This document shows, piece after piece, positions 1-64,000 of a stretch of 64,000 nt of DNA. The position numbers were made by a program, and so were the translations under genes. This stretch comes from Nitrospirota bacterium (GTDB lineage Bacteria; Nitrospirota; Nitrospiria; SBBL01; JAADHI01). Location of the stretch: the NCBI GenBank assembly GCA_029261135.1, contig JAJDBX010000026.1, positions 1 through 64,000 of the forward strand, read 5' to 3'. How positions within the stretch are numbered: position 1 is the first letter of the stretch; each line of letters starts with the position of its first letter. A model generated the notes under the pieces. The model was not told the origin of the DNA. It saw only the letters and a program-made list of their open reading frames with translations, and ran no database searches.

Positions 1-22
1 CGGAAGTAGTAATACGGCGGAA

Positions 23-751
23 ATGCCGATGTCCGGGCACATGCAGGAAGTTCGATCTCGCTTGATCAAATCGGTTCTTGTTCTGATCATTGCATCCGGA
101 ACGGCCTTCTATTTTTCTGAAACCCTCATTATCTGGATCAAGCGACCGATCTCAGTGGACTTGGTTTTCATTTCTCCCGCCGAGGCTTTTTGGGCCGATT
201 TAAAAATTTCACTCTTTTTCGGCTTTCTCATCGCCTTCCCCATCATCCTTTATGAAGTGTGGCTTTTTATTGCCCCCGGCCTATTACAAAATGAGCGAGG
301 GGTACTTTGGGCCTTTTTTGGTTTCGGGGTCTTCTTTTTTTTCTCTGGGATTTCCTTTAGCTATTTCGTCGCCCTTCCCTTTGCAATCAATTTTTTGATC
401 AATTACGGGCAGAATGCAGGGATTAAACCCATGCTCTCTGTGTCGAACTATATCGATTTTAATCTGAAAATTTTGCTCGCTTTTGGATTCATCTTCGAGT
501 TGCCGCTTGTGATGGTGCTTCTCTCGAAGGTGGGACTGCTCACACCTGATTTTCTCACCAAGAACCGAAAATTTGCAATTCTGGGCGCTTTTATCGTGGC
601 GGCCATTGTGACCCCTACTCCCGATATGTTTAATCAAACATTGATGGCAGTCCCCCTGATTCTCCTTTATGAAGTAGGTATATGGGCCATTCGGATCTTT
701 GGCCGGAACAAACAGCCCAAAGAAGCAGATTCATCAGAAAGGATGGAATAA
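23..751 (+). CDS. tatC: Sec-independent (Tat) translocase subunit TatC
   Basis: Core receptor of the twin-arginine translocase; it binds RR signal peptides in the inner membrane and recruits TatA/TatB, which are not in this window. Six hydrophobic segments are visible, near residues 15-35, 60-82, 92-120, 147-170, 185-203 and 207-226. The N-terminal EVRSRL stretch matches the conserved LEELRxRL element, and FELP lies in the fourth helix as in the family. At 242 residues it is slightly short. The reading frame is open back to base 2, and TatC proteins often have a few residues before the conserved Met-x-x-His-x-x-Glu motif, so the true start may lie outside the window. The next gene starts on the base after its stop. 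Confidence 0.93.
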   Translation: MPMSGHMQEVRSRLIKSVLVLIIASGTAFYFSETLIIWIKRPISVDLVFISPAEAFWADLKISLFFGFLIAFPIILYEVWLFIAPGLLQNERGVLWAFFGFGVFFFFSGISFSYFVALPFAINFLINYGQNAGIKPMLSVSNYIDFNLKILLAFGFIFELPLVMVLLSKVGLLTPDFLTKNRKFAILGAFIVAAIVTPTPDMFNQTLMAVPLILLYEVGIWAIRIFGRNKQPKEADSSERME

Positions 752-2698
752 ATGTCCGTAAGAAAAGCGCTTACGGGGCTTGTATTGGTCTTCATTTTGG
801 TCGGACTCGGCGCCTTTTTTAATCAACCCAAAAGCCGTCCTTTTCCATTTTCAAGGCCACTCGAATTTCTTCCGGATTATCAGGCCCCTGGTGAAGGGGT
901 CACACTTTATCCCACAGGAGGGCCGTTTGGTTTCGATATTATTGAGGCCATCGCGATGGGAGATGAAAATGAGCTTTACGTCGGCACCTTTGGTGGTGGG
1001 CTGTTTAAGTCGGAGGACAGGGGAAAAAACTGGCGTCCCATGAATCGAGGACTCAAGGGTAAATTTATTTCAACCCTTTTTGTTTTAGAGGATGGGAAGG
1101 TTTTTGCCGGAACCATTCGAGCCGGTCTTTTCATGAGCAAAGATCATGGCAAACAGTGGATCTCCGTCAACAAAGGACTTGAAAGAACCGATGTCAAAAC
1201 AATCATTATGCTCCGCTCCGGAGTCCTTCTGGCCGGCACTGGAAAAGGGGTGTATATCAGCCGAAATGAAGGCCAACGCTGGGAACCCTATAATAAGGGA
1301 TTAGACCATACGCAAATTCAAAGTATTGTCGCAACCCGAGACCAGACCCTCTTCGCTGGCACACAAGGGATCGGAATTTTTAAACGCGGCCCACAGGATG
1401 ATCATTGGTTCTCGATTGCTTCGGGGTTTTCTTTTAAAGGACTTGAAGAGCGCGTTGTACGGACTTTGGTTTTAGGACGAGAAGAAGTCCTCTATGCAGG
1501 CACCATGAGTGCTGGAATCTTTCGCAGTGCGGATGGCGGAACAAGTTGGCAAAATTCAAATGCCGGATTAAATAATCTTTCCATCCGAACCCTGACGGTC
1601 GACAATAAAGGCATCCTTTACGCCGGAACGGGAGAAGGCGTGTATTATAGCGAGAATAATGGTGGAGATTGGATCATTCTGTCTGCTGGCATGGAGAATG
1701 ATCAGGTCCATTCTTTTGTGGCCAATAAAACAGGAGCCCTTTATGCGGGATCTTCAAGTGGTCTTTATGTCGGGGATATTCATAGTCCATGGCGCAGTTT
1801 GCACGATCAGCTCCTTATTTCTCCCATCCTTTCTTTGACTTATGGCGATCAACGCATTGTGGCAGGCACAGCAGGCAAGGGGACCTATGTCAATCGTGAT
1901 GACAACTGGATGTCTGACAACCTGGGTTTGGTCAACCTCACCATTCGCGCCATGGCGCGTGGAAAAGTTTTTTTGTATGTACTCACCAACGATGGGGTTT
2001 ACCGCAGACAACTGGGTCGACATCAGTGGAAACAGCTTAAAAACGCTCCTGATGATCCCATCCTTTCTGTCACGGTAGATGCGGCAGACCAGGTTTATCT
2101 GGGTACCTCAGCAGGCTTATTTTCTTCGGGCGATCATGGCGAAAGCTGGACGCTGATTTCAGCGCTCGGATCAGCACCCCTCAGTGCCCTTGCGGTTTCT
2201 GAGCAGTCGGTTTTTGCTGCAACAAAAAATACCATTTGGTCAAAGTCGCCAAAAACAAGCTGGAAAAAAGTCATCACCCAGGAAGGTAGCGGATTTAAAC
2301 AGATGCTTTGGCGAACCAAAAAAGGACTGATTGCGATTACCCCGCAACAAATTTTAGAACAAGATCTTCAAGGCCTGTGGAGTGAATTAAAAACCGATGG
2401 CCTAAACGGCCTTGAGATACAATCCATTGCCGTTGATCCGCACAATAGCGATATTCTGTATGTTGGAACAAATCAGGGGCTCATCTGGAGTGCCGACAAT
2501 GGCGCTTCCTGGGAAAAAGCAAGGCTCTATCATGGTGAAAAATTTGAAGACACCGTCCATCAAGTTTTGGCGACAGATAACAGCGCGATCTGGCTTGCAA
2601 CAGAAAAAGAAGGGGTCGTGATCGGAATCTCAAAACCCGCCAGAAGAAATGTACTCCAACAATTAACGGATCGTATCACCTCTCTTTTCTCTCAATAA
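752..2698 (+). CDS. Secreted or membrane-anchored 14-blade beta-propeller protein (Ycf48/BNR-like)
   Basis: Begins with one hydrophobic segment (residues about 8-24), an export signal or membrane anchor, and then consists almost entirely of repeats. I count 14 units of about 40 residues, each with a core such as LYVGTFGGGLF, VFAGTIRAGLF or LYAGTMSAGIF, usually followed by SxDxGxxW. Fourteen units would make two seven-bladed propellers. The repeats resemble BNR/sortilin and Ycf48 (HCF136) photosystem assembly factors, but nothing photosynthetic is nearby. It abuts tatC with no gap and is probably co-transcribed with it. Likely role: extracytoplasmic scaffold or assembly factor. The substrate is unknown. 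Confidence 0.8.
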   Translation: MSVRKALTGLVLVFILVGLGAFFNQPKSRPFPFSRPLEFLPDYQAPGEGVTLYPTGGPFGFDIIEAIAMGDENELYVGTFGGGLFKSEDRGKNWRPMNRGLKGKFISTLFVLEDGKVFAGTIRAGLFMSKDHGKQWISVNKGLERTDVKTIIMLRSGVLLAGTGKGVYISRNEGQRWEPYNKGLDHTQIQSIVATRDQTLFAGTQGIGIFKRGPQDDHWFSIASGFSFKGLEERVVRTLVLGREEVLYAGTMSAGIFRSADGGTSWQNSNAGLNNLSIRTLTVDNKGILYAGTGEGVYYSENNGGDWIILSAGMENDQVHSFVANKTGALYAGSSSGLYVGDIHSPWRSLHDQLLISPILSLTYGDQRIVAGTAGKGTYVNRDDNWMSDNLGLVNLTIRAMARGKVFLYVLTNDGVYRRQLGRHQWKQLKNAPDDPILSVTVDAADQVYLGTSAGLFSSGDHGESWTLISALGSAPLSALAVSEQSVFAATKNTIWSKSPKTSWKKVITQEGSGFKQMLWRTKKGLIAITPQQILEQDLQGLWSELKTDGLNGLEIQSIAVDPHNSDILYVGTNQGLIWSADNGASWEKARLYHGEKFEDTVHQVLATDNSAIWLATEKEGVVIGISKPARRNVLQQLTDRITSLFSQ

Positions 2699-2885
2699 TT
2701 TTTACGGATGATTCATCCCGGTTCTAAACCCAAGCTGATTTAATCCCTATTCCAAAAATAGTTTTTATGAATTTAATGCCAAGAAGCTTGATGACTCTTT
2801 GATTTGAAAGATTGTTTTTATTTTTCTCAGATACCTCCGGAAAATCTGGGGTTTACTTTTGATTAATAAATCGTAATAAAGAAAA

Positions 2886-2914
2886 TTGATAATTAGCACA
2901 TGATTCGTTACTAT
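2886..2914 (+). promoter_or_regulatory. Probable sigma-70 promoter of the membrane/DUF1971 operon
   Basis: TTGATA at 2886-2891 and TACTAT at 2909-2914 are separated by 17 bp. The pair lies about 60 bases before the ATG at 2975, in the 276-base gap after the propeller gene. No other clear signal or terminator was seen in that gap. Confidence 0.45.
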
Positions 2915-2974
2915 CCAGAAACGACATACTCCTCTTCAGAAAAATGATCCGTTAACCTGCAATTGGGAAAACAT

Positions 2975-3445
2975 ATGGCCGAGGCTGAAAGTTATCGATC
3001 ATTAATCGAACAAGAGTGGGCGGATATCCATCACTCTCGTGTTCAGGAATGGACTGCTTTAGGCATTATTGTCGGAGCACATCTAGGGCTCATCCAACTC
3101 ACGAAAATTTTTATTGACCTTAAAGTCAGTCTCTCAATCTCTTCAATAGGAATTTCCGCGTCCATAATCGGAGCAATACTTTCCATTTTAGGCGCCTTAA
3201 TGACCTGCCGGCACCGGCACTTGATGCGTGTAAAGCTCACTTGGATATATGACGCCGAATTCCAATTGGGACTCATTAAATCAGATAAAAACCCCAACGG
3301 GGTGATTCCAGAAAATGCACTCATGCTTGCTCCAATAGAATGGCGTGGGCTGTCTTTACCCCGCCTACTTTCTACGAGCGGTCTGATTTTTAGCTTTTAT
3401 CTTGTCTTTTTCATCATAGATTTAATCGTCATTGCATGGATTTAA
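2975..3445 (+). CDS. Hypothetical membrane protein, three hydrophobic segments
   Basis: I do not recognise this family. From the ATG at 2975 it is 156 residues; an in-frame TTG at 2963 is possible but less likely. A soluble N-terminus of about 28 residues (rich in E, W and H) is followed by two hydrophobic segments (about residues 29-50 and 55-78), a CRHRH basic patch, a cytoplasmic or periplasmic stretch, and a C-terminal hydrophobic segment (about 132-155). It is the first gene of a tight cluster; its last codons overlap the start of a 37-residue ORF. Its AT-rich composition matches the rest of the accessory block. Confidence 0.6.
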   Translation: MAEAESYRSLIEQEWADIHHSRVQEWTALGIIVGAHLGLIQLTKIFIDLKVSLSISSIGISASIIGAILSILGALMTCRHRHLMRVKLTWIYDAEFQLGLIKSDKNPNGVIPENALMLAPIEWRGLSLPRLLSTSGLIFSFYLVFFIIDLIVIAWI

Positions 3446-3549
3446 CAAACCACTTCAGAAACTATTCACAAGCAGCAGATGGGCCCGATGTCCTGCAGGC
3501 ACTCCTCCCCTTCACCCATGATGAGATTTTTAAAATTGAGGCCTCATGA
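3436..3549 (+). CDS. Candidate small protein (37 aa) coupled to both neighbours
   Basis: ATG at 3436 lies inside the last codons of the membrane protein gene. The TGA at 3547-3549 overlaps the ATG of the DUF1971 gene in an ATGA arrangement. The product (MDLTNHFRNYSQAADGP and on, ending FTHDEIFKIEAS) has a balanced soluble composition. No function is recognised. The two-sided overlap suggests translational coupling in a three-gene operon. It could also be the surviving tail of a larger gene. Confidence 0.4.
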   Translation: MDLTNHFRNYSQAADGPDVLQALLPFTHDEIFKIEAS

Positions 3550-3836
3550 ATTATCAGAATGAAAAACTTCCTCCAAATGTGGTAAAAGTGGGTTCAACTG
3601 ATCCCATGGATGAAACAAATATTCTTTCTGGACTACTGAAAAACCATGCAACTTCATCTGGAAAATTCGGATATCTTGTTGTTCAAGCAGGTTCTCTTCA
3701 GTTTGTGTGGGAAGACAACAATGAAATATTTGATTCAGATTCAAGTCATCCCATTGTCATTTTTCCAGAACGAGTACACCATGTTCAACTCATTGGGAAA
3801 GTCAGATTTCATATTGAATTTTACAAGCTCAAATAA
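3546..3836 (+). CDS. DUF1971 / TehB-like cupin-fold protein
   Basis: Small 96-residue protein whose body (from about residue 27, GLLKNHATSSGKFGYLVVQ, to the end) matches my memory of the DUF1971 family. These are small cupin-like proteins annotated as tellurite-resistance related because they resemble the N-terminal part of some TehB proteins. The expected pattern of a Gly-rich turn followed by L.F and a late IxPxxxHxVxL segment is present (IVIFPERVHHVQL). GAGG about 7 bases before the ATG can act as a ribosome binding site. It is the last gene of the cluster beginning at 2975. No tellurite gene partner is present. Confidence 0.65.
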   Translation: MNYQNEKLPPNVVKVGSTDPMDETNILSGLLKNHATSSGKFGYLVVQAGSLQFVWEDNNEIFDSDSSHPIVIFPERVHHVQLIGKVRFHIEFYKLK

Positions 3837-3959
3837 GAGGAGCTGGAACATTTGTGGTCGGGACAATTTTCTTCTTTTATGATGGATGATCATTATCTGT
3901 TCTTGGCGGAGAAGATATGGTCATTAATCCGGAGAGAGAGAAAGGGGTGAAAGTGTCGA

Positions 3960-4160
3960 CCCTATTGGTTTGTAACCAAGCTTAAAAAAGCATCGTGCCA
4001 AATACTTTATCGTCAAAACCCATGATCAAAATGAAAGATACATAATGAAGTATGGATTCTCAAGAATTCTCCAAATAAAATGCCATGGATACACATCTAC
4101 TCATCTGAAAATAACAAAGATTTGCTAAAAAAAATGAAAAGTCATATTTTAGAATTTTAA
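3960..4160 (+). pseudogene. Degraded gene remnant, family unknown
   Basis: The 557-base gap 3837-4393 has no intact gene, but two pieces in different frames look protein-like. About 3982-4040 reads LKKHRAKYFIVKTHDQNERY. About 4040-4160 reads on as HNEVWILKNSPNKMPWIHI and ends KKMKSHILEF before TAA at 4158. Joining them needs one frameshift near 4040, and stops block the frames further upstream. An inverted repeat TTGGTT-TGT-AACCAA lies at 3965-3979. The call rests only on amino-acid texture. Confidence 0.3.
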
Positions 4161-4295
4161 AAGAAAAACAGTTACAAAAAGAGAGATAGGATCTCTTAAA
4201 TAGATGAACCAGAAGAAGCAAAAGAAAATCAATCATCCCCTCAGAAGAGCAACAGACCCGATCAAAAAAAATGTGGGTTCAGGGTGAATTGCACC

Positions 4296-4324
4296 TTAGA
4301 ATAAAGAGGTCAGATCTTTATATA
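4296..4324 (+). promoter_or_regulatory. Possible promoter of the SIR2-like/DUF262 operon
   Basis: TTAGAA (4296-4301) and TATATA (4319-4324) are spaced by 17 bp. GGAG at 4382-4385 is placed 8 bases before the ATG at 4394 and makes that start credible. The -35 is a weak match. Confidence 0.35.
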
Positions 4325-4393
4325 TCAGAACAGAATCAACAAAAGAATTAAAAGCGTCATTCCGGGTAGAAAAGGTAAAGTGGAGAACACTAG

Positions 4394-5427
4394 ATGAAAT
4401 ACCTGTTTTTTTTAGGAAATGGATTCTCCCTTGATTTGATTCAGCATCTCAAAAGACAAGAGGACATCCTCCTGACTAATCTCTTTGCACATGGGGATAG
4501 GATTACATGGCCTCCTTATAACCGCAATGCATTCATATCGTTTCGTAACACACCAAACTTATGGATTCTAGGGGTCAGACCTACCAACACAAGCGAAAAA
4601 AACAACCAAATTGTCGAGAATGTGATCACATGTGCGAATGCATACTATCTGAAGCCCTCAAACTCAAAAAGTTTTGGAATGTCTGACAAACGGAGTATTT
4701 ACATTAAAGCGTATAAAGAATTAGTCGTATATCTGAAGTATCTCTTCGTCTGGTTCGATAGCGATGTATCTATCGCCGAAGCTGCTTTGGATGGTTGGAC
4801 TTGGGCAGACTTTCTGGTTGGTCTCAATGATGACCCTATAAAGTTAGGGAAATTAATGTTGTTACGTTTAACTACGATTTGTGGTTAGAAAGAGTACTCA
4901 ATGATCTGAAGATCGCGTATCACGTGCCCGTCATTTCCGGCGATAAAGAAGGTAAGGTTTCAATTACTAAACTTCATGGATCTATCTCCTTTATTCACAA
5001 AAAACCCCAAGACCCTGCCGCTTTCAGCATCAACTATGATAGTGACTACCTTGAAGGATCGCCTGAAGACTTTGAAGTTAAAATGGCAGATCTCGATCAA
5101 AATACTCCTATCATTCCACTAATCCCACCTGCTGGTGATGGCGAACGTTTAAACAAAACATGGGCCTACAAACTTCGCTTAGAGGCAATGGGTAAAGCAG
5201 AGTCTCTAAAAAGTGGAGACAAAGTAGTTTTATGCGGCCTTTCCTACTGGCATGTTGACCGGAGAGAGATTGATGAGGTACTCATAAGAATTCCAGACGA
5301 CGTGGAGCTTGCCTTTATTAATCCCACTCCTCCCGAGACTTTCGATGCCGTTCTTACCTCATTATTCAAACACTACGAACATTACTCGTCAGTTGAGCGA
5401 TACGTGGGAGGTACCTGTTATGCCTGA
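4394..5427 (+). pseudogene. SIR2-like NAD-binding domain protein, interrupted by a one-base frameshift
   Basis: The first frame (4394-4888) starts MKYLFFLGNGFSLDL, a Gly-rich opening typical of SIR2-like and related NAD-binding folds. The second frame carries NVVTFNYDLWLERVL, then a TKLHGS element, and near the end GLSYWHVDRREIDEVL and INPTPPETFD, the usual order of SIR2-like motifs (TFNYD, LHG, G-S, INP). The two halves join cleanly if one base, probably an A in GGGAAATTA at 4847-4855, is restored; the product would be 344 residues. SIR2-like domains in defence systems hydrolyse NAD; that role here is inference. Its stop overlaps the DUF262 start by 8 bases, so the two are probably co-translated. 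It could be a true mutation or a sequencing indel. Confidence 0.7.
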
Positions 5428-6469
5428 CTATCTGCAACGTGAAAGCAACAAAATTACCATCGCGAACTTCTATGAAGGATTTGAACTTGAAAAGTTCAAC
5501 TTTGAACCCCCGTATCAAAGACGGAGTCTGTGGAGTGATGAGAAGAAGTCATTCTTAATTGATAGTATTATAAAGAACTATCCCATGCCGCCAATATTTC
5601 TTCACCAAAAAATCAACGATGACACAGGGAAGACATTATATGACGTAATTGACGGTAAGCAAAGACTAACAGCAATCGTTGATTTCATTCAAAATAAAAT
5701 CCCCATAACAGATGATGAAGATGAAGATCCTTCGGTCGATAATCCGATCGCTGGATGTTTCTTTCGTGATTTTGACGGCGGAGAATTATCCGATTACAAG
5801 AGTAGGTTCTGGCGTTACATAATCCCTGTTGAGTATGTTGATACAGGAGACTCAAAGATCATTGATTCAATCTTCGACAGGTTAAACCGAAATGGTGAAC
5901 CCTTGAGAGGACAAGAGTTGCGGCATTCAAACTATTACGGAACCCCCTTAATCAATCTAATCGAAGAGTCAGCAAAAGAACTATTCTGGAAAGAAACCCT
6001 GAGTACTCTTGATCATCCTCGAATGCAGGAGATCGAATTTTTGAGTGAATTAGTATTCCTTATTATTGAAGGGCACGAACTCCATGCAAACCAAAAAGAG
6101 CTAGATGCTCTTTACAAAGAATACGCGGACAAACCAACGACTAACTATAGTGATTTGCAGAAAGACTTTAGAGAAATTTCAAGTTATATGGAGTCTCTTC
6201 GAAAGAGCTCCCCGGATATGCAAGTTAATGGCGTTAGTCATCTTTATGGACTCTTTGCTTTCAGCCATCATTGCGTGAAGAAGAATGTTGAAAGTGATAA
6301 AATCATCCCCCGCCTCAATGATTTTTTTGCTCTGTGGAAATCAAAGAATTATGAGAATCCCGAAGTTAGTAAATATAAGGAGAGCATGTCATCAAGAACC
6401 AGGAGTAGTGGTCAAAGAAAGAAAAGAACAGAAGCTCTGATAGAGTTTTGTATCGAGAACCCCAAGTGA
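5420..6469 (+). CDS. DUF262 (GmrS/ParB-like) domain protein
   Basis: 349 residues from the ATG at 5420, chosen because the family pattern begins there; a longer frame from 5309 runs inside the SIR2-like gene. Family hallmarks are FEPPYQRRSLWS (about 28-39), the KSFLIDSIIKNYPMPPIFL block (43-61) and DGKQRLTAI (78-86), the latter equivalent to the DGQQR catalytic motif of the ParB/sulfiredoxin-like fold. A second conserved stretch, FDRLNRNGEPLRGQELR, follows in the middle. In GmrSD and SspE proteins this domain uses NTP and controls a fused C-terminal DUF1524 HNH nuclease. Here the rest is helical with no HNH motif. The partner may be the SIR2-like protein or the separate HNH gene downstream. 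Confidence 0.85.
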   Translation: MPDYLQRESNKITIANFYEGFELEKFNFEPPYQRRSLWSDEKKSFLIDSIIKNYPMPPIFLHQKINDDTGKTLYDVIDGKQRLTAIVDFIQNKIPITDDEDEDPSVDNPIAGCFFRDFDGGELSDYKSRFWRYIIPVEYVDTGDSKIIDSIFDRLNRNGEPLRGQELRHSNYYGTPLINLIEESAKELFWKETLSTLDHPRMQEIEFLSELVFLIIEGHELHANQKELDALYKEYADKPTTNYSDLQKDFREISSYMESLRKSSPDMQVNGVSHLYGLFAFSHHCVKKNVESDKIIPRLNDFFALWKSKNYENPEVSKYKESMSSRTRSSGQRKKRTEALIEFCIENPK

Positions 6470-6508
6470 AGCATTTTTGTTCACAATAAATAGTTCTAGA
6501 GAGTAAAC

Positions 6509-7477
6509 ATGTCAATATTATCATGTGTTGAGATTTGTGCGGGTGCCGGAGGGCAAGCGCTAGGGTTAGAGAAAGCGGGTTTTGAACCCAAAGCGCTGGT
6601 AGAAATTGAAAAACCTTGCAGGGATACACTTATCAACAATAGGCCACACTGGAACGTTATTGAAGGGGAACAATGTGACGTAAAGCAATTTGATGGCACA
6701 CCATACAAGGGCATAGATCTTCTCGCCGGTGGCGTCCCATGCCCCCCCTTTTCAAAAGCTGGGAAGCAATTGGGCGAGGGGGATGAACGTGATTTGTTTC
6801 CTGAAGCATTACGATTAATTGATGAATGCAGACCCCGTGCAGTAATGTTAGAGAATGTTCGAGGGTTCTTGGATGCAGTCTTTGAAGACTACCGTTGTAA
6901 TCTCAAGCGGCAACTTGAAAAAATGGGTTATATCACGGATTGGAGATTACTCAACGCTTCTGACTTTGGTGTATCCCAACTAAGGCCTCGTGTTGTTATC
7001 GTTGCTATACGTGAAAACCTGTCAGAGCATTTTTCATGGGCCAAATCCCATGCCTATAATCCTCCCACTGTCGGCGAACTGTTGTATGACCAGATGGCCT
7101 CGCGAGGTTGGAAGGGTGCAAAGAGATGGATGAAGCAAGCTGATGATATTGCACCAACTATTGTAGGCGGTTCTAAGAAACATGGCGGTCCTGATTTAGG
7201 TCCAACCCGTGCAAAACGTGCGTGGGCAACACTTAGTGTTGATGGGATGGGGATAGCCAATGAACCACCTGAACGAGATTTTGTTGGCATGCCAAGATTA
7301 ACCGTTAAAATGGTTGCAAAGATTCAAGGTTTTCCTGATGACTGGCACTTTTCTGGGAAGAAAACCCCTGCTTATCGCCAAGTGGGCAATGCTTTTCCAT
7401 CACCTGTTGCTCATGCGGTTGCAGCCAAGATTCGGAAGTGCCTTGCACATAAAACAATCTTCTCAATTGCTGGGTAA
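6509..7477 (+). CDS. DNA (cytosine-5)-methyltransferase
   Basis: Intact 322-residue C5-MTase. Motif I is CAGAGGQALGLEKAGF (about 10-25, SAM binding). Motif IV is GGVPCPPFS with catalytic Cys78; the residue after the Cys is Pro where Gln is commoner. Motif VI is ENVRG (115-119), motif VIII QLRPRVVIVAI, and motif X RQVGNAFPSPVA near the C-terminus. The target-recognition region between VIII and IX is short. It would protect DNA from a cognate endonuclease, most simply the HNH gene 11 bases downstream. It is complete whereas its neighbours are damaged, so it may now act as a solitary methylase. Specificity cannot be read from sequence. Confidence 0.92.
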   Translation: MSILSCVEICAGAGGQALGLEKAGFEPKALVEIEKPCRDTLINNRPHWNVIEGEQCDVKQFDGTPYKGIDLLAGGVPCPPFSKAGKQLGEGDERDLFPEALRLIDECRPRAVMLENVRGFLDAVFEDYRCNLKRQLEKMGYITDWRLLNASDFGVSQLRPRVVIVAIRENLSEHFSWAKSHAYNPPTVGELLYDQMASRGWKGAKRWMKQADDIAPTIVGGSKKHGGPDLGPTRAKRAWATLSVDGMGIANEPPERDFVGMPRLTVKMVAKIQGFPDDWHFSGKKTPAYRQVGNAFPSPVAHAVAAKIRKCLAHKTIFSIAG

Positions 7478-7488
7478 GCTTTTCAATT

Positions 7489-8096
7489 ATGGCAAAAAAA
7501 AAGGCGCAAGAACAAAACTCAGAGAACACTTTCTTTCGAATATCGGGAAAATAATGGCCTCCGATGAGCTTAGAGAAGTCGCTGGGGGAATTACTGAATG
7601 AGCAAGACGGGTAAGGGAACTACGGACTGAAGAAGGATATAAAATTCAAACACATAATGACCGAAGCGATCTGAAACCTGGTCAATATATTTTGCAAGAT
7701 CCAAAACCACAACCGGCTTTTGAGCGGATCATATCAAAAGAAACCCGTGCTTTCGTTCTGGATAGAAATGGATTTACCTGTCAAATGTGTGGTGCTGTAG
7801 CCGGAGAATCTCACCCCTATGACCCATCAAGAAAAACTCGATTGCATATTGGTCATATCGTAGATAAGTCCCAAGGTGGAACAGATGATGCTTCAAACCT
7901 TCGGGCCTTATGTTCTGTATGTAACGAAGGGGCATCTAATTTAACCCTTGAGAGACCTTCATCTCAGAAATTGCTTATTCAAGTAAGAAGAGCAAAAGGT
8001 GGAGATCAATTGGAACTCTTGAGATGGTTAATTCATAAGTTTCCAGAGGAAGCAAAAAAATTAATCAAACCCACGCTTGATTTTAAAAAAGCGTAG
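7489..8096 (+). pseudogene. HNH restriction endonuclease, broken by an A9 frameshift and an in-frame TGA
   Basis: ATG at 7489 reads MAKKK into a run of nine A (7494-7502). One more A would put it in frame with KLREHFLSNIGKIMASDELREV. That frame runs to GGITE, then TGA at 7599-7601, then ARRVRELRTEEGYKIQTHND with no loss of register. From memory, relatives have a Trp here, so TGG to TGA is the simplest change. The catalytic part is complete: FTCQMCG and LCSVCNEG give two CxxC pairs, and LHIGHIVDKSQGGTD with SNLRAL is the HNH core. Restored length is about 202 residues. It follows the methyltransferase as in type II systems. As written, only a fragment from a downstream start (for example TTG at 7692) could be made. 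Confidence 0.8.
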
Positions 8097-8127
8097 AAAA
8101 AAGAAACAATAAAAAGGCGAACCCAAC

Positions 8128-8181
8128 ATGAAATATGCAATCCTCCTTCTGGCGTTCCTCATCCTCCCCGCAACAACCTGA
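8128..8181 (+). other. Orphan signal-peptide-like stub
   Basis: ATG at 8128 reads MKYAILLLAFLILPATT and then TGA. The frame continues for about 60 codons with only one further stop (TAG). This looks like the start of a small secreted-protein gene lost to point mutations, or a chance ORF. Nothing else was seen in 8097-8340. Confidence 0.2.
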
Positions 8182-8340
8182 GACACTATTCCCAAGAACG
8201 ACTGCCACCAATAGCAACCTCCATCCAATGACCTTAAGAACCCACAAGACTTAGACTTTCTAAGCCCTTCACCTACTTTGCCAGGGCATCTGTCTCAAAA
8301 TAGAAAAAAAGTGATCAAAATTTCGCTAGATCTCCGAACA

Positions 8341-8381
8341 AAAAAATAGGGTTGTAGCCAAAAGCTACAACCCTATTTTTT
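8341..8381. terminator. Strong bidirectional intrinsic terminator
   Basis: An 18-bp perfect inverted repeat (8341-8358 and 8364-8381) encloses a 5-base loop. The core is TAGGGTTGTAGC, flanked by A and T runs so it can work in both directions. It lies between the HNH gene and the 3' end of tRNA-Glu. Confidence 0.85.
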
Positions 8382-8394
8382 AATACATTTAATC

Positions 8395-8472
8395 TGGTGT
8401 CCCCAAGGGGATTTGAACCCCTGTTACCGCCGTGAAAGGGCGGTGTCCTAGGCCAAGCTAGACGATGGGGAC
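8395..8472 (-). tRNA. tRNA-Glu (anticodon UUC)
   Basis: Read on the minus strand: acceptor arm GTCCCCA pairs with TGGGGAC, the D arm is GTCTAG/CTAGGAC, and the anticodon loop CTTTCAC sits in a CCGCC/GGCGG stem (anticodon TTC). The T arm is AGGGG-TTCAAAT-CCCCT, and the CCA end is encoded (TGGT at 8395-8398 on the plus strand). Length is 78 bases with CCA. Its 3' end faces the accessory block and is followed by the strong terminator at 8341-8381. Confidence 0.96.
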
Positions 8473-8539
8473 ATGTGATTTAAGTCGCCAGATCTTACAG
8501 ATCTGGCGTAGAGATGTCAATAGGGTTATAAGCCTATAA

Positions 8540-10072
8540 TCAGGTGAGTGAGTAGATCTCCCCGAATTTTTCTTCCAAGTAATTAATAAAATAAGCTGGA
8601 TCGGGCGCTTCCCCACAGACGCGCGCCACCATGGCCTGAGAGCTGTACTGCCTGCCCCATCGATGAATCTTTTCATTGAGCCAGGATTTCAAAGGCAAGA
8701 GTGACCCTTTTGAAATTTGTTCAAGAAGATTTGGAATCTCTTTTTTCGCCTGATTGAAAAACTGGGCAGCATAAAGATTGCCCAGCGTGTAGGTCGGAAA
8801 ATAACCGAAAGCGCCCCCGGACCAGTGCACATCTTGCAGCACACCCTCCGCGTCGTTCTCAGGTCGTACACCCAGATAAGCTTCCATTTTGTCATTCCAA
8901 AGCACCGGGAGCTGCTCCACTGGAAAATCGTCCTCAATGATCGCCCGCTCAATTTCAAAGCGAAGCATGATGTGAAGGTTATATGTGACTTCATCCGATT
9001 CAACACGAATAAGCGAAGGCCCGACCGTATTGATCGCGGAGTAAAAATCTTCAACCCCAAGGGCTTCAAACTGTTCGGGAAAGGTTTTTTGCAAGATCGG
9101 ATAAAAGTGTTTCCAGAAGGGTTTAGAACGACCCACACTATTTTCCCACATCCGCGACTGGCTTTCATGAATGCCGAGTGAGATTGAATCCCCCAAAGGC
9201 GTTCCAAAGTGTGCCACCGAAAGCCCTTGGTCATAAAGACCGTGACCGCCTTCATGAATGGAGCTAAAGAGAGAGGACAAGAGATCTTTTTCATCCACAC
9301 GTGTCGTGATCCGCACATCGGTCGGATGAAACGAGGTCGTGAAGGGATGGGCGGAAAGATCTTGGCGCCCGATTGAAAAATCATAACCCATGGCTTGAAG
9401 CACTTTTTCGCCGAATTCAATTTGTGCCTTCTCCGCAAAATACGTTTGAAAGATTTCTTTGCGAGGGACAACAGAGGAAAGTTGAATCTTTTCCACCAGT
9501 GGCACCAGTTTGGCTTTTAGCGCATCAAAAAGAGGCGCGACTTGAGCGATCGTCATGCCGGGCTCGAAGCGATCCATCAGCGCGTCGTAGGGGGAATCGC
9601 CATAACCCAGATACTCCGCCTCTTCTTTTTTAAGGGCAACAATCCGTTTGAGATTAGAGGCAAAGAGGGAAAAATCGCTTTTCTTGCGGGCCTCAATCCA
9701 AACTTGGTGTGAAAGTGATGTTTCCAAACCCAGCTTACGGACGAAGTCAGAAGGCAGACAAGTCGCATGATGATAATCTCGCCAAACCTCACGCAAACAG
9801 GCGGAAGCGGGTTCGTCCCAATCATTTGCATCTCCGCTTAAGCCCCCTGTTTCTAAATCAACAAATTGAGCAAGCGTTTCTGACATCTCTTTTCCCACCT
9901 GCTTTTCATGAACCAGCCCTTTCAAAAAAGACATCTGTTCTGCCCGTGCCTGACCCGCACCTAAGGGCATGTAGGTCTCTTGATCCCAGCCCATTAGCGC
10001 AATAGCACTATTGATATGCTGAATCTCTTTTAATATTTTGGTCAATGGTGTGAGTGTTTTAAGGTCTTTCAT
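8540..10072 (-). CDS. M32-family metallocarboxypeptidase (Taq carboxypeptidase type)
   Basis: 510 residues, the normal length for thermostable carboxypeptidase 1. The zinc site HEGGH lies at about 273-277 (SSIHEGGHGLYDQGL), followed by the family motif HESQSRMWEN near 302 and the late IRVESDEVTYNLHI block, both typical of M32. It removes C-terminal residues from peptides in the cytoplasm; no signal peptide is seen. It is the last gene of the minus-strand run from gph, two bases after the MMPL exporter gene, so co-transcription is likely although a functional link to lipid transport is not obvious. Confidence 0.93.
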   Translation of the reverse strand: MKDLKTLTPLTKILKEIQHINSAIALMGWDQETYMPLGAGQARAEQMSFLKGLVHEKQVGKEMSETLAQFVDLETGGLSGDANDWDEPASACLREVWRDYHHATCLPSDFVRKLGLETSLSHQVWIEARKKSDFSLFASNLKRIVALKKEEAEYLGYGDSPYDALMDRFEPGMTIAQVAPLFDALKAKLVPLVEKIQLSSVVPRKEIFQTYFAEKAQIEFGEKVLQAMGYDFSIGRQDLSAHPFTTSFHPTDVRITTRVDEKDLLSSLFSSIHEGGHGLYDQGLSVAHFGTPLGDSISLGIHESQSRMWENSVGRSKPFWKHFYPILQKTFPEQFEALGVEDFYSAINTVGPSLIRVESDEVTYNLHIMLRFEIERAIIEDDFPVEQLPVLWNDKMEAYLGVRPENDAEGVLQDVHWSGGAFGYFPTYTLGNLYAAQFFNQAKKEIPNLLEQISKGSLLPLKSWLNEKIHRWGRQYSSQAMVARVCGEAPDPAYFINYLEEKFGEIYSLT

Positions 10073-10074
10073 TT

Positions 10075-12618
10075 TTATTGCTCCGAATGATGTCGGGACG
10101 CTAGAGGAGCACCTTCAGGCCCAAGCGGTTTCATTAAAATAATCAACTGTGGCAAAAGCGTCATCGCAGCGATGAGGGCGATGACCATCGCCAGTCCGGT
10201 CAACAAGCCGAAATAGATGCTCGGAATAAAGCTCGAGAGCGTGAGGATTGAAAAACCGATGACAATCGTCACAGAGGTATAATACATGGCGTGACCAATG
10301 CTCTCATGGCAACGGTGCATGGTCTGAATGTAATTCCGGTCTTTGGGAAATTCATCTATAAATCGGTGGATATAGTGAATCGTGTCATCGACAGCAATGC
10401 CCACACTGATCGCGGCGATGGTAATCGTCATCATATCAAGCGGAATCCCGAGCCAACCCATCATACCCAGCACGATGCCGATGGACAGCAAGTTTGGCAT
10501 AATCGCAATAATACTGAATTTAATAGATTTAAACAGGATGAGAAACATCACCATCAGCGCGACAACCGTGACCCCCAAGGTTTTGATTTGAGAGTCAAAC
10601 AAGCTTTGCAGCATGTTGTTGTATAAAACCATCATGCCGGTAATCTGCACATTTTCCGGTTTCAGTCCGAGGTCATTGGTCAGATCGCGATAGATTTTTT
10701 TTAAAAAGGCATCCCGCTTCAGCGAGGGTTCTGAATCACGAACACGAATGGCAAACCGGGCCTGGTTATGTTCGATGGAGACATAGGGCGTCAAGACGAG
10801 AGACTGAATATCTTTCGGTAGCTTTTCGTAAAGCACGGCCAGTTCAAAATTATCCAGCGCTTTTCCGTCATTCAATTTTTCGGCCACTTGTAACATCGTG
10901 CCCAGTGACAGCACCTTCCCCGTCTCGGGAATACCATCGAGGTAGGCATTGATTCTTTTGATCAAGTCCATTTTGTCGGTCGTAAACCAATATTTGTCTG
11001 CACTTTCCTCCTCTTCAAATTCATCGAAATCTGAAAACGCGTCGTTTTCATCAGTCGCATCGCTTACTGTCGGATCAGACTTCAGTCCCACCTCAGGAGA
11101 ATCAAAATTGATGATGACGTCTAACGGGGTTGTACCACCCAAATTTTGGTCGATCAACTTCATCCCCTGATAGATTTCGGTCGATTGCTTGAAATAATCA
11201 ATAAAACTATTTTCCACGATAAGCCGCGTAATCCCAAATAAGCTGAAAATAAAAGCGGCCCCGCTGATGATTATAATGAGCTTGCCACGGGATGTGGTAA
11301 AACGGGCTAAAAAAGAGGTCAGCGGAAAGCTGGGCTTTCTTGAAGAATCCGAAACCCCCTTTTTTAAAAAGAGCAGCACTAAAGGAAAAATAAGAAAAGT
11401 CAACATTAGGGAAACAGCGATACCCGCGATCATCATCCAACCGAAGTTAATGACCGGTAAAATATGACTCAGTACCAGCGAGGCAAATCCTGCAATTGTG
11501 GTGAGTGCAGCATAGAGACAGGGTTTAAACATCGAAGTGACCGATTGAAAAATGAGTTCCCGGTGATCTGCGTCAGGAAATTCCTCTTCCAGTTCGCGGA
11601 AACGGACGATGAGATGAATGGTCATGGCCATCGTAATGATCAGTTGCAAAGAAATAAAATTCGAAGAGATCACTGTCACTTCCCAGCCGAACAAACCGAG
11701 AAAACCGACCATCGCCAAGGTGGAAAAGAAACAGCAGAGCAAAGGAATGACGATCCAGCGCATGCGTCCAAAAATGACTTTTAAGGTAATAATCAGAAAA
11801 AAAAGCACACCCAAGCCAAAAAGTTTGAGATCTTTTTTAATGAAGGTAATCAAATCATCCGCAATCATGCTTACCCCGCCGAGGAATAGATCGGCATCGC
11901 CACGGTAATCATCCATGACCGCGCGAATATCCGAAATATCTTTATGCCGGATTGTTTTCATTTTGATCTGGTGTTCACGAAGATCAGCCCGGACTTTTAA
12001 ATAAACTGTTTTTTCGTCCCCACTCAGCGTACCCGCCCGTTCCTTGTCTCGAAAAGCGATGCGTTGTTCGAGCAGGTCTTTTCCGACGGGATCGGCCGGA
12101 AAGGTCACTTGAAGTGCCGTTGTTTTTAAATCGGGGCTGACCAGTAAATTTTTGTAGATCGGGCTGTTTTGAAACTCAATCCGAGCTTTTGAAAGATCAA
12201 CCTGCGCTGATCGAAGCGTAATCTTTGTCGTCGCCAATTCCTTGATGGGAATGGGTGGACTCTCCAACAAAGGTACATCCAGCAAGGATAAAACAGAATC
12301 AATCCCTTGAAGCGCCGCTAACTCATTCTGAAGCTTCGTAATATGCTCAAGCGAAGCGGGCGATAAAAGATCGTCTTTCGGGGTATAGGTCACGACGACG
12401 AAATCCTGTTCGCCATAACGTTTGATCACTTCCCGCGTATTACGCAGGTCTTGATCATCTTCCAAAATGAGGGTATCGGCCGAGGCATCCAGCTGAAAAT
12501 TTTTCGCCTGAACGGTCAGAAAGGCCATAAAAATCAAAATGGCGATGAGTACCATCTTAGGATGGTCTAACACAATCTGATTAAAAAGACGGGATGTGAG
12601 TGATTGAGGCGGTTTCAT
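10075..12618 (-). CDS. MMPL/RND-family exporter (HpnN-like lipid transporter)
   Basis: 847-residue RND-type permease with the two-fold layout: TM1 at about 22-40, a periplasmic loop, a five-helix bundle at about 265-420, then TM7 near 450, a second periplasmic loop and a final five-helix bundle at about 690-835. A short cytoplasmic tail ends the protein. Closest remembered family: MMPL proteins including HpnN (hopanoid transport to the outer membrane). The second loop has a very acidic insert (DATDENDAFSDFDEFEEEE, about 528-546) that could bind divalent cations. MlaC-like and MlaA-like genes sit immediately upstream in the same operon, which supports lipid movement between membranes. The substrate is not known. 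Confidence 0.85.
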   Translation of the reverse strand: MKPPQSLTSRLFNQIVLDHPKMVLIAILIFMAFLTVQAKNFQLDASADTLILEDDQDLRNTREVIKRYGEQDFVVVTYTPKDDLLSPASLEHITKLQNELAALQGIDSVLSLLDVPLLESPPIPIKELATTKITLRSAQVDLSKARIEFQNSPIYKNLLVSPDLKTTALQVTFPADPVGKDLLEQRIAFRDKERAGTLSGDEKTVYLKVRADLREHQIKMKTIRHKDISDIRAVMDDYRGDADLFLGGVSMIADDLITFIKKDLKLFGLGVLFFLIITLKVIFGRMRWIVIPLLCCFFSTLAMVGFLGLFGWEVTVISSNFISLQLIITMAMTIHLIVRFRELEEEFPDADHRELIFQSVTSMFKPCLYAALTTIAGFASLVLSHILPVINFGWMMIAGIAVSLMLTFLIFPLVLLFLKKGVSDSSRKPSFPLTSFLARFTTSRGKLIIIISGAAFIFSLFGITRLIVENSFIDYFKQSTEIYQGMKLIDQNLGGTTPLDVIINFDSPEVGLKSDPTVSDATDENDAFSDFDEFEEEESADKYWFTTDKMDLIKRINAYLDGIPETGKVLSLGTMLQVAEKLNDGKALDNFELAVLYEKLPKDIQSLVLTPYVSIEHNQARFAIRVRDSEPSLKRDAFLKKIYRDLTNDLGLKPENVQITGMMVLYNNMLQSLFDSQIKTLGVTVVALMVMFLILFKSIKFSIIAIMPNLLSIGIVLGMMGWLGIPLDMMTITIAAISVGIAVDDTIHYIHRFIDEFPKDRNYIQTMHRCHESIGHAMYYTSVTIVIGFSILTLSSFIPSIYFGLLTGLAMVIALIAAMTLLPQLIILMKPLGPEGAPLASRHHSEQ

Positions 12619-12648
12619 TCAAATTGGCCAGGTCAAAATACGGGAAGG

Positions 12649-13233
12649 CTACAGTCCTTCGGGTCTTTCCAGTTTGGCGAAAAGATCGTTCATTGTCCCG
12701 TTTTGTAACACTTCGTTAAATTGGGAGCGGTAAGTCGTAATGAGGCTCACGCCTTCCAACTCCAAATCATAAACCCGCCACCCGGCTTTTTTCAACTTGT
12801 AGAGTTTGTATAGCATTGTGATTTTATTATCACCGGAAACCAACTCCGTCATCATTCGAACTTTCTTTTTGACCTGCACGGGTTTTCTATAGATGATTTT
12901 TTCATTATCGTAGAGGTCTAATTTCTCAAGATAGGATGCCTTGAGTCGCTCAACGAAGAGTTTCGTAAAACGATCCCGATCCGCCCCTGTCATGCCGGGC
13001 CAATATTTCTTCCCCAGCGTGAGCTTGGCCATCGTTGAAAAATCAAAAGCGCCGTCAATCACTTCTATGATTTTATCGTTACGTTCTTTTTTTTCTAATG
13101 ATTTATCTTGGAGAATCTTCATCACATGATCGAGCTTTCCTTTGAGAAAAACATCAACCTCGGTGATATCATCCGCTAGCGCTGGCTGAGCGAAAAATAA
13201 AAAACTAACAAAAATAATGAGTGCTTTTTTCAT
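12649..13233 (-). CDS. mlaC: MlaC/HpnM-like periplasmic phospholipid-binding protein
   Basis: 194 residues with a signal peptide (MKKALIIFVSFLFFAQPALA, about 1-20) and the Tol-Tol-Ttg2/MlaC fold pattern: FDFSTMAKLTLGKKYW, then DRFTKLFVERLKASYLEKL, and WRVYDLELEGVSLITTYRSQF near the C-terminus. MlaC ferries phospholipid across the periplasm; HpnM, which pairs with HpnN, belongs to the same family. It lies 3 bases after mlaA and 30 bases before the MMPL gene. The canonical MlaFEDB ABC transporter is not in the window, so the MMPL protein may be the inner-membrane partner (inference). Confidence 0.9.
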   Translation of the reverse strand: MKKALIIFVSFLFFAQPALADDITEVDVFLKGKLDHVMKILQDKSLEKKERNDKIIEVIDGAFDFSTMAKLTLGKKYWPGMTGADRDRFTKLFVERLKASYLEKLDLYDNEKIIYRKPVQVKKKVRMMTELVSGDNKITMLYKLYKLKKAGWRVYDLELEGVSLITTYRSQFNEVLQNGTMNDLFAKLERPEGL

Positions 13234-13236
13234 GCC

Positions 13237-14076
13237 TTACTCCTTGATTTTTGCGGTTCGATTTCGTTCGTAAGCATCCCGTAAAAAAGTGTATAAATCA
13301 AGTGCATCCCTCCGAAGGCTTTTATATTCTTCCAACTGAAGCGACGCAATATTCAATCGACGGTAGGATTCCACGCCAAAAGCCAAACCCGTATCAGGAA
13401 TATAGGTTAAAGGCGTTGCGTAGATATCAGGCACAAGACCGACAAAATCCCTTAAATTAGATGGCCCCAGGAAGGGCAACACAATATGAGGGCCACTTCC
13501 AAAACCATAGAAACCAAGGGTCTGACCAAAATCTTCCGGGTAAGCCTCAAGATTGAGCCACGATTCTGCGGGATCAAAAAACCCAAGCAAGCCGACGGTG
13601 GTGTTCATGGTAAAGCGCAGAGTTTCGATGACTGCTTTATCATATTTGAGCTGGAGGACATTATTGACAAAACGGATGGGGAAGAAAAGGTTTTTAAAAA
13701 AGCGATTGATCGCGACACGCCCTCCCTTGGGGACAATAAAGTTGTATCCTCTCGAAACCGGGTCAATGATCCAATCAAAAACTTTGTCATTAAAGCTTGT
13801 CATGCTTCTATTATAGCCGGAAAACGGATCATAGACTTTTTGATCAGGGAGGGGTTCGAATTCATCGGAAAAATCATCGAACTCATCTTCCAATCCAATA
13901 TCCTGAGATTGAGCCACTGGGAGTGGAATCGCAGGGGAAGGCTGCATAGGGTCAAAAAGAATAGGCTTTTTCGCCCCTGCGCAGGAGACCATCAGTAAAA
14001 GTATCGCGATGAGCAAGAGCAGATTGTAACGGTCGTTTTTGGGCAAGGTGATGTCCACTAAGTCAAACCCATTCAT
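13237..14076 (-). CDS. mlaA: MlaA (VacJ) family outer-membrane lipoprotein
   Basis: 279 residues. The N-terminal hydrophobic segment ends in a lipobox (LLMVSCAG, Cys at about 32). After an acidic linker the family signature YDPFSGYNRSMTSFNDKVFD appears, followed by the NRFFKNLFFPIRFVNNVLQ block and GLLGFFDPA and EDFGQTLGFYGFGSGPHIVLP, all characteristic of MlaA. MlaA removes mislocalised phospholipid from the outer leaflet of the outer membrane. The start at 14076 gives an unusually long stretch before the hydrophobic core, so an internal start is possible. It is 11 bases after the membrane protein gene and 3 bases before mlaC. Confidence 0.93.
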   Translation of the reverse strand: MNGFDLVDITLPKNDRYNLLLLIAILLLMVSCAGAKKPILFDPMQPSPAIPLPVAQSQDIGLEDEFDDFSDEFEPLPDQKVYDPFSGYNRSMTSFNDKVFDWIIDPVSRGYNFIVPKGGRVAINRFFKNLFFPIRFVNNVLQLKYDKAVIETLRFTMNTTVGLLGFFDPAESWLNLEAYPEDFGQTLGFYGFGSGPHIVLPFLGPSNLRDFVGLVPDIYATPLTYIPDTGLAFGVESYRRLNIASLQLEEYKSLRRDALDLYTFLRDAYERNRTAKIKE

Positions 14077-14087
14077 CGATGTATTAG

Positions 14088-15041
14088 TTATGAGGCGATT
14101 TCATTCAATGCTTTACTGGATGTTTCGGAAACAGGAATAGTTTTTCCCCATTGTAAATAGGCAACAAAAAGCGATTCTAGCGTCAGCCAGCCGGCGCAAG
14201 CTGACATGAGCAAGGCAAGATCTGTTGCGGGGGGTAAAGTAATGCTGAAAATAATACGAAGCAAGTAGGCCAGGATTAAAAAATAGGTCACGGCCATTGT
14301 AAAACCCGGCCAAACAAAATACCGGAGGATGGCTTTGCGTGAGGGCGGAACATCCAAGGCCCAAACATAAGAGAGGGTGGCCACAACGCCCACGACCAAA
14401 CCCACTGCGATGGTCTGATGACGCGGGTTCGGTAAAATTGGTCCAAGATAAAGTCCGGTCATCGCCCCACCAAGAATCGCAGTAGAAACAAGCAATATTA
14501 TCTTTTGTGGCGCGACTGGAAACATTTCCCAAATCGATCGATTATCGGGGAAATGTTTCATTTTCACCTGCTTGACGCTTTCCAAACGGCGCAGGTAGCC
14601 AATTTCAAAACCATCCCGCGCTGCGGCGCTGGCGACAAAACTAATGAGTGCCGCACGAAAAGATTGATAGCCAAAGAGAAATTCGACAATGCCAAGAATC
14701 ATCCAATACAACGTAAAACCGTATAAAAATCCAATCTTTAAGGACAGCCATTTCAGTTCTTCAGGGCGTTCCTTCCACAGTTCACGTATGGGTCGTCCGA
14801 TTCCTTTTGCGTAAGCATAGAGCACGACAGGCACACAAGATATAGCGGAAAGGAATCCGATGATGAGCAGTTTCGTGACCCGATCTTCTTGTGCCACCAA
14901 GAGATAGGTGATTGCCAGGAAAGGAATGAAAACGGCAAAGCCCGAGATTAAGATCACACGTAGTTTTAGACCTTTGGCTGCCTTATCCACGTTCAGCGCA
15001 TCGCCGTAAACAATTTTGAGTTTCAAGCGGTGTAACATCAA
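14088..15041 (-). CDS. Hypothetical polytopic membrane protein in the lipid-transport operon
   Basis: 317 residues with seven or eight hydrophobic segments (about 27-48, 54-76, 98-118, 180-202, 210-230, 240-275, 280-302). I do not recognise the family and see no catalytic motif. A cytosolic stretch with RRLESVKQVKMKHFP lies in the middle. It stands between the M16 peptidase pair (32 bases upstream) and mlaA (11 bases downstream), so it is probably part of the same envelope operon. A role with MlaA, MlaC and the MMPL exporter is a guess from position only. Confidence 0.75.
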   Translation of the reverse strand: MMLHRLKLKIVYGDALNVDKAAKGLKLRVILISGFAVFIPFLAITYLLVAQEDRVTKLLIIGFLSAISCVPVVLYAYAKGIGRPIRELWKERPEELKWLSLKIGFLYGFTLYWMILGIVEFLFGYQSFRAALISFVASAAARDGFEIGYLRRLESVKQVKMKHFPDNRSIWEMFPVAPQKIILLVSTAILGGAMTGLYLGPILPNPRHQTIAVGLVVGVVATLSYVWALDVPPSRKAILRYFVWPGFTMAVTYFLILAYLLRIIFSITLPPATDLALLMSACAGWLTLESLFVAYLQWGKTIPVSETSSKALNEIAS

Positions 15042-15073
15042 ACTTTGGGCTGTCCTTTCAGAGCGAAATCTCG

Positions 15074-16519
15074 TTAGGGGGTTAAGAGTATTTCTTCGAC
15101 TTTTCCAATTTCGGAGAGCGGTTTGTCAAAAAGGCTTTCATCCCCGACCGCCATGATAATGAGTCGATCAGGATGAAGGTATTTTTTAGCGACGCGTAGG
15201 ATATCCTCTTTATTGACCTTCTCGACATTCGAGCGATATTGCTCCAAATAATCCTCAGGGAGGCCGTAGTAGGCCAAAGAAATCTGCCGTCCCACAATTT
15301 GAGAAGGAGAGGAAAAAGAAAAAATAAACGAATTCAAAAAAGCATCTTTTGCCCGTTTCAGTTCTTCATCTGTGACCAAGCCTTCGCGAATTTTTTCAAT
15401 ATGATGGATCATCGTCGTGATGGCTTGATGGCTTTTCTCGGCTCGTGTTGCCCCATACGCAAGAAAAAAACCACGCGCTATTTTTCCAGGCCGAAAAGCG
15501 CTTCCGACAGAATAGGCCAAACCTTGACGCGTGCGCACATCCTGGAAAAGACGACTGGTTAATCCCCCCGAACCGAGAATGTCGTTCATAATGGACAGCG
15601 CAAAAAAATCGGGGTTTTCCTGTTTAATGCCCAGATGGCCGATCCGAACCTGTGTTTGCGGGATTTCTTTTTTGATTTTATAGATCGCACCTTGTACGCG
15701 CTCTTTCACCGCAGGTGCCTTAGGTAAATCAACTTTCTTTTGCGGCCATCCGGCAAAAGCGGCTTCCAGCTTTTTGACCATGGCTTCTTTTTCAAAATCG
15801 CCTGTAATCCCTAAAATAATATTATTCGGTACAAAATATTTTTGATGGAAGGCAATCAAGTCCGTCCGTTGAATCGCTTGAATTGTCTCTTTAGTGGATT
15901 CCCGTGCGTAAGGGCTATCCGCCCCATACAACTGTTTGAAAAATTCACGAGTCGCAATGCCGCTTGCTCGGTCATTCCGTCTCCGTATAGATTCCAGTGC
16001 TCTATTTTTAGCAATAGTGAGTTTTTCTTCTTCAAATGCGGGAAATCGTAAGGTTTCGGTAAAAAGCTTCAATCCAAAATCAAAATCTTTTTTAAGGGTA
16101 TCGAGTGAAGCGCTTCCCGAAGTACTGCCAATGCCCACCGAAAGTTGAGCCGCAACCTGATCGAGTATTTCATCAAGGTCTTCACTTGCATGACTACGGT
16201 TTCCACCGGATCGCATGACGCTGCCTGTCATACTCGCCAATCCGATTTGCGCTGCAGGTTCATAAATCGATCCAGTTCTGATCGTCGCTTGAAGTTGAAT
16301 AAGTGGGAGTTCATGATCTTCTAACAAATAAAGGGTCATGCCATTTGATAAAGTGAGACGTTCTGCTTTCGACGGTTGAAACACAATCGGCGAAAATGTC
16401 ATGGTTCTGGGATCTTGTTGTTCTGTGGCCCCCAGCATCGAACCCATTGAACAGAAAAGGGAGAGGCACAATAAGAGTCGTTTCGCATGCTTCAATATAT
16501 GGGAAAAGGTCTTTTTCAC
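15074..16519 (-). CDS. M16-family peptidase-like protein, non-catalytic subunit
   Basis: 481 residues with a signal peptide (hydrophobic core about 14-30). M16 fold features are present: LSNGMTLYLLEDHELPLIQ, then the C-terminal half with QTQVRIGHLG and LTSRLFQDVRTRQGLAYSV (the substrate-binding R/Y pair). At the position of HxxEH the sequence is LASMTGSVMRSGG, so the zinc ligands are missing. Such inactive subunits pair with an active M16 partner, as in mitochondrial processing peptidase and bacterial two-gene systems. Its ATG overlaps the stop of the upstream active subunit by 4 bases, which favours stoichiometric synthesis. Confidence 0.92.
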   Translation of the reverse strand: MKKTFSHILKHAKRLLLCLSLFCSMGSMLGATEQQDPRTMTFSPIVFQPSKAERLTLSNGMTLYLLEDHELPLIQLQATIRTGSIYEPAAQIGLASMTGSVMRSGGNRSHASEDLDEILDQVAAQLSVGIGSTSGSASLDTLKKDFDFGLKLFTETLRFPAFEEEKLTIAKNRALESIRRRNDRASGIATREFFKQLYGADSPYARESTKETIQAIQRTDLIAFHQKYFVPNNIILGITGDFEKEAMVKKLEAAFAGWPQKKVDLPKAPAVKERVQGAIYKIKKEIPQTQVRIGHLGIKQENPDFFALSIMNDILGSGGLTSRLFQDVRTRQGLAYSVGSAFRPGKIARGFFLAYGATRAEKSHQAITTMIHHIEKIREGLVTDEELKRAKDAFLNSFIFSFSSPSQIVGRQISLAYYGLPEDYLEQYRSNVEKVNKEDILRVAKKYLHPDRLIIMAVGDESLFDKPLSEIGKVEEILLTP

Positions 16520-18024
16520 TGCTCACCTCCGGTTCCGTTTTCGCTGCTTTTCTTTTTGACCAGGGTGGCCACCGTTCTATTTTTCTTCGTGAAATAGGTT
16601 GTGGCGACACGCTTTACATCCTCTGCTGTCACTTTGGCAATGGCGTCTCGATTTCTTAAGGTATATCGCCAGCCGTCAGCCACCGCCTCAAAATAAGCCA
16701 AACGACTCGCCAGTCCGCTATTTGAACGCAGAGAGCGAATCAGGGAGGCATCAATATTGGTGATGATTTTATCGAGTTCTTTTTGCGTGGGCCCCTCTTT
16801 TTTTAATCGATCCAATTCTTCATAAATCGCGACTTCCACTTCTTCCGTGGTATGAGGGGCACGCGGGGTTCCAGACAGCATGAAAAGATTCGGAAACCGT
16901 GCACCCGGCGTGCCGGCTGCCGTCGATACCCCGACCACAATCTTTTTTTCGACCACGAGCTTTTTATAAAGGCGCGAGGTCCTGCCCATCGAAAGCAGGG
17001 AATCAATCACATCAAAAACAGGATCATCCGGATGGTGAAGATTGGGCTTATGAAAACCAATCATGAGCTGCGGACTGGCATCGTCTTCGACTTCGAGACG
17101 GCGCTCGCCACGCTGCGGGGGCTCAACCGTTTTAATCAAGGGTGGTGCGGGAGCAGAGGGGATTTTCCCAAAAGCGGCCTCCAATTGCGGGATCACCTCT
17201 TTCGCTTTAAAAGCGCCTACGATGGAAATGATCGTATTGCTCGGGCCGTAGTATATTTTGAAAAAAGCACTGGTTTCTGTCGCCGAAAGATTACTGACAT
17301 CCGAAGGCCATCCCAAAATAGGGTTGCCGTAGGGATGGGCCGAAAATGCCGTGGCGATAAAGGCTTCATAAAGCTTGCCGCCTGGATTGGTTTCAACACT
17401 CCGCCGCCGCTCTTCCATCACCACATCTCGCTCTTTGTAAAATTCACGCAGCACGGGATTGGCCATGCGATCCGATTCAACCGAGATCCAAAGGGGCAGA
17501 CGATTGGCCGGAAAACTGACCATGTAATTCGTCACATCCTTCCCGGTCGAGGCATTAAAACCCACTTCACCATTGCGATTGTAGATTTCAGCAAACTCAT
17601 TGGGGATGACCCATTGTTGTGCCTCTTCTTGCAAGTTTTCAAATTTTTCAGTCAAGGCAGTGATCTTCTTTTCATCCGCGCGCAAGCCTTTGCGCTTTTC
17701 AAAATTGATCGCCTCGTTCACGACTTCAATTTCATCCAAGAGCTTTTTCTCTTCAGTATAGTTCTTTGTGCCGATATGTTTTGTCCCTTTAAAGGCCATA
17801 TGCTCATAGAGGTGGGCGATCCCGGTGTTGCCGTTGACCTCATTGGCTCCGCCGACTTTGTAAACGATACGCAGGGCCACTGTCGGCACCTGATGTCGTT
17901 CCACCATCAACACACGAAGACCGTTGGAAAGCGTGTGTTCTACAACCCGATCTTCCAAGCTTTGGGCCCAGACGGTGATTGGAAATAGAATGAGAAATAT
18001 AGAAATAATAATCCGGTTTTTCAT
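16516..18024 (-). CDS. M16-family zinc peptidase, active subunit
   Basis: 502 residues from the ATG at 18024, chosen because AGAGGA precedes it and a signal peptide (MKNRIIISIFLILFPITVWA) follows; the frame is open further to 18105. The inverted zinc motif HLYEH lies at about 71-75, and the downstream ligand Glu is in DVVMEERRRSVE. The C-terminal half includes GRTSRLYKKLVVEKKIVVGV. It should cleave peptides in the periplasm. It pairs with the non-catalytic M16 gene that overlaps its stop. gph is 43 bases upstream. Confidence 0.94.
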   Translation of the reverse strand: MKNRIIISIFLILFPITVWAQSLEDRVVEHTLSNGLRVLMVERHQVPTVALRIVYKVGGANEVNGNTGIAHLYEHMAFKGTKHIGTKNYTEEKKLLDEIEVVNEAINFEKRKGLRADEKKITALTEKFENLQEEAQQWVIPNEFAEIYNRNGEVGFNASTGKDVTNYMVSFPANRLPLWISVESDRMANPVLREFYKERDVVMEERRRSVETNPGGKLYEAFIATAFSAHPYGNPILGWPSDVSNLSATETSAFFKIYYGPSNTIISIVGAFKAKEVIPQLEAAFGKIPSAPAPPLIKTVEPPQRGERRLEVEDDASPQLMIGFHKPNLHHPDDPVFDVIDSLLSMGRTSRLYKKLVVEKKIVVGVSTAAGTPGARFPNLFMLSGTPRAPHTTEEVEVAIYEELDRLKKEGPTQKELDKIITNIDASLIRSLRSNSGLASRLAYFEAVADGWRYTLRNRDAIAKVTAEDVKRVATTYFTKKNRTVATLVKKKSSENGTGGEQ

Positions 18025-18067
18025 AAGAATTCCTCTTTTTAAATACGATCTAAATCGGGTATCTGAG

Positions 18068-18712
18068 TCATGAAAAAATGCCAATGAGTTCCTCACTTGA
18101 ATCAATCAAAAAATCTGGATTCGCTATTTTTAGTTCTTCAGCATCCCCGAAACCGTATGCAACGCCACACGAAAGCACACCCGCAGCCTGTGCGGCATGA
18201 ATATCATTTAAAGAATCTCCAATCATTACCGCTTTCCTCGGATCGATATCCAGTGTTTCCAATGTTGTTAGGAGCATTTCAGGGTGAGGCTTTAACTGCA
18301 GGCTCGGTTTTGCTGCGACAATAAGGTCAAAAATCTCCAAAAAATGGAGTCCCTCGGCAATTTTATCAGTGTAGGTCACGGGTTTATTAGTGACAAGGGC
18401 AATTTTTTTATCTTGAAAGTGATCCAGCACCTCTTTCACACCGGGGAAAAGACAGGTTTCATCCAGCAGGTGTTTGAGATAATGTGTTTCGAAACATTGC
18501 AGGGTTTGATCAATCAGGTTTGGGTCATTCACCCCGACGGCATCAATCATCAATTGCCGCACCCCGTTTCCGACAAAACTATAAATCAGCTCATTCGGTT
18601 TTTCAGGGAGTCCCATATCTCGAAATGTGAGATTCACAGAAGTGGCAATATCTCGTTTTGAATCGATTAACGTCCCATCCAGGTCAAAGATCAGTAGTTC
18701 AACGTGGCTCAT
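18068..18712 (-). CDS. gph: Phosphoglycolate phosphatase-type HAD hydrolase
   Basis: 214 residues. HAD motif I FDLDGTLIDS (Asp10 nucleophile, Asp12), a helical cap, motif II VTNKP with the following Lys region, and motif IV MIGDSLNDIHAA. The length and cap type fit Gph, which hydrolyses 2-phosphoglycolate made during DNA repair or by oxygenation reactions; other small phosphates are possible. It is the first gene of the minus-strand run towards M32. A gap of about 90 bases separates it from the membrane gene upstream. Confidence 0.85.
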   Translation of the reverse strand: MSHVELLIFDLDGTLIDSKRDIATSVNLTFRDMGLPEKPNELIYSFVGNGVRQLMIDAVGVNDPNLIDQTLQCFETHYLKHLLDETCLFPGVKEVLDHFQDKKIALVTNKPVTYTDKIAEGLHFLEIFDLIVAAKPSLQLKPHPEMLLTTLETLDIDPRKAVMIGDSLNDIHAAQAAGVLSCGVAYGFGDAEELKIANPDFLIDSSEELIGIFS

Positions 18713-18803
18713 AAAGGCCTAAAAATTATAGCAATCAAAGATAATGGATTCCCATAATCTTATCGGGAAACGGCCTAATATTCAATCCCCCTCATCCAAA
18801 AAC

Positions 18804-19514
18804 TCAGAGACCTAAGCGCCAGAAGACCATGCCAAACGCAAGGATGATGACCCCACAACTAATCCCCTTCAGGATTTTTTCATAACGGGATTGAAAAACG
18901 TGATCGCCGGATTCACTCGAACGCTTAATCGCTTTGTAAGGACGCGAGGCATTGATTTCAACATAGCTGAGCAGAGCCATCGCAGAGGCCACAATAAAGG
19001 ACGAAATAGAGACAGCATTTGTTTGAATCACGTAACCCGCCAAAACGGGTAAGCCTCCCCAAGAAAAAGAAAACCACCCATCCGTATGAAAACGGCCTTC
19101 AAACCACTCTAGATTATAGGCAAAAAGGAAGAAACCTTCTAAAATCGCGATGATCGCAAGGAAAGGAGTGACGGTAAAAATATAATAGAAACCAATGCCA
19201 TAGGCGGGGATCAAGGAAAAGATCACCAAACACCATAACGCTTTGTTAGAAAAATGTGTGCCCCAAGGTTTTCCTGCTTTGCCTCCGATGGCATCTAAAG
19301 CATGGGCCGCAATCCCAAGACCACAAAAATAAATTGTGACAATCGCAACAACACGATCCCAGACAATCGTCTCCGCGAGCATCGCCCCGACGACGGTATA
19401 TGAGAGCACCATGCCAGTATAGGGAAGAAAAAGTAAACCAATAAAGATACGAAATTTAAGCGGACCAAATTGAGGGACAAACCATTCTGAACTGCGGTCT
19501 GCCAACGAACCCAT
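18804..19514 (-). CDS. Hypothetical membrane protein paired with the Ycf48-like protein
   Basis: 236 residues with about seven hydrophobic segments (about 21-45, 50-68, 90-110, 115-135, 150-165, 172-185, 215-232). Recognisable but unidentified elements are AHALDAIGGKAGKPWGTH and YNLEWFEGRFHTDGWFSFSW. The polytopic layout vaguely recalls UbiA-type enzymes, but I see no NDxxD motif, so no such call is made. Its ATG immediately follows the stop of the 14-repeat Ycf48-like gene, so the two are surely co-expressed. Confidence 0.75.
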   Translation of the reverse strand: MGSLADRSSEWFVPQFGPLKFRIFIGLLFLPYTGMVLSYTVVGAMLAETIVWDRVVAIVTIYFCGLGIAAHALDAIGGKAGKPWGTHFSNKALWCLVIFSLIPAYGIGFYYIFTVTPFLAIIAILEGFFLFAYNLEWFEGRFHTDGWFSFSWGGLPVLAGYVIQTNAVSISSFIVASAMALLSYVEINASRPYKAIKRSSESGDHVFQSRYEKILKGISCGVIILAFGMVFWRLGL

Positions 19515-21344
19515 TTAAGACCCTTGACCTGTATACTTTAAAATAAGTCCACCCTTCCCCACGGCAAAACCTTTATTCTTGTCCGTAAAGAAAAGTCCCG
19601 TGATGCGTTGTACGGCACCGCTTTCAACGGTGACCCAACTCTTTCCGCCATCTGCCGTATAAATCATGCCGCCGAGATCTCCGGCAGCCCAGCCTTCGTC
19701 TCCGTTCATCACAATATCCCAAAGGGCTTCAGTCGTCCCTGTTTTCTCTAAAGCCCAGTGTTTTCCCCCGTCCACTGTTTTTAAGAGTGTCCCGTTTGCC
19801 CCGACAATCCAGCCTCGCTTTGGGCCATCAAAAAGTATTTTGGCGTACATATCATTAAAGGGTAGTGCAAAATCTTTCCAAGTCTCCCCCCCGTCTTTTG
19901 TAGAGAGAATCGTTCCGCCATCCCCTATAAGCCAGCCATCGTTCTCATTGAGAAAGATAATATCTGTCAAGGCAAGGATGACATTGCTAAATTGTATCTT
20001 CCAATTTTTCCCACCATCAATGGTTTTAAAAACCAGCCCCGCTTCACCGATCACCCAACCCGTCTTCGCATTCATAAAATAGACCTGCTCAAAACTACCT
20101 TCGGTCAATTTTTTCTGGGTCTTCCAAGTTTGACCACCGTCCACCGTATGAAGAATCGTCCCTAAAGCCCCGACGACCCAACCCTCTTTTTGAGAGACAA
20201 AATGAACGCCGAATAACCAATTCTCAGTGCCACTCTCCAAAAAATCCCATGTTGTCCCGCTGTTATCTGTGTAAAGAATCGTACCGGCTTCTCCGACAAC
20301 CCAGCCATGCTGTTGATCAAAAAAATGGATTCTAAAAAGGCGATCATTAAAACCAAAATTTTGGGACTCCCAAGTTTTTGCACCATCAGCCGTATGAATA
20401 ATGAACCCGCCCCAACCCACAGCCCAGGCGTGATTCGCCCCGAAAGAAGAAAGCCCTTCCATGGTTTTATCCGTCGGCACTTCAACAGCCTCCCAAGTTT
20501 CGCCGCCATTTTCAGTTCTTAGAAAAACACCCGATCCACCGGCAATCCATCCGATTTTTGGTGTTGTAAATTTCACGCTCAAGAGCATCGATTTATGAAA
20601 ATTGCTCTCCTGTGGCTTCCAGGTCTTTCCCCCATCTTTTGTGTGGACAATCACACCCCGCCGACCGACAGCCCAACCATGCTTTTCATCCACAAAAAAT
20701 ATGCCTTCAAGCGGGATTTGGGTACCACTGTCCTGCTCTTTCCATGTTTTTCCTGCATTTTTTGTATGAAAAATTTTCCCATCCCAGCCTGCAATCCATC
20801 CGAGTTGGTCATTCAAAAAATACACTTCTAAAAGGGGCCCTTTTTTATAGCCGATGTCCCTCAGTGCCCAGGTCTTTCCCCCATCTTTTGTTTGAATGAC
20901 CGTCCCCTGTGCGCCAACAACCCATCCGGCCTGAGCATTGGTGAAAAAAGTCTTCCAAAGCCAAATTACCTTAGGGCCACCCTGATTTTCCCAATGCTTG
21001 CCGCCATCGCTCGTATGGTAAATATTGCCAGACCAACTCGCGGCCCAACCATTTTTCTCATCGGGAAAATGAACAGAAAAAAAACGTTCTCCCCGTTTTC
21101 GATGCTGGGCAATCCAATGCTTTCCGCCATCTGTCGTATGCAGAATCGCACCCGTCGCCCCAACAGCCCAGCCCTTGTCTTTCGAAACAAAATGGATGCC
21201 CCAGAGCGCCGTCGAACTCACTTCCCCTTGTTGGACACGCCATTCTCCTTTTGGAAAAGGCGATGCAGCAAATAGAGGTAAAACATGGAAGGATTGAGAT
21301 AAAAGGGTGATGAATAAGACGAAATATAAAGCGTTTTTTTTCAT
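19515..21344 (-). CDS. Exported Ycf48-like protein, 14 repeats (two seven-blade propellers)
   Basis: 609 residues from the ATG at 21344, where a signal peptide begins (MKKNALYFVLFITLLSQSFH); the frame is open to 21419. The mature protein is built of 14 consecutive units of about 42 residues, each GWxVGxxGxIxHTxDGGxxW followed by an aromatic F.D or F.N strand. The last is shortened (FAVGKGGLILKY). Fourteen blades suggest two seven-bladed propellers. The repeat is that of Ycf48/HCF136, a PSII assembly factor, but relatives are common in non-photosynthetic bacteria with unknown clients. It is followed without a gap by a polytopic membrane protein, a plausible client or anchor. Confidence 0.9.
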   Translation of the reverse strand: MKKNALYFVLFITLLSQSFHVLPLFAASPFPKGEWRVQQGEVSSTALWGIHFVSKDKGWAVGATGAILHTTDGGKHWIAQHRKRGERFFSVHFPDEKNGWAASWSGNIYHTSDGGKHWENQGGPKVIWLWKTFFTNAQAGWVVGAQGTVIQTKDGGKTWALRDIGYKKGPLLEVYFLNDQLGWIAGWDGKIFHTKNAGKTWKEQDSGTQIPLEGIFFVDEKHGWAVGRRGVIVHTKDGGKTWKPQESNFHKSMLLSVKFTTPKIGWIAGGSGVFLRTENGGETWEAVEVPTDKTMEGLSSFGANHAWAVGWGGFIIHTADGAKTWESQNFGFNDRLFRIHFFDQQHGWVVGEAGTILYTDNSGTTWDFLESGTENWLFGVHFVSQKEGWVVGALGTILHTVDGGQTWKTQKKLTEGSFEQVYFMNAKTGWVIGEAGLVFKTIDGGKNWKIQFSNVILALTDIIFLNENDGWLIGDGGTILSTKDGGETWKDFALPFNDMYAKILFDGPKRGWIVGANGTLLKTVDGGKHWALEKTGTTEALWDIVMNGDEGWAAGDLGGMIYTADGGKSWVTVESGAVQRITGLFFTDKNKGFAVGKGGLILKYTGQGS

Positions 21345-21413
21345 ACATTTTCCAGTGAGAATATTGATCTTCAGCTCATATGCGTGATACTTTTTACACG
21401 ATCTGAGGGCCAA

Positions 21414-21830
21414 ATGCAAAAATATCTCCTGTCTTTAATACTCTCTCTTTTTTTATTTATTCTACCTCAAGCCTCCCTTGCTTCAGAAGATCCAATGGAT
21501 CCCATTCATCAACTGGCAAACCTGATTTACCGTTCATCTCAGGATATGGTCTCACATGGCAGTGATGGGCATGTCTGGGAAATAGTGCTCTATGGAAAAA
21601 AAATGGTTAAACGCACTGAGATTCTGCTTGAAAAGGTCGAATCAATAGACGCCACTAACTTTAAAAAGAAAAAAAGTAAAATTATCGCTTCTATTAAAGG
21701 AACATTAATAAAAGCAAAAGAAGCCGTCGAATTGGGTGAACAAGAAAAAGGAGAACTGGCCTTAACCGCGGCAAGAAGAGCATCCTTTCAAGCCAAACGC
21801 CTCAGACAACGTCTTTTAATGATCCGATAA
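21414..21830 (+). CDS. Small exported helical protein, unknown
   Basis: 138 residues from the ATG at 21414; the frame is open from 21384. A clear signal peptide (MQKYLLSLILSLFLFILPQA, cleaved near ASLASE) is followed by a Lys/Glu/Arg-rich, mostly helical chain with HQLANLIYRSSQDMVSHGSDGH and a strongly basic C-terminus. It has no family I can name. It is divergent from the Ycf48-like gene, sharing the short 21345-21413 gap, and convergent with the helicase gene 18 bases away. Confidence 0.65.
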   Translation: MQKYLLSLILSLFLFILPQASLASEDPMDPIHQLANLIYRSSQDMVSHGSDGHVWEIVLYGKKMVKRTEILLEKVESIDATNFKKKKSKIIASIKGTLIKAKEAVELGEQEKGELALTAARRASFQAKRLRQRLLMIR

Positions 21831-21848
21831 TCCCAGACCAGAAGCCTG

Positions 21849-23141
21849 TTATTTGTCTTTTTTGACTTCTGAATGACGGTGTCTGATTTTGGCTTGGGCA
21901 TTACGGTTGGGTTTGTTTTTGTTTTGCGGGGGTTTATTGTTTGACTGCTTGCCATGTGCTTGTTTTGGCCGGGGCACATATTTGGGTTTGATAAAAAGAT
22001 CGTCTTCGGCCCATTCAACCGGAATTTTTTGATCGATATAACTTTCGACCTCCTCAAGACTAATCACATATTCTTCATCTGCGAGGCTAAAGGCCTTTCC
22101 CCCCGCACCCGCTCGTGCGGTTCGTCCAATGCGATGCACATAGGCTTCCCGGTCTTGCGGAAAATCATAATTAAAAACCACATCCACGCCATCAATATGG
22201 AGTCCTCTTGATGCGACATCAGTTGCGACCAAAATCGGGATTTCACCGGCCTTAAACTGTTCTAAAAATCGCAGGCGTTTTTTTTGTGGCAAATCGCCTG
22301 TAATCGCCTTGGCTGGATAGCCTTGTTCCGTTAATCGCCTCGAAAGTGTTTCTCCTTGATGTTTTGTATTCACAAAAATTAAGATCCGTTCCCAAGATTC
22401 CCGTTTTAAGAGTCCCAACATTAAGGGAAGCTTTTTTGAACGCTCAACATGAAAAAGCGTCTGCTCAATTTTTTCAGCCGTCACCTGTTTCGGGGTCACC
22501 TCGATTTTGACTGGATTATTCATGTGCTCGTATGCCATTTCCATCACACGGTAGGATAAAGTGGCTGAAAAAAGCATGGATTGCCGTTGTTGAAAGGGAG
22601 GCAAGCGACGCAGTAAATAACGGAGATCCGCAATAAAGCCCATGTCAAACATCCGATCGGCCTCATCGATGACCATCACATCAATCCGTCTTAAGTCGTA
22701 AACTTTCTGTTTGAAATAATCGATTAAACGACCGGGTGTGCCAATCAGGAGATCAATATTCTGAGCAATATCCGTGCGCTGTTTCTCATAATCAATGCCC
22801 CCATAAACGGCAAGAACCTTGAAATCAGTGGCGACGCCAAGTGTTTTGGCTTCCTCATAAATTTGAACCACAAGCTCTCTTGTCGGGGCGATGACAATGG
22901 CACGCGGCGATGGCCGTTTCGTGATGGGTTTTGGCTTTTTCTCTAAAAGACGGGTGAAAAGTGCAATTAAAAAGGCGGCAGTTTTACCTGTCCCCGTTTG
23001 GGCTTGACCGGCAACATCCTTCCCCGCAAGGGTGAGCGGCAAGGTTTCTTCCTGAATCGGCGTACAGGCTTCAAAACCAATCTGCTGAATGCCTTCTAGG
23101 ACAAGGGGTGCGATGGGGAGCGAACGAAATTGCGTAGACAT
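21849..23141 (-). CDS. DEAD-box ATP-dependent RNA helicase (RhlE/RhlB type)
   Basis: 430 residues. Q motif FEACTPIQEETLP (about 23-35), Walker A AQTGTGKT (47-54), PTREL, DEAD, SAT, then the C-terminal RecA domain with VATDVASRGLHIDGVD and HRIGRTARAG. The tail after about 385 is basic and Asn/Gln/Lys-rich, as in RhlE-like enzymes that bind structured RNA. Roles of relatives: ribosome assembly and RNA decay, especially in the cold. It is a single gene; no cold-shock leader was recognised upstream. Confidence 0.95.
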   Translation of the reverse strand: MSTQFRSLPIAPLVLEGIQQIGFEACTPIQEETLPLTLAGKDVAGQAQTGTGKTAAFLIALFTRLLEKKPKPITKRPSPRAIVIAPTRELVVQIYEEAKTLGVATDFKVLAVYGGIDYEKQRTDIAQNIDLLIGTPGRLIDYFKQKVYDLRRIDVMVIDEADRMFDMGFIADLRYLLRRLPPFQQRQSMLFSATLSYRVMEMAYEHMNNPVKIEVTPKQVTAEKIEQTLFHVERSKKLPLMLGLLKRESWERILIFVNTKHQGETLSRRLTEQGYPAKAITGDLPQKKRLRFLEQFKAGEIPILVATDVASRGLHIDGVDVVFNYDFPQDREAYVHRIGRTARAGAGGKAFSLADEEYVISLEEVESYIDQKIPVEWAEDDLFIKPKYVPRPKQAHGKQSNNKPPQNKNKPNRNAQAKIRHRHSEVKKDK

Positions 23142-23264
23142 ACTTTTTGCATGCTACAGGATTGAAGGGTAAAAAGCAAGTAATGTGCATATGAGTCAAT
23201 GCAACTACACATACTAAATAGGAATGTATTTCTTAGCTCTTATCGCGTAAACGGAGAAAGGATT

Positions 23265-24302
23265 TTATGATAAAGACTGTTTTCTGATTTGTTTGACTTC
23301 AAGTGGAATTTCTTCCCCTCCAGCCCTGGACATCAGATCCATCACGGCTTGTTTCGGGGATTTCCCCTCGAAAAGCACAGAATGAATCTCTTTCACAATC
23401 GCCATTTCGACATGATATTTCTCAGAAAGGGCCAGTGCTGATTCCGTCGTATTTACCCCTTCCGCGACCATTTTCATTGATTTTTGGATCTCTTGCAGTG
23501 ATTTGCCCGCACCGATTTCTTCCCCCAGCTTTCGATTCCGGGAAAGCGCCCCCCCACAGGTGAGAAAAAGATCACCCATGCCAGATTGCCCATAAAAAGT
23601 ATTGATATCCGCACCCATCGCAATGCCCAGGCGCGCCATTTCGGAGAGACCGCGTGTCATTAAAATCGCTTTCGTATTCGAACCAAAACCAAGCCCATCT
23701 GATCCACCCGCGGCAATGGCAATCACATTTTTGAGTGCGCCCCCCAACTGGACCCCAATTAAATCAGGAGATAAAAAAATGGCAAAAAAAGACGTCGTAA
23801 ACGCCTTTTCTATTCTCAAAGCCAGGCGGTGATTTTCACAAGCCAGCGAAACGGCAGTCGGGTGTGACTGCACCAGTTCCTTGGCAAAACTCGGCCCGGA
23901 GAGGACGGCAATCTGACCGCAATTTTCCCGACCGAGTTCTTCACAAATCACCTCAGACATCAGCATTAAACTTTTTCGTTCAATCCCCTTGGTTGCGATG
24001 ATGATGGGAATATCAGGAGACAAAAAAGGGCGCATCTGTCCGAGCACATCGCGCGCCACATGTGAAGGCACGACAAACACAACCCACTCTACATCCGAAA
24101 GCACCTCTTTGATTTCTGAGCTCGCAACAATGGATTCCGAAAGCCTCACCCCCGGAAGATAGGTCGTGTTTTCGTGGCCTCCGTTGATGTCCACCGCGAC
24201 CTCTGCTTCATAGGCCCAAAGCGAAACCTCATGCTCCCGTTGACTTAAGAGCCAGGACAGCGCCGTCCCCCAACTCCCTGCGCCGATCACCGCAATTTTC
24301 AT
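23265..24302 (-). CDS. gpsA: Glycerol-3-phosphate dehydrogenase [NAD(P)+]
   Basis: 345 residues. N-terminal Rossmann motif GAGSWGTALSWLLS (7-20), FVVPSHVARDVL, ATKGIE, VLSGPSFAKEL and the catalytic GALKNVIAIAAG block are all present, as is SGMGDLFLTC. It reduces dihydroxyacetone phosphate to sn-glycerol-3-phosphate for phospholipid synthesis in the cytoplasm. The C-terminal MDLMSRAGGEEIPLEVK is a little longer than in E. coli. It is divergent from pyrF with a good promoter of its own. Confidence 0.97.
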   Translation of the reverse strand: MKIAVIGAGSWGTALSWLLSQREHEVSLWAYEAEVAVDINGGHENTTYLPGVRLSESIVASSEIKEVLSDVEWVVFVVPSHVARDVLGQMRPFLSPDIPIIIATKGIERKSLMLMSEVICEELGRENCGQIAVLSGPSFAKELVQSHPTAVSLACENHRLALRIEKAFTTSFFAIFLSPDLIGVQLGGALKNVIAIAAGGSDGLGFGSNTKAILMTRGLSEMARLGIAMGADINTFYGQSGMGDLFLTCGGALSRNRKLGEEIGAGKSLQEIQKSMKMVAEGVNTTESALALSEKYHVEMAIVKEIHSVLFEGKSPKQAVMDLMSRAGGEEIPLEVKQIRKQSLS

Positions 24303-24363
24303 ATCGCAACACCTAGGTTAATCATGATTTAAACATCTCACGCCTGACATTCAAAAGAGGAGT

Positions 24364-24392
24364 ATCCTAGGGTCTTTATAAATTGATGTCAA
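24364..24392 (-). promoter_or_regulatory. Sigma-70-type promoter of gpsA
   Basis: On the minus strand TTGACA (24387-24392) and TAGGAT (24364-24369) are separated by exactly 17 bp, about 60 bases before the gpsA ATG. The -35 lies about 20 bases from the -35 of the divergent pyrF promoter. Confidence 0.6.
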
Positions 24393-24411
24393 GAAAGTCA
24401 GCGCTCAGATC

Positions 24412-24440
24412 TTGACATCCTAAAGTCGCTCCCGTAGTAT
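24412..24440 (+). promoter_or_regulatory. Sigma-70-type promoter of pyrF
   Basis: Perfect -35 TTGACA (24412-24417), 17-bp spacer and -10 TAGTAT (24435-24440). Transcription would start near 24447 and give a leader of about 35 bases before the TTG start. Confidence 0.7.
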
Positions 24441-24481
24441 TTTCTTCACTCAATACTTTTAAATCTTGGACAACAATTTCA

Positions 24482-25207
24482 TTGAATCCTCTCTCACTTG
24501 AAGCAAAAGAACGAATCATCCTCCCGCTTGATTTTCACTCTTTTGAAGAAGCTCGCCCTTACATCACCCTATTAAAAAATCATGTCGGGCTCTTCAAAGT
24601 CGGACTCACGCTTTTTATCAAAGAAGGCCTAAAGGTCATCAAACAAATCGAAGACCTCTCAGATGGCCGGGGCATCTTCCTCGATTTAAAGTTATACGAT
24701 ACCCCGATGCAAGTCAGTCGTGCTGCAGAAGTATTACACTCAGAAGTCCCCAATGTTCGATTTCTAACCGTACACACCTCCGGGGGCCACCGCGTCGTTA
24801 AAGCAGCAGTTGATGCCATGAAAGACGGCACCGAAATTCTAGGTGTGACAGTCTTAACCAGCCAAAGCCAAGCAGAATCAACTCATAAAGGGGATTCTGC
24901 CTCAATCGAAGAACAAGTCATCACACTGGCCGACATCGCAAAAGAAGCCGGCGCGGCAGGCCTTGTGGCCTCCGCAAGTGAAGCCCCTCAACTGAAAAAT
25001 CGTTTCGGGAAAAACCTCACGATTGTAACCCCCGGCATCCGACCCGCCTGGACTGAAGTAAAGAACGAAGATCAACGCAGAATCGTGACCCCCAAAGAAG
25101 CCATTTCAAACGGCTCTGACTATCTTGTGATCGGCAGACCCATTTATGAAGATATAGACCCCGTCGGTGCCGCAGAAAAAATTGCAGAAGAAATCGCTTC
25201 AGCCTAA
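24482..25207 (+). CDS. pyrF: Orotidine 5'-phosphate decarboxylase
   Basis: 241 residues with a TTG start at 24482; no ATG occurs upstream in frame after the promoter. The N-terminus RIILPLDFHSFEEA contains the first substrate-binding Asp, and FLDLKLYDTP holds the catalytic DxKxxD set. Later blocks VTPGIRP and DYLVIGRPIYEDIDP complete the (beta/alpha)8 signature. It makes UMP from OMP, the last step of pyrimidine synthesis. It stands alone here. A short GC-rich inverted repeat (CGGGCTAGCCCG) follows the stop, but it lacks a T run. Confidence 0.95.
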   Translation: MNPLSLEAKERIILPLDFHSFEEARPYITLLKNHVGLFKVGLTLFIKEGLKVIKQIEDLSDGRGIFLDLKLYDTPMQVSRAAEVLHSEVPNVRFLTVHTSGGHRVVKAAVDAMKDGTEILGVTVLTSQSQAESTHKGDSASIEEQVITLADIAKEAGAAGLVASASEAPQLKNRFGKNLTIVTPGIRPAWTEVKNEDQRRIVTPKEAISNGSDYLVIGRPIYEDIDPVGAAEKIAEEIASA

Positions 25208-25284
25208 CTTCGGGCTAGCCCGCTTCCCAACGACACAGCGCATTATGTGCTTGAGTTAGTGACTTCCCGAACTTCTAATCAATT

Positions 25285-25758
25285 TTAATGGTGTTCGCTG
25301 CCGTTAAACATGTAGCGATCAATCTTCCACACTCCCTCAATTTTGCGGAGGATAAAAAGCTCATTATCATTCGCCGGAAGTAAGGTATTTGTTTCAAGTA
25401 GAGTCAGTGTCCCATCCGCCTTGCTCTCAATAATGGCAACATCTCCATGAATAGAAACATGATGGTAGACATGTTTTGTGTCAAGTTTGATTTTCCCGAA
25501 GAGGCTTCGATATGTGTTTCTTATTTCATCAATGCCTCTTACTGCGGGCGCATTATTCGGGAGAAAAACACTGTCTTGATGGTATAAGACCAGTATTTTT
25601 TCTGCATTACTTTCATTCAGAGCTTTAAAGTAGGTCTTGACCACCTTTTTTGCTTCTTGCTCATCTTTTGAATTTTCAGAAAAAGCAGAACTGAAAGAAA
25701 TCAGAGATAAAAAAAGGATCAGAATTGTTACAGGCAATCGTTTTAATAAATGTCTCAT
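25285..25758 (-). CDS. Exported SnoaL/DUF4440-like (NTF2-fold) protein
   Basis: 157 residues with a signal peptide (hydrophobic core about 9-25, FSSAFSE cleavage region). The mature part has the SnoaL/ketosteroid-isomerase-like pattern: VVKTYFKALNESNAEKILVLY, then HQDSVFLPN, RGIDEIRNTYRSLFG, and the closing strand GVWKIDRYMFN. Such proteins have an NTF2-like cone and bind small molecules or do simple isomerase reactions. No catalytic assignment is possible. It is convergent with pyrF and lies next to the NmrA gene, which is on the same strand. Confidence 0.8.
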   Translation of the reverse strand: MRHLLKRLPVTILILFLSLISFSSAFSENSKDEQEAKKVVKTYFKALNESNAEKILVLYHQDSVFLPNNAPAVRGIDEIRNTYRSLFGKIKLDTKHVYHHVSIHGDVAIIESKADGTLTLLETNTLLPANDNELFILRKIEGVWKIDRYMFNGSEHH

Positions 25759-25886
25759 GGATTTTTGCCCTCAATTCAATAGACACGAAAGGGGATTCAA
25801 GGAAAACCCTAAGTTGAACACCTTTGGTCATCATTGCGATCAGTCTGCGAGACCGTTCTTCAAAAAAAAACGGCCTCGACATCTCA

Positions 25887-26741
25887 TTATGCCGGTTTTG
25901 CCCAAGAAGCCTCGGAGATGGTTTCTTTGAATGTTGTCAAAGTAATGCCCCATCGCTCTTGAAGTGCTGGAATATTCACGTCGTAGCCGACTTCGTTAAA
26001 CCATCGGAACATGAGCGCAAAATCAGAACCCACGGCAGCCTCCGCCTGATCGTCAGGGAGTTGTTGAAATTGTACGGAGCGTCCCATCGTGTGCGAAAGA
26101 TGGTTTGCCACCTCCGGCATGCTCAAGGCATCTCCAGCCAAATCGATGGCTTGGCCAATAAACTCGGCAGGACGGAGAAAAGCCGCAGAGGAAAACTCAC
26201 CAATGTCCTGTACCGCGATCATCTGAAGTTTTGTGTCTGGCCGAAGCGGAGCCATTATGATTCCTTCGGGAGAGGGTTGCCAAAAGGTGCCAAAATTCTC
26301 CATAAACGCCGTCGGTCGAAGAATTGTGGCTGGCAGACCGATTTTCTTAATATGCGCTTCAATTTGCCACTTCGTTTCAAAGTGCGGGATGGAGGTCTTC
26401 CTGTGTGCACTTCCTACGGAGCTGAAAACGAGGTGTTCGACTCCGGCGGCTTTAGCCGCATCAACCATTGTGATCCCTTGTTGAACTTCGGCATCCATTC
26501 CCTCCTCGAAGAAGGTGGTCACAAGAAAGACCTTCTTGATCCCCTTGAGTGCAGCATCAAGTGATGCTCGGTCACTTAGGTTTCCTGCAATCACTTCTGC
26601 ACCCAACTGTTTTAAATCCTCAGCCTTGGAGGGCTTGCGTGTCAATATGCGCACCGATTGTCCCTGGCGCAGGAGACTCCTCGCGACGGCGCCCCCCTGT
26701 TGTCCGGTGGCCCCTGTAACTAAAATGCCTTCAGTATTCAT
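25887..26741 (-). CDS. NmrA-family NAD(P)-binding protein
   Basis: 284 residues of the atypical SDR/NmrA type. Dinucleotide-binding motif GATGQQGGAVARSLL (about 9-23), VRILTRKPSKAEDL, GNLSDRASLDAALKG, and HLVFSSVGSAHRKT with ILRPTAFMENFG. The catalytic YxxxK of classical SDRs is not in the usual place. Relatives are redox sensors or NAD(P)H:quinone-type reductases. The gene diverges from an HxlR-type regulator 317 bases away, a common pairing in which the regulator controls the reductase. Confidence 0.9.
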   Translation of the reverse strand: MNTEGILVTGATGQQGGAVARSLLRQGQSVRILTRKPSKAEDLKQLGAEVIAGNLSDRASLDAALKGIKKVFLVTTFFEEGMDAEVQQGITMVDAAKAAGVEHLVFSSVGSAHRKTSIPHFETKWQIEAHIKKIGLPATILRPTAFMENFGTFWQPSPEGIIMAPLRPDTKLQMIAVQDIGEFSSAAFLRPAEFIGQAIDLAGDALSMPEVANHLSHTMGRSVQFQQLPDDQAEAAVGSDFALMFRWFNEVGYDVNIPALQERWGITLTTFKETISEASWAKPA

Positions 26742-26872
26742 GATGGTATTCTCCTAATTGTTTGTGTCGCCGTAAATTTGCTCATCGAAAAATGAATTGA
26801 ATGTGCCATTTGCACTACTTCTTAATAGGCGCTAAAATACAAATATAAACTTAGATCTATTTTTATATTTAG

Positions 26873-26885
26873 TTACTTTAAGTAA
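26873..26885. promoter_or_regulatory. Palindrome in the NmrA/HxlR intergenic region (candidate operator)
   Basis: A 13-base perfect palindrome TTACTT-T-AAGTAA lies in the 317-base space between the divergent NmrA and HxlR genes. HxlR proteins bind short AT-rich inverted repeats as dimers, so it is a reasonable site. Apart from this and the hxlR promoter, nothing else was seen in 26742-27058. Confidence 0.4.
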
Positions 26886-26983
26886 GTGCTATTTCAGAAT
26901 AGGGGGGAATGGCGCTGCTGTCAAGACGGCACATTTATGTGGTTAAGGAACAGGCATGTACCTGACTCACTCACTATTTTGGA

Positions 26984-27013
26984 TTGACAGTATAGATATC
27001 AATGTTTTTATAA
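26984..27013 (+). promoter_or_regulatory. Promoter of the HxlR regulator gene
   Basis: TTGACA at 26984-26989 and TTATAA at 27008-27013 have an 18-bp spacer. An AAGGAGG ribosome binding site at 27043-27049 follows, 9 bases before the TTG start of the regulator. Confidence 0.5.
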
Positions 27014-27058
27014 ATGTCTTTTAGTTAGTGTCCTCTAGAAGGAAGGAGGCAATTTAAA

Positions 27059-27442
27059 TTGAATCATACGAAGTGTTTTGAAAAGCAGATTGAGGGCTGT
27101 CCTGTACGAGAGGTGCTTGACCGACTGGGCGACAAATGGAGTGTCTTGATCATTCTTACATTGAAAGGAGGCACCCTGCGCTTTTCTAAGTTAAAAAAGG
27201 CGATTCCAGATATTTCTCAACGCATGTTGACCTTCACATTACGTCACTTAGAACGCGATGGACTTGTGAACAGAAAGATGTATCTGAGGGTTCCGCCAAA
27301 GGTAGAGTATTCACTCACAAATTTAGGAAAGAGTTTCTCAGTTACAGCCAATTTACTTGTGGAATGGGCACACAAAAATAGACCCCGTATTGATGTTTCT
27401 CGATTAGACTATGACCAACGGAACATCCAAGCCATAAAATGA
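27059..27442 (+). CDS. HxlR-family transcriptional regulator
   Basis: 127 residues. The TTG start is decided by the AAGGAGG site 9 bases upstream. The family core is complete: CPVREVLDRLGDKWSVLIIL (Cys14 first), winged-helix LRFSKLKKAIPDISQRMLTF, and TLRHLERDGLVNRKMYLRV with PPKVEYSLTNLG. HxlR proteins are dimeric winged-helix regulators; the conserved Cys senses electrophiles or redox change in QorR/YodB-like members. It is divergent from the NmrA-like gene, its probable target. Confidence 0.95.
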   Translation: MNHTKCFEKQIEGCPVREVLDRLGDKWSVLIILTLKGGTLRFSKLKKAIPDISQRMLTFTLRHLERDGLVNRKMYLRVPPKVEYSLTNLGKSFSVTANLLVEWAHKNRPRIDVSRLDYDQRNIQAIK

Positions 27443-27527
27443 CAGTTGTGCCTGAGCTGGGAATAAATTTCAGAGGCATCGAATGCTCTGGGTAAAATGG
27501 TCAGTTTGGAAAGCTCACTTCAATGAC

Positions 27528-27557
27528 TTGCCTTTTTATACAATGCCTCCCTATACT
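27528..27557 (+). promoter_or_regulatory. Probable promoter of ppa
   Basis: TTGCCT at 27528-27533, 18-bp spacer and TATACT at 27552-27557, about 70 bases before the ppa ATG. Confidence 0.45.
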
Positions 27558-27629
27558 CTTCGGTTTTATTATAAAGACTTTTTTAATCACATACGCTGAA
27601 CATTCAGCAACACTTTAATGAGGTAATTC

Positions 27630-28238
27630 ATGAGCGACACACATTCTCAATCACGTCCACACCCTTGGCATGGCCTTGAAATCGGGCCAGACGCGCCACA
27701 AAAAGTCCGTGCTTATATCGAGATGACGCCCAATGACGAAGTAAAATACGAAATCGATAAAAAAACCGGCTATCTCAGCCTGGATCGCCCCCTGAGGGCA
27801 TCATCACAGCTCCCATCTCTTTATGGCTTTATTCCCCAAACCTATTGCGCAAATCGGGTCGCTGCATTGATGGATAAAGCTGAAATCGGCGACGGAGATC
27901 CACTCGACATCTGTGTTTTCAGTGAACGTCCCATCACCCGATCAGAAATCATTGTCAATGTATGTGTGATTGGTGGTGTCCCGATGCTTGACGACGGAGA
28001 GGCGGATGATAAAATTATCGCCATTGTGGAACAGGACAGCATCTGGGGGAAGATTACAGATATTTCAGAATTTTCAGAAATACTCGTTGAACGCGTGAAA
28101 CACTATTTCCTCACCTACAAATTGATCCCCGGAAAAGAAAATCGCGTTGAAATCGGAGAGGCCTACGGAAGAGAACATGCCGAAGCCGTCATCCAAGCAT
28201 CGATCGCGGACTATCAGGAAAAATTTGGAAAAAGTTAA
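27630..28238 (+). CDS. ppa: Family I inorganic pyrophosphatase
   Basis: 202 residues, within the range for soluble family I enzymes. The metal and substrate site [10 protein letters not shown] (about 87-96) matches the D-(SG)-D-P-x-D signature. Other expected residues are in [19 protein letters not shown] and [10 protein letters not shown]. It hydrolyses pyrophosphate and so drives biosynthetic reactions. AGGT lies about 6 bases before the ATG. The DedA gene starts 9 bases after its stop, suggesting a two-gene operon. Confidence 0.96.
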
Positions 28239-28247
28239 AAAGGAAAC

Positions 28248-28919
28248 ATGAGCCATTTTTTAATCGAATATATTGAATGGGGTGTTCAGTATGCCAGAAT
28301 TTGGGGCTTTCTATTCGTCCTCATTTTTATGACAATAGAAAGCTCCTTTATTCCCTTTCCGAGTGAAATCGTGATGATTCCAGCGGGCTTCCTGGCCTAC
28401 AGAAGTGAGCTGCTGTTTGCCTCCCCGATCACCGATTTACTCATCGTTATCCTCTGTGGCATCGCAGGTTCCCTTTTAGGGGCCTATATCAACTACTTTT
28501 TGTTTCTAAAATTAGGACGTCCTTTTTTATTCCGTTACGGAAAATATTTTTTCCTCTCTCCCCCCACTATCGAAAGAGCAGAAGAAATTTTCAAACGACA
28601 CGGTGAGATTGCGACATTTGTCTGCCGTCTCCTCCCGGGTATCCGCCAATTGATTTCAATCCCCGCAGGACTGGCCCGGATGCACCTCTTCCGTTTTACG
28701 CTTTTTACCGCACTGGGCGCGGGTATTTGGACTATCCTGCTTTCGCTCACCGGGTATTATTTTGCATCGCTTGCGGAAAGTATGACCTATGCCGATCTTG
28801 TCATTAATGGCGGGAAAAGTATCAAAGAACATTTCCCCTCACTCCTGGTCGGACTCTCACTCATCATCGTAATTTATGTTTTTCTTCATCGGAAAATAAT
28901 GTCCTCTGAAAATGCATAA
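28248..28919 (+). CDS. DedA-family membrane protein
   Basis: 223 residues. Signature elements: SSFIPFPSEIVMIPAGFLA near the N-terminus, the GSLLGAYINYFLFLKLGR segment, FKRHGEIATFVCRLLPGIRQ, and ISIPAGLARMHLFRF (the PxGxxxM block). These conserved acidic and Arg residues define the DedA/VTT fold. About five membrane segments are visible. Members move or scramble undecaprenyl or other phospholipids and support membrane potential and division. It is co-transcribed with ppa. Confidence 0.93.
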   Translation: MSHFLIEYIEWGVQYARIWGFLFVLIFMTIESSFIPFPSEIVMIPAGFLAYRSELLFASPITDLLIVILCGIAGSLLGAYINYFLFLKLGRPFLFRYGKYFFLSPPTIERAEEIFKRHGEIATFVCRLLPGIRQLISIPAGLARMHLFRFTLFTALGAGIWTILLSLTGYYFASLAESMTYADLVINGGKSIKEHFPSLLVGLSLIIVIYVFLHRKIMSSENA

Positions 28920-29024
28920 CACCGCTTTTTCACAAAGGGCTCCAAAGAAGCATCTTGTCAAAATTGAACGAATTTTGTAGACTTATCCGTTGTACTGTTT
29001 AAATGTGCTGTTTAAAATTTTAGG

Positions 29025-29999
29025 ATGAATATGAGCAATCAAGAAGCCATTCAAAGACTGCATCAACATGTCAGTAAAAAAATTATCGGACAGCATCACT
29101 TGGTCAATCGCCTTTTGATTGCACTTTTAGCCGACGGGCATTTATTGGTCGAGGGGGCCCCCGGTTTGGCAAAAACCCGTGCCATCAAAGTATTGGGCGA
29201 AGGAATCAAAGGAGATTTTCATCGCGTCCAATTTACGCCGGATTTACTCCCGGCTGATTTGACGGGAACAGAAGTTTTCCGTCCGCAAGATGGTTCATTT
29301 AAGTTTCAGAAAGGGCCCCTCTTTCATAACTTGGTTTTGGCCGATGAAATCAACCGGGCACCCGCCAAGGTGCAATCCGCATTACTTGAAGCCATGGCAG
29401 AACGTCAGATTACAGTTGGCTCTGTCACCTATCCTTTGCCCGAGCTCTTTTTAGTCATGGCCACACAAAATCCCATTGAGCAGGAAGGCACTTACCCCTT
29501 GCCGGAAGCACAGTTGGATCGTTTTTTGATGCATGTCCGTATCGATTATCCCAACGCTGAATCCGAAAAAGAAATCCTGCATTTGGCCCGTCGGGAAGCG
29601 CGGCAAGCCTCAGACAACACCGGGGAGGATGAATCCCCGCTTGCTCAGGATGCGATCTTCTCTGCACGGGAAGAAGTGCTCGATTTGTATATGGATAAAA
29701 ACATTGAAGACTATTTACTTCAAATCGTTCTGGCCACACGAAAGCCTGAGGGCTATGACCCATCATTGGCAAAATGGGTGCAATATGGCGCAAGCCCACG
29801 CGCGAGTATCGCCTTGGATCGTTGTGCACGGGCGCACGCCTGGCTCGACGGGCGAGACTTTGTTGCGCCAGAAGATGTGCAAACGATGGCTTTTGATGTG
29901 CTGCGCCACCGCGTTTTACTCAGCTACGAGGCCGAAGCAGATGGGATCACACCGGATCGATTTATAGAGGAACTCATTGCCCGCATCGCCGTACCCTAA
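29025..29999 (+). CDS. moxR: MoxR-family AAA+ ATPase
   Basis: 324 residues. Walker A GAPGLAKTRAI (about 44-54), Walker B VLADEINRAPAKVQSALLEAM, the sensor region VMATQNPIEQEGTYPLPEAQ, and the C-terminal AAA lid with SPRASIALDRCARAHAW. MoxR proteins act as chaperones that load or activate VWA-domain proteins. It leads the operon moxR-DUF58-DUF4381-batA-batB/C-batD; the next gene begins 2 bases after its stop. A weak promoter TTGTAG-17-TTTAAA (28975-29003) lies upstream. The frame starts at 29025 and an ATG at 29031 is also possible. Confidence 0.95.
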   Translation: MNMSNQEAIQRLHQHVSKKIIGQHHLVNRLLIALLADGHLLVEGAPGLAKTRAIKVLGEGIKGDFHRVQFTPDLLPADLTGTEVFRPQDGSFKFQKGPLFHNLVLADEINRAPAKVQSALLEAMAERQITVGSVTYPLPELFLVMATQNPIEQEGTYPLPEAQLDRFLMHVRIDYPNAESEKEILHLARREARQASDNTGEDESPLAQDAIFSAREEVLDLYMDKNIEDYLLQIVLATRKPEGYDPSLAKWVQYGASPRASIALDRCARAHAWLDGRDFVAPEDVQTMAFDVLRHRVLLSYEAEADGITPDRFIEELIARIAVP

Positions 30000-30001
30000 C
30001 C

Positions 30002-31000
30002 ATGTCACTCCGATTGAAACCATTCAAAAATAAGCCTAGCTCTCACAAACCGCCGCAGCATTCTAAGGTCAAAAGACTAGAGAGTCCCGTTCGTGTGAGT
30101 AAACAAGGACTCATTGCACTCAATCGCGAAGCCGAAAGCCTTTCTTTAAAAACAGTCAAGATTCGTTCCATCCAGGGCGGGCATTACCTCTCCCCTTTTA
30201 AAGGACGTGGCATGGAATTCGACGAAGTCCGACCCTATCAAGCCGGGGATGATATGCGTACACTCGATTGGCGCGTGATGGCACGCACGGGAAAACCCCA
30301 CACCAAACTTTTTCGGGAAGAGCGCGAACGTTCGGTTTTATTTTGGGTGGATTATCGCGCACCCATGTTTTTTGCAACGCGTGGGATCTTTAAATCTGTC
30401 ATGGCAGCACGTGCAGCGTCCCTGCTGGCCTGGAGCGCGGTTCACCACGGCGATCGTCTCGGAGGTCTGATTTTTTCTGAGCAACACCATCAAGAGATGC
30501 GTCCCCAACGCGGGAAAAAAGGCGTGCTTCATTTCATTCAATCCCTCGTCGAACATCCCGCATGGGGAAATACGGATACAGAAAACAAAGCAGACACCGC
30601 AATACAAGCCTTGATGCGACTGCGTCGCGTTGCACATCCCGGCAGCCTGATCTTTTTAATCAGTGATTTTCGGGCAATGGGAGATCAAGCTGAGCGCCAC
30701 CTTGGGCAACTGACCCGGCATAACGATGTCGTCATGTTATTCATTCATGACCTACTAGAACAAAACCTACCGCCAGCAGGATTGTATCGCGTCAGCGATG
30801 GGACAAAAGATCTTTCTTTGGATACCACAAGCAAGTCGCTACGAAAGACCTATCATGAAAAATTTGAACAGCGCAAAACATCGCTGCAAAACCTGTGTCG
30901 TCGTTACGGGATCTACTATTTGCCCTGCACCACCTCAGATGACTTGCTGAGCACATTACAACGCGGCCTGGGACTCAGCCTTCGACAAGGATCGGCATAA
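30002..31000 (+). CDS. DUF58 protein of the MoxR/Bat operon
   Basis: 332 residues. Conserved core GRGMEFDEVRPYQAGDDMRT followed by LDWRVMARTGKPHTKLFREE, the hallmark of DUF58. The C-terminal half has a degenerate von Willebrand A-like fold (FWVDYR, LIFLISDF). It lacks the N-terminal membrane helices found in many DUF58 proteins and begins with a basic stretch. It works with MoxR in a complex of unknown chemistry. Its stop overlaps the next start by one base. Confidence 0.93.
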   Translation: MSLRLKPFKNKPSSHKPPQHSKVKRLESPVRVSKQGLIALNREAESLSLKTVKIRSIQGGHYLSPFKGRGMEFDEVRPYQAGDDMRTLDWRVMARTGKPHTKLFREERERSVLFWVDYRAPMFFATRGIFKSVMAARAASLLAWSAVHHGDRLGGLIFSEQHHQEMRPQRGKKGVLHFIQSLVEHPAWGNTDTENKADTAIQALMRLRRVAHPGSLIFLISDFRAMGDQAERHLGQLTRHNDVVMLFIHDLLEQNLPPAGLYRVSDGTKDLSLDTTSKSLRKTYHEKFEQRKTSLQNLCRRYGIYYLPCTTSDDLLSTLQRGLGLSLRQGSA

Positions 31001-31500
31001 TGGAAGAAACAGAAGCGCTCCCCTTACGCGATATCCATCTTCCCGATCCCATTTCATGGTGGCCCCCCGCCCCCGGTTGGTGGGCCCTGATCGGCCTCTT
31101 TGTTTTATTGATGGTTTCTGTTCGCATTTATTTCATGATTAAACAACGGCGACAGGTACGTGTGGCTGCCTTGAATGCCTTGCATCAAATTTCTGCTGAT
31201 TTTGAATCAAAACGGAATGCGCAGCAATTGGTCAAAGATCTCTCCATTCTGCTGCGACGTATCTGTTTGAGTTATTTTCCACGGGCTGATGTCGCCGGTT
31301 TGACCGGAGAAAAATGGCTCACTTTTCTGGATGGCTGTTTGGATTGGCAAAACATCTCGGATCGCTTCAGCCAAGGCTCAGGGCGCGCACTGATCACCGC
31401 GCCCTACCAAAAATCTTCAGAAGTGGATGGAGACAAGCTCTTGTCTTTATGCGGCGTGTGGATTAAAGCCTTGCCTCTTTTAAAGGTGGCGAAGTCATGA
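31000..31500 (+). CDS. DUF4381 membrane protein
   Basis: 166 residues. PLRDIHLPDPISWWPPAPGW (about 7-26) is the DUF4381 opening. A single hydrophobic segment follows (about 28-49), then a helical cytosolic domain with LSILLRRICLSYFPR and GLTGEKWLTFLDG. Always found between DUF58 and VWA genes in Bat operons. It overlaps its neighbours on both sides (1 and 4 bases), consistent with coupled translation of a complex. Confidence 0.92.
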   Translation: MEETEALPLRDIHLPDPISWWPPAPGWWALIGLFVLLMVSVRIYFMIKQRRQVRVAALNALHQISADFESKRNAQQLVKDLSILLRRICLSYFPRADVAGLTGEKWLTFLDGCLDWQNISDRFSQGSGRALITAPYQKSSEVDGDKLLSLCGVWIKALPLLKVAKS

Positions 31501-32495
31501 TTCAATTTGAGTGGCCCTGGATTTTTATCCTCATTCCGCTTCCCTGGCTCATGCGCATCTTTCTCCCGGCTGTCGCACCCAGAGAAGACGCCGCGCTCCG
31601 TGTGCCTTTTATGGAAGAGTTTGGCGAGGCCACAAGCGGCACCCGCCCAATTAAAATTGGCCGCGCCATCCTATGGATCGCACTCTTGGCTTGGATCTTA
31701 CTCGTCCTCGCCAGTACGCGTCCCCAATGGCTGGGCGACCCCATCGTCTTGCCCGTCAGTGGCCGAAACCTGATGTTGGCCGTCGATCTCTCCGGCAGCA
31801 TGGAAGTGGAAGATTTTGAACTCAATGGCAAAATGGTCAATCGCCTTCTCGCCACACAAGCCGTGGCAGGGGCCTTTATTGAGCGTCGCATCGGTGACCG
31901 CTTGGGCCTCATTCTCTTTGGCCGTCAGGCCTATCTGCAAACCCCGCTGACTTTTGATCGAGAAACCGTACAGACGCTTTTATACGAAGCGGTCATTGGA
32001 CTGGCCGGGCAAGAAACCGCCATCGGGGATGCCATCGGACTCGCGGTCAAAAGATTGAGAAAAAACGATGATGGACAGCGTGTATTAATTTTACTCACCG
32101 ATGGGGCCAATACCGCAGGCGAGGTCGAACCACTGAAAGCGGCAGACTTGGCCGCGGCAGAGAGTTTGAAAATTTACACAATCGGCATCGGGGCCGATGA
32201 AATGACGGTGCGGTCTTTATTCGGATCACGCAAAGTGAATCCCTCCCGTGACCTCGACGAAAAAACACTCACCGCAATTGCGGAAAAAACCGGCGGCCGC
32301 TACTTTCGCGCACGAGACACCACAGAGTTTTTACAAATCTATCAAGTGCTAGACGAACTCGAACCCATCGAACAGGAAAAACAATTGTTCCGTCCCAGCA
32401 GAGCGCTCTTTCCCTGGCCCTTGGGCGGGGCCTTCGTGATTGCAGGGATATTATTATTGAGCCGAAGTTTTACGCGACGCTCGAGAGATTCATGA
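31497..32495 (+). CDS. batA: BatA-type VWA-domain membrane protein
   Basis: 332 residues. Two hydrophobic segments near the N-terminus (about 7-25 and 54-73), then a von Willebrand A domain with a complete MIDAS: DLSGS at 97-101, the Thr in TPLTFDRETV and the Asp in LLTDGANTAGE. A C-terminal helix (about 303-322) closes it, so the VWA domain faces the periplasm. BatA homologues support aerotolerance and envelope integrity with BatB-E. It overlaps DUF4381 and the next VWA gene by 4 bases. Confidence 0.94.
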   Translation: MIQFEWPWIFILIPLPWLMRIFLPAVAPREDAALRVPFMEEFGEATSGTRPIKIGRAILWIALLAWILLVLASTRPQWLGDPIVLPVSGRNLMLAVDLSGSMEVEDFELNGKMVNRLLATQAVAGAFIERRIGDRLGLILFGRQAYLQTPLTFDRETVQTLLYEAVIGLAGQETAIGDAIGLAVKRLRKNDDGQRVLILLTDGANTAGEVEPLKAADLAAAESLKIYTIGIGADEMTVRSLFGSRKVNPSRDLDEKTLTAIAEKTGGRYFRARDTTEFLQIYQVLDELEPIEQEKQLFRPSRALFPWPLGGAFVIAGILLLSRSFTRRSRDS

Positions 32496-34306
32496 TGCGT
32501 GACTTTCATTTTATACGCCCCGAATGGTTCTGGCTACTGCCGCTCTTGGGATTCCTGCTTTGGCGCGATCATCGGCGTAAAGCCCTGAGCCGAAGCTGGC
32601 AAGCGGTCTGTGACCCCGAACTTTTATCGTACTTGCTCATTGGGAACGCAGATCACAAAAAAAGAGGACAGGGCGTGTACCCCTTGGCCTTCGGGGCCTT
32701 GCTTGCCCTCATGGCCTTGGCCGGCCCCGTTTGGGAAGAGTTGGAACAACCGGTTTTTCGAGAACAATCCGCCCTGGTCTTGGTGCTGGATCTCTCCCGT
32801 TCGATGGATGCAAGCGACATCAAACCCACACGTCTGACTCGAGCACGTCACAAACTGATCGACATCCTTAAAAATCGCGAAGAAGGACAAACCGCGCTCA
32901 TCGTTTACGCCGCAGAACCTTTTGTCGTCAGCCCGCTCACGCAAGATGCAGAAACCATTATCTCACAAGTCTCGGCTCTCAAAACAGGACTCATGCCACA
33001 TCAGGGAAGCCGTGCCGATACCGCGCTCATCAAAGCGCAAGCACTCTTAAAGCAGGCCGGCGCGCCACGGGGACGCATTCTCATCGTTACCGATGGGCTT
33101 GAAAATAAGAAAGAAGCCCTGGAAGAAACGATCGCCGAGCTCAGCCAAGAGGGACATCAAATTTCCATCCTCGGCGTGGGCACAAAAGAAGGCGCCCCGA
33201 TTAACTTGAGCGAGGGCGGACTTTTGAAAGATCGACAGGGGAAAATTGTCATCCCCAAATTAGATGAGATCACACTGAAAATGTTTGCGCTTCAAGGCGG
33301 TGGACGTTATCAAACACTCACCGTGGACGACAGCGATATTTCGACGCTGATCTCCGAAATATCATCGCGCCGATTAGAAGAGCAAACCGAAGACAGCGGT
33401 TTAAAAGCGGATCTTTGGCAGGAAGAAGGGCCTTGGTTGCTCTTGCCCTTGATGCTTTTGGCGGCACTCGCCTTTCGGCGCGGCGTGATTGCATCGGTCC
33501 TCTTAATGATTTTATTTTTAACTTCCCCCGCAGAAGCATTGGATTGGGATGGACTTTGGTCGCGTCAAGATCAGCGTGCCGCGGCTGTATTTTCAGAAGG
33601 GGAAAACGCCTCAGCGGCAGAACTGTTTGAAAATAAAGAATGGAAAGCCGCGGCCCAATACCGCGCGGGGAAATATCAGGAAAGTGTTCATTCACTTGAG
33701 GGGATTGAAACCCCCGATGCCCTCTACAATAAAGGGAATGCTTTGACGAAATTAGGCAATCTGCCCGAAGCGAAACAATCCTATCAAGCGGCCTTGAAGA
33801 TCAATCCCGAGCACGAAGACGCCCGGCATAATTTAGAACTCTTGCAAGAACAACAAGAAAAGCAGGAAAATCAAAACAAGCAGGAAAACGGTGATCCTTC
33901 GGAAGACGAAAATGGGGATCCCTCCGAAGAATCGGGCGATCATTCAGAGGAAGAAGGACAGCAGCAGGATCAAGCGGGAGAGCAGAAGCCCTCCGAGGAT
34001 CAGCAGGCCAATCAAGGGGATCAATCGGAGCAAGATGAAAACAAGCCGTCTCAGTCTGCTGAAAATCAATCGGGTGATGAAACAGAAGAGCAACAAGAGG
34101 CACAGAAAGAGGAGGCCTCAGAAAACGAAGACAAGCAAGACACTGCGCAGGCGGATACTGATTTGAGCGAACAAAGCGAAACCCGACAAGCCTATGAACA
34201 GTGGCTTCGGCGCATCCCGGATGATCCCGGCGGTTTGCTCCGCCGGAAATTTTTGTATCAAGCGAAACAGCAGCAAAGAGGCAATCAAGAGGAAGAGGCA
34301 TGGTAG
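32492..34306 (+). CDS. batB: BatB/BatC fusion: VWA domain plus TPR and acidic Gln/Glu-rich tail
   Basis: 604 residues in three parts. Two N-terminal helices (about 10-24, 60-80) precede a VWA domain with MIDAS residues DLSRS (100-104) and VTDGLENKKEA. Two hydrophobic segments follow (about 308-325 and 331-347). A TPR-like part holds ALYNKGNALTKLGNLPEAK and ALKINPEHEDARHNLELL (about 407-450). A low-complexity tail of about 110 residues very rich in E, Q, D, N and S follows, and then a short folded end (RQAYEQWLRRIPDDPGGLLR) typical of BatC. Thus batB and batC, separate in some genomes, are one gene here. It overlaps batD by 7 bases. Confidence 0.92.
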   Translation: MMRDFHFIRPEWFWLLPLLGFLLWRDHRRKALSRSWQAVCDPELLSYLLIGNADHKKRGQGVYPLAFGALLALMALAGPVWEELEQPVFREQSALVLVLDLSRSMDASDIKPTRLTRARHKLIDILKNREEGQTALIVYAAEPFVVSPLTQDAETIISQVSALKTGLMPHQGSRADTALIKAQALLKQAGAPRGRILIVTDGLENKKEALEETIAELSQEGHQISILGVGTKEGAPINLSEGGLLKDRQGKIVIPKLDEITLKMFALQGGGRYQTLTVDDSDISTLISEISSRRLEEQTEDSGLKADLWQEEGPWLLLPLMLLAALAFRRGVIASVLLMILFLTSPAEALDWDGLWSRQDQRAAAVFSEGENASAAELFENKEWKAAAQYRAGKYQESVHSLEGIETPDALYNKGNALTKLGNLPEAKQSYQAALKINPEHEDARHNLELLQEQQEKQENQNKQENGDPSEDENGDPSEESGDHSEEEGQQQDQAGEQKPSEDQQANQGDQSEQDENKPSQSAENQSGDETEEQQEAQKEEASENEDKQDTAQADTDLSEQSETRQAYEQWLRRIPDDPGGLLRRKFLYQAKQQQRGNQEEEAW

Positions 34307-36021
34307 GGTTTAGAAAACAAGCCATCATAATCGGCCTTTTTCTGGCACTGGTATTCGGCACCGCTGAGGGCTGGGGCGCCACAATTCATGTCAAGCTCGA
34401 CCGCAGCCAGGTTTCACTCAATGAAAGCTTTACCCTCGTTTATGAAGCGGAGGGTTCATTGGATGAGGAGCCTGATTTCAGCCCCATTGAACAACATTTT
34501 GAGATCCTCCAACGCTCAGAGGGAAGCCGCATGGAAATTATCAATGGGGATTTCTCACGAAAGAAACAATGGACGCTCACCCTCATGGGAAAACAGGCCG
34601 GTTTTTTTACGATTCCGCCCATTGCCTTCGGCAAAGATCAAAGTCCCGGCGTCCGCATCGATATCGGAAAAGCCGCCGCCCCTAAAACAAACGCGCCATC
34701 GGAGTCCTTGTTTTTAGAGGTCTCGGCAGAACCTCAATCAGGTTATGTGCAGAGTCAATTCATATATACCGTGCGCCTTTATCGTTCCGTCAATCTACTG
34801 AGCGCCCAACTTTCAGAACCCAGCTTAAGTGACGCGGATGCGGTGATTGAGCAAATCGGGGAAAATCGTGAGTTTGAAACCACGCGCGATGGCAAACCCT
34901 ATCGTGTCGTGGAGCGCCGTTACGGGATTTTCCCGCAGCAGAGCGGTTCGCTCACGATAGAACCCCTCACCTTTGCCGGCCAGCTCGCGAGTCGTTCAAG
35001 AGGCGCTTTCAGCCCCTTTCCCGGTGGCGGCGCGATTAAGCGTTTACGCTCAGAGAAGATTGAACTTGAGGTTAAACCTGTTCCGCAGGATAAAATCACG
35101 GGCCGTTGGTTGCCGGCAAAAAATCTTCGTATCAGGGAAATCTGGCCCGAAACACCCGAAGGCGCGACACACTCCCAGGTTGGCGAACCCATTACATGGA
35201 CCATTACGCTTCAGGCCGATGGCTTGACCGCTGCCCAGTTGCCGGAAATCGAGCCCCAATTTTCTGATGATTTTAAAACCTATCCGGATCAGCCGAGTTT
35301 AAAAACATTGAAAAAAGACGCCGGCATTACAGGGATTCGTCAAGAAAAAATCGCACTCATCCCCACCCGACCCGGTTCACTGCTCCTGCCCGCCATTGAA
35401 GTCCCTTGGTGGAATACAGGAACAAATCAGATGGAGATCGCTCGTCTGCCGCAGCGACACATCGAGGTTACGCCCGCAGAAGCCGCGCAACAACCGCCCG
35501 CTTCTATCCCGCTTCAACAAGCCCCCTTTGAGACTTCACCCAAAAGTTCTGATGAGCGCCCGATGCTTCAAGTCGAACCCGGTCATTGGTTTTGGGTCAG
35601 TTTTATTTTGGCGATTTGTTGGGCAGTGACCCTGTTGGGTTGGTGGCAGACCAGAAGCAAAGCACGGAAACAAATGCACGACGCTAAGGATCGTGCACCT
35701 GAACTTCCTGATACCAGCCAAGTTAAAAAACAGCTTAAAAAAGCCTGCGCACAAAATGAAGCGACTGCCGCGAAAGAAGCCTTGCTCTCTTGGGGACGGA
35801 TTTTATGGCCGGGACGCCCTGTCAGTTTAGGAGAAATCGGCAACCGCGTCGTGCCGCCGCTTTCGACTGAAATCAAAAAACTGAATGCCGTGCTTTACAG
35901 TCAGGAACCGACATCGTGGCAAGAGGGTTCTGCTTTGTGGGAGGCTTTTGAGCAAGAAGTGGCAAGACACAAAGAAAAGGTGATTCAAAAACCTGGGGGC
36001 TTGGTTCCGCTGTATCCGTAG
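34300..36021 (+). CDS. batD: BatD-family protein
   Basis: 573 residues with a signal peptide (about 1-26, ending EGWGATIHV). The beta-rich BatD domains follow: VKLDRSQVSLNESFTLVYEA at the start, YTVRLYRSVNLLSAQLSEP, then RRYGIFPQQSGSLTIEP, and a third Ig-like unit with PGSLLLPAIEVPWWNT. A single membrane helix (about 429-448) and a cytosolic helical tail end the protein. It is the last gene of the Bat operon. The periplasmic part probably scaffolds the VWA proteins. Confidence 0.93.
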   Translation: MVGFRKQAIIIGLFLALVFGTAEGWGATIHVKLDRSQVSLNESFTLVYEAEGSLDEEPDFSPIEQHFEILQRSEGSRMEIINGDFSRKKQWTLTLMGKQAGFFTIPPIAFGKDQSPGVRIDIGKAAAPKTNAPSESLFLEVSAEPQSGYVQSQFIYTVRLYRSVNLLSAQLSEPSLSDADAVIEQIGENREFETTRDGKPYRVVERRYGIFPQQSGSLTIEPLTFAGQLASRSRGAFSPFPGGGAIKRLRSEKIELEVKPVPQDKITGRWLPAKNLRIREIWPETPEGATHSQVGEPITWTITLQADGLTAAQLPEIEPQFSDDFKTYPDQPSLKTLKKDAGITGIRQEKIALIPTRPGSLLLPAIEVPWWNTGTNQMEIARLPQRHIEVTPAEAAQQPPASIPLQQAPFETSPKSSDERPMLQVEPGHWFWVSFILAICWAVTLLGWWQTRSKARKQMHDAKDRAPELPDTSQVKKQLKKACAQNEATAAKEALLSWGRILWPGRPVSLGEIGNRVVPPLSTEIKKLNAVLYSQEPTSWQEGSALWEAFEQEVARHKEKVIQKPGGLVPLYP

Positions 36022-36047
36022 TCAGAATACTGAAAGCAGTTAAAAGT

Positions 36048-37456
36048 ATGAAATCTAATTTTCCGCTCCATGGAATTTTCTTTCTAATCACTCTCCTACT
36101 AAGTATTTCATACGTCTCATCTCATAGTCATGCAAATGAGATAATCCATGATTCTGATGAGAACACGGTGGGATTATCCGGTTTTTCGCAAAACCATATT
36201 GACGTTGTATTGAGATCATTAAATTTAGGAGATACACCTGCTGTTCCTTCCCTAATAAAAGCCATGGAGGATGAAGATCCATATATGCGTTATATGGCGA
36301 CTTGGCTATTGAGGCGAACTCAATACCTGATCAATTTTATAATGCTGCTATGGAGGCTCTAATAAGAGGGTTCAAAGATAGTGATCCTTGGGTTCAGACT
36401 GAAAGCATTGCAAGTTTAATCTTCATTACCGACATAAGAGAAGAAAAAGGATTCGAGTTAGATCGGCGAAGACGAGCTGCACTATTGGCGAGACTCAATG
36501 ATCAAAATCCTTATGTCCGGGAGAATGCTGTTTCGGGGTTTTACCCATGGAGAGAAGACCTTGAAGTGAAATCAGCTTTAGAGAGAGCATTTTATGATTC
36601 TATCTCAATTGTGCGGGAGGCAAGTCGCCGAGTAGGAGATCAGTCGCTTGAGGTATTACTCGATGGGCTTCGCGATGAACATCCAATGATTCGGATAAGC
36701 GCAATAGGGCGCCTTAATATAAAGGGATATGACTCTACAACTGTTAGGAAACAGCTCATTGAAAGATTGCGTGATCCTTATGAAGGGGTAGTTTATGAAG
36801 CCTCGAAGCTTCTATCTAGGCTGAATGAAAAAGATGCCGTAAATCCAATACTAGATCTTCTTAATATCGGTTGGGAAAGCCAGGTAAGGTTGGCGTTAGG
36901 AACAATGAACCTTGGTTCAATTGAAGAAGTCGTCAAAAAGAAGGGCTGGAAACCGAGTCCCAATTTTAAACTAGACGCTGTGGTTAGAGGATACGGCGAG
37001 TCGAATGTTGGAAAATTGATTCAAAAGATTAAACATGGTGATAGATTGGAACGTGTATCAGCGATTCTTCAATTAACATGGATTGATACTCCAGAGAGCA
37101 ATGAGGTTTTACTAAAGTCAGTGGCGAGTCAGGATCCATATATTCGGTTTGTAAGTATAGATGTATTACAAATGAAGATATTTTTTAGATTTCTTCCTCA
37201 ATATTCCTCAAAGATAATTGATCGCTTATTAGAAATATCAGCCGATGAGAACCCCCATGTTAGAAGGAAGATGATCAAAACATTAGCGTCATTGGTTCAT
37301 TACAGAAAAAAGAGGGGAAATGGGAATCCTTTCATTCAAGAATTGCCAGACGACTCAATGGAGCAATTGCGCGACTATATCGCCAATTTCCCCGAAACAG
37401 AAGAAGATGAACTAATCAAGATTGAAGTAGATAAGCTGATTAAAGTATTGGAGTAA
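36048..37456 (+). pseudogene. Exported HEAT-repeat protein with a one-base frameshift
   Basis: First frame (36048-36362): a signal peptide (hydrophobic core about 10-24) and one HEAT unit, AVPSLIKAMEDEDPYMRYMA. The second frame, open from 36302 to 37456 (384 codons), continues with AMEALIRGFKDSDPWVQTE and further HEAT units (LARLNDQNPYVRENAV, LLDGLRDEHPMIRISAIG, LIERLRDPYEGVVYEASKLL). They join if one base is restored near 36297-36304. HEAT solenoids bind proteins; no partner is evident. Composition is AT-richer than the Bat operon it follows. Either a recent mutation, a sequencing error, or translation from the second frame only. Confidence 0.65.
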
Positions 37457-37579
37457 ACACATCTTAGAGTGACCTCTTTTAAAGAGGGGACACCAATATG
37501 TAATAAGTAACATCCGTCATCCTATTTTATTTTAAGGGAATTAAAGGGAATTAAAACGCTTTAAAAGTTTTTACACCCC

Positions 37580-37606
37580 TGAGACAAAATTACTCATTCT
37601 GTCTCA
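37580..37606. repeat. Inverted repeat downstream of yaeQ
   Basis: TGAGACA (37580-37586) pairs with TGTCTCA (37600-37606) around a 13-base loop, in the gap between the convergent HEAT and yaeQ genes. The same gap has CCTCTTT-T-AAAGAGG at 37473-37487. Neither has a proper T run, so terminator function is unproven. Confidence 0.35.
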
Positions 37607-37652
37607 TCTGGCTAACAGAGGTCAAAAGCTCAATCCTCATCTACGGTGAAGT

Positions 37653-38195
37653 TCATCCACTGCTGGCTTGTAGTACCGACCAAGACAGCTCACATTCCCC
37701 GGACTCAGCGGCGACATAAGCCATCTCACCCGTAATCGTGACAGACAGATCCATCCGACGTTGTACCATCGCCGCCAAGGCTTGAATACTCCCCCATTGA
37801 AACTGAAAAATAGAGGCCTTCAGTGCCTTGAATTTTGATTGCCCCTGAGCCCACCACCGATCCGCTTTTGAATTAAAACAATACACCTTCACGACAGGCG
37901 AAAGGCGCACGGCCTTTTTTAAACGTTCAAGGCTTGGCTCTCCCACATCAATCCATAAAGAGATTTGATCATCCAAAGTGCGTGCCCAAATATCGGGTTC
38001 CTCCACCGCACAAAGCCCGTTTGTAAACACAAGATGCTCCTGAGCATTCAGACAAAAGGCCAGAACACGCACCATCATGCGCTCCAATGTTTCAGAAGGG
38101 TGTTGCGCAATGGTTAAATTGAGCGTGTCATAATAAGCTCGGTCAATATCAGACAGTGTAATGCCCATTTTATAAATAGTCGGTTTTAATGCCAA
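37653..38195 (-). CDS. yaeQ: YaeQ-family protein
   Basis: 180 residues, the typical length. Opens MALKPTIYKMGITLSDIDRA, then TIAQHPSETLERMMVRVLAF, FTNGLCAVEEPDIWAR and LWIDVGEPSLERLKKA, matching YaeQ throughout. The fold is a PD-(D/E)xK-like nuclease variant; Escherichia YaeQ was linked to suppression of RfaH loss, but the biochemical role is unclear. It stands alone between accessory genes. No signal peptide or membrane segment. Confidence 0.92.
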   Translation of the reverse strand: MALKPTIYKMGITLSDIDRAYYDTLNLTIAQHPSETLERMMVRVLAFCLNAQEHLVFTNGLCAVEEPDIWARTLDDQISLWIDVGEPSLERLKKAVRLSPVVKVYCFNSKADRWWAQGQSKFKALKASIFQFQWGSIQALAAMVQRRMDLSVTITGEMAYVAAESGECELSWSVLQASSG

Positions 38196-38287
38196 AAATA
38201 GATTCCTGTCTTTCTTTACGCGGCGACCGGACGGATTTTTTGAATCGACTCAGACCAGTTTATGCTTCATTATGGGTTTAGTCAGTA

Positions 38288-38315
38288 TTACAAACCGCAA
38301 CATTTTTGCTATGAT
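38288..38315 (+). promoter_or_regulatory. Promoter of hicBA
   Basis: TTACAA (38288-38293), 16-bp spacer, TATGAT (38310-38315). A GGAGG site (38327-38331) follows, 7 bases before the hicB ATG. HicB proteins usually repress such promoters; no operator repeat could be assigned. Confidence 0.5.
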
Positions 38316-38338
38316 ACTCTGAAAGTGGAGGCAAAATC

Positions 38339-38563
38339 ATGTCGTACAAAGTCAGCATTGTGATCGAAAAAGATGAAAATGGATATTACGCTTATTCACC
38401 AGAACTCGAAGGATGTCAGACGCAGGGTGACTCCTTTGACGAAGTCATGGAAAACATAAAAGAGGCAATTGCGCTTTATTTGGAAACATTGTCGCCAGAA
38501 GAAATTAAAGGCGTCGCCAGCAAAGAAATTTTGACGACGACATATGAGATTAAAGTTGCCTAA
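38339..38563 (+). CDS. hicB: HicB-family antitoxin
   Basis: 74 residues. The partial RNase H fold of HicB is clear: YKVSIVIEKDENGYYAYSPE, LEGCQTQGDSFDEVMENIKE, AIALYLETL. It neutralises the HicA toxin and normally represses the operon. No separate C-terminal DNA-binding domain is present, as in the short HicB type, so autoregulation may need another protein. Order is antitoxin first; it overlaps hicA by 20 bases. Confidence 0.92.
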   Translation: MSYKVSIVIEKDENGYYAYSPELEGCQTQGDSFDEVMENIKEAIALYLETLSPEEIKGVASKEILTTTYEIKVA

Positions 38564-38765
38564 GCTTCCCAGCTTAACATCTCAAGAAGCCGAATCGATG
38601 CTGTTAAAAACCGGATATGAATATAACAGGAGCAAAGGAAGCCATCGTATTTATATTAAAGGCACGAAGCGCGTTGTACTTCCTTTTCATTCAGGAAAAA
38701 TATTACATCCAAAAATAATCAAGCAAGTACTTAAAGCCGTAGAAACAGCAGAACAAAACAATTAG
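38544..38765 (+). CDS. hicA: HicA-family mRNA interferase toxin
   Basis: 73 residues with the dsRBD-like HicA fold: LTSQEAESMLLKTGYEYNRS, KGSHRIYIK with the catalytic His, VVLPFHSGKILHPKIIKQVL. It binds and cleaves mRNA when free of HicB. The ATG lies inside the end of hicB, so translation is coupled and the toxin is made only with its antitoxin. Catalytic His and flanking Gly/Ser are intact, so it is probably functional. Confidence 0.93.
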   Translation: MRLKLPKLPSLTSQEAESMLLKTGYEYNRSKGSHRIYIKGTKRVVLPFHSGKILHPKIIKQVLKAVETAEQNN

Positions 38766-38770
38766 AAAAA

Positions 38771-39109
38771 ATGACGAAATCAACAAAAGAAATCAAAGCC
38801 CCCCGAATACCCCTTCGTGTGATTCCCTTTTATACGGGCGATAAAACCCTTGAAGATGTGCTGAAAAATCCCGCCAGTCTTCGTTTGCTCTGGATTGAGA
38901 TCCTTCTAAATGGTGCATTTCCGTGGCTTACCTATTGCCACCTTGCCGAAGTCAAGACCGCGTATGATAAAGCCTGCGTCTGGTATGGGCACTTTAAAAC
39001 GATGATCGACGGCCTCACGGATCGCCCCCCTTTGGAAATCAAAAAGGGAAAGATCGATGAAAGAGAATCCAGAAAATTATTTGAGGCCTTAAACTTTGTC
39101 ACAGCTTAA
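38771..39109 (+). CDS. Hypothetical protein between hicA and a nucleotidyltransferase gene
   Basis: 112 residues, soluble, no recognised family. Notable parts are PLRVIPFYTGDKTLEDVLKN at the front and KKGKIDERESRKLFEALNFV at the end; the middle is helical and Trp/Tyr-rich. The gene starts 5 bases after hicA and overlaps the following nucleotidyltransferase-like gene by 14 bases, so it is likely its partner rather than part of hicBA. It could be the cognate antidote or adaptor. Confidence 0.65.
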   Translation: MTKSTKEIKAPRIPLRVIPFYTGDKTLEDVLKNPASLRLLWIEILLNGAFPWLTYCHLAEVKTAYDKACVWYGHFKTMIDGLTDRPPLEIKKGKIDERESRKLFEALNFVTA

Positions 39110-39629
39110 TCTCGAATCCGTAATTGAACTCCTGAAGACCTATTCCTTAGAAAACAAGGAAGGACTCCAAATGACATTATTGGGGGGCTTGGCCCTGCAC
39201 TATTATGGGATGGAAAATAGAAGTACGATCGATATTGATGCAGAGGTCAAGGGCGATTTAGAATCGCTTTTTCATTTTTTGAAGGCCAAAAACATTCCTT
39301 CAGATCTGAGCGAAAATATCTCTGGATGGTCCGTTGTTGCAATGCCTCCCGGTTACAGAGAGCGAGCCATTCAATTATTTCACTCTGATATCCTTGAGGT
39401 TCGCGTACTTGATCCGCTTGATTTTATTATCGCAAAATTAAGACGGTTTACAGAAGAAGATATTGAAGACGCGCTTTTCGTGGCAAAAAAATATCAGATC
39501 AAATCCGAACAAATCGCGCAATCTGCCGATTCCGCTTTAGCGCATTCCATCAAAGATACAACACTTTTCCTCTTCAAAAAAAATGTCGAACTCTTCCTAA
39601 AAAAAGTGAACCCAAACACAACAAAATGA
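39096..39629 (+). CDS. Nucleotidyltransferase-fold protein (DUF6036-like)
   Basis: 177 residues from a TTG start at 39096; GAGG occurs about 10 bases earlier. The N-terminal minimal NTase pattern is present: LLGGLALHYYGMENRSTIDIDAEV (shown as GG, then R-S-T-I-D-I-D carrying the catalytic Asp pair). Then LDPLDFIIAKLRRFTEEDIED, a helix common to AbiEii-like and DUF6036 families. Such proteins act as toxins or modify tRNA or proteins with nucleotides, often with a small partner. It is coupled to the 112-residue gene and sits directly after hicBA. Confidence 0.8.
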   Translation: MSQLNLESVIELLKTYSLENKEGLQMTLLGGLALHYYGMENRSTIDIDAEVKGDLESLFHFLKAKNIPSDLSENISGWSVVAMPPGYRERAIQLFHSDILEVRVLDPLDFIIAKLRRFTEEDIEDALFVAKKYQIKSEQIAQSADSALAHSIKDTTLFLFKKNVELFLKKVNPNTTK

Positions 39630-39696
39630 ACAATCTATAAGAAAACATTACCTTATTTAAGCTCTCGAACAAGGAATAGCGACCCTGTGGGTACCA

Positions 39697-39741
39697 AAAA
39701 TTATTCCAGATAAATAAGGGAAGAGTATCCAGAATAATTTT
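39697..39741. terminator. Long hairpin after the nucleotidyltransferase gene
   Basis: AAAATTATTC (39697-39706) pairs perfectly with GAATAATTTT (39732-39741), and GATA (39709-39712) pairs with TATC (39726-39729) inside. The stem is AT-rich and the plus-strand 3' arm ends TTTT, so it may be a weak terminator or an RNA-processing element in the 281-base gap before the TPR gene. The rest of that gap shows nothing clear. Confidence 0.45.
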
Positions 39742-39910
39742 AAAGGATAACAAAGGCCATTATACAGCACCTTTCATTTTAAGCTTGCGAAGACAGCTGC
39801 CCCTCCCCTACAATTTTTAAAGCACATCTTGATGTGTCGTTGGCATTGCTCATCCACTCAGAGACTTCAGCTCAACACATGGTTTAAATATGTCTATCCC
39901 TCAAACCAAG

Positions 39911-40591
39911 ATGAAACAGGTGACTTCAATCCTGATTGCCCTTTTGACTCTGGGCTGCGCTGAAGTCCGCATTCAAGAAGATGTGATTTTTCTTCCTGAG
40001 ACAAGGGCATTACATATCCTGAATCCACATGACTTCCGCTCGGACGAAAAAGATAGAGAGAAGCCTCTCGAATTACCGCCCTTGGCTTTAGAATTTGAAA
40101 ATGATCTCGCAGATGATCCGAATGCCTGGAACAAGCATGGTTTAAAATTGTTCGACAAAGGCCGCTACGAAGAGGCATTAACCGCATACAACCAGGCCAT
40201 TGCGATGAAGGCCGATGACCCGAAAATCTGGAACAATAAGGGGGCGGCCCTCGCCAAATTGGAACGCTATAAAGAGGCATTGGCCGCTTACGATGCCGCC
40301 CTCGCTTTCCGTCCGAATTTTGCAAAAGCCTGGCACAACAGGGGGACGGCGCTGGCCAAACTGAAGCGCTATGAAGAAGCCCTTGAAGCCTTTGAGGAAG
40401 TCATCCGTCTCAAACCAGACGACCCGGAGGGTTGGAAGAATAAAACGGTCGCACTGGCCGTTTTAGGGCGTTATTTTGAAGCTTTAGATGCGATTGAGCG
40501 CGCCCTTCGCATCGCCCCCGATTTTAAGGACGCCTTAGAACTAAAAGGAAAATTAGAGGACAAGATTAAAGAAAAAAAATTCCGGATTTAA
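39911..40591 (+). CDS. TPR-repeat lipoprotein
   Basis: 226 residues from the ATG at 39911; an in-frame ATG at 39890 would add seven residues. Lipoprotein signal KQVTSILIALLTLGCAEV with Cys at about 16. After an acidic linker there are at least three TPRs in series: AWNKHGLKLFDKGRYEEALT, IWNNKGAALAKLERYKEALA, AWHNRGTALAKLKRYEEALE, plus a fourth less regular unit. TPRs bind peptides, so it may scaffold an envelope complex. It is convergent with the BamC-like lipoprotein gene. Confidence 0.85.
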   Translation: MKQVTSILIALLTLGCAEVRIQEDVIFLPETRALHILNPHDFRSDEKDREKPLELPPLALEFENDLADDPNAWNKHGLKLFDKGRYEEALTAYNQAIAMKADDPKIWNNKGAALAKLERYKEALAAYDAALAFRPNFAKAWHNRGTALAKLKRYEEALEAFEEVIRLKPDDPEGWKNKTVALAVLGRYFEALDAIERALRIAPDFKDALELKGKLEDKIKEKKFRI

Positions 40592-40646
40592 AATATGGGC
40601 GACTTCCCTTTGAATGAGTGCATTCACGCTTTCGTTCAAACCCCCT

Positions 40647-41153
40647 CTATTTTTTTTCGGGTGCGGGTGTTTCTGTCTCCAGTATTGCTTCCTCAGGCTC
40701 AGGCGGTTTTTCGATCAAGTGTTCAGTTATTTTTAAAAAAATTAAATCTGAGGTCGCTGTATCTGAAGAAGCCTTTCGCCATTGTGGCATTTTAGTTGTT
40801 GTGCCAAAACCGGTATCCACACGTGCTTTTTTGACCAAGACCTCCATATGACTTTCGATGGTCACCTTTGTCCCATCACCTTCTTTTATTAAAAGGATGT
40901 TCAAGCGTTCGCGTTTCTTCCCTTCGATATTTTTCCAATTACTGGCAATAAGGCCGGAGCTTTTGTTTTTGCGAATAATCGGTAAATCAGGAATCGTTTT
41001 CATCGCAGCCTCCCATACCTTGTCAAAATCTTTGGGAAAGCGCATCTCCTTGGGAGGGCGGACTGTGATCTCATGGGGGGGATCATTTGGAATACCGACA
41101 CACCCAGAAAATATCACAAACAAGACCATCATCATGACTGAAAATCGCTTCAT
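40647..41153 (-). CDS. BamC-like lipoprotein
   Basis: 168 residues. Lipobox FVIFSGCVGIP with Cys at about 18. The body has one domain with FDKVWEAAMKTIPDLPIIRK, LIASNWKNIEGKKRERLNIL and GDGTKVTIESHMEVL, the pattern of the BamC/DUF799-like helix-grip fold, here as a single copy. The C-terminus is Pro/Glu-rich. It could be an outer-membrane assembly accessory or simply a conserved lipoprotein of unknown role. It is downstream of polA and a small membrane gene on the same strand. Confidence 0.7.
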   Translation of the reverse strand: MKRFSVMMMVLFVIFSGCVGIPNDPPHEITVRPPKEMRFPKDFDKVWEAAMKTIPDLPIIRKNKSSGLIASNWKNIEGKKRERLNILLIKEGDGTKVTIESHMEVLVKKARVDTGFGTTTKMPQWRKASSDTATSDLIFLKITEHLIEKPPEPEEAILETETPAPEKK

Positions 41154-41217
41154 ATTGACCTCCTATGCGCTTGATCTAAATAGAGTTCAATCGAACCCTG
41201 TTTATTCTGGCTTTTCA

Positions 41218-41604
41218 TCATGCCTTCTTCCGCCCCTGCCACCCGGCAAGCAAGAGTAAAAATCCCATCACCAAGTATAAGGAAGCCAAGTGCAAGTGCG
41301 CGCGCGGGTTGGGATCATTTTCCGGGTGAAACCACACCTTTTGCCAACGATTGCCCCACCACAAAATGGTAAAAATAGAAGTGGCCATCAAGACAGTGTA
41401 GTCTCGTCTGAGCACTTTATCTCTCCGTTTCGCCATCCACAGCAGAAAGATCCCGATCCCAAAAGACGTTAAGACAATAAAAAGATCGACAAATGAAAAG
41501 CGGTCAGTTCCCCAGCGTGAAAAAAGCACATAAAGCCGAAAGCCCCACGAGAGAAAAATAATCGTACCGGAAACCCGCAACAACCAAAGTACTTTTTTAG
41601 ACAT
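41218..41604 (-). CDS. Hypothetical four-helix membrane protein
   Basis: 128 residues from the ATG at 41604, preceded by GGAG at 9 bases; a longer frame starts at 41619. Four hydrophobic segments (about 7-25, 32-52, 60-80, 103-120) are joined by short loops. No family recognised. It lies 24 bases after the polA stop on the same strand, probably co-transcribed. Confidence 0.65.
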   Translation of the reverse strand: MSKKVLWLLRVSGTIIFLSWGFRLYVLFSRWGTDRFSFVDLFIVLTSFGIGIFLLWMAKRRDKVLRRDYTVLMATSIFTILWWGNRWQKVWFHPENDPNPRAHLHLASLYLVMGFLLLLAGWQGRKKA

Positions 41605-41628
41605 GTAATGGCGCTCCAAAATCTAACA

Positions 41629-44244
41629 TTAATGGGCCTCGGCCCAATTGGGGCCAATGCCCACATCTACGGTCATGGGGACTTTCATTGTCACGGCCCC
41701 TTCCATCAATTCGGTGACTTTTTCTTTCATGATGGGGACTTCGTCCTCTGGCACATCAAAAAGCAGTTCATCGTGTACCTGAAGCGTCATCTTGCTTTTG
41801 AGTCCTGCTTCGGCCATCCAGCGCCAAATGTTGATCATTGCGACCTTAATGATGTCGGCAGCACTACCCTGTAACGGGGTATTAATGGCCAAACGCTCCC
41901 CGACCCCTCGCGTAAAACTGTTGGAACTGGCCAATTCCGGGATGTCTCGCCGTCGATTGAAAATTGTCGTGACATAGCCTCTTTCAGTCGCCTCTTTTAG
42001 GGTTTGCTCTATGAAGACTTGAACGCCGTGATAATGTTCAAAATAGAGTTCGATATAACGTTTTGCCTCCTGGAGCGACACCCCGATATTATTGGAAAGC
42101 CCAAAGGGACTGATCCCGTAAATGATACCGAAGTTGACCGATTTCGCGGCACGCCGCATCTCCTGGGTAATGGCGTCATTGGGCAGATTGAAAATTTCCA
42201 TGGCGGTGCGCGCATGCACGTCCTCTCCATTTTGAAAAGCATCGAGCAATTGTGGATCACCCGAAAGATGGGCCAAAAGGCGCAGTTCGATTTGGTTGTA
42301 GTCCGCCGATAAAATAACATTGCCCGGTTCTGCAATAAAGGCTTCTCGAATCCGGTGGCCCATTTCGCCGCGAATGGGGATGTTCTGTAAATTGGGTTCT
42401 GTCGAAGAAAGCCGCCCCGTTGCGGTGACCGCTTGGTTGAGTTGGGTGTGGATACGCCCTGTCTCCGGATGGACAAGCTTCGGAAGTGCGTCGATGTAGG
42501 TTGATTTTAATTTGGTAATATGACGACTATTGAGAATTTCCGCAGGCAAGGGATGGTAGACAGAAAGCTGTGTCAGCACCTCTTCATTTGTAGAAAAGCC
42601 CGTTTTTGTTTTTTTGATCGGGGTGAGTCCGAGGCGATTAAAGAGAATATCAGACAATTGTTTTGGGGAATTAATATTAAATTCTCCTTCGGCTAATTCA
42701 TAAATCTTTGCAGTAAGACCCGCAAGTTTGAGTTCGAGCTCTTTAGACATTTTCAAAAGATGTTTGATATCGACCTTGACGCCGTTCTGTTCAATATCCG
42801 ACAGCACCTTAACCAGGGGCATTTCCATTTCACGAAACAGTTTTTCCAATGATTGTGATTGAAGCTTCGGTTCAAGTACCTTTGATAAACGAAAAAGCGT
42901 ATCGACTTCTTGACACATTGTGGGTGCAACGGTTTCTGGAGAGGGGTCTGCACTGGGAAACAATGTCTTCTCTTCAGAGTTTATGTGTTCCTTAAGGTAT
43001 TCTAATCTAAGTCCTTCTAAAGAATAGTCTCTTCTCATTGGATTAATCAGATAACCTGCAATTTTCACATCAAAAAATTTTCCCTTAAAAGAAATCTCGT
43101 GTCTTTTCAGAATCGTCAAAGAGGGCTTTAAGGCATGCCCATAAAAAAGGAGGGTTTCATCGTTGAATAAATCCTGTAAAACGTCAGGGATGCCCTTGTT
43201 CGTTTGAATCGGGAAATAAGCCAATTTCCCAGAGCGCATCGCGAGCGCGAGACCTAGGGGTGCGGCATCCATCGCATTGGCTTCACTCGGACATAAGCGG
43301 AGGGCGACTGCGCCATCTCGTTTGATTTCAGAAATGATCTCAGAAAGACCTTTAAGATCTACAATCTTATACTTTAAGGCTTTTGTTTCCGGCCTGGGAA
43401 GCAGTTCTTTGAGCAGGGCTGAAAATTCGAGTTCTTGGCAAAGTGGCAACAGTTGCGCTTCATCCGGACTTTGGGTTTCATAAGTTTTTAGATCGAACGG
43501 AATCGGGCAATCTATTTTAATCCGTGCCAGCTCCCGGCTCAAGCGAGCGGTCTCCCCTTCTGATGCGAGTTTCTCCCTGAGTTTTGGTTTTTTGACGTCT
43601 TCAATATGATTCAAGAGGTTTTCAATACTGCCAAAGGTTTGAATGAGTTGCATGGCTGTTTTTTTGCCAATACCCGACACCCCGGGGATATTGTCAGATG
43701 AATCACCCATTAACCCCATCATGTCAACGATCTGACTGGGTGAGATGCCAAATTTCTCTTGAATGCTTTCTTCTGTGTGGATGATTTCTTTCATCGAATC
43801 ATAGACCGTGGTGTCTGGGGTAATCAGCTGGTACATATCTTTATCACCCGTGACCACCACGACTTCAAGCCCTGCGGCTTCTCCTTTTTGTGCCAAAGTG
43901 CCGATAAGATCGTCCGCCTCTAAGCCGGCCTCAATTAGGAGCGGGATTTTGAAGGCTTCAACCATTTTATGGATGTAAGGCACTTGTTGAGAAAGTGGAT
44001 CGGGCATGGGTGGCCGATGAGATTTATATTCTTGATACATTTCATGCCGAAATGTAGGGCCTTTTGCATCGAAGGCGATGCCAAGGTAGTCGGGTTGTTT
44101 TTCATTGATGATTTTTAGCAGCATCTTTGTGAAACCATAAACCGCATTGGTGGGAAGCCCTGCGGCATTTGAAAGCTCTCGGATAGCATAAAATGCGCGA
44201 TACATGTATGAACTGCCATCGATAATGTAGAATTTTTTGCCCAT
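41629..44244 (-). CDS. polA: DNA polymerase I
   Basis: 871 residues. The N-terminal 5' nuclease begins IIDGSSYMYRAFYAI and has the Asp clusters GLEADDLIGTLA and VTGDKDMYQL, plus SSDNIPGVSGIGKKTA. The polymerase domain has motif A ADYNQIELRLLAHLSGD, motif B RRAAKSVNFGIIYG and motif C LQVHDELLFDVPEDE. The central 3'-5' exonuclease fold is present, but the four DEDD metal ligands are not visible where expected (for example VALRLCPSEANAM at Exo I). Proofreading is therefore probably absent, as in Taq and some Bacillus enzymes. Functions: Okazaki fragment processing and repair. Confidence 0.97.
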   Translation of the reverse strand: MGKKFYIIDGSSYMYRAFYAIRELSNAAGLPTNAVYGFTKMLLKIINEKQPDYLGIAFDAKGPTFRHEMYQEYKSHRPPMPDPLSQQVPYIHKMVEAFKIPLLIEAGLEADDLIGTLAQKGEAAGLEVVVVTGDKDMYQLITPDTTVYDSMKEIIHTEESIQEKFGISPSQIVDMMGLMGDSSDNIPGVSGIGKKTAMQLIQTFGSIENLLNHIEDVKKPKLREKLASEGETARLSRELARIKIDCPIPFDLKTYETQSPDEAQLLPLCQELEFSALLKELLPRPETKALKYKIVDLKGLSEIISEIKRDGAVALRLCPSEANAMDAAPLGLALAMRSGKLAYFPIQTNKGIPDVLQDLFNDETLLFYGHALKPSLTILKRHEISFKGKFFDVKIAGYLINPMRRDYSLEGLRLEYLKEHINSEEKTLFPSADPSPETVAPTMCQEVDTLFRLSKVLEPKLQSQSLEKLFREMEMPLVKVLSDIEQNGVKVDIKHLLKMSKELELKLAGLTAKIYELAEGEFNINSPKQLSDILFNRLGLTPIKKTKTGFSTNEEVLTQLSVYHPLPAEILNSRHITKLKSTYIDALPKLVHPETGRIHTQLNQAVTATGRLSSTEPNLQNIPIRGEMGHRIREAFIAEPGNVILSADYNQIELRLLAHLSGDPQLLDAFQNGEDVHARTAMEIFNLPNDAITQEMRRAAKSVNFGIIYGISPFGLSNNIGVSLQEAKRYIELYFEHYHGVQVFIEQTLKEATERGYVTTIFNRRRDIPELASSNSFTRGVGERLAINTPLQGSAADIIKVAMINIWRWMAEAGLKSKMTLQVHDELLFDVPEDEVPIMKEKVTELMEGAVTMKVPMTVDVGIGPNWAEAH

Positions 44245-44273
44245 TTTATCACCCTGATTACAAAAGTGGGGTC

Positions 44274-44302
44274 ATGATACAGTGGCTCGAAAAATGTGTC
44301 AA
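44274..44302 (-). promoter_or_regulatory. Sigma-70-type promoter of polA
   Basis: Minus strand TTGACA (44297-44302), 17-bp spacer and TATCAT (44274-44279), about 30 bases before the polA ATG. Confidence 0.6.
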
Positions 44303-44389
44303 TTTAATCACTTATCGCTTATTTCCCGCGTTGCCAAACACCATATCGCATGATAAGCTGGTATGGAATAACATGAATGATGAAGGTTT

Positions 44390-44935
44390 ATGGCACTTTT
44401 AAAAATTGCAAAATTAGGCAACCCGATTTTAAGAAAAATTTCGGAACCTGTGACAAAAGAGGAATGTCTTACCCCGGAATTCCAACAATTTATCGATGAT
44501 ATGATTGAAACGATGCAAAAAGAAGATGGGATCGGTTTGTCCGCGCCCCAAGTTTCTCGTTCAAAACAGCTTGTTGTTCTTCAATCACAAATGAATCCGC
44601 GCTATCCGAACGAACCCGATTTGCCCTTGCTCGTCCTCATGAATCCGAGATTAACACTCCAATCAGATGAATGGGTCGAGGGATGGGAAGGCTGCTTAAG
44701 TGTGACGAACCTTCGTGGAAAAGTGAAACGCTGCGCGCGTCTTCATGTTTCCGGTTTTGATCGAAAGATGGAAGCGGTTTCGTTTGATGCAGAAGGATTT
44801 TTGTCTGTTGTTTTACAACATGAAACGGATCATCTGATTGGAAAAGTTTTTCTTGATCGCATGGAAGGGTTTTCCACATTGACACACCTCGAGGAATTCG
44901 AGCGCCATTGGATGTCAGAACAGGCAAAGGTATAA
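44390..44935 (+). CDS. def: Peptide deformylase
   Basis: 181 residues. All three family motifs are intact: GIGLSAPQ (47-54), EGCLS (100-104, with metal-binding Cys102) and HETDH (144-148). It removes the formyl group from nascent N-terminal Met. The insertion QSQMNPRYPNEPD between motifs 1 and 2 is typical of some bacterial forms. The next gene, fixX-like, starts 2 bases after its stop. Confidence 0.97.
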   Translation: MALLKIAKLGNPILRKISEPVTKEECLTPEFQQFIDDMIETMQKEDGIGLSAPQVSRSKQLVVLQSQMNPRYPNEPDLPLLVLMNPRLTLQSDEWVEGWEGCLSVTNLRGKVKRCARLHVSGFDRKMEAVSFDAEGFLSVVLQHETDHLIGKVFLDRMEGFSTLTHLEEFERHWMSEQAKV

Positions 44936-44937
44936 AA

Positions 44938-45219
44938 ATGAAATTAGAAGACAAGTTATTCCTCGATCAATATAAAGTTGATTCCGAATCCCACCTTAAG
45001 ATAAAAGATAGTGATGTCTGTTTAAAATGCGAACAGAAGCAATGCACCTGGATCTGTCCGGCAGGCGTCTATAAATGGGATGATGATAGTCAAAAGCTTA
45101 TTGTCGGATGGGAAAACTGTATGGAAATGGGCGCCTGCGTTGTTGCCTGCAATGAATTTGATAATATTGAAATGCAATATCCTAAAGGTGGCTTTGGGAT
45201 CACCTATAAGTTTGGATAA
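44938..45219 (+). CDS. fixX: FixX-like ferredoxin
   Basis: 93 residues from the ATG at 44938, where AAAGG lies 7 bases upstream; the open frame starts at 44908 inside def. Cys pattern CLKCEQKQCTWICPAGVYKW and ENCMEMGACVVACNEFDN suits the FixX family, homologous to the C-terminal ferredoxin domain of electron-transfer-flavoprotein:quinone oxidoreductase. FixX normally passes electrons between FixC and partners. No fixABC genes are here; instead an SdhB-type and a CCG-domain protein follow, so it may feed that pair (inference). Confidence 0.88.
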   Translation: MKLEDKLFLDQYKVDSESHLKIKDSDVCLKCEQKQCTWICPAGVYKWDDDSQKLIVGWENCMEMGACVVACNEFDNIEMQYPKGGFGITYKFG

Positions 45220-45261
45220 CTTTTTCTTTCCTCTATTTTTATTTCAAGCGGGTAGAACTTC

Positions 45262-46203
45262 ATGCGCATCACGGTAACAATTCAGCGCTTCAATCCTGAA
45301 ACGGATGTCAAAACCCATCCGGTGGATTACTGCATTGAAGCAGGACGCGAAACGACTGTTCTGCTTGCCCTGATCAAAATCAAAGAAGAAATCGACGGAA
45401 CCCTCTCCTTTCGGGCCTCGTGTCGAGCTGCGATCTGCGGTTCAGATTTAATGATGATCAACGGCATTCAAAAGCTTGCCTGCAAAACCTCAATATTTGA
45501 GGAGCTGGATCACCACGGTAAAATTGTGATAGGCCCAATGGCCAACATGTCCGTGATCAAAGATCTGGTCGTGGATATGGATCCTTTTTGGAAAAAAATT
45601 CGCGCCGTCACACCTTATGTGGTTTCCCAAAATACAGATCAACCCACACCGACGGAACCATTAAAAAACATTCAAGAAGCGCTTCAAAACGCAGATGCCT
45701 GTATTATGTGCGGCGCCTGCTTATCGGCCTGCAATAGCTTTGAAGTGTCTTCGGATTTTCTCGGACCAGCGGCCTTGGCCAAAGCCTATCGTTTTCAAGT
45801 AGACCCCAGAGATGAAATCAGGCGGGAACGCCTTGACGCATTACAAGGCAATAATGGTATCTGGGATTGTGTTCGCTGCGTTTATTGTGTTCAAGTTTGC
45901 CCGAAAGATGTCGAACCGATGGAGCAGATTGTCCGCCTGCGGAAAAGATCCATTGAATCAGGCTTTACTCAATCTATTGGTGCAAAACATATCACCGAGT
46001 TTGAAAAAGTCGTAGGTGAAGAAGGACGTTTAAATGAGACACGTCTTCCCCTCTTGATGACTTGGGGTAATTTGGGGAAAATGATTCAGATGATTCCATT
46101 GGGGATCAAGATGTTATTACATGGAAAATCCCCCAATCCGTTTGCTAAGCCCCCCGAGGGTCATGAAGCCGTTCGCGAAATTTTCAAAGGGAGAAAAAAA
46201 TGA
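45262..46203 (+). CDS. Succinate dehydrogenase/fumarate reductase iron-sulfur subunit-like protein
   Basis: 313 residues, longer than SdhB (about 240) because of a C-terminal extension. The [2Fe-2S] site has Cys54, Cys59, Asp62 (ligand replaced as in E. coli SdhB) and Cys74. The [4Fe-4S] site is CIMCGACLSAC (147-157), with the [3Fe-4S] or [4Fe-4S] partner set CVRCVYCVQVC (203-213). The extra 100 residues contain FTQSIGAKHITEFEKVVGEE and a helical end with IPLGIKMLLHG. The CCG-domain gene overlaps its stop by 4 bases, as in class E/SdhE-type quinone reductases. The flavoprotein SdhA is not in the window. Confidence 0.9.
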   Translation: MRITVTIQRFNPETDVKTHPVDYCIEAGRETTVLLALIKIKEEIDGTLSFRASCRAAICGSDLMMINGIQKLACKTSIFEELDHHGKIVIGPMANMSVIKDLVVDMDPFWKKIRAVTPYVVSQNTDQPTPTEPLKNIQEALQNADACIMCGACLSACNSFEVSSDFLGPAALAKAYRFQVDPRDEIRRERLDALQGNNGIWDCVRCVYCVQVCPKDVEPMEQIVRLRKRSIESGFTQSIGAKHITEFEKVVGEEGRLNETRLPLLMTWGNLGKMIQMIPLGIKMLLHGKSPNPFAKPPEGHEAVREIFKGRKK

Positions 46204-47093
46204 AATATGCCTATTATCCTGGTTGTGCCGGAAAAGGAGCAACCCCTGAACTGCATCAATCCACAATGAAGGTGCTTGATGGACTGGGCATTGAAGTTGA
46301 AGAGTTACGGGCATTTAATTGCTGCGGTGCCGGGGTGATTACTGAGGCCGATCCAGATTTAGCTTATACGCTCAATGCCCGGACGCTTGCGACCGCTGAA
46401 GTCATGGGACTCAATATCATGACGGTCTGCGGCACCTGTCAAGGCGTACTGGGTGGGATCAATAAAAAGCTCCAAAAGGATAAAGCCTTGCGGGATCGCA
46501 TCAATGAAAAATTAAAAGCATCAACCGGACTCAGCTATCAGGGCAAAGTCAAAGTGAAACATCTTCAATGGATTTTGGTGAAAGATTTTGGACTGGACGC
46601 ATTGAAGAAATTTATTACAAACCCACTCACGGATGTTTCAATCGCTCCCTTTTATGGCTGCTATATTCTACGCCCCGAAGCATCCACCGGTTTCGATGAT
46701 TGGGAAAATCCTCAGTCACTCGAAAAACTCATCAAAACAGTCGGGGCTTATCCCGTTGAATATGATGACCGAACCAAATGCTGCGGTTTTCCGGTATTTT
46801 TAGAAAATGAAGACATTTCGACTGGCATGGTCGAAAAACGGGTTGGTTCAGCCAAAAAAGCAGGTGGAGATGCCATGGTGACCCCTTGTCCGCTTTGCCA
46901 TATGGGCTTGGATATCAAACAAGACAATGCCGAAAAAATTCATCGTGAAAAAGAAGGGCCCAGCCAAAATTTGAATATGCCTATTTTACATTTACCCCAA
47001 CTGATCGGTTTAGGCATGGGGTTTTCACCCGAATCGCTTGGGATGAAACATCACCTTGTTCCCACCGCCCCCCTGATTCAAAAAATAAATTAA
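46200..47093 (+). CDS. CCG-domain (HdrB/SdhE-like) protein
   Basis: 297 residues with two cysteine-rich CCG domains: YYPGCAGKGATPELHQST with Cys9 and FNCCGAGV (Cys41, Cys42), and in the second half YGCYILRPEA with TKCCGFPVF; a CPLCHMG follows. These bind unusual non-cubane iron-sulfur clusters in heterodisulfide reductase HdrB, where they do thiol/disulfide or quinone chemistry. Members paired with SdhB serve as membrane-attached quinone-reducing subunits. It is translationally coupled to the SdhB-like gene and 32 bases ahead of bcp. Confidence 0.9.
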   Translation: MKYAYYPGCAGKGATPELHQSTMKVLDGLGIEVEELRAFNCCGAGVITEADPDLAYTLNARTLATAEVMGLNIMTVCGTCQGVLGGINKKLQKDKALRDRINEKLKASTGLSYQGKVKVKHLQWILVKDFGLDALKKFITNPLTDVSIAPFYGCYILRPEASTGFDDWENPQSLEKLIKTVGAYPVEYDDRTKCCGFPVFLENEDISTGMVEKRVGSAKKAGGDAMVTPCPLCHMGLDIKQDNAEKIHREKEGPSQNLNMPILHLPQLIGLGMGFSPESLGMKHHLVPTAPLIQKIN

Positions 47094-47125
47094 TCGTACA
47101 TAAAATAACAACATTAGGAGAACAT

Positions 47126-47611
47126 ATGCCAGATTCAAAGCCAATCGTTCTTAAAGCAGGTGACGACGCACCTTCTTTTTCACTTGTTTCAGATAGTGGA
47201 GAAACCATTGATCTTCAATCGTTTCACGGTAAAAACAACGTCGTCCTTTATTTTTATCCGAAAGACAGTACACCGGGCTGCACCATTGAAGCCTGCGAAT
47301 TTCGTGATGCATCCGCAGACTTGAATAAGTACGATACCGTGGTGCTCGGTCTTAGTAAAGATTCAATCAAATCACACCAGCGTTTTATCGAAAAACAAGG
47401 TCTGAACTTCCCCTTGCTGAGTGACCCGGAAGCCGAAGTGTGTTCAGCCTATGGCGTTTTCAAGCTAAAAAAGAATTATGGACGGGAATACATGGGCATT
47501 GAGCGTTCGACCTTTATTATCGGGAAGAATGGTAAGATCGTTCAAGCCTATTATGGGGTAAAAGTCAAAGGACATGCAGCGGATGTCTTATCCGTGGTAC
47601 AAGGTATTTAA
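47126..47611 (+). CDS. bcp: Thiol peroxidase of the Bcp/PrxQ type
   Basis: 161 residues. Catalytic block FYPKDSTPGCTIEACEFRD with peroxidatic Cys52 and resolving Cys57, the PrxQ atypical 2-Cys arrangement. GLSKDSIKSHQRFIEKQGLN, FPLLSDPEAEV and GIERSTFIIGKNG complete the family. It reduces hydrogen peroxide and organic peroxides using thioredoxin. AGGAG lies about 9 bases before the ATG. Placement after the iron-sulfur genes suggests protection of oxygen-sensitive clusters. Confidence 0.96.
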   Translation: MPDSKPIVLKAGDDAPSFSLVSDSGETIDLQSFHGKNNVVLYFYPKDSTPGCTIEACEFRDASADLNKYDTVVLGLSKDSIKSHQRFIEKQGLNFPLLSDPEAEVCSAYGVFKLKKNYGREYMGIERSTFIIGKNGKIVQAYYGVKVKGHAADVLSVVQGI

Positions 47612-47647
47612 CGCAAAATAAATAGCATATAATGGATTTTAAATAAA

Positions 47648-47677
47648 TTGACAACCCAGAAAATGGCATGCTATATA
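47648..47677 (+). promoter_or_regulatory. Promoter of the ferredoxin gene
   Basis: TTGACA (47648-47653), 18-bp spacer and TATATA (47672-47677), about 40 bases before the ATG; a GAGGGAG site is close to the start. Confidence 0.6.
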
Positions 47678-47719
47678 AGGCCAACGGATTATCATCTTAC
47701 TAACGAGGGAGAATAGAAC

Positions 47720-48100
47720 ATGGCACTTTTGATCACCGACGAATGCATCGCGTGTGCAGCTTGTCTACCAGAATGTCCTAATGAAGCTATTTTTGAAAAC
47801 TTGGGCGATTGCGAAGCCGAAGGATTGAAAGTCACCGGTGAGGAAGAGGGCGAAGATACTGAAACACAAATGTCGCATATTGATGGTGACAACATTTATG
47901 TGATTACCTACGAAAAGTGCACAGAATGTGTGGGTCACTTTGACGAACCACAATGTGCAGCAGTTTGTCCCGTATCAGATTGTTGTATTTCTGACCCAAC
48001 CTATCCGGAAGCCACAGAGGTTCTTCTCGCAAAAGCCATTAAAATCAATCCAGGAAAAGAAATTGATGCCGATAAGGTTTGGAGCGGCGTTCGCAACTAA
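47720..48100 (+). CDS. 2[4Fe-4S] ferredoxin with an acidic insertion
   Basis: 126 residues. First cluster CIACAACLPECP (Cys 9, 12, 15, 19). Second cluster CTEC, eight residues, CAAVCP (Cys 67, 70, 79, 83), the YfhL/Alvin type. Between them lies a stretch of about 35 residues rich in Glu (GEEEGEDTETQ) that is longer than in standard forms and may set the electrostatic partner surface. It is a soluble low-potential electron carrier, transcribed from its own promoter and ended by a strong terminator. The redox partner is not visible. Confidence 0.92.
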   Translation: MALLITDECIACAACLPECPNEAIFENLGDCEAEGLKVTGEEEGEDTETQMSHIDGDNIYVITYEKCTECVGHFDEPQCAAVCPVSDCCISDPTYPEATEVLLAKAIKINPGKEIDADKVWSGVRN

Positions 48101-48124
48101 AGCAAAGTAAGAGCACTTTCAGAT

Positions 48125-48165
48125 AAAAAAGGCCGGTGACTGTTTAACAGTCACCGGCCTTTTTT
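48125..48165. terminator. Strong bidirectional terminator
   Basis: Stem GGCCGGTGACTG (48131-48142) with CAGTCACCGGCC (48148-48159), loop TTTAA, A run before and T run after. It lies between the convergent ferredoxin and CBS-domain genes and serves both. Confidence 0.9.
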
Positions 48166-48188
48166 ATAAATCTTGTCTTCTTTTCGCC

Positions 48189-48569
48189 TTACTTCCTGTT
48201 TTTATAATATAAGACCAGATCTCTCATTGAGAGAATCCCAACAATTTTATCTTGATCGGTGACGCCGAGATGGCGTATGCCATTTTCTGCCATGGTGTCA
48301 TTGGCTTCTTTTGCTGTTTGATCAATATCAACAGTGATGATCGGGCAGCTCATAATCGCATCCACGGGAGTGGTATCTGGATCAAGTTTTTCAGCCATAC
48401 CTTTAATAACAAAATCGACCACACTGACGATGCCGATTTTTTCTTCGCCTTCACTAACAATGAGGGATCCGACATGTTTGTCCCGCATCTGTTTTGCCGC
48501 ATCTCGCAGTGTGGTCTTTGGAGAGATTTCTTCGATTTTACGGTGCATGAGCAGGGCCAATGGTGTCAT
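48189..48569 (-). CDS. CBS-domain pair protein
   Basis: 126 residues from the ATG at 48569, chosen because GGAGG stands 5 bases upstream; the frame is open to 48599. Two CBS domains make a Bateman module: first TTLRDAAKQMRDKHVGSLIV, ending VVDFVIKG; second ITVDIDQTAKEANDTMAENG and HLGVTDQDKIVGILSMRD. Such stand-alone modules bind adenosyl ligands and regulate a partner. No partner can be assigned; the yjbQ gene diverges 195 bases away. Confidence 0.92.
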   Translation of the reverse strand: MTPLALLMHRKIEEISPKTTLRDAAKQMRDKHVGSLIVSEGEEKIGIVSVVDFVIKGMAEKLDPDTTPVDAIMSCPIITVDIDQTAKEANDTMAENGIRHLGVTDQDKIVGILSMRDLVLYYKNRK

Positions 48570-48763
48570 TTCATCCTCCAAAACAATGTGAATGCGCATG
48601 TAAAAATTTAGCTAAGAATATAACAAAAATAATCAAGAATCAATTGATGCCTTACCCTTCCCGATCCAGCCCTCTTTACCTTACACAACACAAAACAATC
48701 ACTTGTCTTTTGTCATTGCTTGTAGCAGAATCCATTGATTAAATTAATGGAGGCATTTTAGGG

Positions 48764-49183
48764 ATGAAATCACATCGTCAGGAGCTTTGGTTCGAAATCG
48801 AAACCCGAAGAGCCTACCTCAATATTACCGGGAAAGTACAAAAAATAGTCGATCAAAGCGGTATTCGCGAAGGACTTTGCCTGGTCAACGCGATGCATAT
48901 TACCGCTTCGGTGTACATTAACGATGATGAGCCAGGCTTATTAAAAGACTACGATGACTTTTTAGAAAGAATCGCACCACATGAACCCATTGCGCAATAT
49001 CAGCACAATCAAACCGGTGAAGATAACGGAGATGCACACATCAAACGTCAGCTCATGGGTCGGGAAGTCGTTGTCGCCATCACAAATGGAAAGTTAGACT
49101 TCGGTCCATGGGAACAGATTTTCTACGGTGAATTTGATGGGAGACGGCCCAAACGCGCACTCGTCAAAGTCATCGGGGAATAA
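48764..49183 (+). CDS. yjbQ: YjbQ-family (UPF0047) protein
   Basis: 139 residues. Typical lines: [20 protein letters not shown] with the conserved His, [20 protein letters not shown] and [21 protein letters not shown]. Conserved His and Asp residues form the putative active site; members were reported to have thiamine phosphate synthase-like activity, but the physiological role is open. It is convergent with the EamA gene. Confidence 0.93.
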
Positions 49184-49193
49184 TCGTAACTTC

Positions 49194-50087
49194 TTATGTT
49201 TTACTGAGAAAATCAAAATGAGACAAAAAATATCTGCCTAAACCCACGATCAAAATACCGCCAAGTATTATTGTTGCTGAAATGAGGAGACGAAGCGTGA
49301 GTGTTTCGGATACAAATATGACCCCTCCAAATGCTGCGATGATCGGAACCAGCAATTGGCTCACAGCCGCTTGAGTAGCCGAAAGCCCTCCAAGAGCGCT
49401 ATACCATATTGTATAGCCAATTCCAGATGCGATGCCACCGGATAATGTAGCCAACAAGATACCCTCAGATGTTAAATGCGTTTGATTCATACCCATAATT
49501 GCCAAAACAAGAACAAGTGGAATGATCCTAAAAAAATTGTAAGCCGTATCGGAAATCGAGTTTATAGAGGATCGCCCCTTAAGGGTATAAATCCCCCATG
49601 CACTACCGGAGACAGTCATAAGCACGAAACCCAATAGGGAAGGGCTTGTTACTCCCGGGGAAATCAAATAAACAAAGCCCGTAAAAGCAGTTACCACACC
49701 TATCCATTCTGTAAAGTGCAAACGATTTCCCGATACAAGGAATAGAAGGATCATGGTGATTTGAACCGAACCAAATAAGATGAGGGCACCTGTTCCCGTG
49801 TCCAGGGAAATATAGGCGAAAGAAAATGTAATGGCATAAAAGAACAGCATTAAACTCGCCGACCAACTCCCTTTTGAGGACAAATCAGTCTTATTGCGAT
49901 TGATGCTTATCATAGCTAAAAGAACAATCGCACCCGAAATTAAACGGATAACAGTAAAACTTAAAGCATCAATGGTTTTTTGACCAAGCGCGAATCGACA
50001 CAATACAGAATTTGCGGCGAATGCAGTGAGTGCCAAGCTTGTAAAAATCAGTGTTTTTGCAGTGGAATGTCTGTGTTGACCAATCAT
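49194..50087 (-). CDS. EamA/DMT-family transporter
   Basis: 297 residues from the ATG at 50087, which avoids overlap with the MaoC gene; a GTG at 50123 would add 12 residues. Ten hydrophobic segments form two EamA repeats of five, with internal GTGALILFGSVQITMILLFL and GGIASGIGYTIWYSALGGLS matching the family. It exports or imports small metabolites such as amino acids, nucleobases or drugs; the substrate is not predictable. It follows the MaoC gene on the same strand. Confidence 0.88.
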   Translation of the reverse strand: MIGQHRHSTAKTLIFTSLALTAFAANSVLCRFALGQKTIDALSFTVIRLISGAIVLLAMISINRNKTDLSSKGSWSASLMLFFYAITFSFAYISLDTGTGALILFGSVQITMILLFLVSGNRLHFTEWIGVVTAFTGFVYLISPGVTSPSLLGFVLMTVSGSAWGIYTLKGRSSINSISDTAYNFFRIIPLVLVLAIMGMNQTHLTSEGILLATLSGGIASGIGYTIWYSALGGLSATQAAVSQLLVPIIAAFGGVIFVSETLTLRLLISATIILGGILIVGLGRYFLSHFDFLSKT

Positions 50088-50095
50088 TGATTCAA

Positions 50096-50533
50096 TCAAC
50101 TCTGAATCGGCATGGTGTAACACACGGCATCACCCTCTAAGACGAGGCTTCCATCAGCCAGAAAAACGCGGGTTTCTAGTTCTGTAATCGGTTTATCCTC
50201 TCTGACTTTGGTGACTTTAACCTTCCCAGTGATCCGATCCCCTGGCCGAACGGGGGCTTTAAAAGACCAATTAACCTGTAAAAAAACGGTCCCCGGTCCT
50301 GGCAGATCTTCAGCAACAAGCGCATTCAGAATTGCACTCGTAATACCCCCTTGAACCACAATACCGCCAAATCGCGTCTTACCTGCAATTTTTTCATCAT
50401 AGTGCAAGGGATTGTAATCACCACTAATCTGGGTAAAGAGCTGAATGTCGCGACTTGTGACCTCTCTTGAACGTTCCGCAGTTTGCCCAAGCTCAGGAAT
50501 CCCTTTCGGCCATACAGCACTTTTTACACTCAA
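50096..50533 (-). CDS. MaoC-like hydratase (hot-dog fold)
   Basis: 145 residues. The hydratase 2 motif is clear: FTQISGDYNPLHYDEKIAGK, with catalytic Asp and His six residues apart, then RFGGIVVQGGITSAILNALV. Members hydrate enoyl-CoA, for example (R)-specific enoyl-CoA hydratases or fatty-acid dehydratase units. The lack of a neighbouring beta-oxidation or PHA gene leaves its pathway open. It is co-directional with the EamA gene. Confidence 0.9.
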   Translation of the reverse strand: MSVKSAVWPKGIPELGQTAERSREVTSRDIQLFTQISGDYNPLHYDEKIAGKTRFGGIVVQGGITSAILNALVAEDLPGPGTVFLQVNWSFKAPVRPGDRITGKVKVTKVREDKPITELETRVFLADGSLVLEGDAVCYTMPIQS

Positions 50534-50626
50534 ATTGAAACCCTCCTTTTACACGAAAGAAGAAAGCGACCTCTATGACAAAATACCTCTCCAAAACCTA
50601 AGGTGAATTTTCCAGCATTGCAAGCC

Positions 50627-51595
50627 TTATATAATGGTTTCAAAGGAAAAAAACAGCATTGTGCCTGAGCTGTAATCAGCCTCTCTCAAATAATGGACTT
50701 GAGGGGAGACATCAAAAAACAACCATTCCCGCCAGAACTGTTGACGATACAGTATCGCGATCACATGCGCATCGACGACGCTGTTAGGGCGGGTATGTCC
50801 CTTGATTTGATAAGAAAGGCTGATCGCCTTATCAGCATCTGTAAATCGGCGTAACATCAAGGTCTGTGCTAAATCAACCCCTTTGCTGGTTTCCGACCAT
50901 ATCACTGAGCTGATAGACCGAAACTGAACTTTCTCTCCTATTTTACCTTCCCATTCAAGATCACTTTGTTCTCCAAAACCCGTATCGCCAAACCAGTAGA
51001 CCCTTTGTTTTATGATGGACAACCAATGTTCAAAAACAAAGGTGTGACGATAACGGGCCGATGTAAAAGGATTAACCTCAAGGTCATGAAACTTCGCACC
51101 CACCCGAAAACGAACGTGACGACGAAGTTGAGAAAACAGATTGTACTCAAGACCCAGGGCGGAACTGCGATTCTCCACGTTCTGTTTATTCAAGGTATTC
51201 GGTGTGGTATCAAGCAAGTCAGGATCGACATCATCATTTTCTTCATCCACGAGAGAGAGCGCAAACATCTGGAATTTTCTTTTTAAGCGCGGCAAGACAA
51301 GATTGGCTTTAAAGCGGAATGAAAAATCAAGCTCTCCACCTTCGCGCCACTCTAGTGTGGGTCGCAGACGTAATGAAGATCGCTGTCGTTCCGCTTCAAT
51401 GCGTTCGTCGACAAAAAAACGATCAATCCGGTCTGCAAACCTTCGAACCCCGCTCCGCATGATTCGATGAATTTCATCAGGGATCGTTTTTTTCGTTTCT
51501 TCTTCCGCTACTTTGAATTCAGCCGCTTCTTCTGCATAAGTCGGCTGAAAGATCCCCAACAGGATTAGAACGATTATAAAATAAAGTCGTCTCAA
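50627..51595 (-). CDS. Probable outer-membrane beta-barrel protein
   Basis: 322 residues with a signal peptide (MRRLYFIIVLILLGIFQPTYA). After a helical stretch, from about residue 75, alternating hydrophobic strands with aromatic ends appear: LRLRPTLEWREGGELDFSFR, SALGLEYNLFSQLRRHVRFR, YRHTFVFEHWLSIIKQRVYW, and the last residues SSGTMLFFSFETII, with a strand before the terminal Ile. This resembles an outer-membrane porin-like barrel. No specific family recognised. It sits directly after modC on the same strand. Confidence 0.75.
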   Translation of the reverse strand: MRRLYFIIVLILLGIFQPTYAEEAAEFKVAEEETKKTIPDEIHRIMRSGVRRFADRIDRFFVDERIEAERQRSSLRLRPTLEWREGGELDFSFRFKANLVLPRLKRKFQMFALSLVDEENDDVDPDLLDTTPNTLNKQNVENRSSALGLEYNLFSQLRRHVRFRVGAKFHDLEVNPFTSARYRHTFVFEHWLSIIKQRVYWFGDTGFGEQSDLEWEGKIGEKVQFRSISSVIWSETSKGVDLAQTLMLRRFTDADKAISLSYQIKGHTRPNSVVDAHVIAILYRQQFWREWLFFDVSPQVHYLREADYSSGTMLFFSFETII

Positions 51596-51625
51596 ATATA
51601 TGTCGAAGTTCCAATTTCCAAAAAA

Positions 51626-52693
51626 TTAGGTGAGTAAAGCGACGCTCTTGACCTGTGCAAAAACGGGCTTTCCCATTTTTAAGCCCAGTTCATCGGCGGA
51701 CTTTCGCGTAATTCTACTTAGAATGGGCACGCCCCCCGCCAGCAGTCTCACTATGACCTGGGCATTCCCTTGTTCAGTAATCCCATCCACAGTGGCCCGA
51801 AATATATTCAGGATGCTCGTACGGCTTTGGTGTTCCAGGGTCAGGCTGACATCGCGGGCTCCAAGTCTTAATCTGGCTGGACTTCCCAGGGGCAATGTAT
51901 TCCGCGTAACGGTGATTTGCCCCCCGGCAAAATCCAGGTGTGTCAGGTGATAGGTTTCATCATGCCCGGAAACAAAGGCTTCAACAATGGCCGCCGCTTC
52001 GCTGTCGCTCGCCAGGGGAAGATCAAGCCGGGTCAAGATTTCATGGATCGGACCAGTCGCCACAACACGGCCTGCCTCTAGCAAGACCAGGTAATCTGCC
52101 AAGCGTGCCACTTCGTCGGGGGAATGGCTGACATAAATCACCGGAATATCCAATTTTTGATGCAGCATTTCAATATAAGGAAGTATCTCCTGTTTCAGTT
52201 TAATGTCCAGAGAGGCCAAGGGCTCATCCATCATCAACAACTGAGGGCTGACGGCCAAGGCCCGCGCGATGGCCACGCGTTGCCGTTCACCACCCGATAA
52301 AGTTTCGGGTTTGCGTTCTAGCAAGTGTTCGATGCCCAGCAGTGAGATGGCTTGCGCCAAAGAAACCTTGTGATCTGCCTTCGGAACCCGTTTGAGCCCA
52401 TATTCAAGATTACGGTGAACGTTGAGATGTGCAAACAGACTGGCCTCCTGAAAAACATAAGCCAGAGGACGTTGGTGTGGCGGGACGAAATTCTTGCCCT
52501 CTTGCCAGCACAGCCCACCCACTTTTAGCTTACCACCAGGATAATGTTCAAGTCCCGCAATCGCACGCAACAGTGTGGTCTTCCCAGAACCCGAAGGGCC
52601 AAGAATTGCCGTGACGCCTTGCCCGGGAAGATTCAGATCTACATCCAGTCTAAAGTCACCTCTGTTGATACGGAATCTGGCTTCTATTTTCAT
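51626..52693 (-). CDS. modC: Molybdate ABC transporter ATP-binding protein
   Basis: 355 residues from the ATG at 52693, which overlaps the modB stop as ATGA; an upstream frame reaches 52780. Walker A GPSGSGKTT (32-40), signature LSGGERQRVAIARALA, and Walker B with LLMMDEPLASLD. The C-terminal Mop/TOBE region (GSPARLRLGARDVSL, then a long tail) binds molybdate and sets feedback. Imports molybdate with ModB and ModA for molybdopterin enzymes. No modE is present. Confidence 0.95.
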   Translation of the reverse strand: MKIEARFRINRGDFRLDVDLNLPGQGVTAILGPSGSGKTTLLRAIAGLEHYPGGKLKVGGLCWQEGKNFVPPHQRPLAYVFQEASLFAHLNVHRNLEYGLKRVPKADHKVSLAQAISLLGIEHLLERKPETLSGGERQRVAIARALAVSPQLLMMDEPLASLDIKLKQEILPYIEMLHQKLDIPVIYVSHSPDEVARLADYLVLLEAGRVVATGPIHEILTRLDLPLASDSEAAAIVEAFVSGHDETYHLTHLDFAGGQITVTRNTLPLGSPARLRLGARDVSLTLEHQSRTSILNIFRATVDGITEQGNAQVIVRLLAGGVPILSRITRKSADELGLKMGKPVFAQVKSVALLT

Positions 52694-53370
52694 GGGCGAA
52701 GTACTCTGAATCTGTGATTGAGGGCATATACGGCCAACAACATAAAAAAAGACAATAGAAGCAGTACCCCGGATAACCAATGGGCGTGTGCATACTCCAT
52801 TGCTTCAACATGATCATAAATCGCGATAGACAAAACTTGTGTCTCGCCGGGGATGTTTCCACCGATCATCAGCACCACACCGAACTCACCGATTGTGTGC
52901 GCAAAACCGAGCACAGAGGCCGTAAAAAATCCTGGAAGCGCCAAAGGAATGGCAATAGTAAAAAAACGATCCAAGGGGGATGCACGCAGGGTGGCGGCCA
53001 CCTCCAATGGTCGGCGACCGACTGCAGTAAAGGCATCTTGCAAGGGCTGAACCACAAAGGGCATCGAGTAAATAACCGAGCCAATCACCAGACCTGTAAA
53101 AGTAAAAGCCAGGGGCCTAGCCCCCAGAGTTTCCATCAAAGCACCGACAGGGCCCTTGGGGCCGAGGGCCACCAAGAGGTAGAAACCCAGCACGGTCGGC
53201 GGCAACACCAGCGGTAGAGCAATGACCGCCTCCAATAGGAACTTGAAGCGCCACCGTGTCCTCGACATCCACCAGGCAAGAGGCGTTCCCAATAACAAGA
53301 GGATCAGGGTAGTTAGCGTTGCCAGTTTCAGGGTAACGACAATAGCGGAGAGATCGGCTTCAGTGAGCAT
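52690..53370 (-). CDS. modB: Molybdate ABC transporter permease
   Basis: 226 residues with five or six hydrophobic segments. Coupling-loop signature GEFGVVLMIGGNIPGETQVL and upstream PTVLGFYLLVALG and YSMPFVVQPLQDAF are family features. The ATG overlaps the modA stop by one base. The permease pairs with ModC for molybdate import. Confidence 0.95.
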   Translation of the reverse strand: MLTEADLSAIVVTLKLATLTTLILLLLGTPLAWWMSRTRWRFKFLLEAVIALPLVLPPTVLGFYLLVALGPKGPVGALMETLGARPLAFTFTGLVIGSVIYSMPFVVQPLQDAFTAVGRRPLEVAATLRASPLDRFFTIAIPLALPGFFTASVLGFAHTIGEFGVVLMIGGNIPGETQVLSIAIYDHVEAMEYAHAHWLSGVLLLLSFFMLLAVYALNHRFRVLRP

Positions 53371-54131
53371 TATGGTATGTCATATCCGTATTCACGAATG
53401 ATCTTCAAAGCCTCATCACTTCGGACAAACAACATAAATGCACGGGCAACCTCACTGTCCACAAGTAATACGGCCTGTTGTTCGATAGGGGTGTAAAGCG
53501 CCTGGGGCACGTCCCAGAATGAACCTTCGATCCGCTGATTGGGGCGTTTCACCTGTGCGTAAGCCACGAAACCCAATTCAGCATTACCGCTCTTGATGAA
53601 CTGAAAGGCCTGGCCGATATTCTCTCCTCGCACGAGGCGATCCCTTAAGCTTTTCCACAAACCCCGCGCCTCTAATACTTCCTGGGCTGCCTTCCCGTAA
53701 GGTGCGAGATTTGGATTGGCTATGGCTAGATGTCGGAATTCAGCGCGATTCAAAACACGCGCTTTGGAATCCACAAAGCCCTTTTTCGGACTCCACAACA
53801 CGACCTTGCCCAGGGCATAAGTGAAGCGGCTTCCAGGCAAGACCAGATCTTCTTTTTCTAATAACTCGGGCCGATGGATATCCGCCGCGAAAAAAGCATC
53901 GAAGGGCGCACCATTTTTGATCTGTGCGTAATGCTTGCCTGTAGAGCCGAAGATCAGTGTAACCTTGTGACTGGTATTCTCCTCAAAATGTTCTGAAAGA
54001 GTGGTGAGCGCGCCAGAGAAGTTGCTTGCTGCCGCCACAAGGATTTCGCCTGCCAATGATTGAGAATGTACAATAGCGAGTAATAAAGTGGTCGTCACGA
54101 GACATTTAAAAAAATGAAGATGCGTTTTCAT
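53370..54131 (-). CDS. modA: Molybdate-binding periplasmic protein
   Basis: 253 residues with a signal peptide ending near SLAGEILV. Ligand-binding lines LVAAASNFSGALTTL and TLIFGSTGKHYAQIKNGAPF, with DAFFAADIHRPELL and ELGFVAYAQV, match ModA. It binds molybdate or tungstate in the periplasm and delivers it to ModBC. A structured hairpin lies 30-70 bases upstream of its start. Confidence 0.96.
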   Translation of the reverse strand: MKTHLHFFKCLVTTTLLLAIVHSQSLAGEILVAAASNFSGALTTLSEHFEENTSHKVTLIFGSTGKHYAQIKNGAPFDAFFAADIHRPELLEKEDLVLPGSRFTYALGKVVLWSPKKGFVDSKARVLNRAEFRHLAIANPNLAPYGKAAQEVLEARGLWKSLRDRLVRGENIGQAFQFIKSGNAELGFVAYAQVKRPNQRIEGSFWDVPQALYTPIEQQAVLLVDSEVARAFMLFVRSDEALKIIREYGYDIP

Positions 54132-54154
54132 AGTACTTATTCTGTTGCAATATC

Positions 54155-54202
54155 AAAAAGACTCAAAAACTCAGGCAAGGGGCTTGTCCTTGACATTGAG
54201 TC
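54155..54202 (-). terminator. Terminator or attenuator hairpin ahead of modA
   Basis: On the minus strand GACTCAA (54196-54202) pairs with TTGAGTC (54160-54166), an inner stem CAAGG/CCTTG lies inside, and TTTTT follows. TGAGTT in the loop offers an alternative pairing with the outer arm. It may end the CheZ-like transcript, or regulate modABC by attenuation. Confidence 0.5.
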
Positions 54203-54270
54203 AAGATAAATTCAAACCACCGCTACGTAAAATAGGGTCGTTATTGGAAAGGAGGTCATGACTCACGACA

Positions 54271-54822
54271 TTAAAATAATTCGACATGCCCTGAATCCTC
54301 TTTTGACGAAGAAAGATCGATTGCTTCCTCCACCGTTGCACCCTTAATCAGGGCATCAAACATAAGTTTATCGCTTTCGGATGTGTATTTTGATCGAATT
54401 TTTTCTTGTAGACCCCGCCATTCAAAGGGACTAAATAGTTTGCTGGGGTCACCAACCAATTCTGATAATGAATCTAGACTATTACAAACATGATTCAAGC
54501 GTTGGTTTAACTTATCATAAAACTGAAAGGTACTGATCGCACTTCGCATTTGAGCAGAAATTTCCTGGGTCTTGTTTAGAACAATTTTTTTCTCCTCACT
54601 ATCGGGTAGTTGGGATCCCGCATCGGCAATCACGGAAGCACTACCCGCCATAGAAGTAAAGGAATCGGTCAATCCTCCAATGGATTCCTCTCCATCACTC
54701 ATAGACCGCCGAATTTGCGATACAGCTAAATAAAGCATCATGATCGTTTCCTGAACCTGACTCCAATCCAAGTCGGGATTCCCACTCGTTGATTTTCTTT
54801 TCACAGTCGTCTTGTTTTTCAT
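54271..54822 (-). CDS. CheZ-like helical protein, function uncertain
   Basis: 183 residues, all helical in character, with two candidate coiled parts: VQETIMMLYLAVSQIRRSMS and AISTFQFYDKLNQRLNHVCN. The FQFYDKLNQRL segment resembles a conserved element in hypothetical proteins near chemotaxis genes and loosely the FQD motif of CheZ phosphatases. No phosphatase catalytic pair can be assigned. Acidic C-terminus. No chemotaxis gene is nearby. The name is a guess. Confidence 0.4.
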   Translation of the reverse strand: MKNKTTVKRKSTSGNPDLDWSQVQETIMMLYLAVSQIRRSMSDGEESIGGLTDSFTSMAGSASVIADAGSQLPDSEEKKIVLNKTQEISAQMRSAISTFQFYDKLNQRLNHVCNSLDSLSELVGDPSKLFSPFEWRGLQEKIRSKYTSESDKLMFDALIKGATVEEAIDLSSSKEDSGHVELF

Positions 54823-55017
54823 TGTATTTTTTAAGCCCTATATCGCTCGTGTCTCATTCTGCGCCATCTCAAATAATTTTAGCAGATCCCCTTCAAATAA
54901 AACATATCTTTCAAGTTTCTGCGACGACAGAGCACTCACATTTTTTTTCTGGGAATATTATTGATGAGATCACATTGTCATGATGTTCACGATAGACTGA
55001 TTGCCATCTCAAGATCC

Positions 55018-55527
55018 TCAATCACTCGCTTTGAGTTCATGGGCCGATTCTTCTTTGTTTTGTATAAAAACATGAAGAATGAGAAGGGTAATGCCAATCG
55101 TAATAGCAGAATCAGCGACATTAAAAGCGGGCCAATGGTAACGCTCGATATAAAAATCGAGAAAATCAATGACTTCACCCAAACGAATGCGGTCGATCAT
55201 GTTGCCAATCGCCCCGCCAAATAGCAGTGAAATCGCCACCAATCCCATACGATCATCCTCTGGCGTCTCTCGAAAAAATACACCCAAAAGAATGAGGGCG
55301 ACTACAGAAACAACAGCAAAAAAGATCATACGAAAGGTGGGATTTTGATCGGCCAAAAATCCAAAAGCCGCTCCGGGATTTAAGATGTAGGTCAGAGAGA
55401 AATATCCTTCTATGACCACGATCGATTCATGCAATTGAAAACGATTTTGAACTAAGATTTTCGTGATTTGGTCAAACAGGATGATACTACCGCTAATCGA
55501 AAGCAGATAAAAGGTTTTACGATTCAT
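55018..55527 (-). CDS. lspA: Lipoprotein signal peptidase (signal peptidase II)
   Basis: 169 residues. Four hydrophobic segments and the aspartic protease signature: DQITKILVQNRF, LNPGAAFGFL, GNMIDRIRLGEVIDFLDFY and FNVADSAITIG, carrying the two catalytic Asp residues. It cleaves prolipoproteins after lipidation and so processes the lipoproteins seen in this window. Its start lies 11 bases inside the end of ileS, a common arrangement. Confidence 0.97.
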   Translation of the reverse strand: MNRKTFYLLSISGSIILFDQITKILVQNRFQLHESIVVIEGYFSLTYILNPGAAFGFLADQNPTFRMIFFAVVSVVALILLGVFFRETPEDDRMGLVAISLLFGGAIGNMIDRIRLGEVIDFLDFYIERYHWPAFNVADSAITIGITLLILHVFIQNKEESAHELKASD

Positions 55528-58375
55528 GAGCTGTCTCGGAAGCCATCACCTCCGCGCACCGATTGCAGAGGGAGGGATAGGTTTGATTCACACCCACATC
55601 TTCCCTATAAATCCAACATCGCTCACATTTTTCACCCGGTGCCGCAGTCACTTGAATTTTTAGCTCGAGCTCTTCATTCGTTTGATCAAATTTCCAATCC
55701 GCCTCAGTAGCTTGATCCCTCGGCAAGCTTTCTGTCCATTCGCTAAGTTTGACTTGAGAAACGATAAAAAATGCGGGCAGATGAGCTTCGTAATCACAAA
55801 GCTTTTTATAAAACGATGGTTTTGCAGATAAGGAAACACAGGCTTGCAAGGAATTCCCAATGTTTCGCTCTTTTCTGGCGGTTTCCAATACAGTCGCAAC
55901 CGCTTCTCTCACTTGCACTAATACTTCCCACCGGTCAAGTCGTGAGTAATCTACCGATTTGAGCGCTGAAAACTGCGACAAGTGAACCGATGATTCGGAA
56001 CGAAGACCTCCTGGCAGATGCTGCCAAATTTCTTCGGCGGTAAAGCTCAAAATCGGCGCCATCAATGGCACGATCGTAGAAAGGATCTCCTGCATCACCG
56101 CTTGCGCCGCACGCCGCTGAGGCGAATTTTTCGCAGAGGTATACAATCGGTCTTTGAGGATATCGAGATAAAACGATGAAAGATCCACAGCACAAAAGTT
56201 ATTTAAGGAATGAAGCACCACATGAAAGGTGGATTCTTCGTAGGCCCGCTGTACTTTCTCATTCAATAAATGAAGGCGATCCAGCGCCCAGAGATCGAGT
56301 TCCTGAAAATCTTCGGGGGAAAGTGCTTGGCAATTGGCCAAAGAGAAATCGCTCAAATTTCCGAGTAAAAACCGGCAGGTATTCCGGATTTTACGATAGG
56401 TTTCAGAGATCTGTTTGATGATGTCATTAGAAATCCTAATATCCCCACTGAAATCAGTCGCCGCCACCCAAAGACGCAGGATATCCGCCCCGTTTTTATT
56501 GATTATTTCTTGTGGCGCGATGACGTTTCCCACAGACTTCGACATCTTCTTTCCATTGCCATCGACCACAAAACCATGTGTGAGCACGGTTTTGTAAGGC
56601 ACTTGCTTGTCTGTCATCAGAGAAGCTAACATTGTACTGTGGAACCATCCGCGGTGTTGATCTGAGCCTTCCAAGTACAAATCTGCCGGCCATTCTAAAT
56701 TAGAACGCGCCTTTAAAACCGCCGCGTGACTCACGCCGGATTCAAACCAAACATCTAGTATATCCTGTTCTTGCTGAAAATCCGTTCCGCCGCATTTCGG
56801 ACAGACCGTCCCTTCCGGCAGCAAGGCTTCCGCCGACTGCGTAAACCAGATATCACTCCCCTCCCCTGCTTCCATAAGATCTGCGACGTGATCGATGATA
56901 TTTTTAGAGACAAAAGGCTCAAGGCATTTCAGACAGGCAAAGGCCACAATCGGCACGCCCCACACCCGCTGACGAGAAATACACCAATCAGGCCGGTTGC
57001 TGATCATCCCTTCGATCCGATCCTGGCCCCATTTAGGAATCCACTTCACATCTTGCGCAATCGCGTTCAATGCCCGTTCCCGAAGATCATTTTCAGCCAT
57101 GGAGATAAACCACTGCTCCGTCGCCCTAAAAATCACAGGTTTTTTGCATCGCCAGCAATGCGGATAGGAATGCGAAATTTCTCCAGCCTGAAGAAGTACA
57201 TCATTTTCTTTGAGCGTTTCGATAATCTTGGGGTTTGCATCGAACACTTTTAAACCTGAAAAAGCCCCGGCTTCTTCGGTAAATTGCCCCCAATGATTAA
57301 CCGGAGCATAAACCTCAAGACCGTATTTTAAACCGACATCATAATCTTCTTGTCCATGACCGGGCGCAGTATGGACACAACCCGTCCCCTGCTCAAGCGT
57401 GACATGATCGCCTAAAATAACCGGAGCATTTTGATCAATCCAGGGATGCTGACAGATGACTCCTTCCAGTTCACTCCCCAGCCATTGTCGATCTGCGATC
57501 TCATAAGTAGCCTCTTCAAAACCAAAAACCTTCATCGACTGCTCAAGCAAATCTTCTGCAATGATCAGCTGTCCGGCGGGTGTTTTTACGCTTTGATAAC
57601 GCAAGTTGGGATGAATACAAATCGCTTTATTCGCGACAAGTGTCCACGGCGTTGTCGTCCAAATCACAAAATAGGTCTGATTTTCTTGATCGGAAGAAAA
57701 AATGCCTTTCGCGTCTTTTACTTGAAACTTGACATAAATTGAAGGTGAAACCTTGTCTGCATATTCGACTTCCGCTTCGGCCAAGGCAGTTTCATCAGAA
57801 GAACACCATAAAACAGGCTTTTTCCCTTTATAGACCCCGCCGGTGGCGACCACTTTTCCAAATTCGCGAACAATGTCCGCTTCGTAAGTAGGTGTTAAGG
57901 TGAGGTAGGGGTTCTCCCATTCGCCAAAGACCCCAAGCCTTTTGAACTCTTCTCGCTGAATATCCACAAAGCGTAAGGCAGACTCACGGCATTTCTCACG
58001 GATTTCGATCTTGGACATGTCCCGCTTTTTTGGACCCAGTTTCTTTAGTACCTGATGTTCAATCGGGAGACCATGGCAATCCCACCCCGGCACATAGGGC
58101 GCGCGCTTGCCGCTCATCGTCTTCGATTTGACGATAATATCTTTTAAGATTTTATTGAGTGCATGGCCAATGTGAATATGACCGTTGGCGTAAGGAGGAC
58201 CGTCATGCAAAATATAAGGTGCGTCGTCCGCATGCTTCTTTTGAATATTGGCGTAGAGCCCCGCGGCTTCCCATTCTGAAAGCTGCTCGACCTCTCTCTG
58301 CGCCAAATTGGCTCGCATCGGGAAGGCCGTATCAGGCAGGTTTAAACTGTCTTTATAACTCGGTTTTTCACTCAT
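55517..58375 (-). CDS. ileS: Isoleucyl-tRNA synthetase
   Basis: 952 residues. HIGH motif within NGHIHIGHALNKIL (about 65-78) and KMSKS motif in GKKMSKSVGN; an editing insertion domain lies between. The C-terminal zinc finger has CERCWIYRED and SLCNRC. Charges tRNA-Ile and edits Val. It has a good promoter but I see no T-box leader, since only about 20 bases lie between promoter and ATG. lspA follows with an 11-base overlap. Confidence 0.97.
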   Translation of the reverse strand: MSEKPSYKDSLNLPDTAFPMRANLAQREVEQLSEWEAAGLYANIQKKHADDAPYILHDGPPYANGHIHIGHALNKILKDIIVKSKTMSGKRAPYVPGWDCHGLPIEHQVLKKLGPKKRDMSKIEIREKCRESALRFVDIQREEFKRLGVFGEWENPYLTLTPTYEADIVREFGKVVATGGVYKGKKPVLWCSSDETALAEAEVEYADKVSPSIYVKFQVKDAKGIFSSDQENQTYFVIWTTTPWTLVANKAICIHPNLRYQSVKTPAGQLIIAEDLLEQSMKVFGFEEATYEIADRQWLGSELEGVICQHPWIDQNAPVILGDHVTLEQGTGCVHTAPGHGQEDYDVGLKYGLEVYAPVNHWGQFTEEAGAFSGLKVFDANPKIIETLKENDVLLQAGEISHSYPHCWRCKKPVIFRATEQWFISMAENDLRERALNAIAQDVKWIPKWGQDRIEGMISNRPDWCISRQRVWGVPIVAFACLKCLEPFVSKNIIDHVADLMEAGEGSDIWFTQSAEALLPEGTVCPKCGGTDFQQEQDILDVWFESGVSHAAVLKARSNLEWPADLYLEGSDQHRGWFHSTMLASLMTDKQVPYKTVLTHGFVVDGNGKKMSKSVGNVIAPQEIINKNGADILRLWVAATDFSGDIRISNDIIKQISETYRKIRNTCRFLLGNLSDFSLANCQALSPEDFQELDLWALDRLHLLNEKVQRAYEESTFHVVLHSLNNFCAVDLSSFYLDILKDRLYTSAKNSPQRRAAQAVMQEILSTIVPLMAPILSFTAEEIWQHLPGGLRSESSVHLSQFSALKSVDYSRLDRWEVLVQVREAVATVLETARKERNIGNSLQACVSLSAKPSFYKKLCDYEAHLPAFFIVSQVKLSEWTESLPRDQATEADWKFDQTNEELELKIQVTAAPGEKCERCWIYREDVGVNQTYPSLCNRCAEVMASETAHES

Positions 58376-58390
58376 AATTTATGGGGCGTG

Positions 58391-58419
58391 ATAGTAGCAT
58401 CGGCCCTATGGCTTGTCAA
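58391..58419 (-). promoter_or_regulatory. Sigma-70-type promoter of ileS
   Basis: Minus strand TTGACA (58414-58419), 17-bp spacer and TACTAT (58391-58396). The -35 overlaps the stop codon of the upstream CCA-type gene. Spacing to the ATG implies a leader of about 10 bases. Confidence 0.6.
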
Positions 58420-59942
58420 TTCTCTGACAGCGCATCCGGCCTACCTTTCAAGAAACATATCGCTTCTTCCCTTGTCGAAATGCGCCCTGATAGTTGCTCT
58501 TCTCTGATCAGTGCCAGTAGCTTTCCGACTTTCGGGCCTGAGGAAATATTGAAGGATTTCATCACCTCTCGTCCGGATAAAAGTGGTTTTGGGATTTTTG
58601 CGCGCTCTGATGTGAGGGCTTCAATTTTTTGAATGCGTTCTTTGATGGACCAATAATGCAGTAGGTGCCCATCAGGGTTTTCCGGCACGCTGGCCAGACC
58701 GTCGCAATAGATGAGTTGAAGTAATTTTCTCCCTGGGGTACGCGGGCTTAAGAAATGGCGTTCGATTGTGGCCGCACGCATTTGACCAATTTCTCCGTGG
58801 ACTAAAAGCAGGTGCTTTTCAACGAGCCAAGACAGGTGGTCTTCATCCACGTAATAACGACTTCCCTTCGGATAAGAGGAGAGCTTGAGGCGATTCACAA
58901 TTTTTCGTGCTATCTTCGCCCCTACATTGTCGTGATTGTTAAAACGAATGCGATCAACACCATCCTTCTCTGGCGTTTGCTGAGTGACCGGCTTGGCAAT
59001 ATCATGAAAGAGTACCGATAGAGCCACTTCTGCATCAAAACCTTCAGGAAATTCAGTATGGAATTCGGGGGTCAATAACTGAGAGAGGGCCAGTCGCGTG
59101 TGCTCCCAAACATCCCCTTCCGAATGATAATTCTTGGGTTGTTCACAACCTTTCATCGGGAGCAATTCCGGCATCAATTCGGCAAAGGCACCGCTTTTAT
59201 CCCACAAATCGTAAGCACGAAGCGGATGAGACACGACTGCTTTGATAAATTCCTTTGCAATCGTTTCACGCGGCACAACAAAAGAGCCGTCTTCCCGCTT
59301 GAGATTGAGTCGGCCTATTAGAGATTTCAAGACATCCCAAGCCTCTTCTTCAAAACGGAGGTCAAACTGCGACGCGAAACGAAGCCCCCGAAGCAGGCGC
59401 GAGCTGTCTTCCGAAAAGCGAAGTGAGGGGCGGCCCACCGTACGAAGCAAGCCTGTTTCCAAATCTGAAATCCCTTTAAATGGATCAATTAGTAAGCCAT
59501 TTTTTAAATCAACAGCGATGGCGTTAATGGTGAAATCCCGACGTTTTAGATCATCTTTGACTTCAAGTCTTGTATCAGAAACGATTGAAAAATCACGATA
59601 ACCTCCAGAGGGATCAAAAGAAGATTCTGTACGGGGCAGGGCCACATCAATCGCCTCTTTAAGGGGTGATGCCTTTGGGATAAACTTAAAAACGCCAAAG
59701 TTTTTTCCGACCCAACTGACTTTACCCTGTGATTTAAGAAAGTCCTTCAGAGCTTCAGCCGGAACAGCACGCACCAAGAAGTCGTAATCTTTTGTTACTT
59801 TTCCCCAAAGAAGATCTCGAACAGCACCCCCCACCAAAAAAATCTCTCCTGTCGGAAAAGTGGTCAAAAAATCTGCTAAAAAGGGAAGTCGGGCGCGGAT
59901 CTCAGAAATCGTTTTCCAGAGGTAATCAGTTGAAATCTGCAT
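58416..59942 (-). CDS. CCA-adding enzyme/poly(A) polymerase family protein with HD domain
   Basis: 508 residues from the ATG at 59942; the frame extends to 59981. Nucleotidyltransferase core GEIFLVGGAVRDLLWGKV and DYDFLVRA with catalytic Asp pair, then RRDFTINAIAVDL and GLLIDPFKGISDL, RLLRGLRFASQFDLRF. An HD-type motif LFHDIAKPVTQQ follows in the C-terminal half. It would add or repair CCA on tRNA 3' ends, or add poly(A). Since tRNA-Glu here encodes its CCA, the enzyme may mainly repair ends. Class II, bacterial. Confidence 0.92.
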   Translation of the reverse strand: MQISTDYLWKTISEIRARLPFLADFLTTFPTGEIFLVGGAVRDLLWGKVTKDYDFLVRAVPAEALKDFLKSQGKVSWVGKNFGVFKFIPKASPLKEAIDVALPRTESSFDPSGGYRDFSIVSDTRLEVKDDLKRRDFTINAIAVDLKNGLLIDPFKGISDLETGLLRTVGRPSLRFSEDSSRLLRGLRFASQFDLRFEEEAWDVLKSLIGRLNLKREDGSFVVPRETIAKEFIKAVVSHPLRAYDLWDKSGAFAELMPELLPMKGCEQPKNYHSEGDVWEHTRLALSQLLTPEFHTEFPEGFDAEVALSVLFHDIAKPVTQQTPEKDGVDRIRFNNHDNVGAKIARKIVNRLKLSSYPKGSRYYVDEDHLSWLVEKHLLLVHGEIGQMRAATIERHFLSPRTPGRKLLQLIYCDGLASVPENPDGHLLHYWSIKERIQKIEALTSERAKIPKPLLSGREVMKSFNISSGPKVGKLLALIREEQLSGRISTREEAICFLKGRPDALSEN

Positions 59943-60090
59943 CGGGCTACTATAAATTGATCCAGACATCATTCGCAACAACCATATTACGGGTAAATGT
60001 ACGACAGACTACATCAGAAAAATGATATCTTGAGTAAACTAAGACACAGGATCACTCCCCTCAATAATGAAAGACTGTACGGAGACAAAA

Positions 60091-61005
60091 ATGAAAACCT
60101 TGATCGTGGCATTTTTTTTAATGTTCACCCCCCTGCTCACAGGCTTTGATTATACAAAACACAGTATCCCAACAGATGAAATTCTTTCCGGCGGCCCGCC
60201 AAAAGACGGCATCCCAGCACTGCTCCACCCGAAGTTTATTTCTCCAAAAGAAGCCAGTTATCTAAAAAATGATGACCGCGTATTAGGCCTTTTTATCAAT
60301 GGCGTCGCCAAAGCCTACCCGATTAAAGTCATGAACTGGCATGAGATTGTAAACGACACCATCGGCGGCAAAGCCGTCATGGTCTCTTATTGTCCACTTT
60401 GCGGGACGGGAATGGCCTTTGATCCTCTCATTAAAGGGGAAAAACATACCTTTGGTGTTTCCGGCTTGTTGTATAAAAGTGATGTGCTTATGTACGACCA
60501 GCAAACTGAAAGTCTTTGGTCTCAGATCAAACAAGAAGCTGTCACGGGCACAATGACAGGCACATCACTCAAACTGCTCGTTTTAAGCCATACCACTTGG
60601 AAGGGCTGGTTGAAAAAACATCCCAGCACTTTGGTTTTATCGACTGAAACCGGATTTAAAAGAAACTACTTTCGTGATCCTTACGCGGCATATGAAGGTT
60701 CCGATCAGCTCATGTTTCCCATTGGGAAGTTAGACGAACGATATGGCCCAAAGGCCTGGGTCTTGGGCGTCAAAATAAATGGCATCGCGAAAGCCTATCC
60801 CTTTTTGGAGCTTAAAAATGCCCCACGGGACTTCAGCGATACCCTCGGCTCTGAAGAGATTAAAATCGTCTACGAACCGGAATTTCGCTCAACCCACGTT
60901 TACAACAAAGCCGGGAAAGAAATCCCCATGGTCGTTGCCTATTGGTTCGCCTGGTCGGCATTTCATCCAGAAACTGAGCTATTTAAAGCCCCTTCTAAAA
61001 AATAA
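60091..61005 (+). CDS. DUF3179 domain exported protein
   Basis: 304 residues from the ATG at 60091, preceded by GGAG 7 bases upstream; the frame opens at 60067. Signal peptide MKTLIVAFFLMFTPLLTGF. Conserved family lines are MVSYCPLCGTGMAFDP (two Cys), KHTFGVSGLLYKSDVLMYD, QTESLWSQIKQEAVTG, and VVAYWFAWSAFHPET near the end. The function is unknown; the CPLCG motif suggests a metal or haem-related role. A single gene. Confidence 0.93.
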   Translation: MKTLIVAFFLMFTPLLTGFDYTKHSIPTDEILSGGPPKDGIPALLHPKFISPKEASYLKNDDRVLGLFINGVAKAYPIKVMNWHEIVNDTIGGKAVMVSYCPLCGTGMAFDPLIKGEKHTFGVSGLLYKSDVLMYDQQTESLWSQIKQEAVTGTMTGTSLKLLVLSHTTWKGWLKKHPSTLVLSTETGFKRNYFRDPYAAYEGSDQLMFPIGKLDERYGPKAWVLGVKINGIAKAYPFLELKNAPRDFSDTLGSEEIKIVYEPEFRSTHVYNKAGKEIPMVVAYWFAWSAFHPETELFKAPSKK

Positions 61006-61115
61006 CTAGGACAAACGCCTTCAAAATTTATGATTTCAGAGAACTAACCCTTGAATTATTTCGATCGCTTTATAATAATAGGCCACACACCCCATATTGA
61101 GGAGGCTTTTGTTCG

Positions 61116-61598
61116 ATGAGGCACTTACGGAAAATAGTTTACTGTTCTCTTTTGCTTACACTGATCGCATCGTTGATCACGGGACAAGTCGCATTGGCAG
61201 ATGAGGGACATTCCCATCCCGAAAAAAAAATGGAACACGAAAATAATGTGATGGACCAATCTAAAATGAAGATGGATCATCAAAAAGAAAAACAAGAGAT
61301 GCACCACCACGCGCCGACAAAAAGGAAAACCACAAAATTTCCACCGGGAACAAAAGAGGTTGTCATTGATCTAAGCGGCCCTTTTTGTAGCAAACACCCC
61401 GAAGAGATTCAGGCAGCGCTCATGGAGCTTGCCGGGATACTTCATGTTGAGGCCTTCCATAGCAGAAACTACATCCTGATTCGCTTTAACGGGGACCAAG
61501 TGGCCCCACCGAAAATGGAAACGATTCTTGATGGCCTCAAAGGAAGCGGCTGGCGATGCGATGGCACAATTTCAACACGTAAACGCACAGAGCGTTAA
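61116..61598 (+). CDS. Exported His/Met-rich protein with an HMA-like domain
   Basis: 160 residues. Signal peptide (core about 8-27, ending VALADEG). A low-complexity stretch with many His and Met (about 31-68, for example KMEHENNVMDQSKMKMDHQK) suggests copper or nickel binding. A C-terminal domain (about 80-150) has the strand-helix pattern of heavy-metal-associated proteins but lacks the CxxC pair; it holds SGPFCSKHPEEIQAALMELA and GWRCDG. GAGGAGG stands 10 bases before the ATG and TATAAT is at 61071-61076. Possibly a periplasmic metal buffer. Confidence 0.75.
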   Translation: MRHLRKIVYCSLLLTLIASLITGQVALADEGHSHPEKKMEHENNVMDQSKMKMDHQKEKQEMHHHAPTKRKTTKFPPGTKEVVIDLSGPFCSKHPEEIQAALMELAGILHVEAFHSRNYILIRFNGDQVAPPKMETILDGLKGSGWRCDGTISTRKRTER

Positions 61599-61639
61599 AA
61601 ACAATTCAAATCCCGACTCCAATAAAACCAAGCGAAGAG

Positions 61640-62602
61640 CTGACTCAGGAGGTCAAAACTATTGCGAGAGAGCTTGGGTTTGACGCCGTGGGCATTACAT
61701 CTGCAGAACCCCTAACCCGTGCCGGGGCCCACTACTTAAAATGGCTTTCAGACGGCTTCTCAGGCGAAATGGCTTATCTCAAGCGCGCTCCTGAGATTCG
61801 CTTTGACCCGAAACGCCGATTTCCAGAGGCAAAATCGGTGATCGCCCTTGCTCTAAATTATTATCAAAAAGAACCCGAACAAAACGATACGACATCACCA
61901 CCCCAGCTCAGCGGAAAAGTCGCCCGTTATGCTTGGGGTGAAGACTACCACCATATCATTGAAAAAAAATTAGAAAGACTGATTGAGACCATCACAGATC
62001 TTGGGGGACGATGTTGGAAAGGTTATGTGGATCACGGCCCTCTTTTGGAGCGCGCCTTCGCAGAACGAGCGGGTCTTGGATTTATCGGGAAAAATACAAA
62101 TTTAATCACGCCTCAGTTCGGCTCTTGGGTTTTTCTCGCCGAAGTCATCACAGATTTAGCGCTCATCAACGATGAACCTGCAACAAATCAGTGCGGCACT
62201 TGTCGAAAATGCATTGAAGCCTGTCCGACCGATGCTTTGACTGAGCCTTATCGCTTAGATGCGCGTTTATGTATCTCCTATCTCACGATAGAAAATAAAG
62301 GGCCGATACCTGAGCCTATGGTGAATAAATTGGAGGGATGGCTTTTTGGATGCGATATTTGCCAGGAGGTCTGTCCTTTTAATCATCAAGCCATCGAAAC
62401 AGATGAACCGGGGTTTTCAATGCATCGAGGTGTTGGGCCTTCTCTTTCTCTCGATGAGCTTGAACGTATTCCTGATAATGCCAGTTTTAAACAACAGTTT
62501 ACTCAAAGCCCACTTCTTCGGGCAAAACGCTCCGGTCTCGCCCGAAATGCGACCGCACTGCGGCAATCGAATCCATCTAAAATTCAGGAGAGACTGGGAT
62601 GA
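61640..62602 (+). CDS. queG: Epoxyqueuosine reductase
   Basis: Reduces epoxyqueuosine to queuosine in tRNA wobble modification. Family lines: ARELGFDAVGITSAEPL, GHx-type cobalamin region YVDHGPLLERAFAERAGLGF, KNTNLITPQFGSWVFLAEV, and two 4Fe-4S sets CGTCRKCIEACPTDAL and CDICQEVCPFNH. The 5' end is odd: no ATG, GTG or TTG occurs in frame before GTG at 61688, although the coding pattern (LTQEVKTIARELGF) clearly starts by 61640. CTG at 61640 or ATT at 61661 (AGGAGG 8 bases upstream) could start it, or an indel lies near 61624. The HAD gene overlaps its stop by 4 bases. Confidence 0.85.
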   Translation: MTQEVKTIARELGFDAVGITSAEPLTRAGAHYLKWLSDGFSGEMAYLKRAPEIRFDPKRRFPEAKSVIALALNYYQKEPEQNDTTSPPQLSGKVARYAWGEDYHHIIEKKLERLIETITDLGGRCWKGYVDHGPLLERAFAERAGLGFIGKNTNLITPQFGSWVFLAEVITDLALINDEPATNQCGTCRKCIEACPTDALTEPYRLDARLCISYLTIENKGPIPEPMVNKLEGWLFGCDICQEVCPFNHQAIETDEPGFSMHRGVGPSLSLDELERIPDNASFKQQFTQSPLLRAKRSGLARNATALRQSNPSKIQERLG

Positions 62603-63345
62603 GCCGATACAAGGCAATACTTTTTGATCTTTGCGGCACAGTGATGCAATATCGCCTCGATCGGATTCCCATACTTGAGATCAATGGAGAACAGGTTCAA
62701 AGTACAACACCACTTCTCTATGCCTGCTTTAGAGAGTTTGACCGTGGACAAATTCCCTACGAAAAATTCCATTCAGATTTTATGGATGTATCCAACGAAA
62801 TTGCCAAAGAAAAAAATGCAACAGGAGAAGAGATCCTCTCATCTGATCGATTCGAGCGGTTTTTAGAAAGACTTGATGCTGGTTTGGGGAAACGAAAAAC
62901 TGAAATCCACCGCTTATTAATGGACATTCATTTAGATAAAGTCGGAAAATGCCTTGAATTGCTGCTCCGCCATCGCGACCTTTTAAAGGAGTGGAAAATG
63001 GTTTACCCCATAGGTCTGATCACCAACTTCGACGATGCAAAAACAATTCGTCATGTATTGGCCAGAGAAGAGATTACCGATCTTTTTGAAACCATTCAAA
63101 TTTCTGCCGAACTGGGCATTCGAAAGCCCCGAAAAGAGATCTTTAATGCCGCCTTGAATCAATTAAACACAAATCCAAGCGAAGGACTCTTTGTGGGAGA
63201 CAATTGGAAAGAGGATATCATCGGTGCAAAAAAACTCGGGATTGAAACCGCCTGGATTAATCCGGATCGTCTGCCTCAACCCAAAGAAGGCATTCGTTCC
63301 GATTACGACCTCTCAGACCTTTCAGAGCTTCAGCGCATCCTTTAA
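62599..63345 (+). CDS. HAD-family hydrolase
   Basis: 248 residues. Motif I FDLCGTVMQY has Asp nucleophile but Cys in place of the second Asp (DxD), as in several HAD members that are not simple phosphatases. Motif II is LITNFDDA, then a Lys in RKPRKEIFNAAL and motif IV VGDNWKEDIIGAKK. A large helical cap sits between motifs I and II. Overlaps queG by 4 bases, so co-translated. Substrate unknown. Confidence 0.88.
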   Translation: MSRYKAILFDLCGTVMQYRLDRIPILEINGEQVQSTTPLLYACFREFDRGQIPYEKFHSDFMDVSNEIAKEKNATGEEILSSDRFERFLERLDAGLGKRKTEIHRLLMDIHLDKVGKCLELLLRHRDLLKEWKMVYPIGLITNFDDAKTIRHVLAREEITDLFETIQISAELGIRKPRKEIFNAALNQLNTNPSEGLFVGDNWKEDIIGAKKLGIETAWINPDRLPQPKEGIRSDYDLSDLSELQRIL

Positions 63346-63363
63346 AAAAGACCTCTCAGACAA

Positions 63364-63867
63364 TCACGCCCTCTCACTGGGTCCAAGGTGCGTCGCCCTT
63401 CCCATCGCCGCAAGCTCGACGACCATCGTCAGCTCAATCGGTGCATTCAGTGGCAAGACATTGCATCCCAAAGCCAAACGGGAATGCTTCCCGACTGTTT
63501 CGCCAAAAATCTCAACCAATAAATCAGATGCGCCATTTGCGACTGCGGGTTGTTCAAAAAAATCTGGAACAGATGCAACATACACTGTCAGTTGTACAAT
63601 TTTTTGAATAACAGTCAGAGAAGTCATTTCTGATTTAATGACAGCAAGCGCGTTTAGTAAGGCAATTCTGGCCGCTTTTTGACCTTGATTGAGCGTCAAT
63701 TCATTTCCTAATTTTCCAACACATTCCAGCTGTCCATTCACAAACGGAAGCATCCCGGAAAGAAAAAGGAGGTTTCCGCTTTTCACAGCGGGAACATAGC
63801 TTGCGACAGGTAAGGGAGGAAGCGGGAGCGCAAGTCCAAGTGTTTTAAGTTTTTCGTCGTAATCCAT
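63364..63867 (-). CDS. RidA/YjgF-family protein
   Basis: 167 residues, longer than RidA (about 128) because of an N-terminal extension with the PLPPLPVASYVPAV stretch. Core lines: KSGNLLFLSGMLPFVNG, QKAARIALLNALAVIKS, VQLTVYVASVPDFFEQP, and HSRLALGCNVLPLNAPIELT with the conserved Arg. RidA proteins deaminate reactive enamine/imine intermediates; this longer type is less studied. It is convergent with the HAD gene, 18 bases between stops. Confidence 0.9.
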   Translation of the reverse strand: MDYDEKLKTLGLALPLPPLPVASYVPAVKSGNLLFLSGMLPFVNGQLECVGKLGNELTLNQGQKAARIALLNALAVIKSEMTSLTVIQKIVQLTVYVASVPDFFEQPAVANGASDLLVEIFGETVGKHSRLALGCNVLPLNAPIELTMVVELAAMGRATHLGPSERA

Positions 63868-63914
63868 TTAGGACAATTTAAAGAAGGGAACCAAGACATT
63901 CGATGAAGTCATCA

Positions 63915-64000
63915 CTAATTCGTACAATTTCGACACATGACCTCATCGTTTTGTTTAAGCTGATATTTTCTAACCGCTTTGTTGTGCTCTTGAAGTGTTT
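63915..64000 (-). CDS. Partial gene at the right edge (C-terminal end only)
   Basis: Minus strand frame ends in TAG at 63915-63917 and reads ..LQEHNKAVRKYQLKQNDEV then MCRNCTN. The last residues look like a small C-terminal Cys pair (CRNC). The rest lies outside the window, so no family can be named. Confidence 0.4.
   Translation of the reverse strand, partial: TLQEHNKAVRKYQLKQNDEVMCRNCTN

Follow-up and report, generated by a model that had tools for sequence, protein, structure and literature searches.

Why would genes for a SIR2-like protein, a DUF262 protein, a cytosine methyltransferase, and an HNH endonuclease stand in a row, and might their products work together? One segment of the window, the 64,000-nucleotide stretch of a Nitrospirota contig that was analyzed here, raises this question. 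An earlier, sequence-only reading had described four co-directional genes, the first two overlapping by 8 bases; all four are present in that order on the plus strand, and the overlap is real (5420-5427). The features of this acquired segment are as follows.

4394-5427, plus strand: SIR2-like gene, frameshifted, with an N-terminal open reading frame at 4394-4888 and the C-terminal part at about 4843-5427 in another frame
4870-4872, plus strand: conserved Asn codon of (T)FNYD, expected NADase active site
4975-4977, plus strand: conserved His codon of HGSISF, expected NADase active site
5420-6469, plus strand: DUF262 gene (GmrSD_N, ParB/Srx fold; 349 amino acids), intact, without DUF1524, overlapping the SIR2 stop by 8 bases
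5648-5665, plus strand: IDGKQR, sequence motif, counterpart of the NTP-binding motif of GmrS/SspE
6509-7477, plus strand: C5-cytosine methyltransferase gene, M.NgoMIV family, predicted GCCGGC, intact
7148-7216, plus strand: target-recognition stretch IAPTIVGGSKKHGGPDLGPTRAK, shared with M.NgoMIV-type enzymes
7489-8096, plus strand: HNH endonuclease gene in the restriction endonuclease position, disrupted; longest remaining open reading frame 7692-8096
8395-8472, minus strand: tRNA-Glu gene, bounding the acquired segment and conserved in congeners without the cassette

The first gene had been called SIR2-like, an identity that is upheld by the fold of an intact relative, but its supposed single open frame is in fact two. 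Neither piece matched a family when searched separately. Joined, the pieces match intact relatives over their full length, with the GNGF, (T)FNYD, HGS, and SYWHVDR motifs among the aligned positions. The SIR2 fold was confirmed on an intact relative using AlphaFold and Foldseek, with the nearest fold being that of SIR2-HerA (1e-8 to its SIR2 protein), followed by ThsA and DSR2. Moreover, the family has the Asn and His expected of a SIR2 Rossmann-fold active site: both residues are invariant in 34 of the 34 relatives having residues there, and they align with TTNYD and LHGS, respectively, of PsSIR2 from SIR2-HerA. The SIR2-like protein is thus a probable NAD-destroying enzyme, as judged from its sequence and fold.

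The DUF262 gene was correctly described as lacking its own DUF1524 domain, as evidenced by a Pfam match to GmrSD_N (PF03235, 3.7e-24) and the absence of DUF1524 from 5420-6469. Its nearest folds are BrxU, ParB, and SspE (influenza HA2 matches in a PDB profile search were dismissed as weak coiled-helix noise), and the DGKQR of its motif, which corresponds to the (I/V)DGQQR NTP-binding motif described for GmrS and SspE (PMC10952713), is invariant in all 40 DUF262 relatives. The third gene is, as claimed, a cytosine methyltransferase (Pfam DNA_methylase, 7e-65). It shares about 62% identity with gonococcal M.NgoMIV and 68 to 72% with methylases annotated next to NgoMIV endonucleases, and its target-recognition domain is of the type found in M.NgoMIV and in relatives beside NgoMIV or NaeI-like endonucleases, from which we predict the specificity GCCGGC. 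Matches to DruM2 do not make the locus a Druantia system: that model is common to type II methylases, and PADLOC matched none of the neighbors to another Druantia protein.

A separate HNH gene does exist (Pfam HNH, 2e-10, within 7692-8096), but it does not begin at 7692, given that homology extends upstream to about 7491, across an in-frame TGA (7599-7601) where relatives encode Trp; its start lies in another frame, at a poly-A run. Rescuing the frame by reading TGA as Trp was rejected, because the DUF262 gene ends in TGA and the methylase and HNH genes use TGG for Trp. The family recurs beside the methylase family of the window, with intact members in L024 and L049 and also in 11 viral loci; the broken window copy is a candidate restriction enzyme only. 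With the SIR2 and HNH effector genes broken and the sensor and methylase genes open, the window unit is probably dead. The frameshift and the stop could also be assembly errors.

The arrangement of the window genes is not due to chance. Searching with the SIR2-like family as the query yielded about 40 loci spread over at least six phyla, and in 39 of 40 the next gene downstream, in the same orientation, is a DUF262 gene. The gap is mostly -17 to +5 nucleotides, and the DUF262 gene usually overlaps the SIR2 stop codon. The 40th locus is a marginal, unrelated match. Because DUF262 follows in every true match, we regard the pair as a two-gene system. Neither of the findings named beforehand as counterevidence, a pair that never co-occurs elsewhere or a first gene outside SIR2-like families, was encountered. 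Over half of the pair loci have no C5 restriction-modification (R-M) genes beside them, and in many the pair stands alone amid housekeeping genes, which bears out the suggestion of a two-protein SIR2/DUF262 system sitting beside an R-M system. Also, SIR2 is broken in 7 of 43 loci and DUF262 in 1 of 43, with six lesions in SIR2 only versus none in DUF262 only (P = 0.03), as would be expected of a costly effector.

Even so, the R-M neighbor of the pair is not accidental. C5-methylases lie near the pair in 19 cases, and 16 of these come from two families that are partnered by the endonucleases NgoMIV (GCCGGC) or Cfr10I/Bse634I (RCCGGY), compared with 3 of 40 random C5-methylase loci (P ~ 1e-8, or ~1e-5 for independent events). 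Within pair-bearing genomes, linkage to the pair holds for 13 of 16 copies of these CCGG-type methylases and for 3 of the 16 C5-methylases of other types. The genes often form one tight operon, in the order methylase-endonuclease-SIR2-DUF262 (L035, L042, and L049), methylase-endonuclease-Vsr-SIR2-DUF262 (L037), methylase-SIR2-DUF262 (L038), or SIR2-DUF262-methylase (L018). Gene order and endonuclease thus vary, and L018 and L038 carry the methylase without an adjacent cognate endonuclease. Inheritance of a single ancestral methylase-pair operon was rejected as the whole explanation, since the methylases come from two unrelated families in differing orders and orientations and their tree requires at least 5 to 7 linkage changes. 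The partnership is not obligatory either: most genomes with a stand-alone pair have no GCCGGC/RCCGGY methylase anywhere and abundant GCCGGC sites, and the site is not avoided in stand-alone-pair loci (observed/expected ratio, 0.90; rank 37 of 64). These same observations led us to reject unmethylated GCCGGC as a universal trigger.

No description of the pair was found among PADLOC models or in the literature searched (the Menshen polymorphism paper, PMC12065111, lies outside this comparison). The PADLOC model nearest to the window DUF262 is NsnA of Menshen (NsnABC; 3.7e-35), and Menshen loci likewise adjoin RCCGGY-type methylases; however, a genuine NsnA reaches 386 bits, against 120 for the window protein, and has an N-terminal extension, and the partner in the pair is SIR2, with neither the ATPase NsnB nor NsnC present in the window cassette or the inspected pair loci. 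A related DUF262 subunit occurs in PD-T4-2 (2.8e-19), but this A-like protein is joined here by a SIR2-like effector rather than by the HEPN-like PD-T4-2_B. BrxU, GmrSD, and SspE share the DUF262 fold and NTP motif, yet theirs is DGQQR rather than IDGKQR, and the pair has a separate SIR2 partner and no DUF1524, fused or adjacent; the separate HNH protein of the window is of the HNH/HNH_5 kind and is absent from most pair loci. SIR2-HerA (Nezha), DSR2, and ThsA have the SIR2 fold and the conserved Asn and His, with sequence similarity at the active site only, and couple it to HerA, a large sensor domain, or a SLOG domain, whereas the partner is DUF262, not HerA, in every true locus of the pair. 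The C5-methylase matches the specificity of NgoMIV-type R-M systems, as judged by homology only, but the endonuclease position of the window holds a broken HNH gene instead of the NgoMIV PD-(D/E)XK enzyme, and the pair lies upstream. No Dazbog (DzbA and DzbB) model was among the PADLOC matches, which may not cover this system.

We consider it fairly probable that the pair is an abortive infection unit in which DUF262 senses and a SIR2 NADase kills, often joined to CCGG-site R-M. The core would be a translationally coupled sensor-effector unit: DUF262, a ParB/Srx-fold NTPase resembling the sensor domains of BrxU, GmrS, and SspE, would recognize invading DNA, and its binding or hydrolysis of NTP would switch on the SIR2-like protein, whose destruction of NAD+ would kill or arrest the cell and stop phage growth. 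In the island of the window, as in many others, this unit would have been joined with a type II R-M system of the NgoMIV kind (GCCGGC). R-M would then be the first line of defense, backed by SIR2-DUF262 as a second line that is linked to that DNA site or to how it is modified. A toxin-antitoxin module, with DUF262 restraining a SIR2 toxin, would explain the two coupled genes and the more frequent loss of SIR2, but it is improbable: where the function of a DUF262 relative is known, it is that of a DNA-dependent NTPase sensor rather than an antitoxin (PMC10952713), and the invariance of the NTP motif points to an active part for the protein. Similarly improbable is a type IV-like system in which DUF262 fires SIR2 upon recognizing 5-methylcytosine or other cytosine modifications generally. 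The fold and motif do match BrxU, which is reported to act on modified cytosines, and the DUF262 protein of Dazbog likely recognizes methylated DNA (PMC10952713). Nevertheless, the pair coexists with resident C5-methylases, with the CCGG ones next to it and, in about 9 of 22 stand-alone genomes, with different ones, so that general 5-methylcytosine sensing would be self-toxic and is disfavored. Sensing of other modifications (hmC or glc-hmC) is possible.

Rather unlikely is the view that an autonomous SIR2-DUF262 abortive infection pair and an ordinary type II R-M system merely share a defense island. Over half of the pairs lack a C5-methylase nearby, G1-type R-M usually occurs without the pair (any DUF262 is found in 2 of about 64 viral loci), and GmrSD relatives are known from defense islands among R-M genes (PMC4619093). 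Part of the linkage could be such clustering; against full independence stand the narrow partner spectrum, the preferential linkage of CCGG-type copies, and the tight operons. Conversely, DUF262 might read GCCGGC/RCCGGY methylation itself, with unmarked phage sites triggering the sensor, NAD+ destruction replacing cleavage, and the endonuclease an optional arm. This proposal is doubtful. Consistent with it, only CCGG-site C5-methylases partner the pair regularly, before or after it and with a different or no adjacent cognate endonuclease, and in the DUF262 tree an RCCGGY-type methylase, for which GCCGGC is one of the target sites, takes the place of the GCCGGC type in L038, within a clade otherwise linked to the latter. 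But stand-alone pairs survive in site-rich genomes without such a methylase, L014, L015, and L044 lack one despite being close relatives of the methylase-linked L018, and the sensor would need lineage specificity. The sequence-only reading had offered a similar four-part system with DUF262 sensing modification state, which the association favors but does not prove.

We tentatively posit, as a rather unlikely generalization, a modular restriction in which a CCGG-site C5-methylase would mark self, the DUF262 NTPase would read the mark, and an interchangeable effector would kill or arrest the cell, leaving DNA uncut. The effectors named for it are the SIR2 NADase, Menshen ATPase/NsnC, HEPN, and a nucleotidyltransferase-like protein. 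In further support of methylation reading by DUF262, the same methylase families adjoin Menshen (L161 and kin, L238, and L239), a PD-T4-2-like pair that follows the methylase (L180 and L181), and an unnamed DUF262 pair (L150 and L177). DUF262 occurs in several defense systems (Menshen, Dazbog, and PD-T4-2). That three such systems, each with its own effector, recur beside methylases of overlapping specificity (GCCGGC and RCCGGY) provides a testable guess about their trigger and self-protection. The pair and its recurrent same-site methylase point to a new variety of phage defense, and the pair itself is a compact, widespread two-gene SIR2 system without a name in PADLOC. In Escherichia coli, where it occurs intact (WP_000093565.1 and WP_000404337.1), 27 of 5,426 complete genomes carry it, one of its sites being a tRNA-Arg island that also holds an integrase and remnants of BREX.

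The SIR2-like gene and the DUF262 gene directly downstream of it form a system. A scan of 84,980 genomes with an SIR2 alignment returned 40 loci, and in 39 of them a DUF262 gene follows directly on the same strand (the 40th is a marginal match), with the two genes overlapping or abutting by a few bases in most loci. Hosts include Pseudomonadota, Bacillota, Bacteroidota, Nitrospirota, and Deferribacterota, together with Campylobacterota from the plasmid set. An IMG/VR contig (L002) carries an intact relative of both genes, and a second viral contig (L007) also has an intact relative. Among complete E. coli genomes, 27 of 5,426 carry the pair, in one example inside a tRNA-Arg island that also holds an integrase and remnants of BREX. 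In the literature covered, DUF262 and SIR2 were found together only in a review, as separate topics.

Library models barely reach the SIR2-like family (SIR2_2, 5.6e-5, below cut-off; PADLOC SIR2, 1.5e-4), and no PADLOC SIR2 model matching it at useful scores was found. The fold of a confident AlphaFold model (pLDDT 89) matches SIR2 of SIR2-HerA, ThsA, and DSR2, and the NADase-site Asn and His are invariant in all aligned members. The DUF262 protein comprises just the GmrSD N-terminal domain and a helical C-terminal half; its DGKQR motif is invariant (40/40), and its predicted structure resembles BrxU, ParB-CTPase, and SspE. The closest defense models are NsnA, the DUF262 protein of Menshen, and PD-T4-2_A.

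In the window, the pair belongs to a four-gene, unidirectional cassette (4394-8096) adjoining tRNA-Glu:

SIR2-like gene: frameshift near 4837-4843, with the N part running to 4888 in one frame and the C part to 5427 in another
5420-6469: DUF262 gene, open frame
6509-7477: C5-methyltransferase (MTase) gene, open frame
HNH gene: in-frame TGA at 7599-7601, a position occupied by Trp in intact relatives

The HNH gene also lacks a same-frame start, the ATG at 7489 lying in another frame beside a poly-A run. Thus, the two genes whose products would be damaging are broken and the two whose products would be harmless are intact; sequencing error is a possible cause of the lesions. Frameshifts or stops also affect the SIR2 genes of other pairs (L003, a Sulfurovum plasmid relative with a frameshift, and L029, L036, L046, L047, and L049), and in all of these except L046 the DUF262 gene is open. 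In three congeners, the tRNA-Glu is conserved together with the M32 peptidase gene next to it, and no cassette genes were found near them; the segment is therefore probably a recent acquisition at the tRNA. Beside the cassette lie a small membrane protein with a weak 8xMP match (2963-3445), a DUF1971/TehB-like remnant (3546-3833), and an intergenic stretch of decayed appearance (3836-4394).

The C5-MTases neighboring the pair are of two families, M.NgoMIV-type (G1) and RCCGGY-type (G2):

G1, with a common conserved recognition stretch: window, L018, L024, L028, L034, L037, L040, L042, L043, L049
G2, with a Bse634I/Cfr10I partner in three loci: L020, L027, L030, L035, L038, L046

In six loci, G1 has NgoMIV as its partner, four of them confirmed by a model (PF09015, as low as 1e-140; 1FIU, 5e-96) and two called from sequence likeness; the partner is HNH in three, and L018 has none. 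Away from the pair, G1 is the family of gonococcal M.NgoMIV and also occurs next to a NaeI-like REase. NgoMIV recognizes GCCGGC and Cfr10I/Bse634I recognize RCCGGY (PMC4652773), so GCCGGC is common to both. Homology therefore predicts GCCGGC methylation by the window MTase. As separate observations, L040:4697-6535 encodes a natural fusion of the C5-MTase and NgoMIV REase (612 aa), with a Vsr gene and the pair downstream, and the genome of L029, the window pair's nearest relative, has a G1-type MTase beside a NaeI-like REase (5e-30) away from the pair (L244:6001-7953). A family of ~363-aa proteins regularly accompanies RCCGGY-type MTases (L020:9230-10321, minus strand; L235, L236, L245, and 10 viral loci); a search with the L020 member found no Pfam or PDB match, and the family is probably an uncharacterized REase.

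The association is selective. G1 and G2 make up 16 of the 19 C5-MTases near the pair, compared with three G1 and no G2 among 40 random Pseudomonadota C5-MTase loci (Fisher, 7e-9; 1e-5 on 9/12 independent events); a DUF262 gene occurs in one of those 40 and the pair in none. Within pair-bearing genomes, with linkage assigned by hand, 13 of the 16 G1/G2 copies and 3 of the 16 other C5-MTases are linked to it (p=0.001). Arrangement varies, with M-R upstream, M-R downstream, convergent, or divergent, and in some loci M, R, and the pair form one tight operon. The G1 tree requires at least 5 to 7 changes of linkage. In the DUF262 tree, the G2-linked pair of L038 nests within a G1-linked clade, as if its methylase had been swapped for another of overlapping site.

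Most likely, DUF262 would sense invader DNA and license the putative SIR2 NADase, leading to abortive infection, with R-M as an optional, selectively chosen companion. A possible role of DUF262 as a reader of GCCGGC methylation fits the choice of partners. However, nearly all genomes with stand-alone pairs lack a G1/G2 methylase, the exceptions being G070 (an unlinked copy) and G076 (G2-like copies ~5 kb away), and stand-alone loci show no avoidance of GCCGGC (O/E 0.90, compared with 0.53 for linked ones). This reading would require sensors that vary from lineage to lineage. Sensing of 5mC in general is unlikely, given that the pair coexists with other C5-MTases.

Other DUF262 genes adjoin the same methylases. 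In viral contigs, about one-third of G2 MTase loci have a different DUF262 gene nearby: seven Menshen-type (L161 confirmed by NsnA, NsnB, and NsnC models, the others called from matching gene layout), two PD-T4-2-like, and one unnamed DUF262 pair. Among ~800 evenly sampled Bacillota and Pseudomonadota genomes, six carry G2 (the centre excluded), and three of these have DUF262 next door, as a Menshen-type set in two and a SIR2 pair in one. Three DUF262 systems, each with a different effector, are thus repeatedly found next to the same families of methylase.

The Menshen-type sets lie directly downstream of RCCGGY-type C5-MTases (viral L160-L163, L167, L172, and L182; genomic L238 and L239, likewise called from gene layout). 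In L180:5974-8784 and L181, the RCCGGY-type MTase gene overlaps a PD-T4-2-like DUF262 gene, accompanied by a HEPN-like gene (PD-T4-2_B, 4e-4; RiboL-PSP-HEPN, 5e-14). The unnamed unit (L150:3113-4779, L177:7110-8862), which adjoins G1-NgoMIV or G2 MTases, consists of a DUF262 gene overlapped by a gene for a 204-209 aa protein with an SDxDI motif, nucleotidyltransferase-like by eye. Finally, in L041:1732-6715 and L237:5923-11331, a MORC-like HATPase and an Mrr-helicase follow a G2-like MTase; in L041, the next gene encodes a protein with an N half matching the Menshen NsnA N-terminus (47%), and the SIR2-DUF262 pair comes after it.
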